From contig NC_135366.1 of NCBI RefSeq assembly GCF_051622035.1, positions 10,621,501-10,685,500 of the forward strand: a DNA stretch of 64,000 bases, given 5' to 3'. This DNA is from Arctopsyche grandis. Lineage: Eukaryota > Arthropoda > Insecta > Trichoptera > Hydropsychidae. A model generated the notes under the pieces. That model had not been told where the DNA came from, searched no databases, and worked only from the letters and a program-made list of their open reading frames with translations. Of this stretch, positions 1-64,000 are shown piece by piece; the stretch's first letter is position 1; each line of letters begins with the position of its first letter. A program made the translations under genes and the position numbers.

Positions 1-143
1 CAAATGTTACAAATTTTTCCAATACAATAACAACAGAGTATCTGATTTCCAAAATGTCGATATATAATATGTACATAAACTATAATTCGCCATGTTTACG
101 TTGTATATTTCAAATATTGAGGGAAGCCGGGTAAAACAACTAG
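1..143 (+). mobile_element. Helitron-type 3' end (partial, enters window from left)
   Basis: A CTAG terminus lies at 140-143, followed by T, as expected for Helitron insertion between A and T. Just upstream sits a GC-rich block (gggaagccgggt, 121-132) that matches a second terminus found inverted near 58,786 (agcgaagccgggt then ten bases then CTAG). There the block forms a short hairpin. Here the left arm of the hairpin is mutated. The body is AT-rich and no Rep/helicase coding is seen, so this is a non-autonomous or truncated copy. The 5' TC end is not visible. Confidence 0.45.
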
Positions 144-203
144 TAAACTATAATTAAAAAACTATATCAAAATGAAAGGACCACTAATAGTAACATTATC
201 TAT

Positions 204-612
204 ATACCTACCATTCAACCGATTGCGATGAAACTTACATGAGTCATTGTGCCCGCGATGGTTTCTGTAAAAAAAATCGCCCAAAAACAGGAACAGAAAC
301 GGGAAAAACGGGAATGAGTGGCATTGCAACGCAATAATTTAAAATGTTTTCGCGTCACCACCTGCGTTGTTAGGGTAAAATAAACAAACAATTGAATAAT
401 TTCAAATGTGTTCACCTTTCATTTAATTTCGTTAATTTCAAATGCCTACGTTTTTCCGACAAATTATCATTGCTGTAATTTAATTTGATTATAAAGTATA
501 AATTTTAAACTGAAACATTTACTTATCGAGACACATTGAGAAATGGGAACGGGTACGGGAATTGCATGCGTTATTATGGCAGTGCAACGCATGCCGGGTT
601 CAGATAGTATTG
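204..612 (+). mobile_element. Helitron-like non-autonomous element, 3' part (copy A)
   Basis: This 400-bp segment is repeated at 59,635-59,935. Both copies contain the block caaccgattgcgatgaaact, a run of gggaacggga-type repeats, and a terminal ggcat...atgcc stem followed by gccgggttcag. The expected CTAG terminus is decayed here (atagt at about 605-609). The segment contains no real gene. The reverse-strand ORF at 215-415 lies wholly inside the repeat and is not a protein gene. Assignment to Helitrons rests on the hairpin and the near-CTAG end. Confidence 0.5.
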
Positions 613-703
613 TATAAAATTAAAGTAGTCAAAAAAATTTCATTCGAATACATATATGTATACATATACATATATAATACATATATACATATGTACATAC
701 GTA

Positions 704-950
704 TACATCACCATCATCATTTACAGCCATTCACTCTCATCCATCTCACTCCACAAATTTTAGTGATTTCATTTAGCCATATTTTTCTTTCTTCTTTCTT
801 TCACCCTTTTACATTCTCTCGGGTATTATTCTGCCACTTGTTTTGTTCAAATTTCTAGTTAAGTGACCCACCTATTACCATTTCAATTTCTTCACTCTCT
901 CCACTATATATAACATATCCACTACCCTTGTCATACTTCTCAAGAATGTT
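704..950 (-). mobile_element. RTE-clade LINE relic, 3' end of ORF2
   Basis: Read on the reverse strand, this segment aligns with the last ~280 bp of the RTE LINE at 15,345-17,085. It starts from the region coding MTRVVDIVD and runs to the stop codon and the (ATG)n tail, seen here as catcaccatcatcattt at 707-723. About 40 bp are deleted just upstream of the stop, and several indels break the frame. It is a dead fragment. It shows that the same RTE family has inserted more than once in this window. Confidence 0.7.
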
Positions 951-1018
951 GTATATAAATGACTTGTGTAATTTTTGTCGTTGTATATAATGATTGTGTA
1001 AGTCATTATTGGTATTTT

Positions 1019-1086
1019 AATGGAAAAAATACGCGAAAAAATACATTCTTGAGAATGTATTGTTTCGCGTATGTATGTTTTCCATT
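1019..1086. repeat. Imperfect hairpin, ~30-bp arms
   Basis: The arm at 1019-1049 (starting aatggaaaa, containing acgcgaaa and atacattct) is the reverse complement of 1051-1086 with a few mismatches and a 4-bp insertion. The arms meet almost without a loop around cattcttgagaatg. No TE domain was recognised. It may be a small fold-back element or remnant. Confidence 0.5.
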
Positions 1087-1099
1087 ACTTGCCCCACTG

Positions 1100-2575
1100 T
1101 GTTGGATAGCGAGTGGCCATTTATTTTATTTCCCTAAATATACTGAATGCAGGGTATCAAAACTTATATGATTCGAATCATGTCATTACGAACTAAAAAA
1201 ATTGATCAATATCAACAGTATACAATGTACACGTGCCTCACAGATACTACATAGATAATACACAGATAATACAGGAAGGGGCAATTCAGTATGAACCGCG
1301 CCCAACGGTCAATGTGAGAATGATATCCGCCTTGTATCGACGGCTTTGCTTCACCCGTCATTGTCTTCATTTATTGCTCTTATTTTATATCATTGGACGT
1401 TTAATTTAATTTTGCACTATTTTAACTTAAAACACACATTTTTAACTGGACGCTATAAGTCCAGCACAGTGGGAACCGGATTTTTCTGGCATATTAAGGC
1501 GAGTGCTAAGTATGTTATATGTATCAAATTAATTAATTCCGAGAAGTAGAAACGAGATACGATTTGTTTACGTGCTCGTATATCAAAAGGTTTCTTCAGA
1601 GGGTACAAACCTACAAGCCGACGAAAGTTCGCATTGAAATCAACATTCGCGAAAATGTATATTATTCAATATATGTAATTTCTATAATTTTCTAAATATT
1701 ATTCGATACGATTTCTGGATAATTTACAATGATGAGAAACAAGAGTGAAGCGTCTGTCAATGGCGCAAAACATGAGCTGGTAACGAATCACTGTTCGATT
1801 TGACGTTTGGCAGACGATCAACCGACACGATGGACGTCTGCAAATAAATCGTGTATTTTCGACGTCGTTGGTACGCATACAGTTTGTTTTGTTTGTGAAC
1901 AAACAAACACGTGTCTTTCGTCGACAGATTGCCGATTGAAGAAAGTCATCCGCGACACTCCCATAATACGTCGGAAATATTATTACGATGCGTGCTATTA
2001 AGCGATCTGTCAGCCGGCCAATGCCTCGTACATATGTACATGATGTTCAAAGCATGAGATAAATTTCAAGAAATCCACTTTATTTTTTCGTGAAAGTAAA
2101 AAAAAGTTTTCATTTTGCGGTGAAATCTCACTTTATCGCCGTTTGTTACGCCGCTTCCGTTTCCTGTCGGGAAATCATGAAATGACCTTTGAAATGGCAA
2201 AACCGACATTTCACGCGGCGTTATTTTGAAAGAAGTGAGATTTTCACGATAATTTATCAACTTAACGATCTCGGGCCATTCTATGTGGCAAAACGAATAA
2301 TAAATGTTTTTCTTCCGAACCGAATCACTTGTTACTCCGCAATAAATAGGTCAATTTCGCACTGAACGCAACCAATTCCGATAAGATCTCATGTTTACGC
2401 TTAAACCTATTTTGTTTTTATTGTTATCATTGAATGCAACAATTTAGTTATATCAAGTGTGAATATTATGATGTATACGATTCATACATCTTAAATTAAT
2501 TTTTATTTATATTTTATCATGATTTTTATTTATATTTTACCATTACGGATGTTACCCCTGAGCGACATAAATGCT
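1100..2575. other. Intergenic AT-rich DNA, no gene recognised
   Basis: Only short ORFs without recognisable domains or codon bias occur here. A weak inverted pair is present: gtgaaatctcact near 2121 and agtgagattttcac near 2236, with cgccgc/gcggcg inside. It may mark a small decayed TIR element. Confidence 0.4.
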
Positions 2576-2850
2576 AGATTATAAATTTAAAATCATATTC
2601 AAATGGCTGTAACAAATAATAGGTAGGATGGTTTTGCCAATTTGATGAGAGACCGTTTGAATAATGAAATCAGATAGATTGGCAAACTCTGGTAGGAAAC
2701 GATCGACTTTGAGTTGCAAATATTCAAGTCCAAGTTTAATCCAAATAAATTATTTTTAATAGAGGTTAACCCCGAGCTTGAATCCGGGAACCGTTCGATG
2801 CTTAGCATTAACGAAATCACCGAGCTGTACTGCTGACTTATGATAACCCA
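2576..2850 (-). mobile_element. tRNA-derived SINE, family A (reverse copy)
   Basis: On the reverse strand the order is a tRNA-like head (cagcagtacagctcgg... with a degenerate B box ggattcaagct), a middle core (caactcaaagtcgatcg, then tttcctaccagagtttgcca), and an AT-rich 3' end with caaattggcaaaaccatcct. The same order is seen at 4981-5250 (forward) and about 55,950-56,210 (reverse). It encodes no protein. The ORF at 2599-2877 is a by-product of the repeat. Confidence 0.75.
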
Positions 2851-3046
2851 AGAGGTACAAATTAAAATTCTTTCCAAATTGTTATTATAATTATTGGTGG
2901 TTCAAAAATAATAAGATCATAAAATTATGAATTATATTTTGATTCGCACGGCGAATTATTGAAGCTTTTGACTAACAAATTCACTAAATACTTTCACACG
3001 CATAAATTTACAACTGTTTTATAGTTCCATTTAATTTTATAATTCA

Positions 3047-3095
3047 CTAGTATTATGCCCGTTGATAACAATGGGTGGTTTCGGAAAAAGTATTG
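3047..3095 (-). mobile_element. Helitron 3' terminus (reverse strand)
   Basis: On the reverse strand the sequence reads cccattgttatcaacggg, a 7-bp stem with one mismatch and a TTAT loop. It is followed seven bases later by CTAG (complement of 3047-3050) and then T. A hairpin shortly before a CTAG end is the standard Helitron 3' signature. The element body should extend to higher coordinates. I could not find its 5' TC end or any Rep/helicase coding. Confidence 0.5.
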
Positions 3096-3099
3096 ATAC

Positions 3100-4975
3100 A
3101 AGAATCAAAATAAACTTATATATTACATATAATAATAAAAATAAACAAAAACAATTTTCGTCACTATCGTAACTTTGGAACAGAAGTCACAACCGAAGTA
3201 GATACCTAAGTCGTCATTGAAATCGTAACCGGAATCAAAATCGAAATCGATATAATAACTCTTGATAATTCTAAAATTAGTTATTTTGAAATCTCCATAC
3301 TTGGAATCTCCATACCACACATGCACATACCCACAAACATACAGCCCCGTCCGGTTTTATAAATGTATATTATTATAGATTTAATATAAATTCATGATTG
3401 AAACTCCTCAAAATGGCGAATATGTTTTAAATACGCAATAAAATCATTTGTAGTACATATAATATTGTGTCCGATTCAATTTCAATTATTGTATTTGACA
3501 GAAAACGGGGTTAAATAAGAGAAACTCACCCGAAGAATTGTATTATATTTATTTCGTGACAGTTATTAGGAAAAATGTACCTTTTCCAACGATTCTGCGA
3601 ACGTACGTTGAGTCGGGAATTTTCCACAAAAAAATTATACCCTTTCGGCTATTTGACCCGTTTCAAAGTTTTCATCAATCACAGTGAGATTTGAAATTTC
3701 CCGACATTTTACTCGTATATCTTTACATAGCACACACATATGTACTATATGTACATATATATAAATATATATGTATATATTTCCGCGAGGCTTTGTAGAG
3801 ATTAAGTACTAAAGGTACGCTCATAATAAAGCATTTTATAAAATTTTATCTAAATGTTAATCTTAATTATACATAACTTTGAAATACTCCGAGCAGGTGA
3901 TATCGTCCGAAATGAAACTAAAAATGACACGTTTCCACTATAAAAATTCAATAAACGTGGGTTATTGTTTTGGCAATTTCACTGAGGGCGCTGTAAAATA
4001 TTAACCAACAATATAATTTTTTTTTGTATTGATTTTCAATGACATCATGTCCGAATCACATCGCGTAACGACGCGACGAGAAAATTAAAGATCTGCTCCA
4101 ATGATGGTTTTTTTATTATTTAGCTGACCACCCCCGTATAAAAATAGGTATTAAGTGAGCGGACGGTATTACATCAAACTACGGTCAAATTACATTACCT
4201 ATTTGGCCATAAAAATGGATGACCGTAAACGGTTTCCCTATTTCATTATATAGGCCGTATAAACACAATTCCACGCTGAACGGTACACTATGAGATTTTT
4301 ACCCTACACCATTTTCATGCAATTTATTTTTTCGGCCGTCGCTGTTGAAATTTTTGCTTAAAATAAATTAAATTATATCGTCGAGGGAATGTTATGTTAT
4401 CAACACGAAGACCGTTTCATAAGGCGACGTATGATTTACGATCGCAGATAGTACGGCTAACTGTTAACGTTTGTAGTGGCTTAACCATCGCATTGTTTCT
4501 ATTGGAACAATTTTGAACTAGTCCCTGAAGAAGACACAATACGTTAACCTTATTATTGATAATTGTCCTCTATTAATCATTTTCATCGTTTTTGTTACGT
4601 AAAATTAACATAACAAGAACGTGACATCACGACGACCGACTTGGATGAAATTGCAAACATTTATATTTAACAACAGTCATATATATTTAAGTGTACAGCT
4701 TACTTTTTTTACCTCCATATAAGGAGAGTAATAAATGTATTAATTGAAATCAACACTTTTTATAAAGAAAAAAAAAACTTATATATTTTACAGTCCAAGT
4801 GTACATTTTTTCGTTCATAAACATACTAGTTTGTTCATACATGAACCAATCTAACTAGTTATATTGTACACAAAAGAAAAAACATATTGACAAAATAACT
4901 AATTTGTCCATGCACAAACTATTGGCACAAGTTTAACTATTCTCGATCGTTTGTCTCATCCTCTATTTTATATAC
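3100..4975. other. Intergenic AT-rich DNA
   Basis: No ORF with recognisable domains is present. There are ACATATGTACATATAT-type runs near 3740-3780. A large part of this stretch may be the body of the Helitron whose 3' end is at 3047, but its far end was not found. Confidence 0.4.
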
Positions 4976-4980
4976 AGACC

Positions 4981-5250
4981 CAGCAGCATGGCTTGGTGGT
5001 TGCGTTGATACTAAGCACCGAGAGGTCATCGGGTTCGATCGCGTGAGCTGACCTCGATTGAAAATAATTTATTCTGAGTATAATATTTAACGCTGCTGGT
5101 CAGACTTCAATATTTGTGACTCCAAGTCGATCGTTTCCTATCAATTTATCTGATTTCATTGTTGAAGGAGTTCCGTCATCAAATTGGCAAAAACCATCCT
5201 ATCCACCATGCCACCACTATTTGAAAACGATTTAAAAAATTTGTTATCTG
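4981..5250 (+). mobile_element. tRNA-derived SINE, family A (forward copy)
   Basis: The head carries pol III internal promoter motifs: an A box (tggcttggtggttgcg, 4989-5004) and a B box (gggttcgatcgcg, 5031-5043). Next comes a core with gtgactccaagtcgatcg near 5117-5134, tttcctatcaatttatctga, and a 3' part with caaattggcaaaaaccatcct. It lacks a full tRNA cloverleaf and continues into non-tRNA sequence, so it is a SINE and not a tRNA gene. This is the best preserved head of the family in the window. A degraded LINE-like tail ending in (AAATA)n follows at about 5330-5410. Confidence 0.8.
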
Positions 5251-5668
5251 TAACATACATATACATATGTATGTCTCGCTAATATCTTATATATGTAGTA
5301 TTTGAATTATGCTTATATGTATGTCTGGTAACAGTGATGCGTTAGAGTATTATGTTATGTCACTGTGGCTAATACGTACATATATAAATAAAATAAAAAT
5401 AAATAAAATATGTATGCTAACATTTTAAAAATTAACGGAAATGGGCATTATAGCAAAGTTGTAATGTAGTTTCCATATGATTACTCTTTTAAATACATGG
5501 CGTTTAGTCATCTCAAATGGTTTGATAGGCAAAAGTTTCATGCAACACCTGCTGAGTCTATTTAAAGATAGCTTTTGACTGCTAGCACTTAAAATAAAAC
5601 CACAAGTTCGTGTACGAACAAACTAGTATGTTCATGAACGTATCGGAGTGAACAGTTGGACTGTAACA

Positions 5669-8064
5669 TACATATTTTTATTTTATTTTATTTTATTTTA
5701 TTTTAAAAAATCAATACCACAGAGACTTGACAGGTTGCCCCAAAGCGTCAATGTGATTTTAATACAAATAATAAAAATCATAAAAATTACAAAAAAAACA
5801 TCATAAAAAAAATAATAAAAATCATAAATAAAAAAAAAACATAAGAAAATAATAAAAATCATAAATAAAAAAAAACATCATAAAAAAATAATAAAAATCA
5901 AGTAAAAAATATGTACACAAAATAAAAACAAAGAAATAAGATTGAAAAATTTATATCGTGCTATTTAGGATGTGTTTCACCAACTCAACATAACTGGCAT
6001 CGAATAGGTCCAAGTATTGTGCCAGTAAGTTAAGGAGTCGAACAGCTCTCGAGAGGGGGGAGTTCATGAGCACGTTTGATTTAGCCCTAATTGGTAAAAA
6101 TATATCATGTTTTCTTAAAACTCTACGATTTTCCGGGGCCCAGAATTTTAGTTTCTCCAGGATAGTGGGATTGTGAATCTCTCCTCTAAGTAATTTTACG
6201 AAATGTTTCCCAAGAAATAAATCTCTTCTCTTTGCCAGGGAGTTGAAACCCAAAGATCCCAAGACAAAGGCACTAGGGAACAGATATGGATAAAATCCAA
6301 ATGTCTTCAGATATAAAAATCTAAGGAATTTCCTTTGGACTCGTTCCAACATTAGAGAGTAACGAAGTTGATAGGGAGACCATATAATGGAGCCAAACTC
6401 GAGCACACTGCGAACTAATGTACAATATAAGAGACGAATGGCAGTGAGCCCTAGTTCAGACGAATTACGGATTACGAATCCAAGGATTTTTGTTGCCCTA
6501 TCACAGATATTCTCAATGTGAATGTTGAAACTCCAACTATTTTCGAAGACTATTCCCAGATCAGATATAAATAATTCTCTCTGAAGAAGAGAATCATGAA
6601 ATTTATACGGATATTTAATAGGAGAACGAGAACGAGAGTAAGAAATGACCCGACACTTTAGGATATTGAAGGGAAGTTTATTAACATTAGCCCATTCATA
6701 AATAGAATTCAAATCCTCTTGCAAATAAAGAGCGTCAGGTAAATCAATTATTCTCTTATAGATTTTTAAGTCATCCGCATATAATAAAAATTTAGAATGG
6801 TGAATAGAAGATTGAATATCGTTGATAAATATTAGGAATAATAAAGGGCCAAGATTTGATCCTTGGGGAATCCCAGAAGTGGCAACATACTCATAAGAAA
6901 AGCAACTCCCAAACTTAACGAATTGACGTCGATCCTGTAAATAAGAAATAAAAAGACCAACAAGATTATAAGTAAATCCAATAAAACTTAATTTACTAAC
7001 CAAAATTTTATGATCAACTTTATCAAACGCCTTCTCAAAATCAGTATATATTACATCCATTTGATTATTACAATCCAAAGTGCTGGTTATGTCATTAGAG
7101 AAACATAACAAGTTGGTAATAGCTGATCTGGCCGGACGAAAGCCATGCTGCTGATCAATGAGCATACTTTGAAAGTGATTAAAAATGTATCTGTGTAATA
7201 TTACCTCAAACATTTTGGCTGGCGCTGACAAGATAGTTATTGGTCTGTAGTTCCTTACACAAGATTTATCGTCCTTCTTATGAATAGGAGTTACTTTAGA
7301 GCATTTCCATAAATTGGGGAATGAAGAGTTCCTTAGAATTAAATTAAAAATGAATTTTAAAGGTTCTAAGAGACTAACCTCACATCCTTTTAGGATGTAA
7401 TTAGGGATGGAGTCAGGACCGGAAGAATAAATATTTTTTAACTTTAGAAAGCCATATTTCAGATCGGAAGAGTCAAGATGATTAATCGCTAAAGTGGGGA
7501 AAGTAAATTCCGAGTCATTGGTAGGTTCCATGGAATCAGTAGGATTATTGAAAACTGATTTAAAAAAGTCGGCAAATCCATTAGCAATGTTTTGATCACC
7601 CTCTAACAATCCAGAATCATTGTACATAATGGTCGACTTTACACGATTTACACGTTTAGAATTGATGAAGTTCCAGAATTTCTTAGGGTTTTTAACTATG
7701 GAACTTTCACAATCAGCTACATAAACATTATATGCATTATTAATTAATTTCTTAATTTCCGTACGTAAAATACGGAAATTATTTAAGATAAGAGGATTGC
7801 TCGATTTCTTCCAGAGTTTATGTGTTTGATATTTACTTTTTAAGAGATTAATAATTTCTTTAGTAAACCAAGGCGGATAAATCCTTTTACTCGTCATTAA
7901 TCCTTTCAACCGAAAACAATCATTAAAAATAGAATATATAATGTCATAGAAATTAGAGAGGGCCAAATTAACATCTTTGCACTCATAAACTCGCTCCCAT
8001 TGACAATTACAAAGAATATCATTTAAATATTTGAAATCAACATTTGTAAATAACCATCCATTTA
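5669..8064 (-). mobile_element. Jockey/CR1-like non-LTR retrotransposon, 5'-truncated
   Basis: This is a reverse-strand LINE. Its 3' end is a (TAAAA)n tail (5669-5705 on the plus strand as TTTTA repeats). Next come a ~240-bp 3' UTR with simple AATAATAAAAATCAT-like repeats and then ORF2 (5951-8064). The 5' end is lost inside the linker between endonuclease and reverse transcriptase. A 20-bp fold-back caps the truncation at 8040-8084. Confidence 0.85.
5951..8064 (-). pseudogene. LINE ORF2, reverse transcriptase and C-terminal domain (5' truncated)
   Basis: The encoded protein would copy the element's own RNA at a nicked target. The frame is open from 8064 down to the stop at 5951-5953. The first in-frame start (TTG at 7964-7966) is not a true start; residues typical of the linker (QWERVYECKDVN) continue upstream of it. 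Visible RT features include KVTPIHKKDD, NYRPITILSAPAKMFE, QHGFRPARSA, DFEKAFDKVDH, GIPQGSNLGPLLF and the catalytic YADD at 6770-6781. The C-terminal region (RVQRKFLRFLYLK...) is typical of Jockey/CR1-group ORF2. The endonuclease domain and ORF1 are absent, so this copy cannot move by itself. The open RT frame suggests fairly recent insertion. Confidence 0.9.
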
Positions 8065-8084
8065 GGATGGTTATTTACAAATGT
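8040..8084. repeat. Perfect 20-bp fold-back at the LINE 5' junction
   Basis: Positions 8040-8059 and 8065-8084 are exact reverse complements, separated by a 5-base loop (attta). The left arm is still LINE coding sequence. The right arm is an inverted copy of it beyond the truncation point. This fits a snap-back or very short twin-priming event at the end of reverse transcription. Confidence 0.85.
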
Positions 8085-10150
8085 ATCCATATGTATGTAC
8101 ATAGGTACATACATATGTTACATAAAAATACTGCTGAATATATATAATTTTTTGTATTGCTATTTTTTCGTTATTATATGTGCGCATTCAAAAATAAAGA
8201 TTTAATGAAGTAAATAGTCAACTGCAATTTAACGAGGAACTGTTTAAAAGTCAAAAAGAATCTATAATTTTAATTGGCAGATCAATATTTTAATATATCA
8301 TTCCCTTCTTCTATACACAATGGAATCGATTGAAACTACATATATAGTTTAAGCAAAAATGTGACTACTATTATTTATAGTATTTTTTCAGAATTTATAT
8401 ACGACTGTAATTGACAGGTTGTACTTGATTTATTTCCACTATTCGGTTTGTATTTTCACATCACGCTAATAAATAAAAATATGAACATATTTTTAAATAC
8501 GATAATATCATATTGGTTTCATTTTAAGTTTACATAAAAATGCTTACAAATACACATGTATGTTCGTCGTAGTAATAAATTCTAGTTGAAAATCGAATAT
8601 GTACAAGCGATAAAACGTTCCGTCAAGACATAAAATATATTGCTTTTAAAGTTAAAAAATATGGTTTTGCCTGCCTTATACGAATATAAAAAAAATAACT
8701 ATTTAATATCAATTTAAGGATAGATACGTATGTGAGTAGAATTTTCTTCGCTCGTCCTCTGTAAAACTCCAAAGAAAGGAAAAGGTTGTATATAATGAAA
8801 ATTTATGAGGTTTTCCTGATGTGAGTCGTCACGCGTAAGTGTTTGGTCACATATGGCAAAGAGGCGTGATGATATCGTGGGGCTAAAACCACGTTCAACA
8901 TAAATATAAACAACGTGTGACTTTACGACATAAAATATACACTTGCTATAAATTACCTTTGATCTTTGAAATATACCATAATTGACGCCTTTGAAGATAT
9001 TTGAATATCATTCTGAAAATGAAAATCCTCATCACGTGATTGCACCATTGTTTCCGTACCATAATAACAAAATTTCCACATAAAACATTTTCACACGTTA
9101 TTTTTTTTAATAAAAGTGTAAGTATTATATTTTGCTTACAGCCTTTCGAATATTGCCTGCCCGTACGGAAAAATTTGGAATGTATTAAAAATACAAATGT
9201 AATTTTACGTATAATGTAATGTTACATTACATTATTAGAACCGAGGAAGAGTAAAAAACAATATAAATATATACGAAAAGTTAAACCGTCTCTCAAATAT
9301 TAAAAATATTTCCCTGGAATAATATTACATCGTGAATTAAATTTTCTCAGAAGGCGAGTGTTTAATAGAATTTTTGATTACTCGTGCGTTCCTTCGACCG
9401 CAATTATTACTATGGGCTTATATCATACTGTATTGAATTTCTGGCATAAATTCAAGAGATCCTTTGCGATACCGTGTAAACAAATAAATAAATTGCGAGA
9501 TTTGTGCTACCCTCTTCTATCCTCCCCTCAGGTATGGGTTGGTATTTATTTACGGTGGGATTTCTCCATGCGAAATATTTTATGCGTCATTTTCATATTC
9601 GACCTACTCCTTCGAAGGATTTCGGTCGAGCCGTCATTTACAATGAACACCCCGGCGATAATATATCGACGAAGTTAGATTTAATTTTTGATAATTAATA
9701 ATAGAACATTTACCCGAAAGATTGTGCCATATTTAATTTATGTATGTATACATACTAATATACGCTGTTTAATAACATTAAATTCAACGTTATCGTGCAC
9801 GCATTATATATAATCCGATTTTTTATGGTGGAAATTTTGAAATGTGATGGTGTGACGGCTAAAAGCAATAACGAACGAAAACTCATTAACGAAAAAGCAT
9901 AAAATAGTCAACACATACTGATGGAATATTTATTTTTTAATAGTTTTAAATAAAAATTATAGATGAAACTCATATAAAAGGCTTGGATATATGTATGTAG
10001 AATTTCACCTTCGAAATTTGTTCTTTTTTCAATTAGAAGATTTCTGAGAAAATCACACGAGACGCTAGGAACGTATTCAATTTAGCTCAGGTTCGAAACT
10101 AAATGGAAAAATGTAATAAAAGTGAAAAGCCATCTTATACTTATATAATA
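8085..10150. other. Intergenic AT-rich DNA
   Basis: There is a run of ATGTATGTACATAGGTACATAC at 8090-8115. The rest holds short ORFs only. The ORF at 9358-9678 (106 codons) has no motif I recognise and no homologous look, and I do not call it a gene. Confidence 0.4.
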
Positions 10151-10151
10151 C

Positions 10152-10845
10152 CAGTGGCGTGCCGTGACATTTAAAACTGGGGACTTAGATAGGTTAAAAA
10201 TATATACAAAAAATAAAATATATTTTTGAATTATAATAATCTATCTTGAAGTGATGAGTAAAACTTTTCATTTTTATGCTAACATAAATATCCACACTTA
10301 TCTTAATAACATCTTCAAAACTTAATCTCTTAAATGATTTGTCGAACAATCGATCGAGAATGCAACATACCAAGGTCATGTTATTTGTTTCCGTGCCCTC
10401 CACACTGATTTGTTCCATGGGAATCGTTTCGTGAGCCGAGTCCCTTGCCATATTTGTACTCAAGAAGTTCTGTGTAAGTATGAGTTTTAACAAAAAAAAA
10501 AGTCTAGAATGATATTTGATAGACAAAAATTGGAATAATCTTAGTGAAAATTCCATAAATGCTTGGGAAAGACGAGTAAATTAAAAAATGTTTTGTCTTC
10601 GACGGAACGCCTATACATAATAATTCGCCAGTACCACGAAGGAAACACAATTGAGACGGCGAGTCCGTGCAAGCGAATGACGTGGCAGACCATACCATAA
10701 CAAATAACTACGTCAAATAGAGCCGATTCTGGTTTCTGACAACGATTTGAAATTATTGTAATTGAATTATTAATATTTTTAAATTTTAGGTAAAATATTT
10801 TATATAAATATATGGTCCCTCTAGTCCAATGATGGTACGCTACTG
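10152..10845. mobile_element. Candidate non-autonomous DNA transposon (hAT-like ends)
   Basis: The left end reads CAGTGGCGTGCC and the reverse complement of the right end reads CAGTAGCGTACC (10 of 12 match). CAGTGGCG-type ends are common in hAT elements. Flanks tataatac and ataagtac are only partly alike, so an 8-bp target duplication is not proven. Inside lie short ORFs (for example the reverse ORFs at 10194-10556 and 10541-10855) with no transposase motif that I recognise. It may be a decayed or deleted copy. Confidence 0.4.
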
Positions 10846-10859
10846 ATAAGTACAATATA

Positions 10860-13800
10860 TTGTACTTACAGCTGAAGTTTCTTCAATTTTTCAATTTCGA
10901 GTTGATAAATGTATTAGAAAAGACCCCACTTTGCCGATAAGTACAATTGTCACGGTGAAAGTAATGTAGTCTAATTTTATAACGATATATCACATTAAAA
11001 ATGTATTATGTGTAAATATATAAACAGATTTATAAAAAATTTAAAAAAAAAATAATTTTGAGACGAAAAAGATTGTCCCCAGGGTCGAAACAAATCACAA
11101 ATTAAAAGTATGTTATACTCGCCCTTGCCTCGTGTTCGGTCTTATTAGTTTCCACTCCAAATACATACATAGCATTATACATATTATATATTGTTTGCAG
11201 TCAATTGAAAACCAACCAACCGTCGATGTACATTGAGAGCCATTGTCATTAATGGTCAGGAATATAATGGTCATCTGGGAAATGTGTCAGACGATGTTTG
11301 ATCCATTTGGACGCGATGAATTGCCCGAAATATATAGAGCAAATTTGATGCTGTATTATTTATGTAAGTGTATAGTATTGCTGAAAATTCTTTTTTAAAC
11401 AATTTCTTTTTCCATTTTTAGTAATGTCTCGCTTATATTAGGTACCAATGAAGTAGGCTTTGTAGCGAAAATTTAGATATGATGATAAAGTGAAAGGCTT
11501 TTACGGATTTTTACCTAAAAAAGTGAGACTGAGGCGTGTCAAATTTCGTAAACAAAGGGCTGCCGGTTGCTAATGGGCATCTTTCATTCTCGTTCCGAGC
11601 CTCTGGATCACTGAACTACATTATATAGTCACTTGACTACAAGACCACGGCGAATCAGTCAGACCACTAACCATTATTGAAAGCTCAACTTCAGATTTGC
11701 CACAGTTCGCCGGCTCGCTGTGAAACTAATTGACTTTGATTTTAGCCAACGAGAACTCTTTTCATCCCTCTCTTCTCCCGTTGTACATAAAATTCCACGG
11801 CAAGGTGAGTCTAACATTTTTTATTCCTTGCTGAAAATAGGAAACGTTAGACGAAGCGGAAAATTTTCAATAACCACGATTTGTATTGAATATAGATATA
11901 GATATAGAGTGATGTTCTGAATAGCATTTACGATAAATATATGGTAGATATTTTTATTACTTTTTTTCAATTAATATCATAATGACTTTATAGGTTTACG
12001 CAATATACATATGTACACATGTATGTAGTGATTTAATAATGAATATATAGTAATAATAATTTTGAAATATTCCAAGAATAATATATGTATACATATAATA
12101 TTTGTAAGTAAAAGCTTGACTGTTATCCATTTTAGGGCCATATTCTAGAAAAAATTTTCCTCCAAAAAGGTCAAATAATAAATAATGTTGGCACCACAAT
12201 GAGAATAAAGTCATTGGATAAGGTGGAAAATATCCTTTGTGAGTTTAAAGTAAATATGTATTATGCACATACATATATGTATGTACCTATGTATGTATAT
12301 AGTATAATATATGTACATATGTATGAACGTAAAGTGTTATGTTTGGTATGGTAGATAAACAGTTAAAGATTGAATTATTACGCAGATTCTACATGCTAGC
12401 CATATGCGTGCATACATAAAACGGCAAGTTAAAATTTAATACAAATAAATGTATGAGCTTTCAAGTGGAGTCTAATACAATTTTGCGTGCACCAAATATC
12501 TGCTGTATCTCTAAAATTAAGTGCAATATCTTGTCGAACTTCCATCCAATTGAAAGCTCGAGAACCAATTTAATTTGAATATAAATATATAAAATTATAT
12601 AGTATATTTTAAATAATGTATAAAATCATTAATAGAGATGCAAATCGGATTCGCGTTAATGGAAAATGTTACGCATGATGGGTATATTATAGGTGGTTTG
12701 AAATTTAAAGTGATTGAAACGCACTGTTTCATTAAAATCTACTATTAGTTCGCATGGCAAGTTCTATGTGCAAATTCTCGCACACCCTAATGTACATAAC
12801 GGGCAAAAAATTGATTAATTTCCGACCATTTTCACTCCTCCCCCACACTTTCCTCGTTCCTCCTGTTTGACCCGAAAAGCTCACGAATTTTCGCGTTACG
12901 GTTGATTTTACCAAACGAGTTTGAAAATGGAGGAAATGAATCAAGTAGTATATTTGTTGCTCGTGGGACGTTGATAAATTGATATTTATGCGACGAAGAT
13001 TTCACCCCATACACAAGGTTCCGCGGTAGTGTATAGTTAGTACTTACATATACATAGGTACATACACACGTATGTGAAAAGAGAAGGTTTTTTTTTTACC
13101 ATTTTCGAAAAAAAAAAATTTATCATTAATTTTATATAACGACACAGTAATGTGAAGTTGATTGCTTCACTGTCTGTTAAGCCGGTGGACATTTTTCCGA
13201 GACAATTCAATTCCAACATGTTGATCGTTCAGACTGTCGTTGACACATTCAATAGGAGAATTTAACGGTTGAATGTACTGCCGTTGAATTTTACAATAAA
13301 TGCGAAACGAATATTCTAGAAATTAAGAACAATTACGAAATTTATTGAAAGTTACTCAGGCAGTAAATTTTAATTGACGAAATAAATTTTCAATCATAAT
13401 TGAGAGACAAGGGTACTCATAAATAGTCTACATAGTTAGTTATGTATATACAATATTCTGAAGCGAAAATACTTTAAAAGATAACAAGGATGAATTATGG
13501 TAAATCTGTGAAAAACAGTGGATAAAGATTGCGTTAGGGAGGCTGGCAAAAATGGAAAAGGATTCGAAAAGATTTCATCCTATAGTAGAGAAAAAAAATA
13601 ACGAACATTATGATGTATGTACATGCAATACATCGATATAATTTCATTAGAAAAATATTAAACTTTCAACATATTCAACATATCAATTACACCATAATCA
13701 AAATAAATAAAATGACAATCTGCCATCATGTTTTCTTTTGATTTTATTTTTACCCTTTTTCATAACTTAAAGCAATTAAAATTTTCAATCGACAAAATTT
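10860..13800. other. Intergenic AT-rich DNA
   Basis: No recognisable coding sequence is present. There are ACATATGTATGTACAT-type microsatellite clusters at 12,000-12,020, 12,060-12,090 and 12,260-12,330. A gatata run lies near 11,892-11,908. Confidence 0.4.
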
Positions 13801-13810
13801 CCGTTCGGCT

Positions 13811-13880
13811 TAACGTCTGTCGGCATAATGTCCATTCATCCAAAAGTCCGTCGGCCTAATGTCCATTCGTCCAGAAGTCC
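13811..13880. repeat. Two-copy ~35-bp tandem repeat
   Basis: The phrase gtcggc[a/c]taatgtccattc[a/g]tcca[a/g]aagtc occurs twice in tandem. No larger array is present. Confidence 0.6.
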
Positions 13881-13945
13881 GGACACGGATTATTAAATTA
13901 AGACATAAAATACTTGTATGTATGTACGTACTTGTAAAACTTGTA

Positions 13946-13979
13946 GACTTATACGATATATTTATGTATCGTATAAGTC
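13946..13979. repeat. Perfect 13-bp hairpin
   Basis: Arms gacttatacgata (13946-13958) and tatcgtataagtc (13967-13979) flank an 8-base loop. Function is unknown. Confidence 0.6.
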
Positions 13980-14039
13980 GACATACATATCCATATATCA
14001 TTACTGTATTTAAAATATAAAAAAAAATCAAATGTCCCC

Positions 14040-14530
14040 GTCAAATATGTACACTGGTATAAGTTTTGAAAATGAAAAAACGAAGGCTTTGTTCCGCTTT
14101 GATCAGCTTTCAAAGCGTATCCGATAGCTCCTGACTGATTCTCTGAATCTCAAGGGGTGTAACCTATAGGCACAGAAGTACCTTACTCGTGACAGTGGTT
14201 ATTTAAATTTCAAATTAGGATCTGTCTGGGTCCTCAGCGCCTCGGGTCACAGTTATCGGAACATTCCCTTGGCGAAGTTATACGTACGTGACTCGATTGC
14301 GCTTTCCACAACGAGGTTTATGTGCCCTGTCGCCGGGTCACGGTCTCCGTGCTAATTACGAAAAATGACAACGTAAGCTGGTTATGGACCAGTGAAGGGT
14401 ATCACTTGAAGCTTTCAGAGAGCTTTTGAAAGCTTTTTCACGAGTCTCTCGCCCAGTTCGTGACCGCGTGTCGGAGATACGAAAGAGCGGATAGAGTACT
14501 CGTTGTATACTTTTAATATCTCAAGATTAA
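14040..14530. other. GC-richer unique segment of unknown nature
   Basis: Base composition is clearly higher in GC than its surroundings (for example around cctcagcgcctcgggtcaca and cctgtcgccgggtcacggtc). It contains no long ORF. Short inverted pairs such as agctttcagagagcttttgaaagct are present. It could be a conserved non-coding element, a non-coding exon or the 5' part of an unrecognised repeat. Confidence 0.3.
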
Positions 14531-14689
14531 CAGTATAATGTTTTTAATTTCAAGTGACATGACATGCATATTTTGATACGAATATATGTAACTATTCTGA
14601 TAACGAAGGTAGATTCAATTTGTAAGAGCATCCAATGTGGATACTGTAATGTAATATTTTTTTATCAATTCTTACAAATGAATTTAAAA

Positions 14690-14783
14690 GCAAGGCAACG
14701 TTACATTGAGATTGGGGTCTTCCTGTCAAACCTTCCTGGTATATATGTATCTATGTAAAATAAAATAAAATAAAATAAAATTT
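14690..14783 (+). mobile_element. LINE/SINE 3' tail with (TAAAA)n
   Basis: The stretch ttggggtcttcctgtcaaac followed by ccttcctgg and (TAAAA)5 matches the 3' end of the LINE at 5669-8064 (ttggggcaacctgtcaagtc on its own strand). It also matches the tail of the SINE at 18,081-18,590. Only the tail is recognisable. Confidence 0.5.
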
Positions 14784-14789
14784 ATAGGA

Positions 14790-15065
14790 CTGGAATAGTA
14801 TAAAAGTTTCTATATACTTTGCTTATTACTATCAAGTAAAACTCCAAGGTCTCTCACACGATGAACCCTAAGTAATTGTTTAGTATTGATAAGAAAATTA
14901 AACAATATAGGGGATGTAAGTCTAGAGAATGTAATGTGGAAACACTTGGTAACATACATACATATAAATAATTGGTTTTTAAGACAGTTAACAAATAATT
15001 TTTGTAAATTTAGATAATATTCAATGGAAGAGATTTTAAGCTCGTGTTTTATTATGTTTTGAATA
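14790..15065 (-). pseudogene. Jockey/CR1-like LINE ORF2 fragment
   Basis: On the reverse strand the frame reads KCFHITFSRLTSPILF, then LRVHRVRDLGVLLDS. This is the region just after the RT palm in Jockey/CR1-type ORF2 proteins (general pattern KC..ITFTR....F.Y...G..L.RV..I.DLGV.LD). It is a short relic with no intact RT core. It resembles the same part of the LINE at 5951-8064 but is a different family member. Confidence 0.65.
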
Positions 15066-15219
15066 GAAGGAAAGATCTACTATACATATATTGATAATCG
15101 AGTGAAATAATTACGATTTTATTGAACAAAATATACATATAGATAGCTTTATCAATCCCATTTTGGTATGCAGTGGAGCATTACAATTCATTCATCAGTT
15201 ATGTTTCAATAATTTTCTG

Positions 15220-17086
<1,867 letters not shown>

Positions 17087-17089
17087 TGA

Positions 17090-18080
17090 ATTAAACATCG
17101 TTTTTCAGTGATTATGGATCGAAAAAAATAAAATGTAATTGAAGAGCGATTGTTGGCCACGTACGTATGGCGATCATTGTAGATATTTCAATGATGTAAT
17201 TCGTAATCAAAAATTCAACGATAGAATCTGAATCGACATTCGGCATTATTATAACAAATATAATGGATAGTGTAAATAAATTTAGGAAAAAAACAAACGA
17301 TTGAATAATATAAGTTATTCGTGTTGAATAAGGAACGATGTGGCAAAGTTCTACGTTTTCCTGAGCTACCTGGGGAGCTACTAGGAGAGGCGTGTGACCG
17401 GAATTTTTAATCATTACTCTTGTTTACAGACTTTATTTAATCTCAAAACTCATTTTCAGCAACGACCACCGACGGCGTAGTGTTACCTGTTGATCTACCT
17501 AGATAGATACATATACAACGAAATTTTACTAGCTGACTATAAATTAACATTATCATAAAATAGTACATAACTCGTTTTATATTAAACAAACTTTTCCTAC
17601 GGAGCGCCAATATGAATTTCAAATTAGAGAATGTGAAAAATGTCTGCTCCACCAGTTTATATGCATTAAATTTCATCCGTATTTAGTTTTGTATCATTAT
17701 AGACTCTTTGGATGTTTACAATAGCTTTAAAACGTGTCATGTGATGTATGTATATTTAGTTATCGAGGTTATACAATAACTGTGATAGACCCGATGAAAT
17801 ATAATGGGTGCTAATTAATTGAACTTTTATTGTAACCATTTTGACTTTCATAATTATAATTTACACTCATAACTAACATATCACATGAAAAACAAACTAT
17901 TTAAATTTAATTAAATGTATTTAAAATTTCACAAATTCTTCCAACATTCAACAAATATATTGAATGTAATATATTATTATCACTTATATTTATTACTTGA
18001 ACTTTTAGTTATTGAATCACACGATTTGTTTTTGTGCTAGCATCTTTATATTTGCAATAAAGTATGTCTGTATCCAAAAC
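17090..18080. other. Intergenic AT-rich DNA
   Basis: No recognisable gene or repeat is present. Only short ORFs occur. Confidence 0.4.
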
Positions 18081-18590
18081 CAGCGACGTGAACTAGAGGT
18101 TAGAATATTAGGGTTTCGAGCAGAGTGGTCACGGTTTTGAATTCCACTAGAGTCCCGTTAAATTATTTATATTATACTATTAATCTATGATCCCACTGGT
18201 TTTTGCTGGCCAGACCTTGGATTTGTGACTCCAAGTCCATCGTTTCCTATCAGAGTTTGCCAATTTATCTGATTTTCATTGAAACGGTTCCAACAAACTG
18301 GAAACCTTACCCATTTTCTCGCAAAATCTCAAGCTATCAACAATCTCGAAATTCGCTGAATTGGATATTAATTGATATGTATTTACTGAATTTCGCTGAA
18401 TTGTATAGAATGCTGCAAATTTACTAATTTGACCACAGATATGTCTGTGGATATTAATTGATATGTATTTATGTACTTTGTAAAATACTAATATTTGTAT
18501 CAAATGTATAATGTTTCTGGCCAGGAAGGCGCATTGGGGTAACCTGTTAGGCCTCCCTGTTATAAATTAAAGATAAAATAAAATAACAAA
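18081..18590 (+). mobile_element. tRNA-derived SINE, family B, with LINE-like tail
   Basis: The head resembles a tRNA with an A-box region (aactagaggttagaatatta, 18,091-18,110) and a B-box-like ggttttgaattcc (18,133-18,145). The core gtgactccaagtccatcg and tttcctatcagagtttgcca (about 18,226-18,264) is the same as in SINE family A, although the heads differ. The 3' end (attggggtaacctgttaggc at about 18,534) and the (TAAAA)n tail match the LINE 3' end at 5669-5760 (reverse strand). Confidence 0.7.
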
Positions 18591-18599
18591 AATTACGGT

Positions 18600-19950
18600 C
18601 ACCTATCTTTATTTTTAAACTCGCTCTTGTTATGAAAATGCGATTTTGTTAATAATTTTTCAATGTTTATATTTTTTTTAGCTTATTAAGCTATTAATTG
18701 TAATGTTTCCGAGTCTGTTTTTGTCAGTCTCGGCACGAACAAAATTGCCGTAACAAGAACAGCCGTATTCAATTTAAACCGTATTTCAGCTCAACGTTCA
18801 CATGTATGCTGAAACGTAGCATGTGTCATTCAAATACAAAGACCAATTGACTACACGCAATATAAATTGAAGTAATTCCAAAAAAAACAAATATTAAAAG
18901 CTTAAGGAGAAAGTTAGCGGTTAAATCGGTAGCCAAAAGTACTTTTTTCAGGAGTTTATATTGAATCAGAATTACTTGCGGACCCCAAAATATCGAATTG
19001 AATCCGCCACAATTATTCGTGAACCTGAATTCAAATTTGCCGCGTGTTTTCTTACAATAAAAATCACCATAATGGGAGGAAATTTTCCGAGCGGAAAACT
19101 TGCTTGAAAGTTTTTTCCGCAAACGCTAAAAAGGAACCTTTTCTCGCTGTCGTTTTAAAAACGTTTATGCGATATTTAATATTGAACGTTGCGCTAAAAG
19201 CTCGTCGACACACAACATTTAAAAGCTACTCACAAATACACACAAAAAGCTGCACGGAACTCCTTCCGAATAATAATAAGAATGATAACACACTCACAGA
19301 TTCGGAAGAGTTTGTGAATTTCGTTGAAAGTTATTTATAAACAACTCACGCAACTGTGTGAGACGCCACGCAACTAAATTTCGAGCTTATCGAACGGAGT
19401 TTTTTTTATGATTAGTTTACCTCGACCCAAAGGTGTGTTTTTCATTGTGTGTTGCATTTTATATAAATCTTAGATATGGCGCATTATAATTATATAGATT
19501 CGATCGAAACGTTTCGAGTGTAAAATATTCGTCAAATTAATTCTAAGAAAATCGATTATAATCAACTCCAAACAGTATATGTATGTAAGAGAAAGACTCG
19601 TGAAAATGAGCTGATTTTCGTCTAAATTTGTTTGATCCTTGAAATTCAATTAATTTAACGGATATCAATCAGATGGTTATATAGCTTTATAATTGAAGTA
19701 TTCTATTAATTACATACTAGCTCTGCTCCTGCTCGGAAAATACTTACTTTTTCAGAATATTTGAGTAAAATTGTAAACGAGTTCAAGTTTCTCTAAAACA
19801 GAACTTAATGAAAAAGTTATGTATTCAATTTGCTGCTTTTATTTATGTACACATATATGTGTGTATGAATGCAGATGATAAATTTCACAAAAATAAATAA
19901 AAAATAAAAAGTCAGGATTGAGTAGGTTAAATGGGTAATCGTATTAATTA
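18600..19950. other. Intergenic DNA
   Basis: No gene is recognised. Short ORFs at 18,826-19,340 on both strands lack domains. Confidence 0.4.
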
Positions 19951-19953
19951 AAT

Positions 19954-20494
19954 AAGGTTTTGGCTATTTGCAGGTACTATATCTGCAAATTATTGGCTAT
20001 TTGCAGGTACTATATCTGCGAATTATGTGCTATTTGCAGGTACTATATCTGTGACAGGCGCAAAGCCTTCTGCGCATGCGCGTGAACTGTCACTGTCGGC
20101 GTGTTTGCTGTTTTAAACCTCTTAAAATTTAGTTCAAAGTCGTAAAGTGACGTAGAGTAAAAAATATAATCCAAATTAGTTAATATTATTAATTATTATC
20201 ATATACAACGTATAATACCTACATACAAGTACAAGCCCCGAAATAGCTAAATGATAAAAATCTATTATAATAACGTGCGAAGTTTATTTGCCTCATGTAT
20301 AATGAACGATTGATTAAACAAGTCTAGCATACATTAAATGTAAAAAATAATAATCGGATTATAAGTTCACGCGCATGCGCAGAAGGCTTTGCGCCTGTCG
20401 CAGATATAGCTGCAAATAGCCAATAATTCGCAGATATAGTACCTGCAAATAGCCAATAATTCGCAGATATAGTACCTGCAAATAGCTACAACCA
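19954..20494. mobile_element. Non-autonomous TIR element with 33-bp subterminal repeats
   Basis: Left arm 19,963-20,088 and right arm 20,364-20,486 are near-perfect inverted repeats of ~125 bp. Each arm holds three tandem copies of a 33-bp unit (gctatttgcaggtactatat + ctg). Each then has a GC-rich inner part: caggcgcaaagccttctgcg and catgcgcgtgaact on the left, the complement on the right. The central 275 bp are AT-rich and non-coding. The flanking TTAAAT at 19,948-19,953 and 20,495-20,500 is a possible target duplication (or TTAA within it). The superfamily is not identified. It is too short for a transposase. Confidence 0.75.
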
Positions 20495-20499
20495 TTAAA

Positions 20500-23400
20500 T
20501 TAAACAAATATATTTGTAAATAAGCATTTCACTGTATAATAAATGGGCAGGGATGCGAATTGAGTTCAGAATCAAGATCTAAACGAGTAATAAAAAATAA
20601 GTTTAATGAAATGCGATATAAAATTTATTTATTATTATATGTATATTTATATATCTACTATTAAAATAAAATAAAACGCCGTATCAATTTCTATAACATA
20701 TCATACATCCGATTTACTGTGCGTATAAGTAACCCGTCGTTAAATCCAGAATATAACCGTTTAAATTTATATCGAATCTTAAATTAACATACAATCGTGC
20801 CATTATAGACCGCTATATGTACTACTCGTATTAAAATTTACCGAGCGCTTACTAACAGCCACTGCGATTTCGTTTATTGCGATTGTAAATAATTTACGTA
20901 CCCATAATACCTACGTCCATTTTATATATACGGCAAATGCGTTTCGCCTGAACCGAAAAAAGCAAATTTTACAGCTCTATCGAGAAATTATGACCCACTC
21001 GTGTTCGTTGATATCAAAAGCGAAGGTAAGGCTGGGGACAGCATCGATCGATCCACCTATAGTGCACTGGTGCATTTTCATCAGTGCCTAATTGCAAACC
21101 GCGTCATGCCACTATGTGTATGCCTACTACGGTCTAGCCGTGAAAATATTGATTTTCCATGGGGGTAAAGGCGAGCTTTTCGTTCGATAAAAACCCTCAC
21201 ATGTCCCGTAGTCGAAAGTTTCTACTCGTCCGTCTGACCGGTACACCGAATGAATAACAAATATTGATTTTTGCGAACGTAAAAAAGAAGCGAATTTATA
21301 GTACTACGTTGAAAGCTGTAATGGAAACTACAAGTAAATAAAAAAAAAATTATCAACGACGATAGATTTGTCGGAAAAGCGTTTGCTTGAATGAAAAAAC
21401 ATGATTGATAAAAGCCAAGATAATAAAAGGCAACAATGATACCTACCTTTATGCAAATAACAATGTACATACAATTAAACTTTTACATTACGTTTTTTTG
21501 TACGTCTTTTTTATACATAGGTTCGTTTGAAAGGAAAATGGTAAAAATACATACCAATTTAAACATATTATTTTATCTATAACTTATTGCATATAAAGAT
21601 TGATTTTCTTTCAACTTTTAGAGTACAAAAAATTTATATATTTATTAGTTTTCCATGTTCATAATATTATAATTTAAATAGGGGTAGTTTTTGGATAATT
21701 TATCCACTGTGGAAAGAAAAAAATCACTAAAATATAGACAATCTTCAATTTATTCTACATATAAAATATTTAAAAGCTCTTATTGTGCAATTAAAAAATA
21801 CTGTATATTAAATGTATATATGTACATATTTCAAGTACATTAGATGTCACTGTTAGTTCTCTTTTCTTATGGCACGTGTCAATTTGATGACTCCATGGCA
21901 AGGGGTATCAAGCCTCTCAACCAGGTTTCTGTTAACTTGGATTAATTTAATCTCAAACATGCTGCTCTGGTTGAAGCATTTTTTAATTTGAGATCATAAA
22001 CGTGCTTTATTATATTTGTGTTTTATATTTTTTTTTTGTCTTTTATCATGTTTTATTTTGCGTTCATACTATTGCATCTCTTTTTTTGATCAGCCATAGC
22101 AACGGTTTGAAGCTATTCTCTAATGTCATTATGGAAAAATTTTAATATTGAATAATGCAATTATAAATATGTAGCAATATTTGAAAACTACTATTATATA
22201 ATATCAACATCGTCGCCTTCCTATTAAAAAAATATTTTTTTTCATTTTGTACAAAATTTTAAATTTTTTCCTTAAAAATTAATTACACTGTATATATATA
22301 TAGGTACCATTTCCAATAGTATTAACGATTAACATTTTTCATAATATTGTAGGAAAACAAAAAAAAAGAAAATACAAAAAAATACTATTCCATTGACATG
22401 TCTTATCAATGTGTATAATATATAACAGATAAATATATACATATCATCGTTAAAAATTTGCTAAATTTTACAGTAAAAATTACATGGTGATTTGAAAAAT
22501 TATGAAAAGGTGACTTTTTGCAGTTTCAACACATCACAAATATGTTTGCAATACGAAATGTAATACTCCCCTAAGTATCGCCCATCTTTAAGATGCACTC
22601 AGTAAAATAGACTGGACTTTTCCTTAAGCTATGTACGGTAAACATTCATACATCATACAATGTTCTAAAGAAAGTTTTCCGATTGTAAGAGAAACTTTTG
22701 AGCAGAGTCCATGTCGGTTTTTCCAGCTTCAATCATGAACCCCGAGAACATGCATCGGAAGTTCGTGATTAAAATGTACGATTCGAGTGCATATTTTTAG
22801 ATTTCTATTTTCTTTTCCTCATTTTAGAAAGAGAAAATAAATTCATATGAAAAGTAAAGATTCAATTGGCATCATATATAATACTATTATAATTTTGTTG
22901 TCACGTCACAATATATCATCGACTCTCAGAAAGGAGAACATCACCATTGACAAATTTGCATATACGTATGCACATATGTACATATGTACATATATGCAAT
23001 GAGGCCACATTAATTGAAATTCTAGCTTTAATACCTACATATAACATGCATTGAACACGAAAATAATTACGTATATTTTTCTTTATTAGCAAACATGAAA
23101 AATAAAACAAACGCTGTCAGTTTTCCAACACAAATATTAAGCGCATTATGAAAGCTACATTTGTATTCGACTCACTAAAATATTTATTTATTTTATTTAA
23201 AAAATAAAAAAGCGAGCTTTAACTTATTTACCTTTAAGATTCTTTTGATGTAAATTGAACAAACGTTATTTTTATGGATAAAAAAATAAGCTTTTCACAG
23301 AGTTCTCTTTGTATCGTTCAGGTCTGTTCAATACATAATAGGAATCGTTTGATGTTTGTTTTTATTTCATAAAAAAATCGAATAAAACTAAATGTGTTTT

Positions 23401-23590
23401 AATACAAATCTAAACGCTGTTTGTGCAACTTGACGTCTTAATCATCATCACAGCATTTTATTTTATTAGCATACACGCGTGTACACATATTGTAACATTC
23501 ATAGCTACTTATTACGAATACATACATTACAATATTGTCAATATCCACACAATGATGCTATCGTCTATTGTGTAAAAACATGAAATGGCG
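20500..23590. other. Intergenic AT-rich DNA
   Basis: No recognisable coding region is present. CATATG-type runs occur at 21,818-21,830 and 22,965-22,995. Confidence 0.4.
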
Positions 23591-23599
23591 TCAATTCGA

Positions 23600-23900
23600 A
23601 TCGGAAACAATGTAGAAGGCATTGTTCTGAATGCGATCGGTTATATTGCCTACGAGGACGATAAAAGGGAGATAAAAAAAACCTGCAGACGATTGTAATA
23701 ATTGCAGATATTTCAGATTTATCAGCAGTTTCTGGCGTAGCCTTATTTAATTCGATCGTACATACGTCATTAATTAGCCTGATCGCTATTGTCTACCCGA
23801 GCGTTTAATTAAATATAGCGAGTAGTAAGAATAATCGCCGGTTAAATGATTATATCGGTCGGTTAGATTTCCGTCTATCTATGAAGTGGAATTAATTTCA
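23600..23900. promoter_or_regulatory. Candidate conserved regulatory element (homeodomain-like sites)
   Basis: This non-repetitive segment has higher complexity than its surroundings and several TAATTA/ATTAA-type cores (for example cattaattagcctgatcg and gcgtttaattaaatatagcg). It has no ORF. Identification as an enhancer is inference only. Confidence 0.2.
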
Positions 23901-23909
23901 GCTTGTGAC

Positions 23910-25930
23910 AAAGACGCTCGAAAATTTGGCAAGTTTTATAGTAAAAAATAAATAAATTTTGAAGCGAACGACGCGTTAACGTTGTTCACAAGTAGGCTGA
24001 TTTTGGCTAGATATGTGCATCCCTACAATTTGGCTCAAAATTTGGGTCAAATGGGTACTGTTTCATTTCGGCATGCAATTTCATAATATAAAATAAACAT
24101 TGCGCTAAAATTTAAAGTATCACTATTTCATTTCAAATTTAAATATTATTTTGAAAAAAGAAAAATAAATGTTTGTCCAAAATGTAATTTAATCTAAAGC
24201 AGAAATTAAGATGGGAATTTCCAAGAAATATAAAAATCAAACAAGAAATTATTTATTTGTCTAAAAAAATATTACACAAATTACTTGTATCGGGTATATT
24301 ATATATTTTATTGTACGGATCTATCTCTGTCTAGATGCCTTTCTATCATAAATATATAATTCATCAAATTCTAAAAATGAATGAAGACCATAAGTCATCA
24401 ATACAGCCTTACAATTGATTGTCTCTCATAATTGATTCATAATTATTTATTGAGAATTTTCTTGTTCACAACTTTATTGCTCAATGTACATATTATTGCT
24501 CAATGGCATTTATTTGGCATTTCTGTCATATACGTATGTACATACATATTTCTAGAACTTTTTTCAGAAAAATCTCTCCCAATAGTATGATTTTTTTAGA
24601 TTTAGCTATGAGAAGAGAAACATCATAACTACATACATATGTATGTACGTAGTTTCAAGAGTATGATTTTTGCTAGCATTTCAACAATTTGTTGTTAATT
24701 TTTTTTTCACATTTCTTAATTGCAATATTAAAAATTAATTTAGGCAAATGGAATTATAAGCAAACATCTATGTAACAAATATTTATGATTCGCTAATTTC
24801 CCCCCTCAAAATATTCAAATCCCCTCTCACCTACATGCACCCCACAAAAGGAAACACTTGTTTAGAGCTTTGTACAAACGTTCTTTGTATTATATGGAAA
24901 TATCAAATAATAGATACGCCAGTTTAATAAACTCTGACCAGTTTAATAAGTATGAGAGACTGAAAATATGATGATCATTAATCAAATTTAAAAATTCAAA
25001 GCACTTGCACGCTTTTTCAAATGTCTCAGGTAAGTATTATTATTATAAAAGATGAAGGTTTAAAATCTTCCTTTGATAAAATTACAAAGGACTTTTTTAA
25101 ACTCAGTTGTAAAAATTCGTAATTTATGATTACAGCAAAAAAATTCAAACACTGACTAATAAAAAAGGAAATTTCGTAAGTAACAGTATGAAATACTTCG
25201 AAAGTACTTTAGAATAGTTGCGCATACATGCAAAAGGTCATTCTTCAAATTTGGTGAAAGAATTTCAAACAACACGCTGAAAGAACATATGATGTGCCGA
25301 TGGCGTATTTTTAAATCTCGTTGTGTAGATTTATATCCGGTGCGATTTTTTTTAGTACGTCGCATTGAAAAGGTCCAACAATCACGAAGAGGCTCTCACC
25401 CCGAGTCACCTGTCACTCTATGGATATCTTTTTGTATTTGAAGTCGTTCATTCGACAAAATTTCGACGTCTACAACAACATGACAACGATCCATTCGACT
25501 GGCTCGACTGCTACGACGATCGATATCGTAACGAGACTACGAAAAGCTCAATGTACGGACAGCACGAACGTCGACAATATCGTCGTCATTCAATGACGAG
25601 CAATAAGGACTAATTACGGCCATTCATGCCGAGATGAAGCAGAAACATCATCTAGTGGCGAAAACACGTATTATTGCTCGGAGAACTTTAGATTCGACCG
25701 TCGCATACAAATAAATTGCTTTTCACACAAGTTAGAGAATATATGTTTATATTATGTACACGATATAACGAAATAATCTGAACTGATTATAATGCTCGAA
25801 TTGAATTGGACGATTTAATTTAGACCAAAGTCATTGGATTCTCTCGTTTAATCGGTACGAAAGTGAAGCGGAAAGAGAGCGCATCGATAATATAAAATTA
25901 CACGGGGTCCGAGTCCATAATGAAAAATCG
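23910..25930. other. Intergenic DNA
   Basis: No gene is recognised. The 82-codon ORF at 25,365-25,613 has a slightly higher GC content and a charged, Arg-rich product, but I see no domain or splice context to call it. Confidence 0.35.
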
Positions 25931-25934
25931 ACAG

Positions 25935-25936
<2 letters not shown>

Positions 25937-26015
<79 letters not shown>

Positions 26016-26017
26016 GA

Positions 26018-26043
<26 letters not shown>
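25937..26043. repeat. (TA)n microsatellite, ~105 bp
   Basis: A TA array interrupted once by gcaga near 26,013. ORFs rich in YI through it are artefacts. Confidence 0.95.
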
Positions 26044-26051
<8 letters not shown>

Positions 26052-26424
26052 GAATATATTTTCGCGAAAATTTCATTTTTTCATAAATGCGTATTTTACA
26101 TTCGACTCACTCGTCTGTGCATAGCATGTGATTCCGACAAGAAATTTCACATTTTTGCAACATTTTTATATATTATTTTTTGGGAAGTTTCTATTGATTG
26201 AAAAATACGTTTTATTATGATGAATTTATATTGAACGTATTGATAAAAAAAAATTGAAGCACGAATAGAAAAATATTATACAAAAAAAATATTTATACAC
26301 ATACTATGTATGTATGTACATACATATATGTATATGTATGAACATATATAGGTACATTTAAAAAAGGTTTGACGAGTAAAACATATAACATAAAACAAGC
26401 AGCAGCATAGAACAATGCAAAGCA

Positions 26425-26810
26425 TGTAATTAATGCTTTCAGTTGTGTGGTCACAGGTTCTATCCCGTATGTTGCTGGCCAGACCTTGGATATGTGACTC
26501 CAAGGTTGATCGTTTGCTATCAGAGTTTCCTAATTTATCTGATTTAATTTCAACAAATTGGCAACCCTTTTCTATCTATCCCTTTCGCGAAAATTCGAGC
26601 TATTCAGCATCTCAATTTTCACTGATTAGAAAATGCCGCAAAACTTTGTCAATACATGTCTCTGTGGCTGTTTATTGTTTTACCATAGATGTCGTCTTTA
26701 ATAAATGGGTGCATACTTATTTAAATAATTATTAATCTGTATAGCACACTCCCCGCGTTGGAGCAGTCTGTTAGACGAATGTGAATGATTGATTGAATAA
26801 GTATATAAAA
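26425..26810 (+). mobile_element. tRNA-derived SINE, family B (diverged copy)
   Basis: The head has a B-box-like stretch (cacaggttctatcccg). It is followed by gctggccagaccttggatat and gtgactccaaggttgatcg, then gtttgctatcagagtttcct, in the same order as at 18,081-18,590. A tail-like ccgcgttggagcagtctgtt occurs at about 26,752. The copy is older and more diverged, with no clean A-rich tail. Confidence 0.6.
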
Positions 26811-26814
26811 GTCA

Positions 26815-28850
26815 ATTCATATACATATACTACATTCATTTTATATCGAATAGAGAAAGAAAAATATGATTTAATACATAAAATTGAAACCGAACGGAAA
26901 TTGCATATATTTTAAAATACATATAACCATAGAAAGGGTCGCAAAATCGGAATGTATGTATGTGTGAGAAAGGCGTGACAACTCGCCCTTAAAATAATGA
27001 AGATGCTTTCCGGGAAGGGAGCTTTATTCTATTATTTCACCCCTTTGAAAAGGACTACCCTCCTCTATTCGCATATCAATTACGTAGCGAGCTTTTGTTC
27101 TAAGCCCCGTCGACATTTGTATGATCCATGTATAAAATATTGAAACGTGTCAATTAAAATGTAAGTTTACATGTTTCCGACGCTTTCCACGGGAAAAGCT
27201 CTTCACCTAGCATTTTCTCTATGAAAGCATTATGCGAAAATTCCTCTCGAGTCGAGAAAGTTTTTGCGCGGATATTGAGTTGCAGTCCATCACAGTTAAC
27301 GGTATCCCCGAAAGCTTTAATGAAGTTCAACGTATGTATTATGAAAGGAATTATTTCGATTAACTTCATAAATTAATTGAATGGCCTTAAGCCGTGTCTC
27401 CAGCGAATAGATGCAACGTCTCCATGTACTAGACGTAACCACGTCGGGTACATTAATTAATTTAATGTTGTATTTAAGTAATGTCGCTCGTCATTAGACT
27501 AATAAGGGCTCGAGGCATAATTGGTCTCCTAATTATTCATTTCACGGTAATTAAACCTGCCCTCCTGGTGAGTCATTCAGAGACGCCGGCTAATATCACG
27601 AATGGACGGAACGCTTTCGTGGATATCTCGCGAATTTTAGCACTGCAAAAGAAATTAAGTCGTTGCGTAAATTACGCCGCGGGCGTCGTAATTGAATCTT
27701 GCAATTTAATTAGTGACGGGTAAAGTTCCGTTTACGATGAAATTTTCTATTAATACTTCAACTATTGTAGTAAATGACCTAGTGCGAACGAAACGCGACA
27801 AAGCGGGATCTATGTATGTACTACATACATATGTACATATGTACATACATACAACGTCACCGTTCTATTCTCGTGTTTGTTGAGAAAAGCGTACAAAGAT
27901 ACACACAAGTCGAGAAACCTCTGAAATTCTGTTTGTAAATTGTGTTCTATTCAATTGAAAAACGACCGTAACGTTATTGCATTATGAAGAAATCATATTT
28001 CGCATTCAAACCAAAATGTAAACGCTCAATCCCACCTTGCGAATGCATAATATTATTATTCCACAGTTGTTGATATTAAACACAGCTATGAACTTTTTAT
28101 TACTGAAATGAGATTTTGACATTTATTATAGTGGTTATTGACCTCTTCAGTTCACGAAACTTGAAACCCATTAAAACGAAGACTTTTTGAAATTAATAGC
28201 TCTCGAAATGTTTTAGAAAGAAAATATTTCATATCATGGAAGGGAATAAAAAAATATAAATCTTGCAGTATAATTATAATAACTGCTAGCGATTGATAGT
28301 GATACGCCACAATAGCGTTCATAAGAGAAGAAGAGAAAAAAAATACAAAGAAAAATCCAAAAGCAGAGAAGTATAATAAAAAATTCTGGTGTGACCAACC
28401 CATGACTTTATCTATGCATTTGAGGGATATAAGAAAGTCACAAAACAAAATTCTATATTGAACCGTACAGACACATTCACACATACCGGCAGCATTATGA
28501 AATACTAATAGCTAAGGCAGCATTTTCGATACAAATTGAGCGCAAATGTATGGAAACTTGCACAAGACAAAAGTTCTACTTCCGGCTGTCGGATTTTGAT
28601 CAATTTTTTTTTATTACTTAAAATCAGTATTAAACACATTAGATATCAAGAATATATAAATAATTTAAAAATTCTAAATTCTAAAAAACAGACATACACA
28701 CACACATTTTTTCTAGATCATGAAAACGTGATCAGTAATCGATTCCGAGTTCGAATCAGTCAAAATTTTGAGTTCGAATTTTCGCATGATCACAAAACTT
28801 CATCTATTGTTACTACGTACACAGATTAAGTAAAAACAATAAAAAAATCT
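26815..28850. other. Intergenic DNA
   Basis: No gene is recognised. It contains the higher-complexity segment listed separately at 27,376-27,740 and an ATGTACATACATATGT cluster at 27,812-27,852. Confidence 0.4.
27376..27740. promoter_or_regulatory. Candidate conserved non-coding element
   Basis: This unique, more GC-balanced segment is studded with ATTA/TAAT cores: cattaattaatttaatg, tcctaattattcatttcacg and gcaatttaattagtgacgg. The forward ORF at 27,481-27,723 covers part of it, but its product has no recognisable domain. The pattern resembles insect developmental enhancers. This is inference, not proof. Confidence 0.25.
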
Positions 28851-28854
28851 ATGT

Positions 28855-29060
28855 ATGTATATAAAAATCAATGTTTGTCTGTCTCTTTGTCTGGCCGTTT
28901 GTCTGTCTGTTTGTCTGTCTTTTTGTCTGTCTGTCACGTATGCGTTTCTTTACTATTCAACCGATTGCAATGAAACACACAGGAGTTATTGTGTGTATGT
29001 CCATGATGACCAGAAAAAAAATAGACAGGAAACAATGTCAAATAGCGGCATATATAGTTG
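28855..29060 (+). mobile_element. Helitron-like repeat fragment with (GTCT)n
   Basis: It opens with aaaatcaatgtttgtctgtc and an interrupted GTCT/TTTGTCTG array (28,874-28,943). It continues with ttcaaccgattgcaatgaaa and a stretch matching the elements at 204-612 and 59,605-59,935. Only the front part of that repeat is present. No CTAG terminus was found. Confidence 0.55.
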
Positions 29061-29209
29061 GAAATTTCTTGAATCTACAGCCAGCGATGATATACAATAA
29101 GAACCAGATGAAATACAATAAGAACAAAACATCCTCACGAGGCCTAAATAGAAGAGGGAATATCAAAACTCCACTCATAAATCACATAAATTATGAAGGT
29201 ACATAATTA

Positions 29210-29345
29210 TGAGCGCAGTCTACCAGACAAATAGGTTCAAATAGTCTCCGGTAACCTATGCTCACTGAGGTGGAAAATGTCACATTAAGGCACGGCACCA
29301 AAGATTTCATTAAAAAGTCGGATAGCTTTTGGAATAGGAGCCATC
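29210..29345 (-). pseudogene. LINE ORF2 C-terminus relic
   Basis: The reverse strand is a diverged copy of 33,862-33,993 (shared phrases: agctatccgactt, aatgaaatc, cacctcagtgagc, ggttatc/ggttacc, ctatttgaacct). In the better copy this region encodes the C-terminal end of a CR1/Jockey-like ORF2. Here it is only a fragment. Confidence 0.6.
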
Positions 29346-29369
29346 CGATAAAGAACTGTACGGCCAGGT

Positions 29370-29505
29370 GGGTGCAAAGCATGACAAGGGTAGTGGATAT
29401 AGTGGAGAATGAAGATATTGAAATGGCAATGTGCAGGTCACGTGGCTAGATGGATGAATGAAAGGTGGAGCGATCTTCGTCCATCAGTGGATGGCGATTT
29501 ATGTA
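29370..29505 (+). pseudogene. RTE LINE 3' relic
   Basis: It encodes pieces matching the RTE ORF2 end at 16,790-17,055: MTRVVDIVE, then after a frameshift LKWQCAGHVARWMNERW. An internal deletion follows and the sequence resumes at the segment just before the stop (catcagtggatggcgat). It is a dead fragment. Confidence 0.75.
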
Positions 29506-29509
29506 TTTA

Positions 29510-32040
29510 TTTGTTCGTTACCAAAATTAAAAGTTTCGAAATTGGAAAGTTTTATATAAATAATATTTCGTGGCATCTAAACATTTTTTGAAGGGCTTGG
29601 AGCTCAAGATCAAAGAGCTGCCATATAAAAACGCTCGACGAGTGTGTTCATCTGTAATAATTTTAGTAGTTAGATAATCAATCAAGTGTGTTATAGAAAG
29701 AGTCGAAGTACTTTAAAAGTTTTTCTCCTTGCTTGTTTTTTACTCGAGTAACTTGCCGGCTGGAGTCCGAAAATGATCGTCATGTCGACTGGTTTTATAT
29801 CAAAAACGTACAATATTTAACCACAGTGAGACTTTTATAAATACAAATAAAGTTGTAAAATTGTTTTACAAGCAGAAGTACAAAAATATATTTTTATTTG
29901 TGTGTTGTAAAAATATATTCAAAATAGTCATTGTAATCGAGACATATGAACATGAGTTTTGTTCTAAAAATACATTACATTAGTACTAACACGCAATTCA
30001 AAATGCCGTAGGATTTTGTTACACTCAAAAGAGATAGACATGTAAAAGGTTAATAGAAATATTCAGCTTCGTAAATTCCCACCTGCTACTCATTAACATG
30101 CAAAAAGTGCAGTGACGAAAAAGCAATATTTTGAAAGATAAAACTGAATTTGCGTTCACGTGATATCGTCTCGTTATATTGTCGAAATTATGTGACAGAG
30201 TAAAATTCTCACAGTAGCTCAATAAAAATAAAACGAGCAGACACTGTATAGTGTCAACGATAAAATTCCATGTCCACGTTATGGCAGCGTTGTTTTTTTT
30301 ATTATTTTCGAATTCATTTCAACACCACTGCAATATGCATCTCCGGAGCATTGTTAAATCTCCAATTGAATTACACGGGACCTGTAAAAACATCGTCCGT
30401 ATAACGACATGACCTTTCCCAGAAACTTTTCCGAGGGGATTATTTTCATTCGGGTTATTGACATTCAATTTCGTATGCAACGTGACCTTTACGATTGTAC
30501 CGATAAGTGATAAATTTATTATTAAAAGGATGTCGCGTTTACTAATTTCGAGTTTTTTGCCTTGACGTCACAACAACGTCGACGTATGAATTATGCATGG
30601 GTTTCTGATGAAAAAGCGATGTTTGAAGCGTATATGTCTAAAACCTCAAAAATCTCCCTCGGTTCAATGGATCATTTTGCGAAAATCTGCTATGCCTACA
30701 TATTAAATGAAAGCGTATAGTAAGAGTGTGTTATCGGTTTACATAAATATGGAAATGAAAATGAAATTTTTAAAAATCGCTTGAATAATTATCCTTTTTA
30801 AATTCGGAAAATTACAATTCACAAATTAATTTAACGGCCTTTATGTACCGTCCTTAAATAAATTAATATATAAAATAAAATAAAAAATTAATTACACATG
30901 GTAAGTGCAAACATAATTTTCGACACTTCAGTAAAGCATAAAATCAATGCTAGATATCGATTTATAATTTCTCTTTAAAAATTAAATTACACTAATGGTT
31001 TTACTCAAGACCTTTCCTTTTAAAAATTGACATGCATAATGTATAAATAATTCGACAGCATATTTTACCCTAAAATAAATGGAATTTCAAGAGTTAATAA
31101 GATAATAAATTCACGTATGTATGTATGTATATGTATGTACATACATATGTCCATACGTATACATATATACATACATACATACATATACAATGGATGATCG
31201 AAGCAGCAATTATTTTTATTATCTACTATGCGTAATTGAATTATTGTATGTAAACTATAAAACAAAATTCGGATGTAACCAACCCATGACTTTATCTATG
31301 TATTTCAGGAATATAAAAAGTTCACAAAACGAATTGAATTATTTTAAATCATTTTGCTAAGCATCTGAGAGCTACATTGTATGTACATATGTATGTATAT
31401 ACGCATGTAAAGTTCAAAAGAAATACATGTCGTTCGCATTAGGATAAACTCTCTTATCTCAATCGAGAGGATAAAGTAGAGAATGAATGTGGTGGGAGCG
31501 TATAGCTTACTTTAGAGGGAACAAAGCACGATAAATAGACCGGGAAATTTTGTGAAAAGCCCACCGGGAAAAGAATGAAGTGAAAAATATAAAAAAAAGT
31601 AGATATAATAAAAACTTGACGTGAGGCCTTTCAAAAACCAGTGCTTTTAACCTACGATACAATGGCGGATTGAATCAATTGAAAATTGCAAAAGCGTAAT
31701 TCAATGTAATTAAAAATCGCCAGTCACGAATCCAATCCATTTCATTAAAAAAATTTGAACACAATTGAAAAACGTATTTTTTCACGTAAAAATAAAAGTT
31801 CATTATAAGAGTTTCTTCTTTCTTTTGATCGTCAATACTTTCATCGAGTTTAATCTAAGGGCCTTTTGTTAACTCTTAAGGAACCATCGATAAAAAAAAA
31901 GAAAAGCTTACCTTCCCAACGGCATTAAGTAGACAGCTATCGGCGATAACCTTTTACTATTGAAGACTCAGATTTATTTTTATCGATAGTTAATACTTGA
32001 CACACACATTCACAATAGAACAAAAATAATTGGTCGAAAG
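29510..32040. other. Intergenic AT-rich DNA
   Basis: No gene is recognised. TATGTATGTACATACATATG clusters occur at 31,113-31,190 and 31,378-31,402. Confidence 0.4.
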
Positions 32041-32046
32041 ATAGAT

Positions 32047-32069
32047 TTAGAGAGAGAGAGAGAGAGAGA
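32047..32069. repeat. (GA)n microsatellite
   Basis: A short GA dinucleotide run immediately upstream of the CpG-rich patch. Confidence 0.9.
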
Positions 32070-32199
32070 CTACTGAAAATTGTGCAGAGTCAAAAAAGTT
32101 CATAAAATTTGGACCCAAATTGTCAATTTGATATTGTCGCAATATTGATACAACGATTGATATATGACATTACACTCGCGCAATACTTTCAAAAGTCAA

Positions 32200-32600
32200 T
32201 GGAAACTCTCCGAGCACAGTGTCGAGCATCCTATCGGCGATTGATAATCGTGAAAGTAATCAATTGGGATAACTTTCGATATGTCAGGTGCAGTTGCATC
32301 GGTGGGATGCATTTCAGTCGGCGGATCGACGCGCGCACTCGATGGATTGTTTCGCGGTTCGCAATAATTGCACCGCACTTGTCGAGTTTGCGGTTGTGTT
32401 CATGGCGACAAGTGCACGTGGTTCGGTGGTGAGTTCATGGTGGTTTACGTGTTTTGAAACGTGTTGGGTTTTCGCAGTGTTTCGGAACACTTCCGCTCGC
32501 CACGACCGGTGTTAATCGTTTGTTCCCGTTTCTTCGGCGGCGTCGCGATGCCCGTAAGCTTCAGGCGTCGGTAACGAACGCGCCAGTCGTCAACCTTTTA
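32200..32600 (+). promoter_or_regulatory. CpG-rich patch, candidate host promoter and first exon
   Basis: This patch stands out by GC and CpG density (cggcggatcgacgcgcgcac, tcggcggcgtcgcgatgccc). An ATG at 32,402-32,404 opens a short frame that reaches a consensus 5' splice site (GGTG|GTGAGT, donor at 32,429). That would make a tiny first coding exon. No protein domain can be read from nine codons, and no partner exon was recognised in the window. It could equally be a non-coding exon or a CpG-rich regulatory element. Confidence 0.3.
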
Positions 32601-32869
32601 AAAATTTTCACCTTTTACTAACATACTCGTAGTAATAGAGGTTGCAATTCACCGACAAATTTCATAAACAGCCACTTAATTAGTGAGCTACGCTTTGGCT
32701 ATATAAATATGAGCCGTTATAATTAAGTGGCATTAGTCCACTTTTCTTCATTTCGAGAATTTATTTTATTTTATTTTATTTTTTTGGTGCCATCTTATCG
32801 ATTCCCGATATATCATCACCAGTGATATCGCTGTTCTTTAGGTCATGTACGGGCACTACGGAATCATCA

Positions 32870-33825
32870 CTCCGTACCCAAAAGTGTGAATTGGGCTTCT
32901 GAATCTCTCACATTCAGAACACCAATTCGTGAGGCTTTTTTCGCTTTAAACGCCTCTGCTGGTGAGTTGTGTCCAGTAGCTGCAACGCTTCTATGTTAGG
33001 GTGACGGTGCAGTCTCAACGCATTCTCGGATGACTTCTTTTACTTTTTGGATTTTAAGGTCCTTGTGGATCTCTTCATTTGTGACGAAGCGATATGCATC
33101 GGTGATAATCCTCAGAAACTGGTTTTGACATATTTGCATTTTTTAAATGTTGGATGGCTTACTGCATCCCCACAGTTGTATGCCATATGTCCATATTGGC
33201 TTCACGATTGCCTGGTATATCAGTTGTTTGCAGTGTAGGTATAATTTGGAGTGTCTTCCTATTAGCCAGTGCATTTCTCTCTGTTTCATTCGAATGTGTT
33301 CTATTTTTTTTATATGATGCCTCCACGTAAGCCTTGAGTCTAGATGCAGTCCTAAATATTTGGCTGACAAAGCTTGTGGAACTTGGATTCCGTTTATGAA
33401 AGTCTGAATGCTGATATTATTTCGTCGCAGTGCAAATATGATCTGCATTGATTTTACCTCGTCGAGTTTCATCTTCCAATCCTTGGTCCATTTGCTGATC
33501 TTATCCAGTGCACGCTACAGGCGTTCAAATGCTTCCGCTTGCGACTCGCTTGATGACATAATGAGTGTGTCATCTGCAAATGTTCCAATGAATGTCTCTT
33601 CGCTTGTCGGGATGTCAGCAGTGTATATCAGGTACAGTATAGGCCCTATCACGCTTCCCTGTGGTACTCCCGCAGAGGCTGTGAAAAAGTTAGAGAATGC
33701 CTCCTCATGAGCAACTCTGAATTTGCGTCTGGATAAGTATGCTTCCAGTAATTTGCCATAATTTCCAGGTAGTGACTTGCTGATTTTGTGGATAAGTTCT
33801 TCGTGCCATACCCTGTCCCTGGTTA
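32870..33825 (-). pseudogene. Jockey-type reverse transcriptase, broken by a stop
   Basis: Visible RT motifs are VWHEELIHKI, AYLSRRKFRV, AGVPQGSVIGPILYLIY and catalytic FADD within TFADDTLIMSS. An in-frame stop at 33,515-33,517 follows AEAFERL. The same frame then continues through KISKWTKDWKMKLDE, YLGLHLDSRLTWRHHI and IVKPIWTYGIQLWG. Further downstream, FLRIITDAYRFVTNEEIHKDL can still be read before more damage. The N-terminal half of the RT and the endonuclease are missing. It is a dead copy. Confidence 0.85.
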
Positions 33826-33860
33826 TAATATATCCAGGGGGATCCCTGGTTATAATATAT
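33816..33860. repeat. 18-bp direct repeat at the LINE-LINE junction
   Basis: The phrase tccctggttataatatat occurs at 33,816-33,833 and again at 33,843-33,860, between the 5' edges of two oppositely oriented LINE pieces. Confidence 0.8.
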
Positions 33861-33861
33861 T

Positions 33862-34183
33862 CCAAGAGCTATCCGACTTCTCAATGAAATCGTTGCTGCT
33901 GAGCCTGAATGTGATATTTCCCACCTCAGTGAGCGTAGGTTATCAACTTATCGGAGATTATTTGAACCTTTTTGTCTGATAGCCTGCGCTCATCATTATT
34001 TTCAAAATTCAGTTTACAGACTATTTTTTTGTAATTTTTCTTTTTTGTTTTCTTTATATTACCATCTGATGCTCGGTGTACATGGAATATAATATTTTCA
34101 TTTATATTTGTATCTTTTTTTGTCTCACTGTACTGCTTTCTTTTATATTTTATTCTGTTTGTATGCCAATTTAAATAAATAAA
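33862..34183 (+). mobile_element. CR1/Jockey-like LINE 3' end
   Basis: The start encodes an ORF2 C-terminus (IPRAIRLLNEI, then ECDISHLSERRLSTYRRLFE, then CLIACAHHYF). Next comes a T-rich 3' UTR ending in aatttaaataaataaata at about 34,166-34,183. A reverse relic of the same family is at 29,210-29,345. Only the last ~320 bp of the element are present. Confidence 0.65.
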
Positions 34184-34189
34184 TATGAT

Positions 34190-36320
34190 TTTTACAAGCC
34201 TTTTCTATGTTTGCCTTCGCTCGTTCGTCTGACAACATTTGGCCTTGATATCCTGCATTCTTCCGATCGTTTTGAAACTTTGCCATTTATTCAAATTAAA
34301 TTCGCCAGTACGATGGTGAACAATAATCGTAATCGAAAAATTTAAAAAATTTTGACCATCTTGACGTCTAATGGTAAGTTGCAGTAATTTATTTCCCTTT
34401 CCACCACCCTCTCGCATTTTCAGATTTTAATTGTTAAATTATAATTGTCAGATTTTAATAAGTGTTAAACGCCTATATTTTTTTCTTTTTCACAATATGT
34501 CTCATAAAATTTTTAAAATGTGTTCTCATTATATCTCATATATATTTTTACTTCACTCACTACTGATCAATCTAAATCATTTAATACGAAAATATAATGA
34601 AATGCACTGTAAATACGTAGCTAACGAAAATTCTAAAGTTAGTTATTATTTGGTTGAAAACTTAAAAGTAGTGGGGCATTCTCTAAAGATGAAAATTTGA
34701 AAGAAAAACTTTTCGGATATATTAAACCAATTAATCGCCACGCGTTTGTAGAAACCAATTCGATTATTCTATCATGTGTTTAGTGCCAACCCTTGAAACT
34801 AACTCTTGAATATATCACAAATTAACGAAAAGTATTGACTTTTTTCAATTTCATTAGTATCACAGGATATGTTTAGATGTCACTGTGAAGAAACCAAAAT
34901 TAATTTCGTGTCATAGCCTTAAATACGAAATGGTTGTTTGTTATAGAAATATTACTCAAAAGCAGATTGTATCTATGAACATACATATGTATGTAATTTA
35001 TCGACGCTGTTAAAAATAACAGTAGAATTACTATTAAAAGCCCCATCAGTAATGCTTTTTGCATGTCTACAACAAAAATCGACAGTTACAATCAACCACC
35101 AAAACTAGGGGTTGTCGATCCCCGATCGGCCTCGTGCATGTTCGTCGACGGTCGGCACACTTTAGAATGATGGATGAACACAGGCAATATGGGCCGAGGG
35201 AAAAGGACGCAAACACGTCAAACCACACACAGTGCAAAAGGGACAAAAATACTGTCCAGCATGGCAACACTGGCCCAGCGAAAATAAATAAACAAAGCAC
35301 ACGGGGTGACACGACGGGGTTGATACATTTCGCGCTATATTCCACCGTGAAAACCATATGGAGATTGAAAAGTTTCCGAAAAAAAAAAAAACAACACATC
35401 AACGAAACAACAATAAATATATGTAGACGCGAAATAATATTTTCATTCGATAAATACCGACAGCCAAACATTCAAAACGCCGTATTAAATACTTATCGCT
35501 ATAATTTCCCGCATTTAAAATATTCATGCATTTCGAGGTGACGGCGACGCGTAATACATTTTGGATATTTTACGGGGTGTCGTTAGAATTATGCAAATTG
35601 TATAAAAGAATTATGCAGTACTATGCGTATTATACATAAATACCAATTGTAAACGTTTCTTTTAGCCCAACTGTTATACATATGTATGTAAGTGTGTGTT
35701 GACGAAATGTCAACAAAAGATTCAGTGCGTTCGCGTTGAATACGATCGCCAACGTTAATTTTGGATTTTTTTGCGAATCATGCATATGTGAAAAAGCTCA
35801 AGATTTAATTATTTTATTTTAGATTTATTTTAGTTTAATTAATTTTCTTTCGGATGCAGATTTTTTAAAAATTCGCGAAGCTTGAAGGCTTTGAAAATAT
35901 GTTCTTAAAAGTTTAATGTAATTATACTTCTCAATGATCTTTAAAATGTCTACATGGATTTTAAACAGATTCATTACATAAATTTACATTCAAAAGCAAC
36001 TCGTTAATTCGAGTGTACGGTAATTTAATTAAAAATTAAATTTGTACCAAATATAGCGAAAGTCCTTAAAGGCTAAGTGAACCTTATATAATTTTGGGAT
36101 AATAACGTTTTCAAATTTATTTTATGTTTCCCATTATTTTGTATCCGTTGATGATTCGAATTGTAAATACATACATTCAAAATTGCAATAAATATGTATG
36201 AAATATTTAAATTCAAAGTGATGAATAAAAGTATAGTAATAAAAATGAACGAAATCGATGAATAAACAATCATATTATAGTCAAATTTTTATATTTTTAT
36301 TCTTTATAACTTACATATGT
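34190..36320. other. Intergenic DNA
   Basis: The segment 35,090-35,340 is more GC-rich (gatccccgatcggcctcgtg, gcaacactggcccagcg). It carries overlapping ORFs of 160 codons (forward) and 134 codons (reverse), neither with recognisable domains. It could be a promoter or exon of an unseen host gene. The rest is AT-rich and featureless. Confidence 0.35.
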
Positions 36321-36326
36321 ATGTAT

Positions 36327-37151
36327 TGTTATGACCTCATAGCATTGATATTTATAACGAAAGCCTTATCTGCTTTCCACTTTAGATAACCACATACGAT
36401 CGCACCAGACGAATCAGATTACGAACCAGACGAATCAGATTACGAACCATGCGAACCGTCAGCACATTTCACATTCCACATTCTTTAGATAACCACATAC
36501 GATCGCACCAGACGAATCGGATTACGAACTGTGTGAATGGTCAGCACATTCCACATTCCACATTCTTTAGATAACCACATACGATCGCACCAGACGAATC
36601 GGATTACGAACTGTGTGAATGGTCAACACATTGCACATTCCACATTCTTTAGATAACACAAGAAATGGCGTCGTCTATTTTGTATAAAAGGGGATACACG
36701 AACCCCGATAAGTCAGATTACCTCAGACAACACCACGTATAACTACTCTACTCTACTAGTGAAAACTCTTGTGAAAACCCTTGTGAAAACCCTTGTGAAA
36801 ACCCTTGTGAAAACTCTTGTGAAAACCCTTGTGAACTCTTGTGAAAAGCCTAGAAAAAACCTTGTGAAATTCCTTTGTTTAAAACTAGCATTTATAAACA
36901 TTAACTTCAACTTAAACTTAAAACATCGAAGTGATCTGGACCTTTTTATAAAAGGGTGCCTATAAATATCTCTTAGGCTAATATTGTAAACATTATTAAA
37001 GAATATAATAAATTCTAACTAATAAGAAAAACAAGTGACTTTTTATTACGGAAACAAAAAAGTGTTTATCTGGTTTGCTCGTAGATCAAACATTGATCTG
37101 CTTGTGAATCAGATATCACATTTTGTGTCTCCGGTCCGTCAGGACATAACA
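36327..37151 (+). repeat. 5' LTR of the Gypsy element
   Basis: It begins TGTTATG and ends CATAACA, a 7-bp perfect terminal inverted repeat. U3 carries an 82-bp tandem repeat (units starting ttagataacc at 36,485 and 36,567, partial at 36,649) plus a first unit lengthened by an internal 21-bp duplication (from 36,382). A TATA box (TATAAAA, 36,683-36,689) and an arthropod initiator (TCAGA, 36,713-36,717) are ~30 bp apart and suggest the transcription start. A 12-bp minisatellite (gtgaaaaccctt, ~7 copies) spans 36,760-36,850. AATAAA lies at 37,007-37,012. Confidence 0.95.
36683..36717 (+). promoter_or_regulatory. LTR core promoter: TATA box and initiator
   Basis: TATAAAA (36,683-36,689) lies about 30 bp upstream of TCAGATT, which fits the arthropod Inr consensus TCAKT loosely. 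The same arrangement recurs in the 3' LTR at 45,505-45,539. Confidence 0.7.
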
Positions 37152-37156
37152 TAAAA

Positions 37157-37178
37157 TGGTGGCAGCGTGGTGGGATTC
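37157..37178 (+). other. Primer binding site, probably tRNA-Leu
   Basis: The sequence tggtggcagcg + tggtgggattc begins with TGG and closely resembles the complement of the 3' end of a eukaryotic tRNA-Leu (acceptor stem, then T arm). It lies five bases after the LTR. The tRNA assignment is from general knowledge of tRNA ends and is not checked against this genome. Confidence 0.6.
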
Positions 37179-37773
37179 CTAAAGGAAAACCTCACAGAAG
37201 ACAGTCAAATAGAAACTCCATCTCAAAAGAATTTCTACGTCAATTAAGTCTACAAACTTGGAAAAGTCATTGTCAAGATATTGCTTCGCTGGAAGAGACT
37301 CATCTCACCCAGATATTCATTCGTGAATCGCGTTCACGTAACGCCGTGCTCAATCGACACGTTGGAACAGTATCACCCAAGACACATCGACGGATTCAAA
37401 TCCTGGCAACCAACATCTTCGCGGATCGCGCAAGGTGGTGAACTTCGTTCTTCAAGGAAGCCAAGACTCCACGACTACGACGACGACTACGACTACTACA
37501 TCTACAGTATTAACAGCATCACTTCACCTTACTTCACTTCACATCACGAGAGAGAGAGAGAATTCTTCTTCTACACATTACAGCAGTACAACGACCACGA
37601 TGAAGATATTAATGTAGGTCTTTATTATAAATACTAACCATAAAATTGTACAAACACTGTAAACACACACATACATAAACACACACTACACACGAAAGGT
37701 AATCTCATTGCAAAAAAAAAAATTAAACTCACTTCTTAAACTTTGCAATTAATCAATTAATTAAAAACTCAAA
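37179..37773 (+). other. Gypsy leader (5' untranslated region)
   Basis: This 600-bp leader contains GAC/TAC trinucleotide runs near 37,475-37,500 and an agagagag run near 37,550. The ORF at 37,281-37,637 has no Gag-like features and is probably not translated as a product. A possible 5' splice site (AAAG|GTAATC) lies near 37,699, suited to producing an env mRNA. Confidence 0.5.
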
Positions 37774-38817
37774 ATGGTTGGAACTTCAGGTGATAGTCCA
37801 ATACCAGAGGTACCAGAAGCATTAACAAAATTCACGATAGGTGAAATATCTTTAACAATATTATTCAAGTTCATAACGTCATACAATGGAGATAGGGACA
37901 CGCTCGAAATCTTCTTGACAAATTGCGATAGAACTCTTTTAATGGCTAGTCCGTCTCAAACAGAAACACTCTTTAAATATATCTTAGCATCATTAACAGA
38001 TAAAGCGGCAATAGTATGTGCAAATCATGATATAAAATCATGGAAAGAACTTAAAGAAATCCTACGGAGGAATTTCGGCGAAAGGAAACATTACGCGCAA
38101 TTGCTCATGGAACTGCAACAAACAAAACAAGGAGCCAGTGAGAAAGTAGCATCTTTCGTTAACAGGATTGAAACCTGCGTTAAAGATTGCCTAGTTTGCA
38201 TAAAACAAACGGCCACGACGGAAATGGCAAAGGGCAAGATAGAAAGCATCGAAGAACTTAGTCTTCAAGTATTTAACTTCGGAATACATAGCTCATTAGC
38301 TACAATTCTAAGAGCAAGAAACCCAAAGACCTTAAACCAAGCAATAAACATAGCGCTTGAAGAAGAAAGGATAAACAAGCTTCAAGACTTTACCAGAAAA
38401 CGATGTGGCATCTGCAATAAAGATGGCCACACGGCTAATAATTGTTATAAAAAATCGGGAAACGTAAATCGGAATAATCGCGATTTTACTAGTAAATTTA
38501 AAAATTTAAACATTAACACATACGAGGCAACTAAAAAAATATGCAAATTTTGCAAAAAGGAAGGACACTTAATCGATAAGTGTTATAAGAGAGCCAATCA
38601 GGGCAACGCCGTAGAGCGACCCACGAGTAATTTTAATTGGGGAACCAACGCTCCCGTGCGTCCTCAAAATAAATTCGTAAGACGGGACGACAAAGATCGT
38701 AATCCGCAGCAAAACTTCAATCGGAATGCGCAAAAGACGCATCTCCACATGATCAATAGATCAAAAAACGGGCGGCAATCGGTCGATGCTCGGATCGACT
38801 CAACCGATTTGCTTTAG
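37774..38817 (+). CDS. gag: Gag polyprotein
   Basis: The Gag structural protein forms virus-like particles and packages RNA. It has 347 codons and the ATG at 37,774 follows a non-coding leader. The N-terminal two thirds is a helical capsid-like region (FITSYNGDRDTLEIFLTNCD, then LKEILRRNFGERKHYAQLL) typical of Gypsy-type Gag. The C-terminal third has two CCHC zinc knuckles, CGICNKDGHTANNC and CKFCKKEGHLIDKC (each C-x2-C-x4-H-x4-C), followed by a basic, Asn/Arg-rich tail. The frame is intact. A heptanucleotide slip site and hairpin near its 3' end (38,763-38,808) feed ribosomes into pol in the -1 frame. Confidence 0.93.
   Translation: MVGTSGDSPIPEVPEALTKFTIGEISLTILFKFITSYNGDRDTLEIFLTNCDRTLLMASPSQTETLFKYILASLTDKAAIVCANHDIKSWKELKEILRRNFGERKHYAQLLMELQQTKQGASEKVASFVNRIETCVKDCLVCIKQTATTEMAKGKIESIEELSLQVFNFGIHSSLATILRARNPKTLNQAINIALEEERINKLQDFTRKRCGICNKDGHTANNCYKKSGNVNRNNRDFTSKFKNLNINTYEATKKICKFCKKEGHLIDKCYKRANQGNAVERPTSNFNWGTNAPVRPQNKFVRRDDKDRNPQQNFNRNAQKTHLHMINRSKNGRQSVDARIDSTDLL
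38763..38808 (+). promoter_or_regulatory. -1 programmed ribosomal frameshift signal (gag-pol)
   Basis: The heptamer AAAAAAC at 38,763-38,769 is in the correct phase (A AAA AAC) in the gag frame. After an 8-base spacer, a hairpin follows. The outer arms are atcggt (38,778-38,783) and accgat (38,803-38,808). The inner arms are cgat (38,84-87 of this block, i.e. 38,784-38,787) and atcg (38,794-38,797). The pol frame is open from this point through the gag stop to the protease. This matches the canonical retroviral arrangement. Confidence 0.8.
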
Positions 38818-40958
38818 ATCCAATAATCTACCATCTAGGTGACTACAGTCTGGGAAACATGAAAATCCTTCGACTTAGTATACCGAAAGGAGATGACTAC
38901 ATCTCGAGATCATTCCTTGTCGACACTGGGGCAGGAATATCTTTAATAAAAGATTATTGCATAGATGAAACTGTTTCGTTGATAGACGAAAATATACATC
39001 TAAACGGAATATCCGGTGATTCCACGATCAAAGCCCTTGGAAGTATTTTTATTAACCTCAATATTGATGGTTATCGGCTCAGTAATAAGTTTCAAGTCAT
39101 CCAAGATGATGATAGTTTAAACCTCGATTATGACGGGATAATCGGAGGAGATCTCTTAGAAAAAGAGAAGGCAACCTTAGATTACGCGAATAATCTATTG
39201 ATTTTAAACAACGGCCTAAAAATAAAATTGAAACATAAAAGTCCTCTAAATGAAAATAACAATTATAGCAATTTAAATGAAAATAATAATTCTGTAAATG
39301 AAAATTATGATAACGAAAATCATATTAATATTTTAAAACCAAGAACAGAAACTTTAATAGAAATCAATGTACTTAACCCTGAAATAGAGGAAGGCATTGT
39401 TGAACAAGAATTAAATATACCAGGAGTATATCTCGCTAAAGCCATAGTTAAAGTAAATAAAAACTCTAAAGCTTTATGCACAATTTTAAATCTAACGGAA
39501 AAAAGTATTACGCTAGATACATTGGAAATAAAATTAAAGCCAATGAATAAAGAAGTATATAAATTAGATAGAGACAATAGATCTAAAATCGAAGATAGAA
39601 AAAAATTATTGAACAAAACTATTAGAATGGATCACTTGAATCCAGAAGAAAAAATGTCATTAATATCACTTTGCGAAAAATATCATTACATATTTCATTT
39701 GACGGGAGATAAATTAACATCTACGGATTGCATAGAACATAAAATCATAACTAACTCGGATAAACCAATACATAATAAATCATATAGGTATCCAGAAGTT
39801 CATAAAAAAGAAGTAAACGATCAGATCGAGAAAATGTTGAACGAAAACATAATCAAACCTTCAACTTCTCCTTGGTCCTCGCCTTTATGGGTCGTACCCA
39901 AAAAGAAAGACGCCTCAGGACAAGAGAAATGGAGAATAGTTATCGACTATCGACAATTAAATAACATCACCATAGGAGATGCATATCCTCTTCCAAACAT
40001 AAATGAAATACTTGACCAACTAGGAAAAAGTAAATATTTTACCACTTTAGATTTAGCAAACGGATTCCATCAAATCAAAGTAGATTCAAAAGACATTATA
40101 AAAACCGCGTTCTCTACACCCAATGGACACTACGAATATCATCGTATGCCATTCGGCCTTAAGAATGCACCAGCCACTTTTCAAAGGCTGATGAATAACA
40201 TATTAAGCGGACTTAACGGTACGAGTTGCTTTGTCTATTTAGATGACATTGTCATATATGCAACCACGCTTAAAGAACATAACACAAAACTAGAAAAAGT
40301 ATTCGACAAACTTGCGAAAAATAACCTAAAATTACAACCAGATAAGTGCGAATTCTTACGAACAGAGGTAGCTTATCTAGGCCATATAATAACTGATAAG
40401 GGAGTATTGCCCAACCCAGACAAGATTAGGTGCATCAAGGAATGCCAAGAACCTAGGACACCGAAGGAAATCAAATCATTCATGGGATTAACTAGTTATT
40501 ATCGTAAATTCATAAAAGATTTTAGTAAAACCATTAAACCTTTAACAACCTTGTTAAAAAAGGATACACTATTTAATTGGGGTCATGAACAGCAAAATGC
40601 ATTTGACACTCTTAAAGAACAATTAACCTCAACTCCAATATTACAATACCCAGATTTTACCCAACAATTTATATTGACTACTGACGCATCAGACTATGCA
40701 ATAGGCGCAGTATTAAGCCAAGGAAAATCAGGAAAAGACTTACCAATCTCTTACGGCTCTAGAACTCTCAACAAAGCAGAGATTAATTATAGTACCATAG
40801 AAAAAGAACTATTAGCTATAATTTGGGGAGTAGAACATTATAGACCATATCTGTACGGCAGGAAATTTACTATCTATACCGATCACAGACCCTTAAGATA
40901 TCTATTCGAAATGCAAAAGCCCGTACATCTAAATTTATTAGATGGAGACTCAGACTAG
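38769..40958 (+). pseudogene. pol: Pol part 1: protease, reverse transcriptase, RNase H (frameshifted at its end)
   Basis: This part matures the polyprotein and synthesises element DNA. Translation should enter at 38,769 by -1 frameshifting; the first ATG is at 38,859. From that ATG, an aspartic protease (VDTGAGISLIK) lies near residue 22. The RT spans about residues 290-520, with WRIVIDYRQLNNIT, LDLANGFHQI, MPFGLKNAPATFQ and catalytic YLDD at 40,236-40,247 (residue ~460). RNase H starts near residue 600 (TTDASDYAIGAVL, later YSTIEKELLAI and IYTDHRPL). Close to 40,920 the frame changes and translation stops at 40,956-40,958, while the expected RNase H end continues in the next frame. A single-base deletion, mutational or from assembly, is the simplest cause. 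Confidence 0.9.
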
Positions 40959-41107
40959 AGGAATATGATTATGATATTCAGTATAAAGAAGGAAGAATTA
41001 ACTGTAACGCAGACTTCTTATCTAGAATCAAAAATGAAAGCTATGAATCATTTTTACGATATGATCACACTAAACTCAATTTAAAAATGCAGGAAATACA
41101 GAAATCA

Positions 41108-41500
41108 TTATTAGAAAGCGACAGTAATATTGCACACTGCGTTTCTAAAGATCTGAAAATGTCTAAAGGCATTGCAGAAGAAATAAAAGGAATAATAAAA
41201 AATTATAATGAATTAATTAATACGAGACGAGATATAACAGATATATTACATTCAAAATTCGAGAGTAAAATAATTTATCATTTAGTAACGAAAGCAAAAT
41301 ACTTTGACAAACCGACATATGAAAATGTCTTTCAAACGCTTAAAAACCTTAGAGATCTTTTAAAGGAAGATAAAATCAAAACCCTAGCTATACCAAAACT
41401 TGCTAGTGGAGAAGATAACCTAGCTTGGAAACGAATTAAACAAATGATACAATACGTATTTAGAGACTCGGAAATAAATATACAATTATATATAAAACCA
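41108..41500 (+). other. Macro domain (TARG1/OARD1-like) inside Pol
   Basis: About 130 residues between RNase H and integrase fit the TARG1/OARD1 family of macro domains, which bind ADP-ribose and remove it from proteins. The N-terminal ligand-binding strand-helix is SNIAHCVSKDLKMSKGIAEE. The middle is IIYHLVTKAKYFDKPTYEN. The C-terminal part is IKTLAIPKLASGEDNLAWKR followed by MIQYVFRD and INIQLYI. The lysine of the LVTK strand and the aspartate of GED-NLAW stand where TARG1 has its catalytic Lys and Asp. The glycine-rich loop is altered (ASGED). Identification is from family knowledge; activity is inferred. Confidence 0.7.
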
Positions 41501-41859
41501 ATTAACGTAAATCCAATAACTTACGACTTGATAAACGAATCAGAACTTTTATCACCTATCAGAACGCCTGATATAGACGAACTAATTCGGACAAGAGACG
41601 ATCTTGACGAAGAAACCATGGACTTCAACGAAAACCTGTTCGATGAAGAACCAGATATTCAATTAAATTACCAACCTTCAGATAACGAACAAGAGATAGA
41701 TTCTTCTAGCGAAATTAACTTTAAAAACTTTATGAGAACAATAAAACTAGGAACAACCGAAAACAACGAAAACGTTACGGAAACGAACGGATACTTATTA
41801 ACCAATATAAATATTGCGTATCCAACATCATTAGACCTTGATGAAAACAACCCTTATTG

Positions 41860-42195
41860 TTTATCCATATTAGAAGACTTATCCAGTCAAGAAATGTTAT
41901 CAGAAAGAGAAAAGCAATTAAAAGATGTGATACTAACAGAATCGAAAGATTTCAAAAGGAAATACTTTCACTGTTTCACTAAAGTTCACTATTTCGATAA
42001 AACCGAAACTAAGATAATATTCGAAACGTTAGTTAATTTAAAAATTAAATTAATCGAATTTAACATTGACCAATTAGCAATAGCAAATTTCCAAAATCAA
42101 TATGACACTATGTCAACTGCTAAAATAAAACTCATGATTGAATTTATATTTAAAGATACAAACATAAAAATACTAATATGTCATAATAAATTAAT
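41860..42195 (+). other. Second, degenerate macro-like segment inside Pol
   Basis: A second segment repeats the layout of the first: FHCFTKVHYFDKTETKIIFE aligns with YHLVTKAKYFDKPTYENVFQ. Then FNIDQLAIANF and IKLMIEFIFKDTNIKILIC align with the C-terminal part of the first copy. The catalytic loop is not recognisable (NQYDTM in place of the G-x-D loop), and the N-terminal half is hardly visible. It looks like a duplicated, no longer catalytic macro fold immediately before the integrase zinc domain. Confidence 0.55.
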
Positions 42196-43257
42196 AACTC
42201 CAACATCTAGCCAAATACCAATCATCTTAAAGGAAAATCATAATTCTCCAACAGCAGGACATACAGGATTGATGAAAACCTTAGCTAGAATAAAAACTAA
42301 ATATATTTGGAACAATATGAAAGACGACATATTAAACTATATAAAAAACTGTATTGATTGTCAGAAAAACAAAACTGATAGACATAAATACAAGGCACCA
42401 ATGGAAATTACCACTACGTCAACGACGGCATTTGAAAGAATAGCCATAGACATTGTAGGACCATTAAACGAAACCGAAAAGGGAAATAAATATATTCTAA
42501 CTGTACAAGATGACTTGACGAAATATTCTCAAGCGTACGCGATAAAAATAACAAATTCAGAAACAATCGCAATTAATCTTATCACACATTTCTCACATTA
42601 CGGAATACCGAAATCATTACTCACGGATTTAGGAACTCAATTTACAAGTAACATCACGAAAGAACTTACGAAATTATTAAAAATAAAACATTTGAAAACT
42701 ACGGCATATCATCCACAAACTAATGGAGCCTTAGAAAGATCCCATTCAACTCTTAAAGATTATTTAACAAACTTTGTAAACAATACTCATACAAATTGGG
42801 ACGAATTATTAACATTCGCAATGCTGTGTTATAATACAACACAACATACCGCAACTAAATTCACACCTTACGAACTAGTATTCGGACATACGCCAATATT
42901 ACCTAGTTCATTGAATGAATTAGAACCAGACGTAACATATGGAACATATATAAATACGTTAAAATTCAGATTAGCAAAAATAAGAAATCTTGCACGAGAA
43001 AACATAATTCGCGCCAAGATACAAGCTAAAAGAAATTACGATAAGAACATTCACGACTACAATTACGAAGTGAATGACTTAATACTGTTAAAAATGAATA
43101 TTATACCACGTTCATTAAACAAGAAGCTGACTGCGAACTGGAAAGGTCCATATCGCATTACTGAAATACATAATAATCAAACCATCACCATTCGAATCGA
43201 AAATAACCGATTGAAACGCGTTCATAAAAACATTATAAAACCATTCTATGGATAAAA

Positions 43258-43265
43258 TATTTCAG
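43258..43265 (+). promoter_or_regulatory. Candidate 3' splice site for env mRNA
   Basis: TATTTCAG lies three bases after the pol stop and one base before the env frame. Gypsy-type env genes are known to be expressed from a spliced subgenomic RNA. The matching donor would have to contribute two bases of a codon. Confidence 0.5.
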
Positions 43266-43266
43266 A

Positions 43267-45111
43267 TTGCTCATCCTAACCACCAGACTCGCATCCTCAC
43301 AAAACATCACTACCATTCCAAAAGGCAACGGCCTTTACTTCAATCAAATCGGAACGATCAAAATAAGCGAAGGAAGCTGGAACGTATTAACATATATTAA
43401 TACAACTATTATTCAACTTGAATTAGATCAAATACGCGAAGGACTTACAAATCTTTCAACGAAATGTCAAATTATTAGAAAAAATATTAGAAAAGTAGGA
43501 TGTTATAAACATCTTAATCCTTTAGAATCATTATATGAAGAAATCAAGAATAAATACCAAGATATAACTTATCTAGTATTAAGAAAACGTACCAAGCGAG
43601 GACTTATAGACGGAATAGGTACAGTATTGAAAACCGTATTCGGAACCTTAGATGCAGAAGACGCTAAATACTATGACGAATCAATTGATAAAATAAACCA
43701 AGACGAGACCCACATAATAGAACTTATGAAAGGTCAGATACACGTCACAGAAGACGCAATAAATAGCTTTAACAAAACAATTGTTAACCTTAATAATAAC
43801 GAAAAACTCCTGAATATAGGATTAAATAAAATAGATGTACTATTAAATAAAACTAAATTAGAAATAGACTTTACCGAAATGAACTCAGTTTATAGGGAAC
43901 AAACGGAATTATTAACTTTAAATCTAGATAGATTAAGAGATAGAATAGAGACAATAATTTACTCCATTCTTTTCGCAAAACAGCAAATATTACACCCAGA
44001 CATATTATCACCAGCAACCTTATATAAAGAATTAGAAGATAAATCAAAAATGATACCCAGTGGATATGAATTGCCATTACCACTTAGATATGAAACCTCA
44101 CATACGTTAATGGACATAGGAGAATTGATAGTATATTCCACTTATGGAAAAATAATATATTTACTAAAAATACCACTAGTAACTTCAAACGAATACAAAC
44201 TTTACAAAATGTATCCATTACCAATTCCACACGATGATCATACTGACATCTACTCACTAATACTACCAAATAAGAATTATATAATAAAGTCAAAAGACGA
44301 ACTAACTTATGCCATGTTTGACATAATAAAAGAAAAATGTAAGATTATAAGTAACGAAAAATATGTATGCACGGAACTGAATCTGTTGTCAGTCCATCAA
44401 AATAATGAATGTGAACCCAGTCTACTAATCAATAATGTAAGAATTATTCCAGAAACTTGCAGAACTAGAAATATAAAAGGAAAAATAAACCTTTGGCAAA
44501 AGCTCACAGCTAACAGATGGTTATATACCTTATCTGAAAATGCCAGAATTAAAATAGAATGTAAAGATAAAATCAGTAAAATTGTAGAATTAATACATAC
44601 AGGAATGTTAAGTTTAGACAAGAATTGTAAAACTTATAATGGACTTATAAAAATCTCATCTAACGATCAATTACAAGTAGAATATGAGAATCCATACTCA
44701 AATATTAACATCATTAACGATAAATGTTGTCTACTTAAAGACTTTAACAGCTCCTTATATAACGTAGATCCTATTGAACTAGAAAACGTTGAACTTTCGA
44801 ATTCAATGAATACAATAAATAAACTGGAAAAATTCAACGACAAATTGGAAGATTATCAAAATCAACCAATCATTGTGAAACATTCACATGTACTTTTATA
44901 TATATCTTTAACAATAATTATAATCATAAGTATAATCATAACCTTTATGCTTAAAGGATACATAATAAAAAAATATTGTAAAAATAAGCCCAGATTCAAT
45001 ATACACTTCAAGAAAAGAAATAATTTAGAATCAAGTAACGTAGAAATTCTAGATAATGAAAGTTCGCCTATGACAGCCGAACAAAGATTAAATTCAATTC
45101 AAATTCACTAA
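43267..45111 (+). CDS. env: Env-like glycoprotein (insect errantivirus type)
   Basis: This would be a membrane fusion glycoprotein of the errantivirus type. The frame is 614 codons from 43,267, but it starts with TTG and no in-frame ATG lies at its beginning. A splice acceptor (tatttcag ending at 43,265) suggests translation from a spliced mRNA that brings the start codon from upstream. Features in order are a short hydrophobic N-terminus, a furin-type site RKRTKR (43,582-43,599) followed directly by a glycine-rich fusion-peptide-like stretch GLIDGIGTVLKTVFGTL, coiled-coil-like heptads, cysteine-rich ectodomain, a membrane anchor of ~20 residues (about 44,890-44,955) and a ~50-residue cytoplasmic tail. 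The frame has no stop. Whether it is functional is unknown. Confidence 0.85.
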   Translation: MLILTTRLASSQNITTIPKGNGLYFNQIGTIKISEGSWNVLTYINTTIIQLELDQIREGLTNLSTKCQIIRKNIRKVGCYKHLNPLESLYEEIKNKYQDITYLVLRKRTKRGLIDGIGTVLKTVFGTLDAEDAKYYDESIDKINQDETHIIELMKGQIHVTEDAINSFNKTIVNLNNNEKLLNIGLNKIDVLLNKTKLEIDFTEMNSVYREQTELLTLNLDRLRDRIETIIYSILFAKQQILHPDILSPATLYKELEDKSKMIPSGYELPLPLRYETSHTLMDIGELIVYSTYGKIIYLLKIPLVTSNEYKLYKMYPLPIPHDDHTDIYSLILPNKNYIIKSKDELTYAMFDIIKEKCKIISNEKYVCTELNLLSVHQNNECEPSLLINNVRIIPETCRTRNIKGKINLWQKLTANRWLYTLSENARIKIECKDKISKIVELIHTGMLSLDKNCKTYNGLIKISSNDQLQVEYENPYSNINIINDKCCLLKDFNSSLYNVDPIELENVELSNSMNTINKLEKFNDKLEDYQNQPIIVKHSHVLLYISLTIIIIISIIITFMLKGYIIKKYCKNKPRFNIHFKKRNNLESSNVEILDNESSPMTAEQRLNSIQIH

Positions 45112-45135
45112 ATTCAAATATTAGTGAATTACTTT

Positions 45136-45148
45136 AAGAAGGGAGGGA
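45136..45148 (+). other. Polypurine tract
   Basis: aagaagggaggga directly precedes the TG of the 3' LTR. It primes plus-strand DNA synthesis. Confidence 0.9.
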
Positions 45149-45973
45149 TGTTATGACCTCATAGCATTGATATTTATAACGAAAGCCTTATCTGCTTTCC
45201 ACTTTAGATAACCACATACGATCGCACCAGACGAATCAGATTACGAACCAGACGAATCAGATTACGAACCATGCGAACCGTCAGCACATTTCACATTCCA
45301 CATTCTTTAGATAACCACATACGATCGCACCAGACGAATCGGATTACGAACTGTGTGAATGGTCAGCACATTCCACATTCCACATTCTTTAGATAACCAC
45401 ATACGATCGCACCAGACGAATCGGATTACGAACTGTGTGAATGGTCAACACATTGCACATTCCACATTCTTTAGATAACACAAGAAATGGCGTCGTCTAT
45501 TTTGTATAAAAGGGGATACACGAACCCCGATAAGTCAGATTACCTCAGACAACACCACGTATAACTACTCTACTCTACTAGTGAAAACTCTTGTGAAAAC
45601 CCTTGTGAAAACCCTTGTGAAAACCCTTGTGAAAACTCTTGTGAAAACCCTTGTGAACTCTTGTGAAAAGCCTAGAAAAAACCTTGTGAAATTCCTTTGT
45701 TTAAAACTAGCATTTATAAACATTAACTTCAACTTAAACTTAAAACATCGAAGTGATCTGGACCTTTTTATAAAAGGGTGCCTATAAATATCTCTTAGGC
45801 TAATATTGTAAACATTATTAAAGAATATAATAAATTCTAACTAATAAGAAAAACAAGTGACTTTTTATTACGGAAACAAAAAAGTGTTTATCTGGTTTGC
45901 TCGTAGATCAAACATTGATCTGCTTGTGAATCAGATATCACATTTTGTGTCTCCGGTCCGTCAGGACATAACA
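45149..45973 (+). repeat. 3' LTR of the Gypsy element
   Basis: It is 825 bp, the same length as the 5' LTR, and I found no difference by eye along U3 repeats, minisatellite or ends. Identity indicates a recent insertion. The 68-codon ORF at 45,581-45,787 (repeating KTLV) is the 12-bp minisatellite and not a gene. Confidence 0.95.
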
Positions 45974-46129
45974 GTATGTACATGATAGGAACTACCCCAA
46001 AGTGACACATATGGTGAGATTATTTTTAGTACTAACAATTTTTCAAACATAACGGTACATAGAATAAAATAGAGACATCTATGGGCAATCAACAAAACTT
46101 TTGATGCACAGAAAATTTGTATTATGCAT

Positions 46130-46363
46130 TGTTCCGACTTTTATAATGACGTATGGCAAACAGTCTTATTAACTGATTGTCGATTGGCATTATTGACGAG
46201 TTGGCAGTAGTGTCGACCCAAGCGGAAGAACGCTACGGTCGGTGAGTCATCGAGTAGACGGCGTACGGACAACTTGTGTTCTCGTACGCTCCTCTGGCCC
46301 ATATCCACGTGCAGATTTTACATTTCAATAAACTACATCAAACCATTATCGAAGTCTTTTCCA
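46130..46363 (+). repeat. 5' LTR of the BEL/Pao element
   Basis: It begins TGTTCCGACTT and ends TTTTCCA. Compared with the 3' LTR it has four extra bases in two places and three substitutions. AATAAA (about 46,327-46,332) near the end may be the polyadenylation signal. Confidence 0.92.
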
Positions 46364-46904
46364 TGATGGTCATTTCGAACCGGACACCAGTAACCTAGGC
46401 CACAACACCAAACGGGAAAACCAATAGGAAAAAACGTGGTCGAGAAAAAATGGATGTCAATTAAGAAATCGGTATCGTTCCTTTGTTACTATCCATACCT
46501 TTCCAATACTAATAACATGTTTGCTTCTATTTCAGCAATATATTGATTGATGTACAGAGGTACATGACCGCGTGATTGACGCAGAAAATATATAAATAAA
46601 AACATAACCTACAAAGACGCATGGGACACAGAGGTAATCCAAAATTATCGGAACGATCACATAAACATCGTAAAGGATATTCAAGTAAGTGAATGTATTC
46701 AATCTCAGGCAATCTGTTCAAAAGGCAATCATGTGGGTAGGTCAGTTTTTAAAATATGTTTTAAAGTATAACAATTAATTAACGCGATTGTATAAAATAA
46801 TATCGCGCTACGAAGGAATGTTTCATCGGTCGCATCGAATTTCGTATTAAAAGTGTAAAATCAGATGTAGTGTAAAATTAGCAAAGCACGTGGGGAATTA
46901 TACT
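46364..46904 (+). other. BEL leader, first part, with primer binding site candidate
   Basis: tggtcatttcgaaccgga at 46,367-46,384 lies three bases after the LTR and is the likely primer site. I cannot assign the tRNA with confidence. The rest is non-coding. Confidence 0.5.
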
Positions 46905-47545
46905 TGTAGCCCCAAAGTGGTTTAAAGCAAGTACATACCGGTATATTCATACATCGGTAGATCTTTGTTTCTTAATGTGTGTAGAAACACCCTCCCCCCC
47001 CCCCTCCACGATAAATGTGGAATTACACTTGTAGCCCCAAAGTGGCTTAAACCAAGTACGTACCGGTATATTCATACATCGGTAGATCTTTGTTTCTTAA
47101 TGTATGTAGAAACACCCTCCCCCCCTCCCTCCACAATAAATGTGGAATTACACTTGTAGCCCCAAAGTGGCTTAAACCAAGTACGTACCGGTATATTCAT
47201 ACATCGGTAGATCTATTTGTTTCTTAATGTGTGTAGAAACATCCTCCCCCCCCCCTCCACGATAAATGTGGAATTACACTTGTAGCCCCAAAGTGGCTTA
47301 AGCCAAGTACGTACCGGTATATTCATACATCGGTAGATCTCTTTGTTTCATAATGTGTGATGAAACAGTGGTGATTTAAAATAAATCACAAGACTTGTAG
47401 CCCCAAAGTGGATTAAATCAAGTACATACCGGTATATTCATACATCGGTAGATCTCTTTGTTTCATAATGTGTGATGAAACAGTGGTGATTTAAAATAAA
47501 TCACAAGACTTGTAGCCCCAAAGTGGTTTAAATCAAGCACCCACC
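46905..47545 (+). repeat. Tandem repeat in BEL leader (six units, 125 and 115 bp)
   Basis: Units start with tgtagccccaaagtgg at 46,905, 47,030, 47,155, 47,281, 47,396 and 47,511 (last partial). Each contains taccggtatattcatacatc and ggtagatct. The first three complete units end in a C-rich run (accctcccccccc) before ccacgataaatgtgg. The fourth and fifth lack it and carry gatgaaacagtggtgattt instead. Confidence 0.9.
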
Positions 47546-47732
47546 AATTTAGGGTTGTTATTTCTTCCAAAATATGTTGGATAGATTCTGGTGATAATAG
47601 TTAAAGTAGAATATTAAGATTCACGGTTAATCATTGAATATTATTACCTTATCTCTACGAATAGTTCAATTGACAGCTATAGTAGAGAATAACTGTATTT
47701 ATGAGACGAAATAGTGCAACTTTCTGAAACAA

Positions 47733-50700
47733 ATGTCAAGTGCTAAAAACGAGGAAATAGAAGCTTCGACTTCCCAGTCGCATAAAGGTCGAAATCCAAC
47801 TAGGGACGTAGAACCTATTAGAGACAGGTCAAGCTCTAGAATACATCAGACTCGAAGTCAGACTCAATCGATAGAAATATTAGCGAAGGAAAATAAAGTA
47901 GAAGTTATAATGACGTCAATAGAATTAAGGTATTCAGGCGCGGTACAAAGACTAAAAGGAAAAATAGATAAATCCTCCGAATTAGATGAAGGACAGTATC
48001 AAACCATTAAAGAAGCATACGATTATGTCCGAAAACTCCATTACGAGTATTTAGATAACCTTACAGACATATCGAAAGCGGCCAAAATAGACGAAGAGTA
48101 CGATGCAATTACAATAACAGTTAAAAATCTTAAAGCAGCATTAGATTGCCAATCCTTTCAAGATAGTAAACTAAAGGTAGAGCAAGCAACAATTAAATTT
48201 GCTAGAGATAAGTTACCGACGTTAACCATTCCCACATTTCAGGGAGATCCATCTGAATGGCAATCATTTCAACAAGCTTTTAAGAATATAATAGGAAACA
48301 AAACGGAATATTCGAATGTCACTAAATTACTATATTTGCATCAATCATTACTCGGTCCCGCTTTAGCAGCTGTATCAGGGTTAGATATTAGCTCAGACAA
48401 TTATGAAATAACGTGGAGTATTTTAGACAAGCAATACAATTTACCAAGACTTAATCTTAAAACTAGGATCAACTCACTTTGTGACTTAAAATTAATCACA
48501 AAGGAATCACATATCGAATTGAGAGATCTATTAAATAAGGTAACGGTGTGTATTAAAAACATTGAATCATTGGGTTACGCGAGAGAAAATTTAGATCCAT
48601 GGGTAACATGTTTAGTTCTAAGGAAATTACCATTTAGTTTATTAAAGGACTGGGAAACATCTCTGGTTGACAGAGAAATGCCACCGTACGAGAAGTTAGA
48701 AACGTTTCTGCAGAATAGATGTAACGTATTACAATCTACTGCATCTGTAATTACGGTGAAAGAATTCCCTCATAACCGTCAACGAATCAGGAGAACTCAT
48801 GTCGCGAACAAAAACCCATCAAGTAGAGTAAACTCATGTGCATTTTGTCGAAATAATCATTTCATAGGTAAATGCGATAAATTCAAAGCAAAATCCAGTT
48901 TGGAAAGAAATGAATTCGTTAAATCTAATAACATGTGTTTTAAATGTTTAAATTCATCGCATAAGATAACAAATTGCAGGTCTAACTTTAATTGCTTAAG
49001 GTGCAAACAAAACCATCATACTTTGTTGCATCAGGACGATACATTTAGTTCAAATAATACGGGAAGGAAGTCAATTAATGCTCATTCTACTCATTTCTCT
49101 CAAAGGGAGATAATTTTACCCACGGTACAAGTAGACATTATAACGTCCAATGGAACGGTCGTTAAGGGCCGCACATTATTAGATTCCGGCTCACAAGTCA
49201 ACTATGTTACCACATCTTTCGCTAAGAAGAATAACTTCAAATTAGAGAAAATCTCTCAAAAAATTGTAGGTATCGCTAATCAAGAAAGTAGCATTCGTCA
49301 CATCACCAAGGTGACCATAAGGTCTTCAACCACTAATTACTCAACCAAAGTGTTGTGTTTGGTATTACCAGAAATTACTGGCGAAATTCCAACTGTGAAA
49401 CTGGATCAACAGTTAATTTCAATACCAGCGGGAATCAAGTTATCAGATCCCCTTTGGAATAAACCGACGCCAATCGATTTATTGCTCGGCGCCGAGATTT
49501 GCGTTCATGCTATGAAAGCAGGAACCATCCAGTTAGGAAAAGGTATGCCTATCTTAAAGGATACCGAATTCGGATGGACAATAGTTGGTCCATATCCCGA
49601 AGTAAATAATGCTCCAGGGAAGAGCCACATAGGCTTAAGTCAATTAGACAGTCACATTCAAAACTTTTGGATGATAGACCAGGTTCCTATGGTAAAACAT
49701 CAATCTCTTGAGGAGAAAAGATGTGAGGAACATTTCCAAGCACACACATCACGAGATAAAAACGGTAGATTTTGTGTAGCTTTACCATATAAAAATTCCC
49801 CGGTAGTATTAGGAAGTTCATTGCACATTGCGGAGAAAAGACACAAAACTTTGGAAAGACGTTTTTTAGCCAATAATAATTTAAAAATGGAATACAATAA
49901 AGTTTTAGAAGAGTACATAAATTTAGGACATATGTCAGAGTGTGAACCTCCGGAGGCACATGAGGTTCATTGTTATTTACCTCATCACGTCGTGGTTAAG
50001 GAGTCTAGCCTTACCACTAAATATCGTGTAGTTTTTGATGCGTCCGCGAAGACAACGTCCAATATCTCACTAAATAATATTTTGATGGTGGGACCTAGTG
50101 TCCAATCAGATTGGTTAAATTTATTTTTATTAAAACTTATTGAACTCATTCCTCAGACAATCTTCAAAAAATGGAAGGATTGTCAATTATCCAATACAGT
50201 CATGAAACTTTATAAAATTCCTAGATTGATAATACTAAATAATGCCATTAATATACAGGCACACGGATTTTGTGACGCATCCGAGAAAGCTTATGGTGCT
50301 TGTATTTATGTAAAATGTACTGATCAATTGGGAAATTCCAAATGTCATCTTGTGTGTTCTCGTTCGAGAGTCGCTCCGCTCAGTTTTGTAACTATTCCGC
50401 GTTTAGAGCTGTGCTCCGCTATGTTATTATCAAAGTTAATGAAGTCAACAATAGACCAATTAACAATTCATATTAATGAAAAATATTATTGGACGGATTC
50501 AACCGTCGCATTGCATTGGATTAGGGGAGAGTCATGTAAATGGACTACCTTCGTTGCCAATCGAGTGGCCGAAATCCAATCAATATCTCAACCCATTGAG
50601 TGGTACCATGTCTCCTCTACAGACAATCCAGCAGATTTAATTTCTCGAGGGACTCAACCATCAGAATTAAATCATAATTCGTTATGGTGGGACGGCCCTA

Positions 50701-51179
50701 GTTGGTTGAAATTAGATGAATCACGATGGCCTCGAAGACCTCCTGAGATCACAATAGATCTTCCAGAGAGAAGGGTAGTCACTAACGCTACCCTTGTGAG
50801 GGAAAATAATTGGATAGATAAATATTCTCATCTTCCAAGACTCCTTCGAGTTTTATCATATGTTCGTCGGCCACTAAGGAATAAACAATTAAACGTTAAA
50901 GAAAATAACGAACCGTCCGCTTTAGAATTAAAAGATGCTTTAAATAATTTGATTAGGTTATCGCAAATGGAATCATTTCCATTGGAATATCATTTGCTGA
51001 GCAAGGGACATCCAATTCCCAGTAGCAGTAAATTAGCTAAATTGTCCCCTCTATTCCATGAGAATTTAATTTGTGTTGGAAGTAGACTTCCTCTGGGAAC
51101 AACTCTATCAACGTCACCCATTATCTTGTCAAATAAGCATAAACTTACACACATGATTGTCCGAGATGCACACTTATAA
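47733..51179 (+). pseudogene. gag-pol: BEL/Pao Gag-Pol, RT core deleted, ends at premature stop
   Basis: The polyprotein has 1148 codons from ATG 47,733. The Gag part includes the DUF1759-type region (LTIPTFQGDPSEWQSFQQAF near residue 160). Zinc knuckles start near residue 369 (CAFCRNNHFIGKC and CFKCLNSSHKITNC). The aspartic protease (LLDSGSQVNYV) lies near residue 484. RT begins normally (KYRVVFDASAKT, NNILMVGPSVQ, near residue 764-790) but then jumps to the region just before RNase H (LYKIPRLI, GFCDASEKAYGACIY near residue 845). The palm with its YxDD motif, roughly 300 residues by comparison with family members, is missing. RNase H continues (YYWTDSTVALHWI near 918). The frame ends at a TAA (51,177-51,179) in the middle of the integrase zinc region. 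Confidence 0.9.
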
Positions 51180-52355
51180 TATATTCACTTGGGTACTCAA
51201 GCCTTACTGTCGTTATTGCGGCAGACCTATTGGCCATTGGCCGGACATAATACTGTCAAAGGAGTGGTGCGTTCATGTGTCATTTGTTTCAGAAATAAAC
51301 CACTGTCACACAATAGATTAATGGGATTACTCCCGCTTGAACGTACCACTGCGAATTTTCCTTTCGGTCATGTGGGGATAGACTTCGCAGGACCTTTTCC
51401 TGTGAAGACTGGTTGCAATAAGAATTCTAAGATAATTAAGGGTTACGTTTGTGTCTTTGTGTGTTTTTCCAGTAAGGCAGTTCACTTGGAACTTGTCGGA
51501 GACTTAACGAGTTCAAATTTCTTAAATTGTTTAAGAAGATTCGTAGCCAGACGTGGCAGGCCCAATACGATATATTCCGACAATGCTACTAATTTTGTCG
51601 GTGCAAGTCGTGAACTCGTTAATTTAGTAAAATTAATTTACGAATGTCCTCATGAGGAGAAGCTACTACGGTATGTAGCCTCCGAAGGGATTCGTTGGAA
51701 GTTTAACCCGCCAAGGGCGCCTCACATGGGAGGGCTGTGGGAAGCAGCGGTTAAATCCACGAAAATTCATTTAAACAAGGTGTTAAAGGCCACCACCTTA
51801 AATTTCGAATCATTTTGTACGGTATTGACTCAAATAGAAGCTTGCATGAATTCCCGTCCTCTTAGTCCCTTGTCATCGGATCCACTAGACCTTTTACCCC
51901 TCACACCTGGACATTTCTTAATTGGCAGATCCTTACTCGCTCTTCCAATGGAGGTTAAATATAACACTAATGTCCATGCCAATCTGCTTCAGATACAATT
52001 GACCACAGCAGCATTTTGGAAACGTTGGTCGGCGGAATATTTACATTCTTTGCAGTTACGACACAAATGGAAGAAGGACTCGAGCAACAATCTGAGTGTG
52101 GGTCAAATGGTCCTGTTAAAGGAGGAACACATGCTGCCAACCCGATGGGTCTTGGGTCGAGTCACTAAATTGTATCCCGGATCAGATGGCAGAGTTCGAG
52201 TCGTCGACGTCTTTACTGCCAGCGGAGAGTTTCGTCGGTCCAGTCATCTAGTGGCGCCATTGCCGATTCTACCACAAGGACCACTTGACAGGAAGGAAGA
52301 TCAGCAAGATGGAGGAGAAACAGCAGCTTCAATTCCGTCAACTTCGGTAGCTTAG
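51180..52355 (+). pseudogene. pol: BEL/Pao integrase part of Pol (downstream of the stop)
   Basis: This is in the same frame as the preceding ORF, separated only by the TAA. The zinc-binding region (HLGTQALLSLLRQTYWPLAGH, then CVICFRNK) and the DDE core (GIDFAGPFPVK, YSDNATNFVGA, HMGGLWEAAVKS) are visible. It is followed by the DUF5641-type C-terminus (FWKRWSAEYLHSLQLRHKW, then LPTRWVLGRVTKLYPG). It would integrate element DNA. It probably has no own start; the TTG at 51,189 is not a credible one. The sequence looks otherwise intact. Confidence 0.9.
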
Positions 52356-53389
52356 TTTAACCCGAAGACACTACCCCCAACGCATATTACTTATTAGATG
52401 TAATCATGAGTTTAAATCATTCAATGTTAATAGTAGTACTCCGTAATTCACTTTAATTGTGTTGTGTGTATAATTTAAGCTATTTTCATTTTAACATTCG
52501 GCAGTATATATCTCCGAATTTAATCTAATCATTTTGTCTTTATAATATAAGACTTGTCTCATGTCATCACTCGGAAGGATATCCGAGTTTAAAATAAATT
52601 GTTCAAATTTGACAGTTAAAATTATATTCATGATTTGTTAATGTTAGTCTCCAAGCCAAACTTAATGGAGCATCTTAAATTATTTCATGTCTACTTAATT
52701 ATAACCTGCCGGGAGTCATCCGCAGGTCTTCTGTTTCTTGTTATGAAAACATAAGTTAACTCTTACTGTTTATAGTATCTATGTGAATCATAGAATAAGT
52801 AAATATTATAATACTGAACATTTCGATGTTTAACGTAGAGACATCTATAATCATAGTTCGCCTTCATTTCCTGCTTGTAGGAATGAATGAATGACTTTCC
52901 AATTTACTTTTAATTTAGCAATGTTTGTGTTACTTGTTGATGAAATCAAGTTAACTTAGGAGCATTACACTCACTAATCAAGTTTAGTTGATCGGTAATA
53001 GCTGATCTGTATTGACAACTGTAATAGTGTCAACATTGTATTGTCTAAGTTAACCTCAAGATGAGGAATGCTTAAGTTTTAAACTATATACAGTCCACTC
53101 TCTCTTTTTTAAAGTAACCTTATCTTGTAATGCTTATTCACAGCTTCAAAGGAGATTTCAAAAATTTTAATGTAAATAGAAACAACATTCACCAGAGGTA
53201 TACCTATAAGTTGAAATATTACTGAACCAATAAATTGATTTTATCCTCACACTGGATGAGGCGAAGGTTTCATTATTCAACCTCTATTTAATTAATTTAA
53301 GAGCTATGAGTTATTGTAAACGACTCGTCAGTAATGCTGTAACTCTGTAGAATAACTGTATTGTTCAACAGTTTTCCTATGTGGGACTA
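52356..53389 (+). other. BEL 3' non-coding region
   Basis: About 1 kb without an ORF of note; no env-like gene. The short purine-rich stretch before the 3' LTR (tgtgggacta) is a weak polypurine tract. Confidence 0.6.
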
Positions 53390-53619
53390 TGTTCCGACTT
53401 TTATAATGACGTATGGCAAACAGTCTTATTAACTGATTGTCGATTGGCATTATTGACGAGTTGGCAGTAGTGTCGACCCAAGCGGAAGAACGCTACGGTC
53501 GGTGAGTCATCGAGTAGACGGCGTACGGACAGCTTGTGTTCCGTACGCTCCGCTGGCCCACCACGTGCAAATTTTACATTTCAATAAACTACATCAAACC
53601 ATTATCGAAGTCTTTTCCA
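53390..53619 (+). repeat. 3' LTR of the BEL/Pao element
   Basis: 230 bp, beginning TGTTCCGACTT and ending TTTTCCA, followed by TGCAT. Confidence 0.92.
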
Positions 53620-53624
53620 TGCAT

Positions 53625-53900
53625 TATGCAAATTTGAGATGCCAATAGCTCGAATTTGTGAGAAACTTAAGGGGAGGAATCTGTTTTATTAGATCTTTCG
53701 CAAAAATTAAGCTGGAAAAATTAGAAAACTCTAATAGGAGACGTTCGATGTGTGTTTTTAACAACTACAACATCTCCCTAGCAGCGCATTTAGCCGAGAC
53801 TAAATCCACGACTTCTCTAATGGTGCTCTACCAGTGCACTACGTTGTGATAATATATGGTAAGAACAGACTCAAAAGGGCGGCACGGGACACGTTCGCTC
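53625..53900. other. Unique flank of the BEL insertion
   Basis: No gene is recognised. The 63-codon ORF at 53,658-53,849 has no domain. Confidence 0.35.
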
Positions 53901-54540
53901 TTCCAGCTGTGATGGGCGTATGTATGTCATTATTAATTCGCACGATCTTATTATTTTGACAAGTTTCTCCGAAATTTATTAAAATATGGGAATCACCGCT
54001 ATCGATCACTGTCAAACTTTAGTCAAAACAAGGATAAAATATTACCGAAAACACTCTAAGGGGTAAGTTTTGCTAATGATTTCGACGGTATAGATCAAGC
54101 ATACTAGCGTATTTTGCATTTACAAAATTTTCTAAAAAAACACGTGCCGTGTCTGCGCCGTTTTGGTGTTGTGGTGTTGTCGTCGCTCAAGCATTTATGG
54201 TCATATTATATCGAAAGCGTGTGCAGATTCCCATTAGTTTTGTAGCGTTTAGTAAAAGATGACTAAAACTGGAAACACAATGAATCGTACGCCATGCACG
54301 TGCTCGCGGTTTCCAGTTGGGAAGGGCGTATCTTCAAGTCATTATTAATTCGTATAATCTTATGTATTATTTCAACAAGTTCCTCCTACATTTCTTCAAT
54401 CTGGGAATCACTGTTAAACAAGGATAAAATAACACTGAAAACGCTCTATTGGGTGATTTTTGACATGGGCGCCATGGCATAAATCAGGCGTACTAGCGTT
54501 TTTTACATGTGCAAAACTATCTAAAACACGGGCCGCGTAC
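53901..54540. repeat. Diverged direct duplication, ~240-bp units
   Basis: Copy 1 (53,901-54,152) and copy 2 (54,311-54,540) share ttccagytg, gggcgtat, tcattattaattcg, atctta, gggaatcac, acaaggataaaat, gaaaac[a/g]ctct, catactagcg/cgtactagcg and cacg[t/g]gccg[t/c]gt in the same order. A 160-bp spacer separates them. Neither codes for a recognised protein. They may be copies of an unclassified repeat. Confidence 0.65.
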
Positions 54541-54544
54541 TTCT

Positions 54545-55945
54545 CTGTGTCTCTGTCCGCACCTCGAGTCACATATTTATGAAAGCAAAGTTAATCATCC
54601 GGTGTATTAGAAGATTATTCATTACTAAATCATATTCTTTTGAATTTTCTATTGAAACAAAGGCGTCGTAGAAAACTACAGTAGCTCTGTTTGGGCACAA
54701 TCGTTTTTGTTGGTCGCCAACGAGTACAGGAGGAAAAATTCCTTTCTACACCAGCATGTTTGTTAACAAGGCCATATTGATCCACAGGGACTCTGAATAT
54801 TATCCTTTCGGAGGGAGAAACCGTGAAAAATTCAGCTTCCAAAGTACAAAAGGGGGGTCGCGTCCCAAAGCTCTGCTCATATTTAGCAAGTGAATTTATT
54901 TTTCATGGGAATCGTAACCGACCCCCGCGCCAAATACCAGCGTATGCAAACACAGGATATGAATAGACCATTGAAAATTTTAATCTGCATAGATTTTTGC
55001 CCGCCAATTTCAACCGACGGACACGGGGAGGATATTTGCACATAATGCAAGCGCGAAACGAAAACATTTGCCACGTCAGTCTGATGCACCGGGCATGTCA
55101 GAGGATACGTCGTGTATGCAGCGGAGTGCAAATAAACTATCCACGGTTTAAATACCAGAATACACTACCACAAAGTGAACTGTTTTATGTATACATATAT
55201 AGAAACTGCAAACCGATGCACTGCTCTGTGCATTGTCCGCGTTGTTTCGATTAATTTTAGAATTCCAAATTTAGCCATAGCACTCGTGTATGTGTATGGA
55301 AATTATCAGAAATTATTACCACCGTTACCAAGAAACGGTTTGACTCGCGGGTTTAATATTATATGTTTTAAATTTAACCGAATAAATATTATATGCACAT
55401 ACATATATGGATTAGTATGTATGTGAGTTTAATTTTGAAACGTTATACGAAACGACGAGCCGAGACGACGACGCTGGTAAGGACGACAATTCAATAATAA
55501 CTTTCATACAAAGTTGTACATAGTTGAAATATAAATACAAGTACATATTATATGAACACTTTTGGTAAGTGTAAGTTTGTTTAAAGACCCGAGTACACTT
55601 TATGTTTACAGACTGTAAACTGGAGTTGTCATAAAATAATAAAAAAAATTGCGAAATATAAAATATGGTTCAAGGAGTGATGAAACTTTTGTGGTTTAAA
55701 TGTATTTTATTTTATAATTAGAACTGAGACGTATAAATATGCATGAACGGTTACGTATCCCGAGGCGCTATATCGCTATACCCTGTACCCAAAGTACGAC
55801 AGCCAGTTCTTTATTATAATTCAGTCAATCCGGTGAGAACATCAGACAATTCAGTACAGTGCGAACTATTGCTTTTTTTTATATTTCCCCACGGTGTCAT
55901 TACGCGTTACCCTTAGACGACATCTATGATATTAAAATTTAACAT
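54545..55945. other. Intergenic DNA
   Basis: Short ORFs on both strands at 54,630-55,430 have no recognised domains. A GC-rich phrase with a donor-like site (gacgctg|gtaagg) is near 55,470-55,480. Confidence 0.35.
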
Positions 55946-55949
55946 ATAT

Positions 55950-56210
55950 AAATTTTATAAATTATAAATTTTAAATCATATTAAAATAGTGGTGGCATAG
56001 TAGGTAGAAAGATTTTTTTCCAATTTATGGAGGAACCGTTTCAATAATGAAATCAGATAAATTGGCAAACTCTGATATTAAACGATAGACTTCGAGTCAC
56101 AAATAGCAGCAGCACTACAAATTGTACTCAAAATAAATTCTTATCAATCGGTCAACCCACGGGATTGAACCCTTCATCGTTCCAATATTAAGTTCGACTT
56201 TCAAAATCAA
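55950..56210 (-). mobile_element. tRNA-derived SINE, family A (reverse copy)
   Basis: On the reverse strand a B-box-like gggttcaatcccgtgggt is followed by gtgactcgaagtctatcg, tatcagagtttgccaattta and atgccaccactattttaata, in the same order as the forward copy at 4981-5250. The head is partly degraded. Confidence 0.7.
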
Positions 56211-56214
56211 GTAA

Positions 56215-58785
56215 AAAATGTTTTTCAAATTTACTAAAGATAGCGAAAAGTGTAACTTCTGAAAAATTCTGTGTTAAAATAATCTCTTTCATTATAACTT
56301 ACATATATGTATGTACGTATATATGTATATTAGAACTTTGAAATTTTAAATAAATAAAAATAAAGAAGTATTGATCGGGATCGGGAACGTGACAGTACAT
56401 ACATATACATACATATGTATGTACTTACATATGTGTATTTACTGAAATTCTATTTGCGCTGGTTCGAATGAAGCTGTCGTAAAATATTGAACAGCTTATA
56501 AAATATGATGATTCAATTCAAATTGCAGATATTGCATATTAAAACGACGCTTTTTACATATATAATATGAACATCAAAAGATGCATAATTAATAGAGAAA
56601 AACGAGGGAACAATTGTGAAATGACTAACAAATTCAATTTATTAATTAATAATTCAACATATTTTTTTCTATTTGTAATTTATTATTAGCCATTAAAAGA
56701 ACCATTGTATGATGTATGTATTAGTTCCAAGATATAAAAAAACACAAACTATTTATATAAATAATTTTTTAATGAATTAATCGAAAATAATCCATTCTAA
56801 GATCCATCACACACATACTTACATATGTATGTACATACATACATAAACTAAAAAAAAATATTCAATGCATGCTTAATCCTTTTAACAACAATTTAGATAT
56901 AAAATATTACTATGGAACATAATATGTTACATACCAATTAGAAATAAAAAAGTTTCAGACTAATCCGTTGAGTGGTTTAAGAGATAATTTAATTCAAAAA
57001 TTAAAAAAGAGGAGACCTACATATACATATGTATGTATGTAAGGGCAAGTACCACTTCTGGTCAACCTAAATATTAAAAAATTACGCCGTAATGATAAGT
57101 ATTTCAGTAGCCGATACGAAATTTCAGTTTGATAGGATTATTAACGGTATTTGAATTATCTCCGAAATACACAGACACTCATACTAACACACAATGAATA
57201 AGTGATCGATTTTTAGTTCAAAGATCGATTCTTAGTTCAAATCAGATCAAATCAAAACCTCAAGGTTGAATTTTCGAATGATCACAAAGCTTCATCCATT
57301 GCTACTACGCACATATGTACATACATAGAAAGTAATAAAAATGGCGGGAAATAATAAATGTCACAAAAATAACCGGATCCATTTTAAACCTGACACAAAG
57401 AATTTGTTTAAAATTATAATGATTTTAAAATAAAATTCGAACGAAACCTTTACGAATGCATTAAAATGAACGAATGCATTAAAAATTCACAATATATTTA
57501 ATCCGTTACACGGTTTTATAAGTGTATGATGCACTGTGACCTGAATTCAGATAGCTCTGCGGTAAAATACATACATACATATGTATATACATTTGGGATT
57601 TATTACCATCCAAATTACACTTACTGAAATGGATCAATAGCGTTCGATCATTATACAGATTCAATAAGCCGACGGCATACAATACGGCTTAGTATTCAAC
57701 GAGAATACATATGTACATGCAAACATATATGTACATATATATTAAACAGATGCATTCATAGGTAACGAGCTCGCAGGGAAATTTCGAGAGCACTGCGAAT
57801 ACACGTGGATACGTCACGGCTTTCATCGTTCTCATTATTTTATTTCTTCATACCTCCCGATTGCAGCTAGGAGCCCAAGTTGCGATGGCTTTGAAGCGAA
57901 ATTCACGGTTAATAATCCGTCGTTGATTGCGAGCAAAAATCATTTTTGAAAATGCCAAAGAGAGCCAGTTGTATACGTGCACACGTCAGAGATTTCGCCC
58001 CGCGGAAAATTCAGTTTTTCCCCGACTGAATAATTAACGCGGTGCAACGTTTCCCGTTCGGGCGAGCTCACCTCGTTGACGGAAGATTTTTCTAGTGCAC
58101 ATTGTGTGAGCTTTTCGTGTGTGCATCGTCCTTCACAAAGCTTCACTAAAAGCTCGCTTCGTAAGACTAATGTCAATATTTGATAGAGGACGAGTGTACC
58201 TATATAAAGCACTGGCACACGTAACTCTCAGTGAAATTTCACGGTGTCAAATTGCTTTATTCCCTTTCTGCACGTTTGTTTTATTTTTATATTTTTTCTC
58301 GTCGAAAGATTTCTCATAAGAATTGTTCGGGTAAAAAAAGATAAAATAATTGAATTTTCGCCGATAGGAATCGCCCCCTGGGCGTTTCTAGAATTATAAA
58401 CATCAAAGGGTGTGATTATATCGACATGAAAATCTATGTATGTGTACCCAACACATATATGTACATGTGTTTACATACATACTAATATATTATACTTAAT
58501 TTCACATTTTAAAAATCCTATAAAATTTTCGTTTGCTTTATATGAAATATTAATAAGTTTGTTAGATTTCACTGTGAAAGTTTATTTTATTTACGTATTA
58601 AATCCGTTAATGATTCCACAGTGCCCGCTTTGTTCAAGAACCAAGCCCGTTTGTGAAATTCAAAATTGGTTCTATTAAATATTCGGAATATTAAAATTGA
58701 AACAGACAAAAACGGATAGCTTTGGTTTAGGCAAAAAAACCGTTTTTTGGTATAAATCTTGGTTTGATGTCAATTTTATAATGTA
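56215..58785. other. Intergenic AT-rich DNA
   Basis: No gene is recognised. Dense ACATATGTATGTACATACAT-type runs occur at 56,300-56,330, 56,395-56,430, 56,815-56,845, 57,015-57,040, 57,305-57,330, 57,565-57,590 and 57,705-57,740. The segment 57,770-58,220 is more GC-balanced but contains only short ORFs. Confidence 0.4.
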
Positions 58786-58830
58786 CTAGTGTTTTTACCC
58801 GGCTTCGCTCGGTATTTGTAATATAAACCG
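58786..58830 (-). mobile_element. Helitron 3' terminus (reverse strand)
   Basis: The complement reads ccgagcgaagccggg (a short stem with GAA loop), then taaaaaca and CTAG (58,786-58,789), then T. Hairpin plus CTAG plus T is the Helitron 3' signature. The element should extend to higher coordinates, where a second, forward Helitron-like end lies at about 59,935. Confidence 0.55.
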
Positions 58831-59249
58831 CTAAACATGGCCAATCTAATAGTAAAAATTTTATGAAATTTATTTGAATAGTTTTATTTTATTTAAATTT
58901 ATTTGAATATTCATTTATTTTTTTTATTAAATTGACTGTCACGAACAAACAAACATATATAGTAAGTCTCTTTCCAAATTATATGAATACCAGAATCCGG
59001 CGCCTTGCCCCCGGGGACTTCGAATCCTTTGAATAAAAAAAAATCGAATCGGCGCTTTTGAATCGAAAAAAAAATCGAATGTGTTGTCTACGAACCAACC
59101 AACCAAGGTTACATATAGTCTCTTTCGAAATTATATATTAGATTATTATATAAGTGTAAGTAAAATCGACAAAATTTCAAATAATAATAGTAGTATCGCC
59201 ATATCTACATATATAGGTAAATGTACATATATAAAAGCGGGTCTACCTC

Positions 59250-59563
59250 ACGGGCCGGAATGTGAAATTACCGAAAACGCAAATATCGGAAGGCAACGAT
59301 CGAAAATCGAAAGATCAAAAAAAAGGGTGCATGGTAAACGGTACTCACTTAATTTGCGCGAGCAGGATACAACAGGAACAAGAGGAACAGCCTTTACCTC
59401 TTATTCGTGTTGTATCCTGCTCGAGCAAATTAAGTGAGTATGTACGTGAGTATGTACGTGAGTATGTACCGTTTACCATGCACCCTTTTTTTTTGATCTT
59501 TCGACTTAAGATCCTTCGATTTTCGATCTTTGCCTTTCATTGTCATTTCACATTCCGGCCCGT
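59250..59563. repeat. Long imperfect hairpin, 136/167-bp arms
   Basis: The left arm 59,250-59,385 and right arm 59,397-59,563 are inverted copies, with an 11-base loop. Matching phrases include cgggccggaatgtgaaat, cgatcgaaaatcgaa, gggtgcatggtaaacggta, ctcacttaatttg and gagcaggatacaaca. The right arm carries an insertion of three tandem gagtatgtacgt units. Overlapping ORFs here are products of the repeat. Confidence 0.85.
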
Positions 59564-59604
59564 CACGGAGACCGACAAAAAGCGAGCTAAGAAGAGGTTA
59601 GTAA

Positions 59605-59940
59605 AAATCAATGTTTGTGTGTTTGTCCATCTATACCATTCAACCGATTGCGATGAAACTTAGATGAGTTATTATGTGCATGTCCGCGATAGTTTATGTA
59701 AAAAAATCCCCCAAAAACGGGAACGGAAACGTTAAAAAACGGGAATGAGTGGCATTGCATGGCAAATAATTTCAAATCGGTTCGCAACCTACGTTTTTAG
59801 GCTAAGATAAACAAACAATTTAATAATTGAAAAAGTGGTCGCCGCCTGCGTTTTTCCGACAAATGGGAACGGGAACGGGAACGGGAATTGCATGCGTTAT
59901 TGTGGCATTGCAATGTATGTATGCCGGGTTCAGCTTGTTT
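59605..59940 (+). mobile_element. Helitron-like non-autonomous element, 3' part (copy B)
   Basis: It opens with aaaatcaatgtttgtgtgt and caaccgattgcgatgaaact. It then follows copy A at 204-612 through gggaacggga repeats to gccgggttcag; the terminal CTAG has decayed (cttg at about 59,933-59,936). It is not a protein gene. Confidence 0.55.
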
Positions 59941-59944
59941 TCTA

Positions 59945-61025
59945 TAAAAATATACTACAACTATTTAAAACATTTAATACATAATATATCTATGTATGCA
60001 GGTGTACATGTATCCGGATAGTGGAAATTAGCATTCTGGTCTTACCCGTTATATATGGTCAGTTGTTAAAAATGTACTGCAAAATGTAGCCGCAGCACGG
60101 ATAATTCAACGGCACTGTGAAATATTTGCGGCACGCGATTTTCAGGTCCGATAATCCTGAAAGAATGGACGACACTAATTGAACATTCCTAGAGAGAGAG
60201 AGAGAGAGGAACTACACATGTAACTACACGTATCCCCGACGACTGATTACACGGAAGATATACAATCGCGGTGACGATTTTTCATTGACGCGACCCATTT
60301 CACCATTTCCACATCCATACATAGACTGGATTGGATGCACGCAATGTAAATACCCATACAGAAAAAATAATTGTCAGCTTCGTTACTTTCCACAGCAATT
60401 TGCCGTCGTTCGTCCAGTTTCTATTTATATTTCAACTCCAATATTTGCTCGTTTTTTTACAATACATCCACACCATACATATGTACATATGTTATGTACG
60501 TAGCCGCGCCAGTAATGTTTCACGTAATGGGCTCGTCCATTAAAAAAGGTGTGGTTTTAGCAGTTCTCCCATTTACAATAGTTTTCATCCACCGGGCGCA
60601 TCCTAGCGATAAATTAAAAATTAAAAGCATAAAAACTCTTCATAAGAAAACGGAGAGCCGAAACAATTTTTCACCCGGACGCATTTGTTCTATAGCGGAT
60701 ATTGGTACAGATAGAACCTGACATTTATTTTTTACTCCACTTTCGTTTCTAGACTATGTCTAAATTATGCAGTGCCCTTGATGTCGTCTTGGGAGTTCAG
60801 ATGAGGGTTGTACCCGTCGCACTCAAAGGTGGTATTTTTGGTAACTCAATAATTCACTATCGGATACAAGGCACTTGTATCCGATAGTTTTCCGTTGTTT
60901 GCCCGTCGTATACATCATTGTTTAATAAAGCGAATGAGCTATCTTAAAATATCGTTTGGAATTTATCAATCGATAATAAGTCGAATTCATATGGAAAATA
61001 TTATTCAAAATTATGGACTTCTCAT
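59945..61025. other. Intergenic DNA
   Basis: A (GA)n run lies at 60,191-60,208. A perfect small hairpin at 60,856-60,888 is listed separately. Short overlapping ORFs at 60,285-60,721 have no domains. Confidence 0.4.
60856..60888. repeat. Perfect 15-bp hairpin with 3-base loop
   Basis: actatcggatacaag (60,856-60,870) and its exact complement (60,874-60,888) flank gca. Confidence 0.85.
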
Positions 61026-61026
61026 A

Positions 61027-61027
61027 T

Positions 61028-61108
<81 letters not shown>
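61027..61108. repeat. (TA)n microsatellite, ~80 bp
   Basis: A TA array that lies directly upstream of the LINE fragment starting near 61,130. Confidence 0.95.
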
Positions 61109-61111
<3 letters not shown>

Positions 61112-61129
61112 TATATATTATCAAATGTG

Positions 61130-61515
61130 TCTCAACTAAAACATTTAAAATAAATTATAAATCTTTTATCAGGCCTAAATTAGAATACACTTTTAGTATA
61201 TGGAATCTTCATTTTATAAAATATGTTATATGTACATATGTATAATTATTAAAATATCTTCCGAACTTAAAACACTTTCTTATAATGAGAGGTTGACTAA
61301 TAATGAATTCCACCACACTGGAGACGAGAAGAAAAAAATGGGAGACTTAATCGAAATCTTTAAAATATTAATTAATCATTACAACTTTCCTATGTCCAAC
61401 GTCTTTACATTCAATGACAACACTCATCTTAGAGGTCACTCTCTCAGACTCCAAAAAGAAAAGTCAAACAAATTGATTAGAGATTCCTTTTTTCAAACGG
61501 TGGTTAAAGTTTAGA
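61130..61515 (+). pseudogene. LINE ORF2 C-terminus fragment
   Basis: It reads VSTKTFKINYKSFIRPKLEY and TFSIWNLHF, which matches the conserved LVRPKLEYAS-like stretch of CR1/Jockey/L2 ORF2 proteins. After a frame change near 61,240 it continues ELKTLSYNERLTNNEF, MGDLIEIFKILINHY, RGHSLRLQKEKSNKLIRDSF and FFQTVVKV to a stop at 61,512-61,514. This is the usual end of such proteins (RGDLIEVYKI..., RGHS.KL..., FF..RVV..WNSL). It is a remnant only. Confidence 0.8.
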
Positions 61516-61905
61516 ATAGTATTCTGAGTAATGTAGTTAATTCTGAAAACCTTAATATATAAAAAAAGCTAGATGTATTTCTTAAACTTTTTATAATTTT
61601 TATAATTTCATAATTATTCTCTTCCAATATCTTCAATTCTTTCTATATTTTCGTTTTCTTTCAGTTAAAATTTTATTGCTCATTTTTTTTTTTTTTACTT
61701 TTTTGTGTTTTATTTTATTTCATTATATATTTTTCTTGTTTACTTTTTCCTTTCTTATTTTTATTTTAATGTTATTATTATCTTGAATGTTTTATTTATT
61801 TTTTTCCCCATTTAATTTATGTATTTATGTACGTACATATGTAAGTCAAACCCACATGCATCTATCTACTTGCCCGCCTCTCCAAGTGTGTTAAATAAAA
61901 TAAAT
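61130..61905 (+). mobile_element. CR1/L2-like LINE 3' end, 5'-truncated
   Basis: The first part encodes the C-terminal region after the RT palm, and an intact-looking C-terminus follows. Then comes a T-rich 3' UTR and a terminal aataaaataaataaa at about 61,894-61,908. The RT catalytic core is absent. Confidence 0.75.
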
Positions 61906-61909
61906 AAAT

Positions 61910-64000
61910 TTAACGGCACTGATTATAGATATGCAAAGTCATCTGACAATGGTCCGACTTACACAGGCCTATTGGATATCTGCAGGACATTGCCAAGGAA
62001 TTTACAGGAATTCCGCATGTCAGGTCATACTTTAGGCAAGTTCCGAGCTGTGATAATTTATGCACGTCGCACGACCCCGTTGATAAGTTTGCTCCATAGA
62101 GCTTTTGCATAAATTGTCTCCGTCAAAAGCCGTAAAAGACAGGTGAAAAAAAAAGAAAGTCTCTACCTCCAACGCATCCCTCAAAAGTTTTGACGAGATT
62201 TTGCGTAAAAAATGTAAAGCTTCAAGCTAAAAAAGCGAGAGTTTGATTGCAAAATTGATACACTTAAAATATCATGAAAAATATTTATATTGTACCTAAT
62301 ATCAGTTGAAATCAGAACAAAGTGCATATAAAAACAAATACGTATAAAATGAAAGCTTTACCTCTATAATAATATTATGATAGTATGTATATACATATTA
62401 AGTAATTGATGTGATTTCAACCTAATATATTATAATTCTACAGATATTTTGTTACAAAGACGAAGCTAAGTCATTTATTATGACATGCCGTACACACATA
62501 CATACATAGATATGTATGTAATGTATCATATGAATACGTAAGCTGCTTAACATCATGTTCAAATAAACACAAAGTAGAAAGATTGATGAGATTGTATACA
62601 TCTACATATTATAATAAATTTTCGAAACATTATCAATGCAGTTGAGTGATTTAAAAAAATCAAATCTGATAATTGGGAAAATTTGTACAGCTTATATTGT
62701 ATAAACATTAATACATATATATTTATGTATAGCACACGTAGACAAAACCAACATACTTTATGATGAAACTGGAAAAGCTAGGGAATGTTTCAAGAATATA
62801 AATGCTACAAACTGTAATAAAAAATGAATAATGTACAACAAAGTAATTCCTACAATATTGCTCATACAAAAAAGGTAAAAATATAAAATTACATGCATTG
62901 TACATATGTATAGATATACAATATTATATATACAATAGATATTTCGGTCATCGTATTTAATTAAGCGATCTTCGGCTAAGACGAATTAGTTGAATAGTTA
63001 ATTTAGCAATATCTTAGGGAATATTTCGCTCCATAAGGCCAATGTTTATTAATTAATAAAGCAAAACCTTCGACATTATGATATTAATGCCATGAAATAA
63101 CCGTAAACTAATCACTCGATATTCCCAAGGGTTCGATAACACGAAAGAGCTTATCATGTTTCGTTATATCATTATATATGTATATATTATTACGTAAATG
63201 TAATTTAATCTGTAACGATGATCGGATATTAGGCAGGCAAGAAATGTTTTTTATACGAGTGGTATGAGTTCATGTAAAAAGTTTACTTTGTTGGATATTT
63301 TCACGCCCCGAAGCTTGTCATCATTATATTGGCAGATTTAAACCGCTTGAAATAGCCCGAGAAAAATTTCATCCTCATCGAGAGTCTGAATGTATATTTT
63401 CCGACATCGTTTCCCGTCTCGAATCTAATCAAACTTTTTTTATGGGAATTTTGCAGATGGTGTAATGCTCCTCGGGGTCGGTACACAGCACTGCGGAATG
63501 CGAAAACCTTCAGACTTTAAAAGACGAAATGCTAAATTGAATTTGCAAAATCCGCTCTGATTGGAAGAAATCAATGTAAATATCTTTAATGAATTTGTGT
63601 TCGAGTTTCGCGTTTGACTTTGCGATAAAATTGCAAATTTTCAAATGAAAATCAAACTGCTCTCCGACTATACGCGTTCATCAACTTCGCACGCGTACAG
63701 TTATTAATTAATTCAACACACATATACATATATGTATCGGCATGTATGGAAATTTTGGATATTTAACCGGGGAAGTTCTGGGCTTATCGTTGCAATTGTA
63801 TGGCAAATTTACTGAGACGAATGTTTCAGTTAAATAATGGCGATTAATATTAATGGAGAGCAGTTAATAATGTTTGCGCATACACGAAGAAAGTTTCGAA
63901 CATTGAAATCATAAACAGAAATAGAAAACCTTTCACATAACTATTTCGAGTACGAATAAACCAGTTAGAAATTAGACATAAAACTAAATTAATAGCACTT
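61910..64000. other. Intergenic AT-rich DNA to end of window
   Basis: No gene is recognised. 63,280-63,560 is somewhat more GC-balanced and may be conserved non-coding DNA. CATACATAGATATGTATGTAATGT-type runs occur near 62,495-62,525. Confidence 0.4.

Follow-up and report, generated by a model that had tools for sequence, protein, structure and literature searches.

Introduction

Several RNA viruses, among them alphaviruses, coronaviruses and rubella virus, carry macro domains that have been described as countering host ADP-ribosylation. These viral domains belong to macro clades other than that of the cellular enzyme TARG1 (also named OARD1 or C6orf130; ALC1-type clade), which also strips ADP-ribose from DNA. 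In PMC6397177, Lys84 of TARG1 is given as the nucleophile, Asp125 as catalytic, Asp20 as serving the adenine and the GxG loop as serving the pyrophosphate, with His32, Cys33, Ser35 and Thr83 surrounding the distal ribose; a sequence pattern for TARG1, TKx(30,35)Px[IL]GxGxD, is published there, and DarG is described as stripping ADP-ribose from DNA (PMC6397177). In human TARG1, the substitutions I44E and G123E are reported to abolish both ADP-ribose binding and activity (PMC5928194), and TARG1 activity is tied to the DNA damage response (PMC10933786). Among LTR retroelements, the AlkB protein of Gypsy elements in Phalaenopsis orchids is described as active in vitro (PMC9289625).

The DNA analysed here is a stretch of 64,000 nucleotides from Arctopsyche grandis (NC_135366.1, positions 10,621,501 to 10,685,500), hereafter the window. 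A sequence-only reading of it had placed a TARG1-like macro domain and a degenerate second copy in the Pol of an env-bearing Gypsy element, and had proposed profile searches, structure prediction with an overlay on TARG1, and a survey of Gypsy Pols for the same insert.

Results

The element in the window

The window has a G+C content of 33% and contains an env-bearing Gypsy-type element, as the sequence-only reading had it, with an LTR pair, gag, pol and a Baculo_F-type env (Table 1). LTRs, gag, pol and an F-type env, the features of errantiviruses, are thus all present. The protease in the first pol frame gave a weak RVP match (E 0.003, under the cut-off). The two LTRs are identical, which suggests that the insertion is recent; the 4-bp sequence GTAT flanks the element on either side, a weak sign since the flank is repetitive. 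Besides the LTR pair and the repeats inside the LTRs, no further copies of the element were found in the window.

Table 1. Coordinates of the element and of its coding and macro-domain features in the window.
Feature	Position	Strand	Evidence
LTR element	36327..45973	+	LTR pair, gag, pol, env
5' LTR, 825 bp, TG...CA	36327..37151	+	825/825 bp same as 45149-45973
gag ORF	37765..38817	+	Retrotrans_gag 29.5 bits (cut-off 24.1)
pol first frame: protease, RT, most of RNase H	38760..40958	+	RVT_1 6e-42; RT_RNaseH positions 1-90 of 105
pol second frame: RNase H end, macro copies, integrase	40844..43255	+	ORF, domain matches
Macro domain copy 1, TARG1/OARD1-like	41084..41494	+	phmmer, profile, alignment, predicted fold
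Copy 1 catalytic codons	Lys84 equivalent 41291; Asp125 equivalent 41414	+	alignment
Linker, acidic	41495..41770	+	23 D+E vs 6 K+R in 84-residue piece
Macro domain copy 2, degenerate	41771..42184	+	profiles, shuffles, hhalign, predicted fold
Copy 2 catalytic codons	Lys 41981; Asp 42104	+	alignment
Integrase zinc-binding domain (H2C2)	42209..42376	+	E 2e-18
Integrase core (rve)	42431..42715	+	E 1e-7, 32.6 bits, at cut-off
env ORF	43228..45111	+	Baculo_F E 1.5e-41
3' LTR	45149..45973	+	pair with 36327-37151

The coding capacity of this copy is not intact, for the reading frame of pol changes inside RNase H. Since two related Pols (P0003 and P0004) keep a single frame from before RT through integrase, either the pol of the window copy is interrupted or there is a sequence error in RNase H.

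Several other features were observed in the same region. Both LTRs contain a 12-bp tandem repeat (36732-36887 and 45554-45709) and more internal repeats. Immediately downstream of the element lies a 125-bp tandem repeat in five copies (46891-47506), followed by the remains of a BEL/Pao element (47715-52355) with DUF1759, Peptidase_A17 and integrase and with an in-frame stop at 51177-51179; no RT domain was matched in these remains at E 0.01. Searches for tRNAs (ARAGORN, bacterial setting) and for Rfam families gave no matches in the window.

A TARG1-type macro domain at the start of the insert

The insert begins with what is, by sequence and predicted fold, a TARG1-type macro domain, as had been proposed. 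Among solved structures, the best match of copy 1 was human TARG1 (phmmer, E 5.2e-19, spanning residues 6-128 of an insert 362 aa long), and a profile of six macro domains located the copy at residues 84-217 of the second pol frame (142 bits, nearly the full profile). AlphaFold2 predicted a macro fold (pLDDT 93.9, pTM 0.89), for which ranks 1-8 of a Foldseek search against the PDB were all C6orf130/TARG1; the same protein took ranks 1-8 for the model of copy 2 described below. Against 4j5s_C, the TM score of copy 1 was 0.83 by model length and 0.92 by TARG1 length, with 29% identity. The general Macro model of Pfam scored 23 bits on copy 1 cut out alone (cut-off 22), and 21.4 and 19.4 bits, below the cut-off, on longer pieces containing it. 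As the model is only borderline on this copy, automatic annotation can miss such domains.

Alignment with TARG1 revealed that copy 1 keeps His-Cys-x-Ser, Thr-Lys, Asp, Ile44 and Gly123; the catalytic Lys and Asp that the sequence-only reading took to be retained are both in place. Ala replaces the first Gly of the GxG loop (Ala-Ser-Gly), for which reason the strict TARG1 pattern does not match the window copy. The residue aligned with Asp20 is Ser, at a position made unsure by a nearby alignment gap, and Asp20 has probably been lost.

Recurrence in other Gypsy Pols

A database search with the insert returned nine proteins, seven of which were Pols, having an RNase H or integrase domain; P0009 and P0010 were not. 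A second search with one relative as the query returned 14 proteins, all with retroelement domains and 12 of them new. In this way, the macro domain was found in 19 Gypsy-type Pols besides that of the window. It separates RNase H from integrase in 18 of these, and the remaining one, P0022, ends within the domain. Searches queried with the insert return macro-bearing Pols only, so these counts concern Pols that have the insert. Four of the 19 have organism names attached: Sipha flava (P0007), Uroleucon formosanum (P0013 and P0021) and, for P0015, a name truncated at 'Cin', presumably Cinara. We take all of these to be aphids. The combination of macro domain and Gypsy Pol is already present in databases, the automatic name of P0015 containing 'Macro domain'.

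From the end motif of RNase H to the H2C2 zinc domain of integrase there are 404 residues in the window, against 186-200 in 13 of the 17 relatives measurable by script; the extra stretch noticed there at first sight is therefore real. Longer distances were found in P0020 (250 residues), P0004 (327), P0002 (330) and P0003 (366). A piece of cellular OARD1 dropped into one copy by chance or misassembly could be suspected from the frame change in the window's pol, for which nothing else was found to speak, but this change lies upstream, in RNase H, and other Pols carry the domain at the same junction. We rejected this explanation on account of those relatives, and its probability is negligible.

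A second macro domain was detected only in the window and P0003 (all 20 Pols were scanned, P0022 being incomplete). P0002 and P0004 each have some 150 residues ahead of integrase, which were considered as worn macro domains and rejected (hhalign 0.1%; profiles -1.7 to 4.5 bits); the two segments have no clear likeness to each other (E 0.38).

Macro domains were also observed in other settings. A scan of viral contigs with RT gave no Gypsy relative. A 139-aa TARG1-like ORF containing TK and GCGLD is present on a 110-kb viral contig (L001:5989-6408). P0009 (jgi source) is a 495-aa protein with a TARG1-like macro domain (E 2.5e-33 to one human TARG1 chain), a Cys-rich start, a coiled coil (by eye) and an end that weakly resembles GDSL (E 0.013 as an isolated piece, under the cut-off); this layout recalls the ORF1 protein of LINEs, of which P0009 is a candidate, and the domain may have been captured separately. 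P0044 (jgi source) is perhaps a Gypsy element with its macro domain elsewhere: the tail behind that domain has a faint likeness to the linker between protease and RT in P0004 (E 0.004 among 142 proteins, 10.9 bits for the best stretch; E 0.21 by BLASTP).

The degenerate second copy

Copy 2 was identified by the six-domain profile at residues 310-447 of the second pol frame (50.5 bits, profile positions 1-139), and neither Pfam Macro nor NCBIfam matched it. Independent profiles, from which the sequences of the window, P0002 and P0003 had been left out, gave 39.2 bits with 26 cellular or environmental domains and 61.7 bits with 13 element domains, scores reached by 0 of 1000 shuffles in each case. 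The second copy of P0003 gave 42.7 and 55.1 bits with the same two profiles (again 0 of 1000 shuffles). When the second copies of the window and P0003 were compared by hhalign with a macro alignment including both copies 1, the probability was 99.4% over 138 columns. Chance likeness is thereby rejected, and the second macro copy foreseen in the sequence-only reading exists. The predicted start at 41860 was too late, the domain beginning near 41771. The acidic linker between the copies had no macro signal in macro profile scoring. AlphaFold2 predicted a macro fold for copy 2 as well (pLDDT 83.9, pTM 0.81), from an input alignment of macro domains, which biases the model in that direction.

The second copy had been thought to be without the catalytic loop. 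Its loop 1 and GxG loop, which hold ADP-ribose, are indeed lost, with Gln for both loop glycines, but Ser35, Thr-Lys and Asp are retained, so that the equivalents of Lys84 and Asp125 are both kept. Further changes are Tyr-Pro for His-Cys and Tyr for Ile44; in the second copy of P0003, Lys84 is changed to Glu and the loop is shortened. Ile44 and Gly123, at which a change to Glu costs human TARG1 both ligand binding and activity, are thus lost, and copy 2 is probably inactive despite its two catalytic letters.

In BLASTP, copy 2 of the window was similarly close to its own copy 1 (52 bits) and to the second copy of P0003 (43 bits). The best tree joins the two second copies (83/60), both on very long branches, and three alternative topologies were not rejected (p-AU 0.16, 0.09 and 0.28). 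These sequences fit either one duplication common to the window and P0003 or two duplications.

Conservation of the active site

Conservation was examined in 23 element domains of the copy-1 type, including three fragments, two of which (P0023 and P0098) were counted as element by their integrase zinc domain and one (P0126) by its likeness to P0020. Lys84 is kept in all 23 and Asp125 in 20 of the 21 long enough to include it, P0021 having Glu instead, counts that are not independent, as many of the elements are close kin. The position aligned with Asp20 is Asp in 11 of the 23 rows, Asn in nine and Ser in the window and P0002, with one row not reaching it. Nine of 22 element sequences match the strict TARG1 pattern (P0022 ends before it), and much of the GxG loop is altered in P0016, P0019 and P0021.

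These data bear on the idea that a former enzyme now serves as a structural filler, a spacer between RNase H and integrase, with copy 2 showing the trend. The loss of the pocket loops in copy 2 agrees with it, as do the Ala in one loop position and the probable loss of Asp20 in copy 1 of the window, and the segments of P0002 and P0004, which occupy the place of copy 2 and have no macro signal. The near-complete retention of Lys84 and Asp125 in the copy-1 domains speaks against it, and we consider it quite unlikely.

Mean identity among the elements is 51% for the macro domain, 68% for RT and 57% for integrase. Macro and integrase identities are correlated (r 0.72, 105 pairs of 15 elements, the pairs being non-independent). 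P0012, P0013 and P0016 are 90-96% identical in RT, 73-76% in integrase and 56-65% in the macro domain (P0013 and P0016: 96%, 76% and 61%; P0012 and P0016: 90%, 73% and 56%). Since closeness in RT and in the 3' part of pol disagrees in some pairs, the history of the macro domain is not simply that of RT. The discordance points to recombination downstream of RT, by which the macro-integrase block would at times have passed from one element to another; a great difference in rate between the two parts would also fit.

Origin of the domain

In a tree of 64 domains, 19 element domains were separated from 45 cellular or environmental ones across one branch (support 88/88; 86% of 200 bootstrap trees, the bootstrap being unsettled at 0.972). 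This tree left out the second copies, P0009, P0010, P0006, P0011, P0021, P0022, P0129 and most unnamed rows; P0006, P0011, P0021 and P0022 are close or partial elements, and P0129 is one of 16 named cellular rows. In a tree of 144 rows, the label 'element' needed four changes, three of which came from the then-unlabelled fragments P0023, P0098 and P0126. Of 740 matches, 120 were covered by the source list. Because the element domains sit on one side of the 88/88 branch, the trees suggest a single capture by the element lineage, which is favoured short of proof. The element domains do not nest among the included fly OARD1s, in trees without aphid OARD1, and this disfavours recent uptake of the domain from a gene like those of flies.

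An old cellular capture and a capture from an insect RNA virus are both possible. The viral source, in place of a cellular gene, draws on the structure models: the best viral matches of copy 1 include insect-associated RNA viruses, with VP8 of Kadipiro virus first (37% identity), followed by flavi-, negev- and virga-like viruses of thrips (Foldseek). The identity with Kadipiro virus exceeds that with human TARG1 (28-29%, Foldseek) and with the fly OARD1s P0035, P0037, P0038 and P0047 (27-31%, by another aligner), which favours this source a little, and insect retrotransposons are reported to have captured viral helicases (PMC6338049). However, unnamed environmental domains reach 40% identity (P0032), the trees covered element, cellular and environmental domains, and the viral domains are candidate TARG1-type domains. 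We regard a viral source as doubtful.

Discussion

Our best guess is a hydrolase acting around integration. It draws on the constant location ahead of integrase, the retention of both catalytic residues and the link of TARG1 activity with the DNA damage response. A Gypsy lineage, at least one element of which bears env, would have taken up a TARG1-type ADP-ribosylhydrolase at the junction of RNase H and integrase and kept it, with copy 2 in a structural or binding role; judged from sequences and predicted structures, the chances of this proposal appear evenly balanced. In its favour are also TARG1 as the best hit by sequence and fold, the recurrence of the insert, the 88/88 branch and the correlation of macro with integrase identity; the altered pocket residues, the lower conservation of the macro domain and the discordant pairs count against it. 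The macro domain would travel with integrase, as an N-terminal extension or as a released neighbour. Where host PARPs set ADP-ribose at DNA breaks, it would strip the mark off Asp/Glu in integrase, in Gag or in chromatin proteins, or alternatively off the termini of the element's cDNA, and integration would be left unblocked. Copy 2, with its pocket loops lost and its fold predicted intact, may be a spacer, a dimerisation module or a binding module beside integrase. More tentatively, and with somewhat less than an even chance of being right, the lineage may erase PARP-set marks from cDNA ends or the integration complex with this integrase-adjacent hydrolase as a counter-defence, partly duplicated and split into a catalytic and a structural copy.

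Alternatively, the macro domain may bind ADP-ribose, PAR or nucleic acid without hydrolysis and target integrase to PARylated chromatin or DNA breaks, a role such as chromodomains are thought to play in some LTR elements. Its position adjoining integrase and the remodelled pocket of several members would suit binding, and the NCBIfam model of DarG, a DNA-ADP-ribose hydrolase, partly matches copy 1 (E 1.8e-13, 50.5 bits, far under the cut-off of 250). The catalytic Lys and Asp, needless for pure binding, are among the most conserved positions, and we think this reading rather unlikely. If a hydrolase acting around integration is the true role, ADP-ribosylation would be a likely barrier to retroelement integration in insects. 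Macro domains are a known counter-defence of RNA viruses; here a conserved one lies beside the integrase of a reverse-transcribing element.

The window element resembles insect errantiviruses (env-bearing Gypsy) in its LTRs, gag, pol and Baculo_F-type env, and differs from them in the macro domain(s) of its Pol; we know of no described errantivirus with a macro domain. A limited literature search of titles and abstract beginnings, with the env-Gypsy survey of Chary and Hayashi (eLife 108449) outside its scope, found no macro domain in a Gypsy Pol, and in the full-text papers searched the word 'macro' was absent or occurred only in words of the macrophage or macronucleus type. Copy 1 is like TARG1/OARD1 in its fold and in Lys84, Asp125, His32-Cys33, Ser35 and Thr83, and unlike it in lying in a retroelement Pol, in its Ala-Ser-Gly loop, in probably having no Asp20 and in standing in tandem with a degraded copy. 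The macro domains of RNA viruses differ in being carried by RNA viruses. The viral helicases of insect retrotransposons are likewise accessory domains caught by insect retroelements, as described in PMC6338049, but they are helicases, and 'macro' occurs there only as 'macrophage'. In the AlkB-bearing Gypsy elements of Phalaenopsis, an LTR element also has a host-type enzyme that removes a modification, though that enzyme is a different one, in a separate ORF and in plants (PMC9289625). With this finding, the accessory domains retained by LTR elements include one more enzyme.
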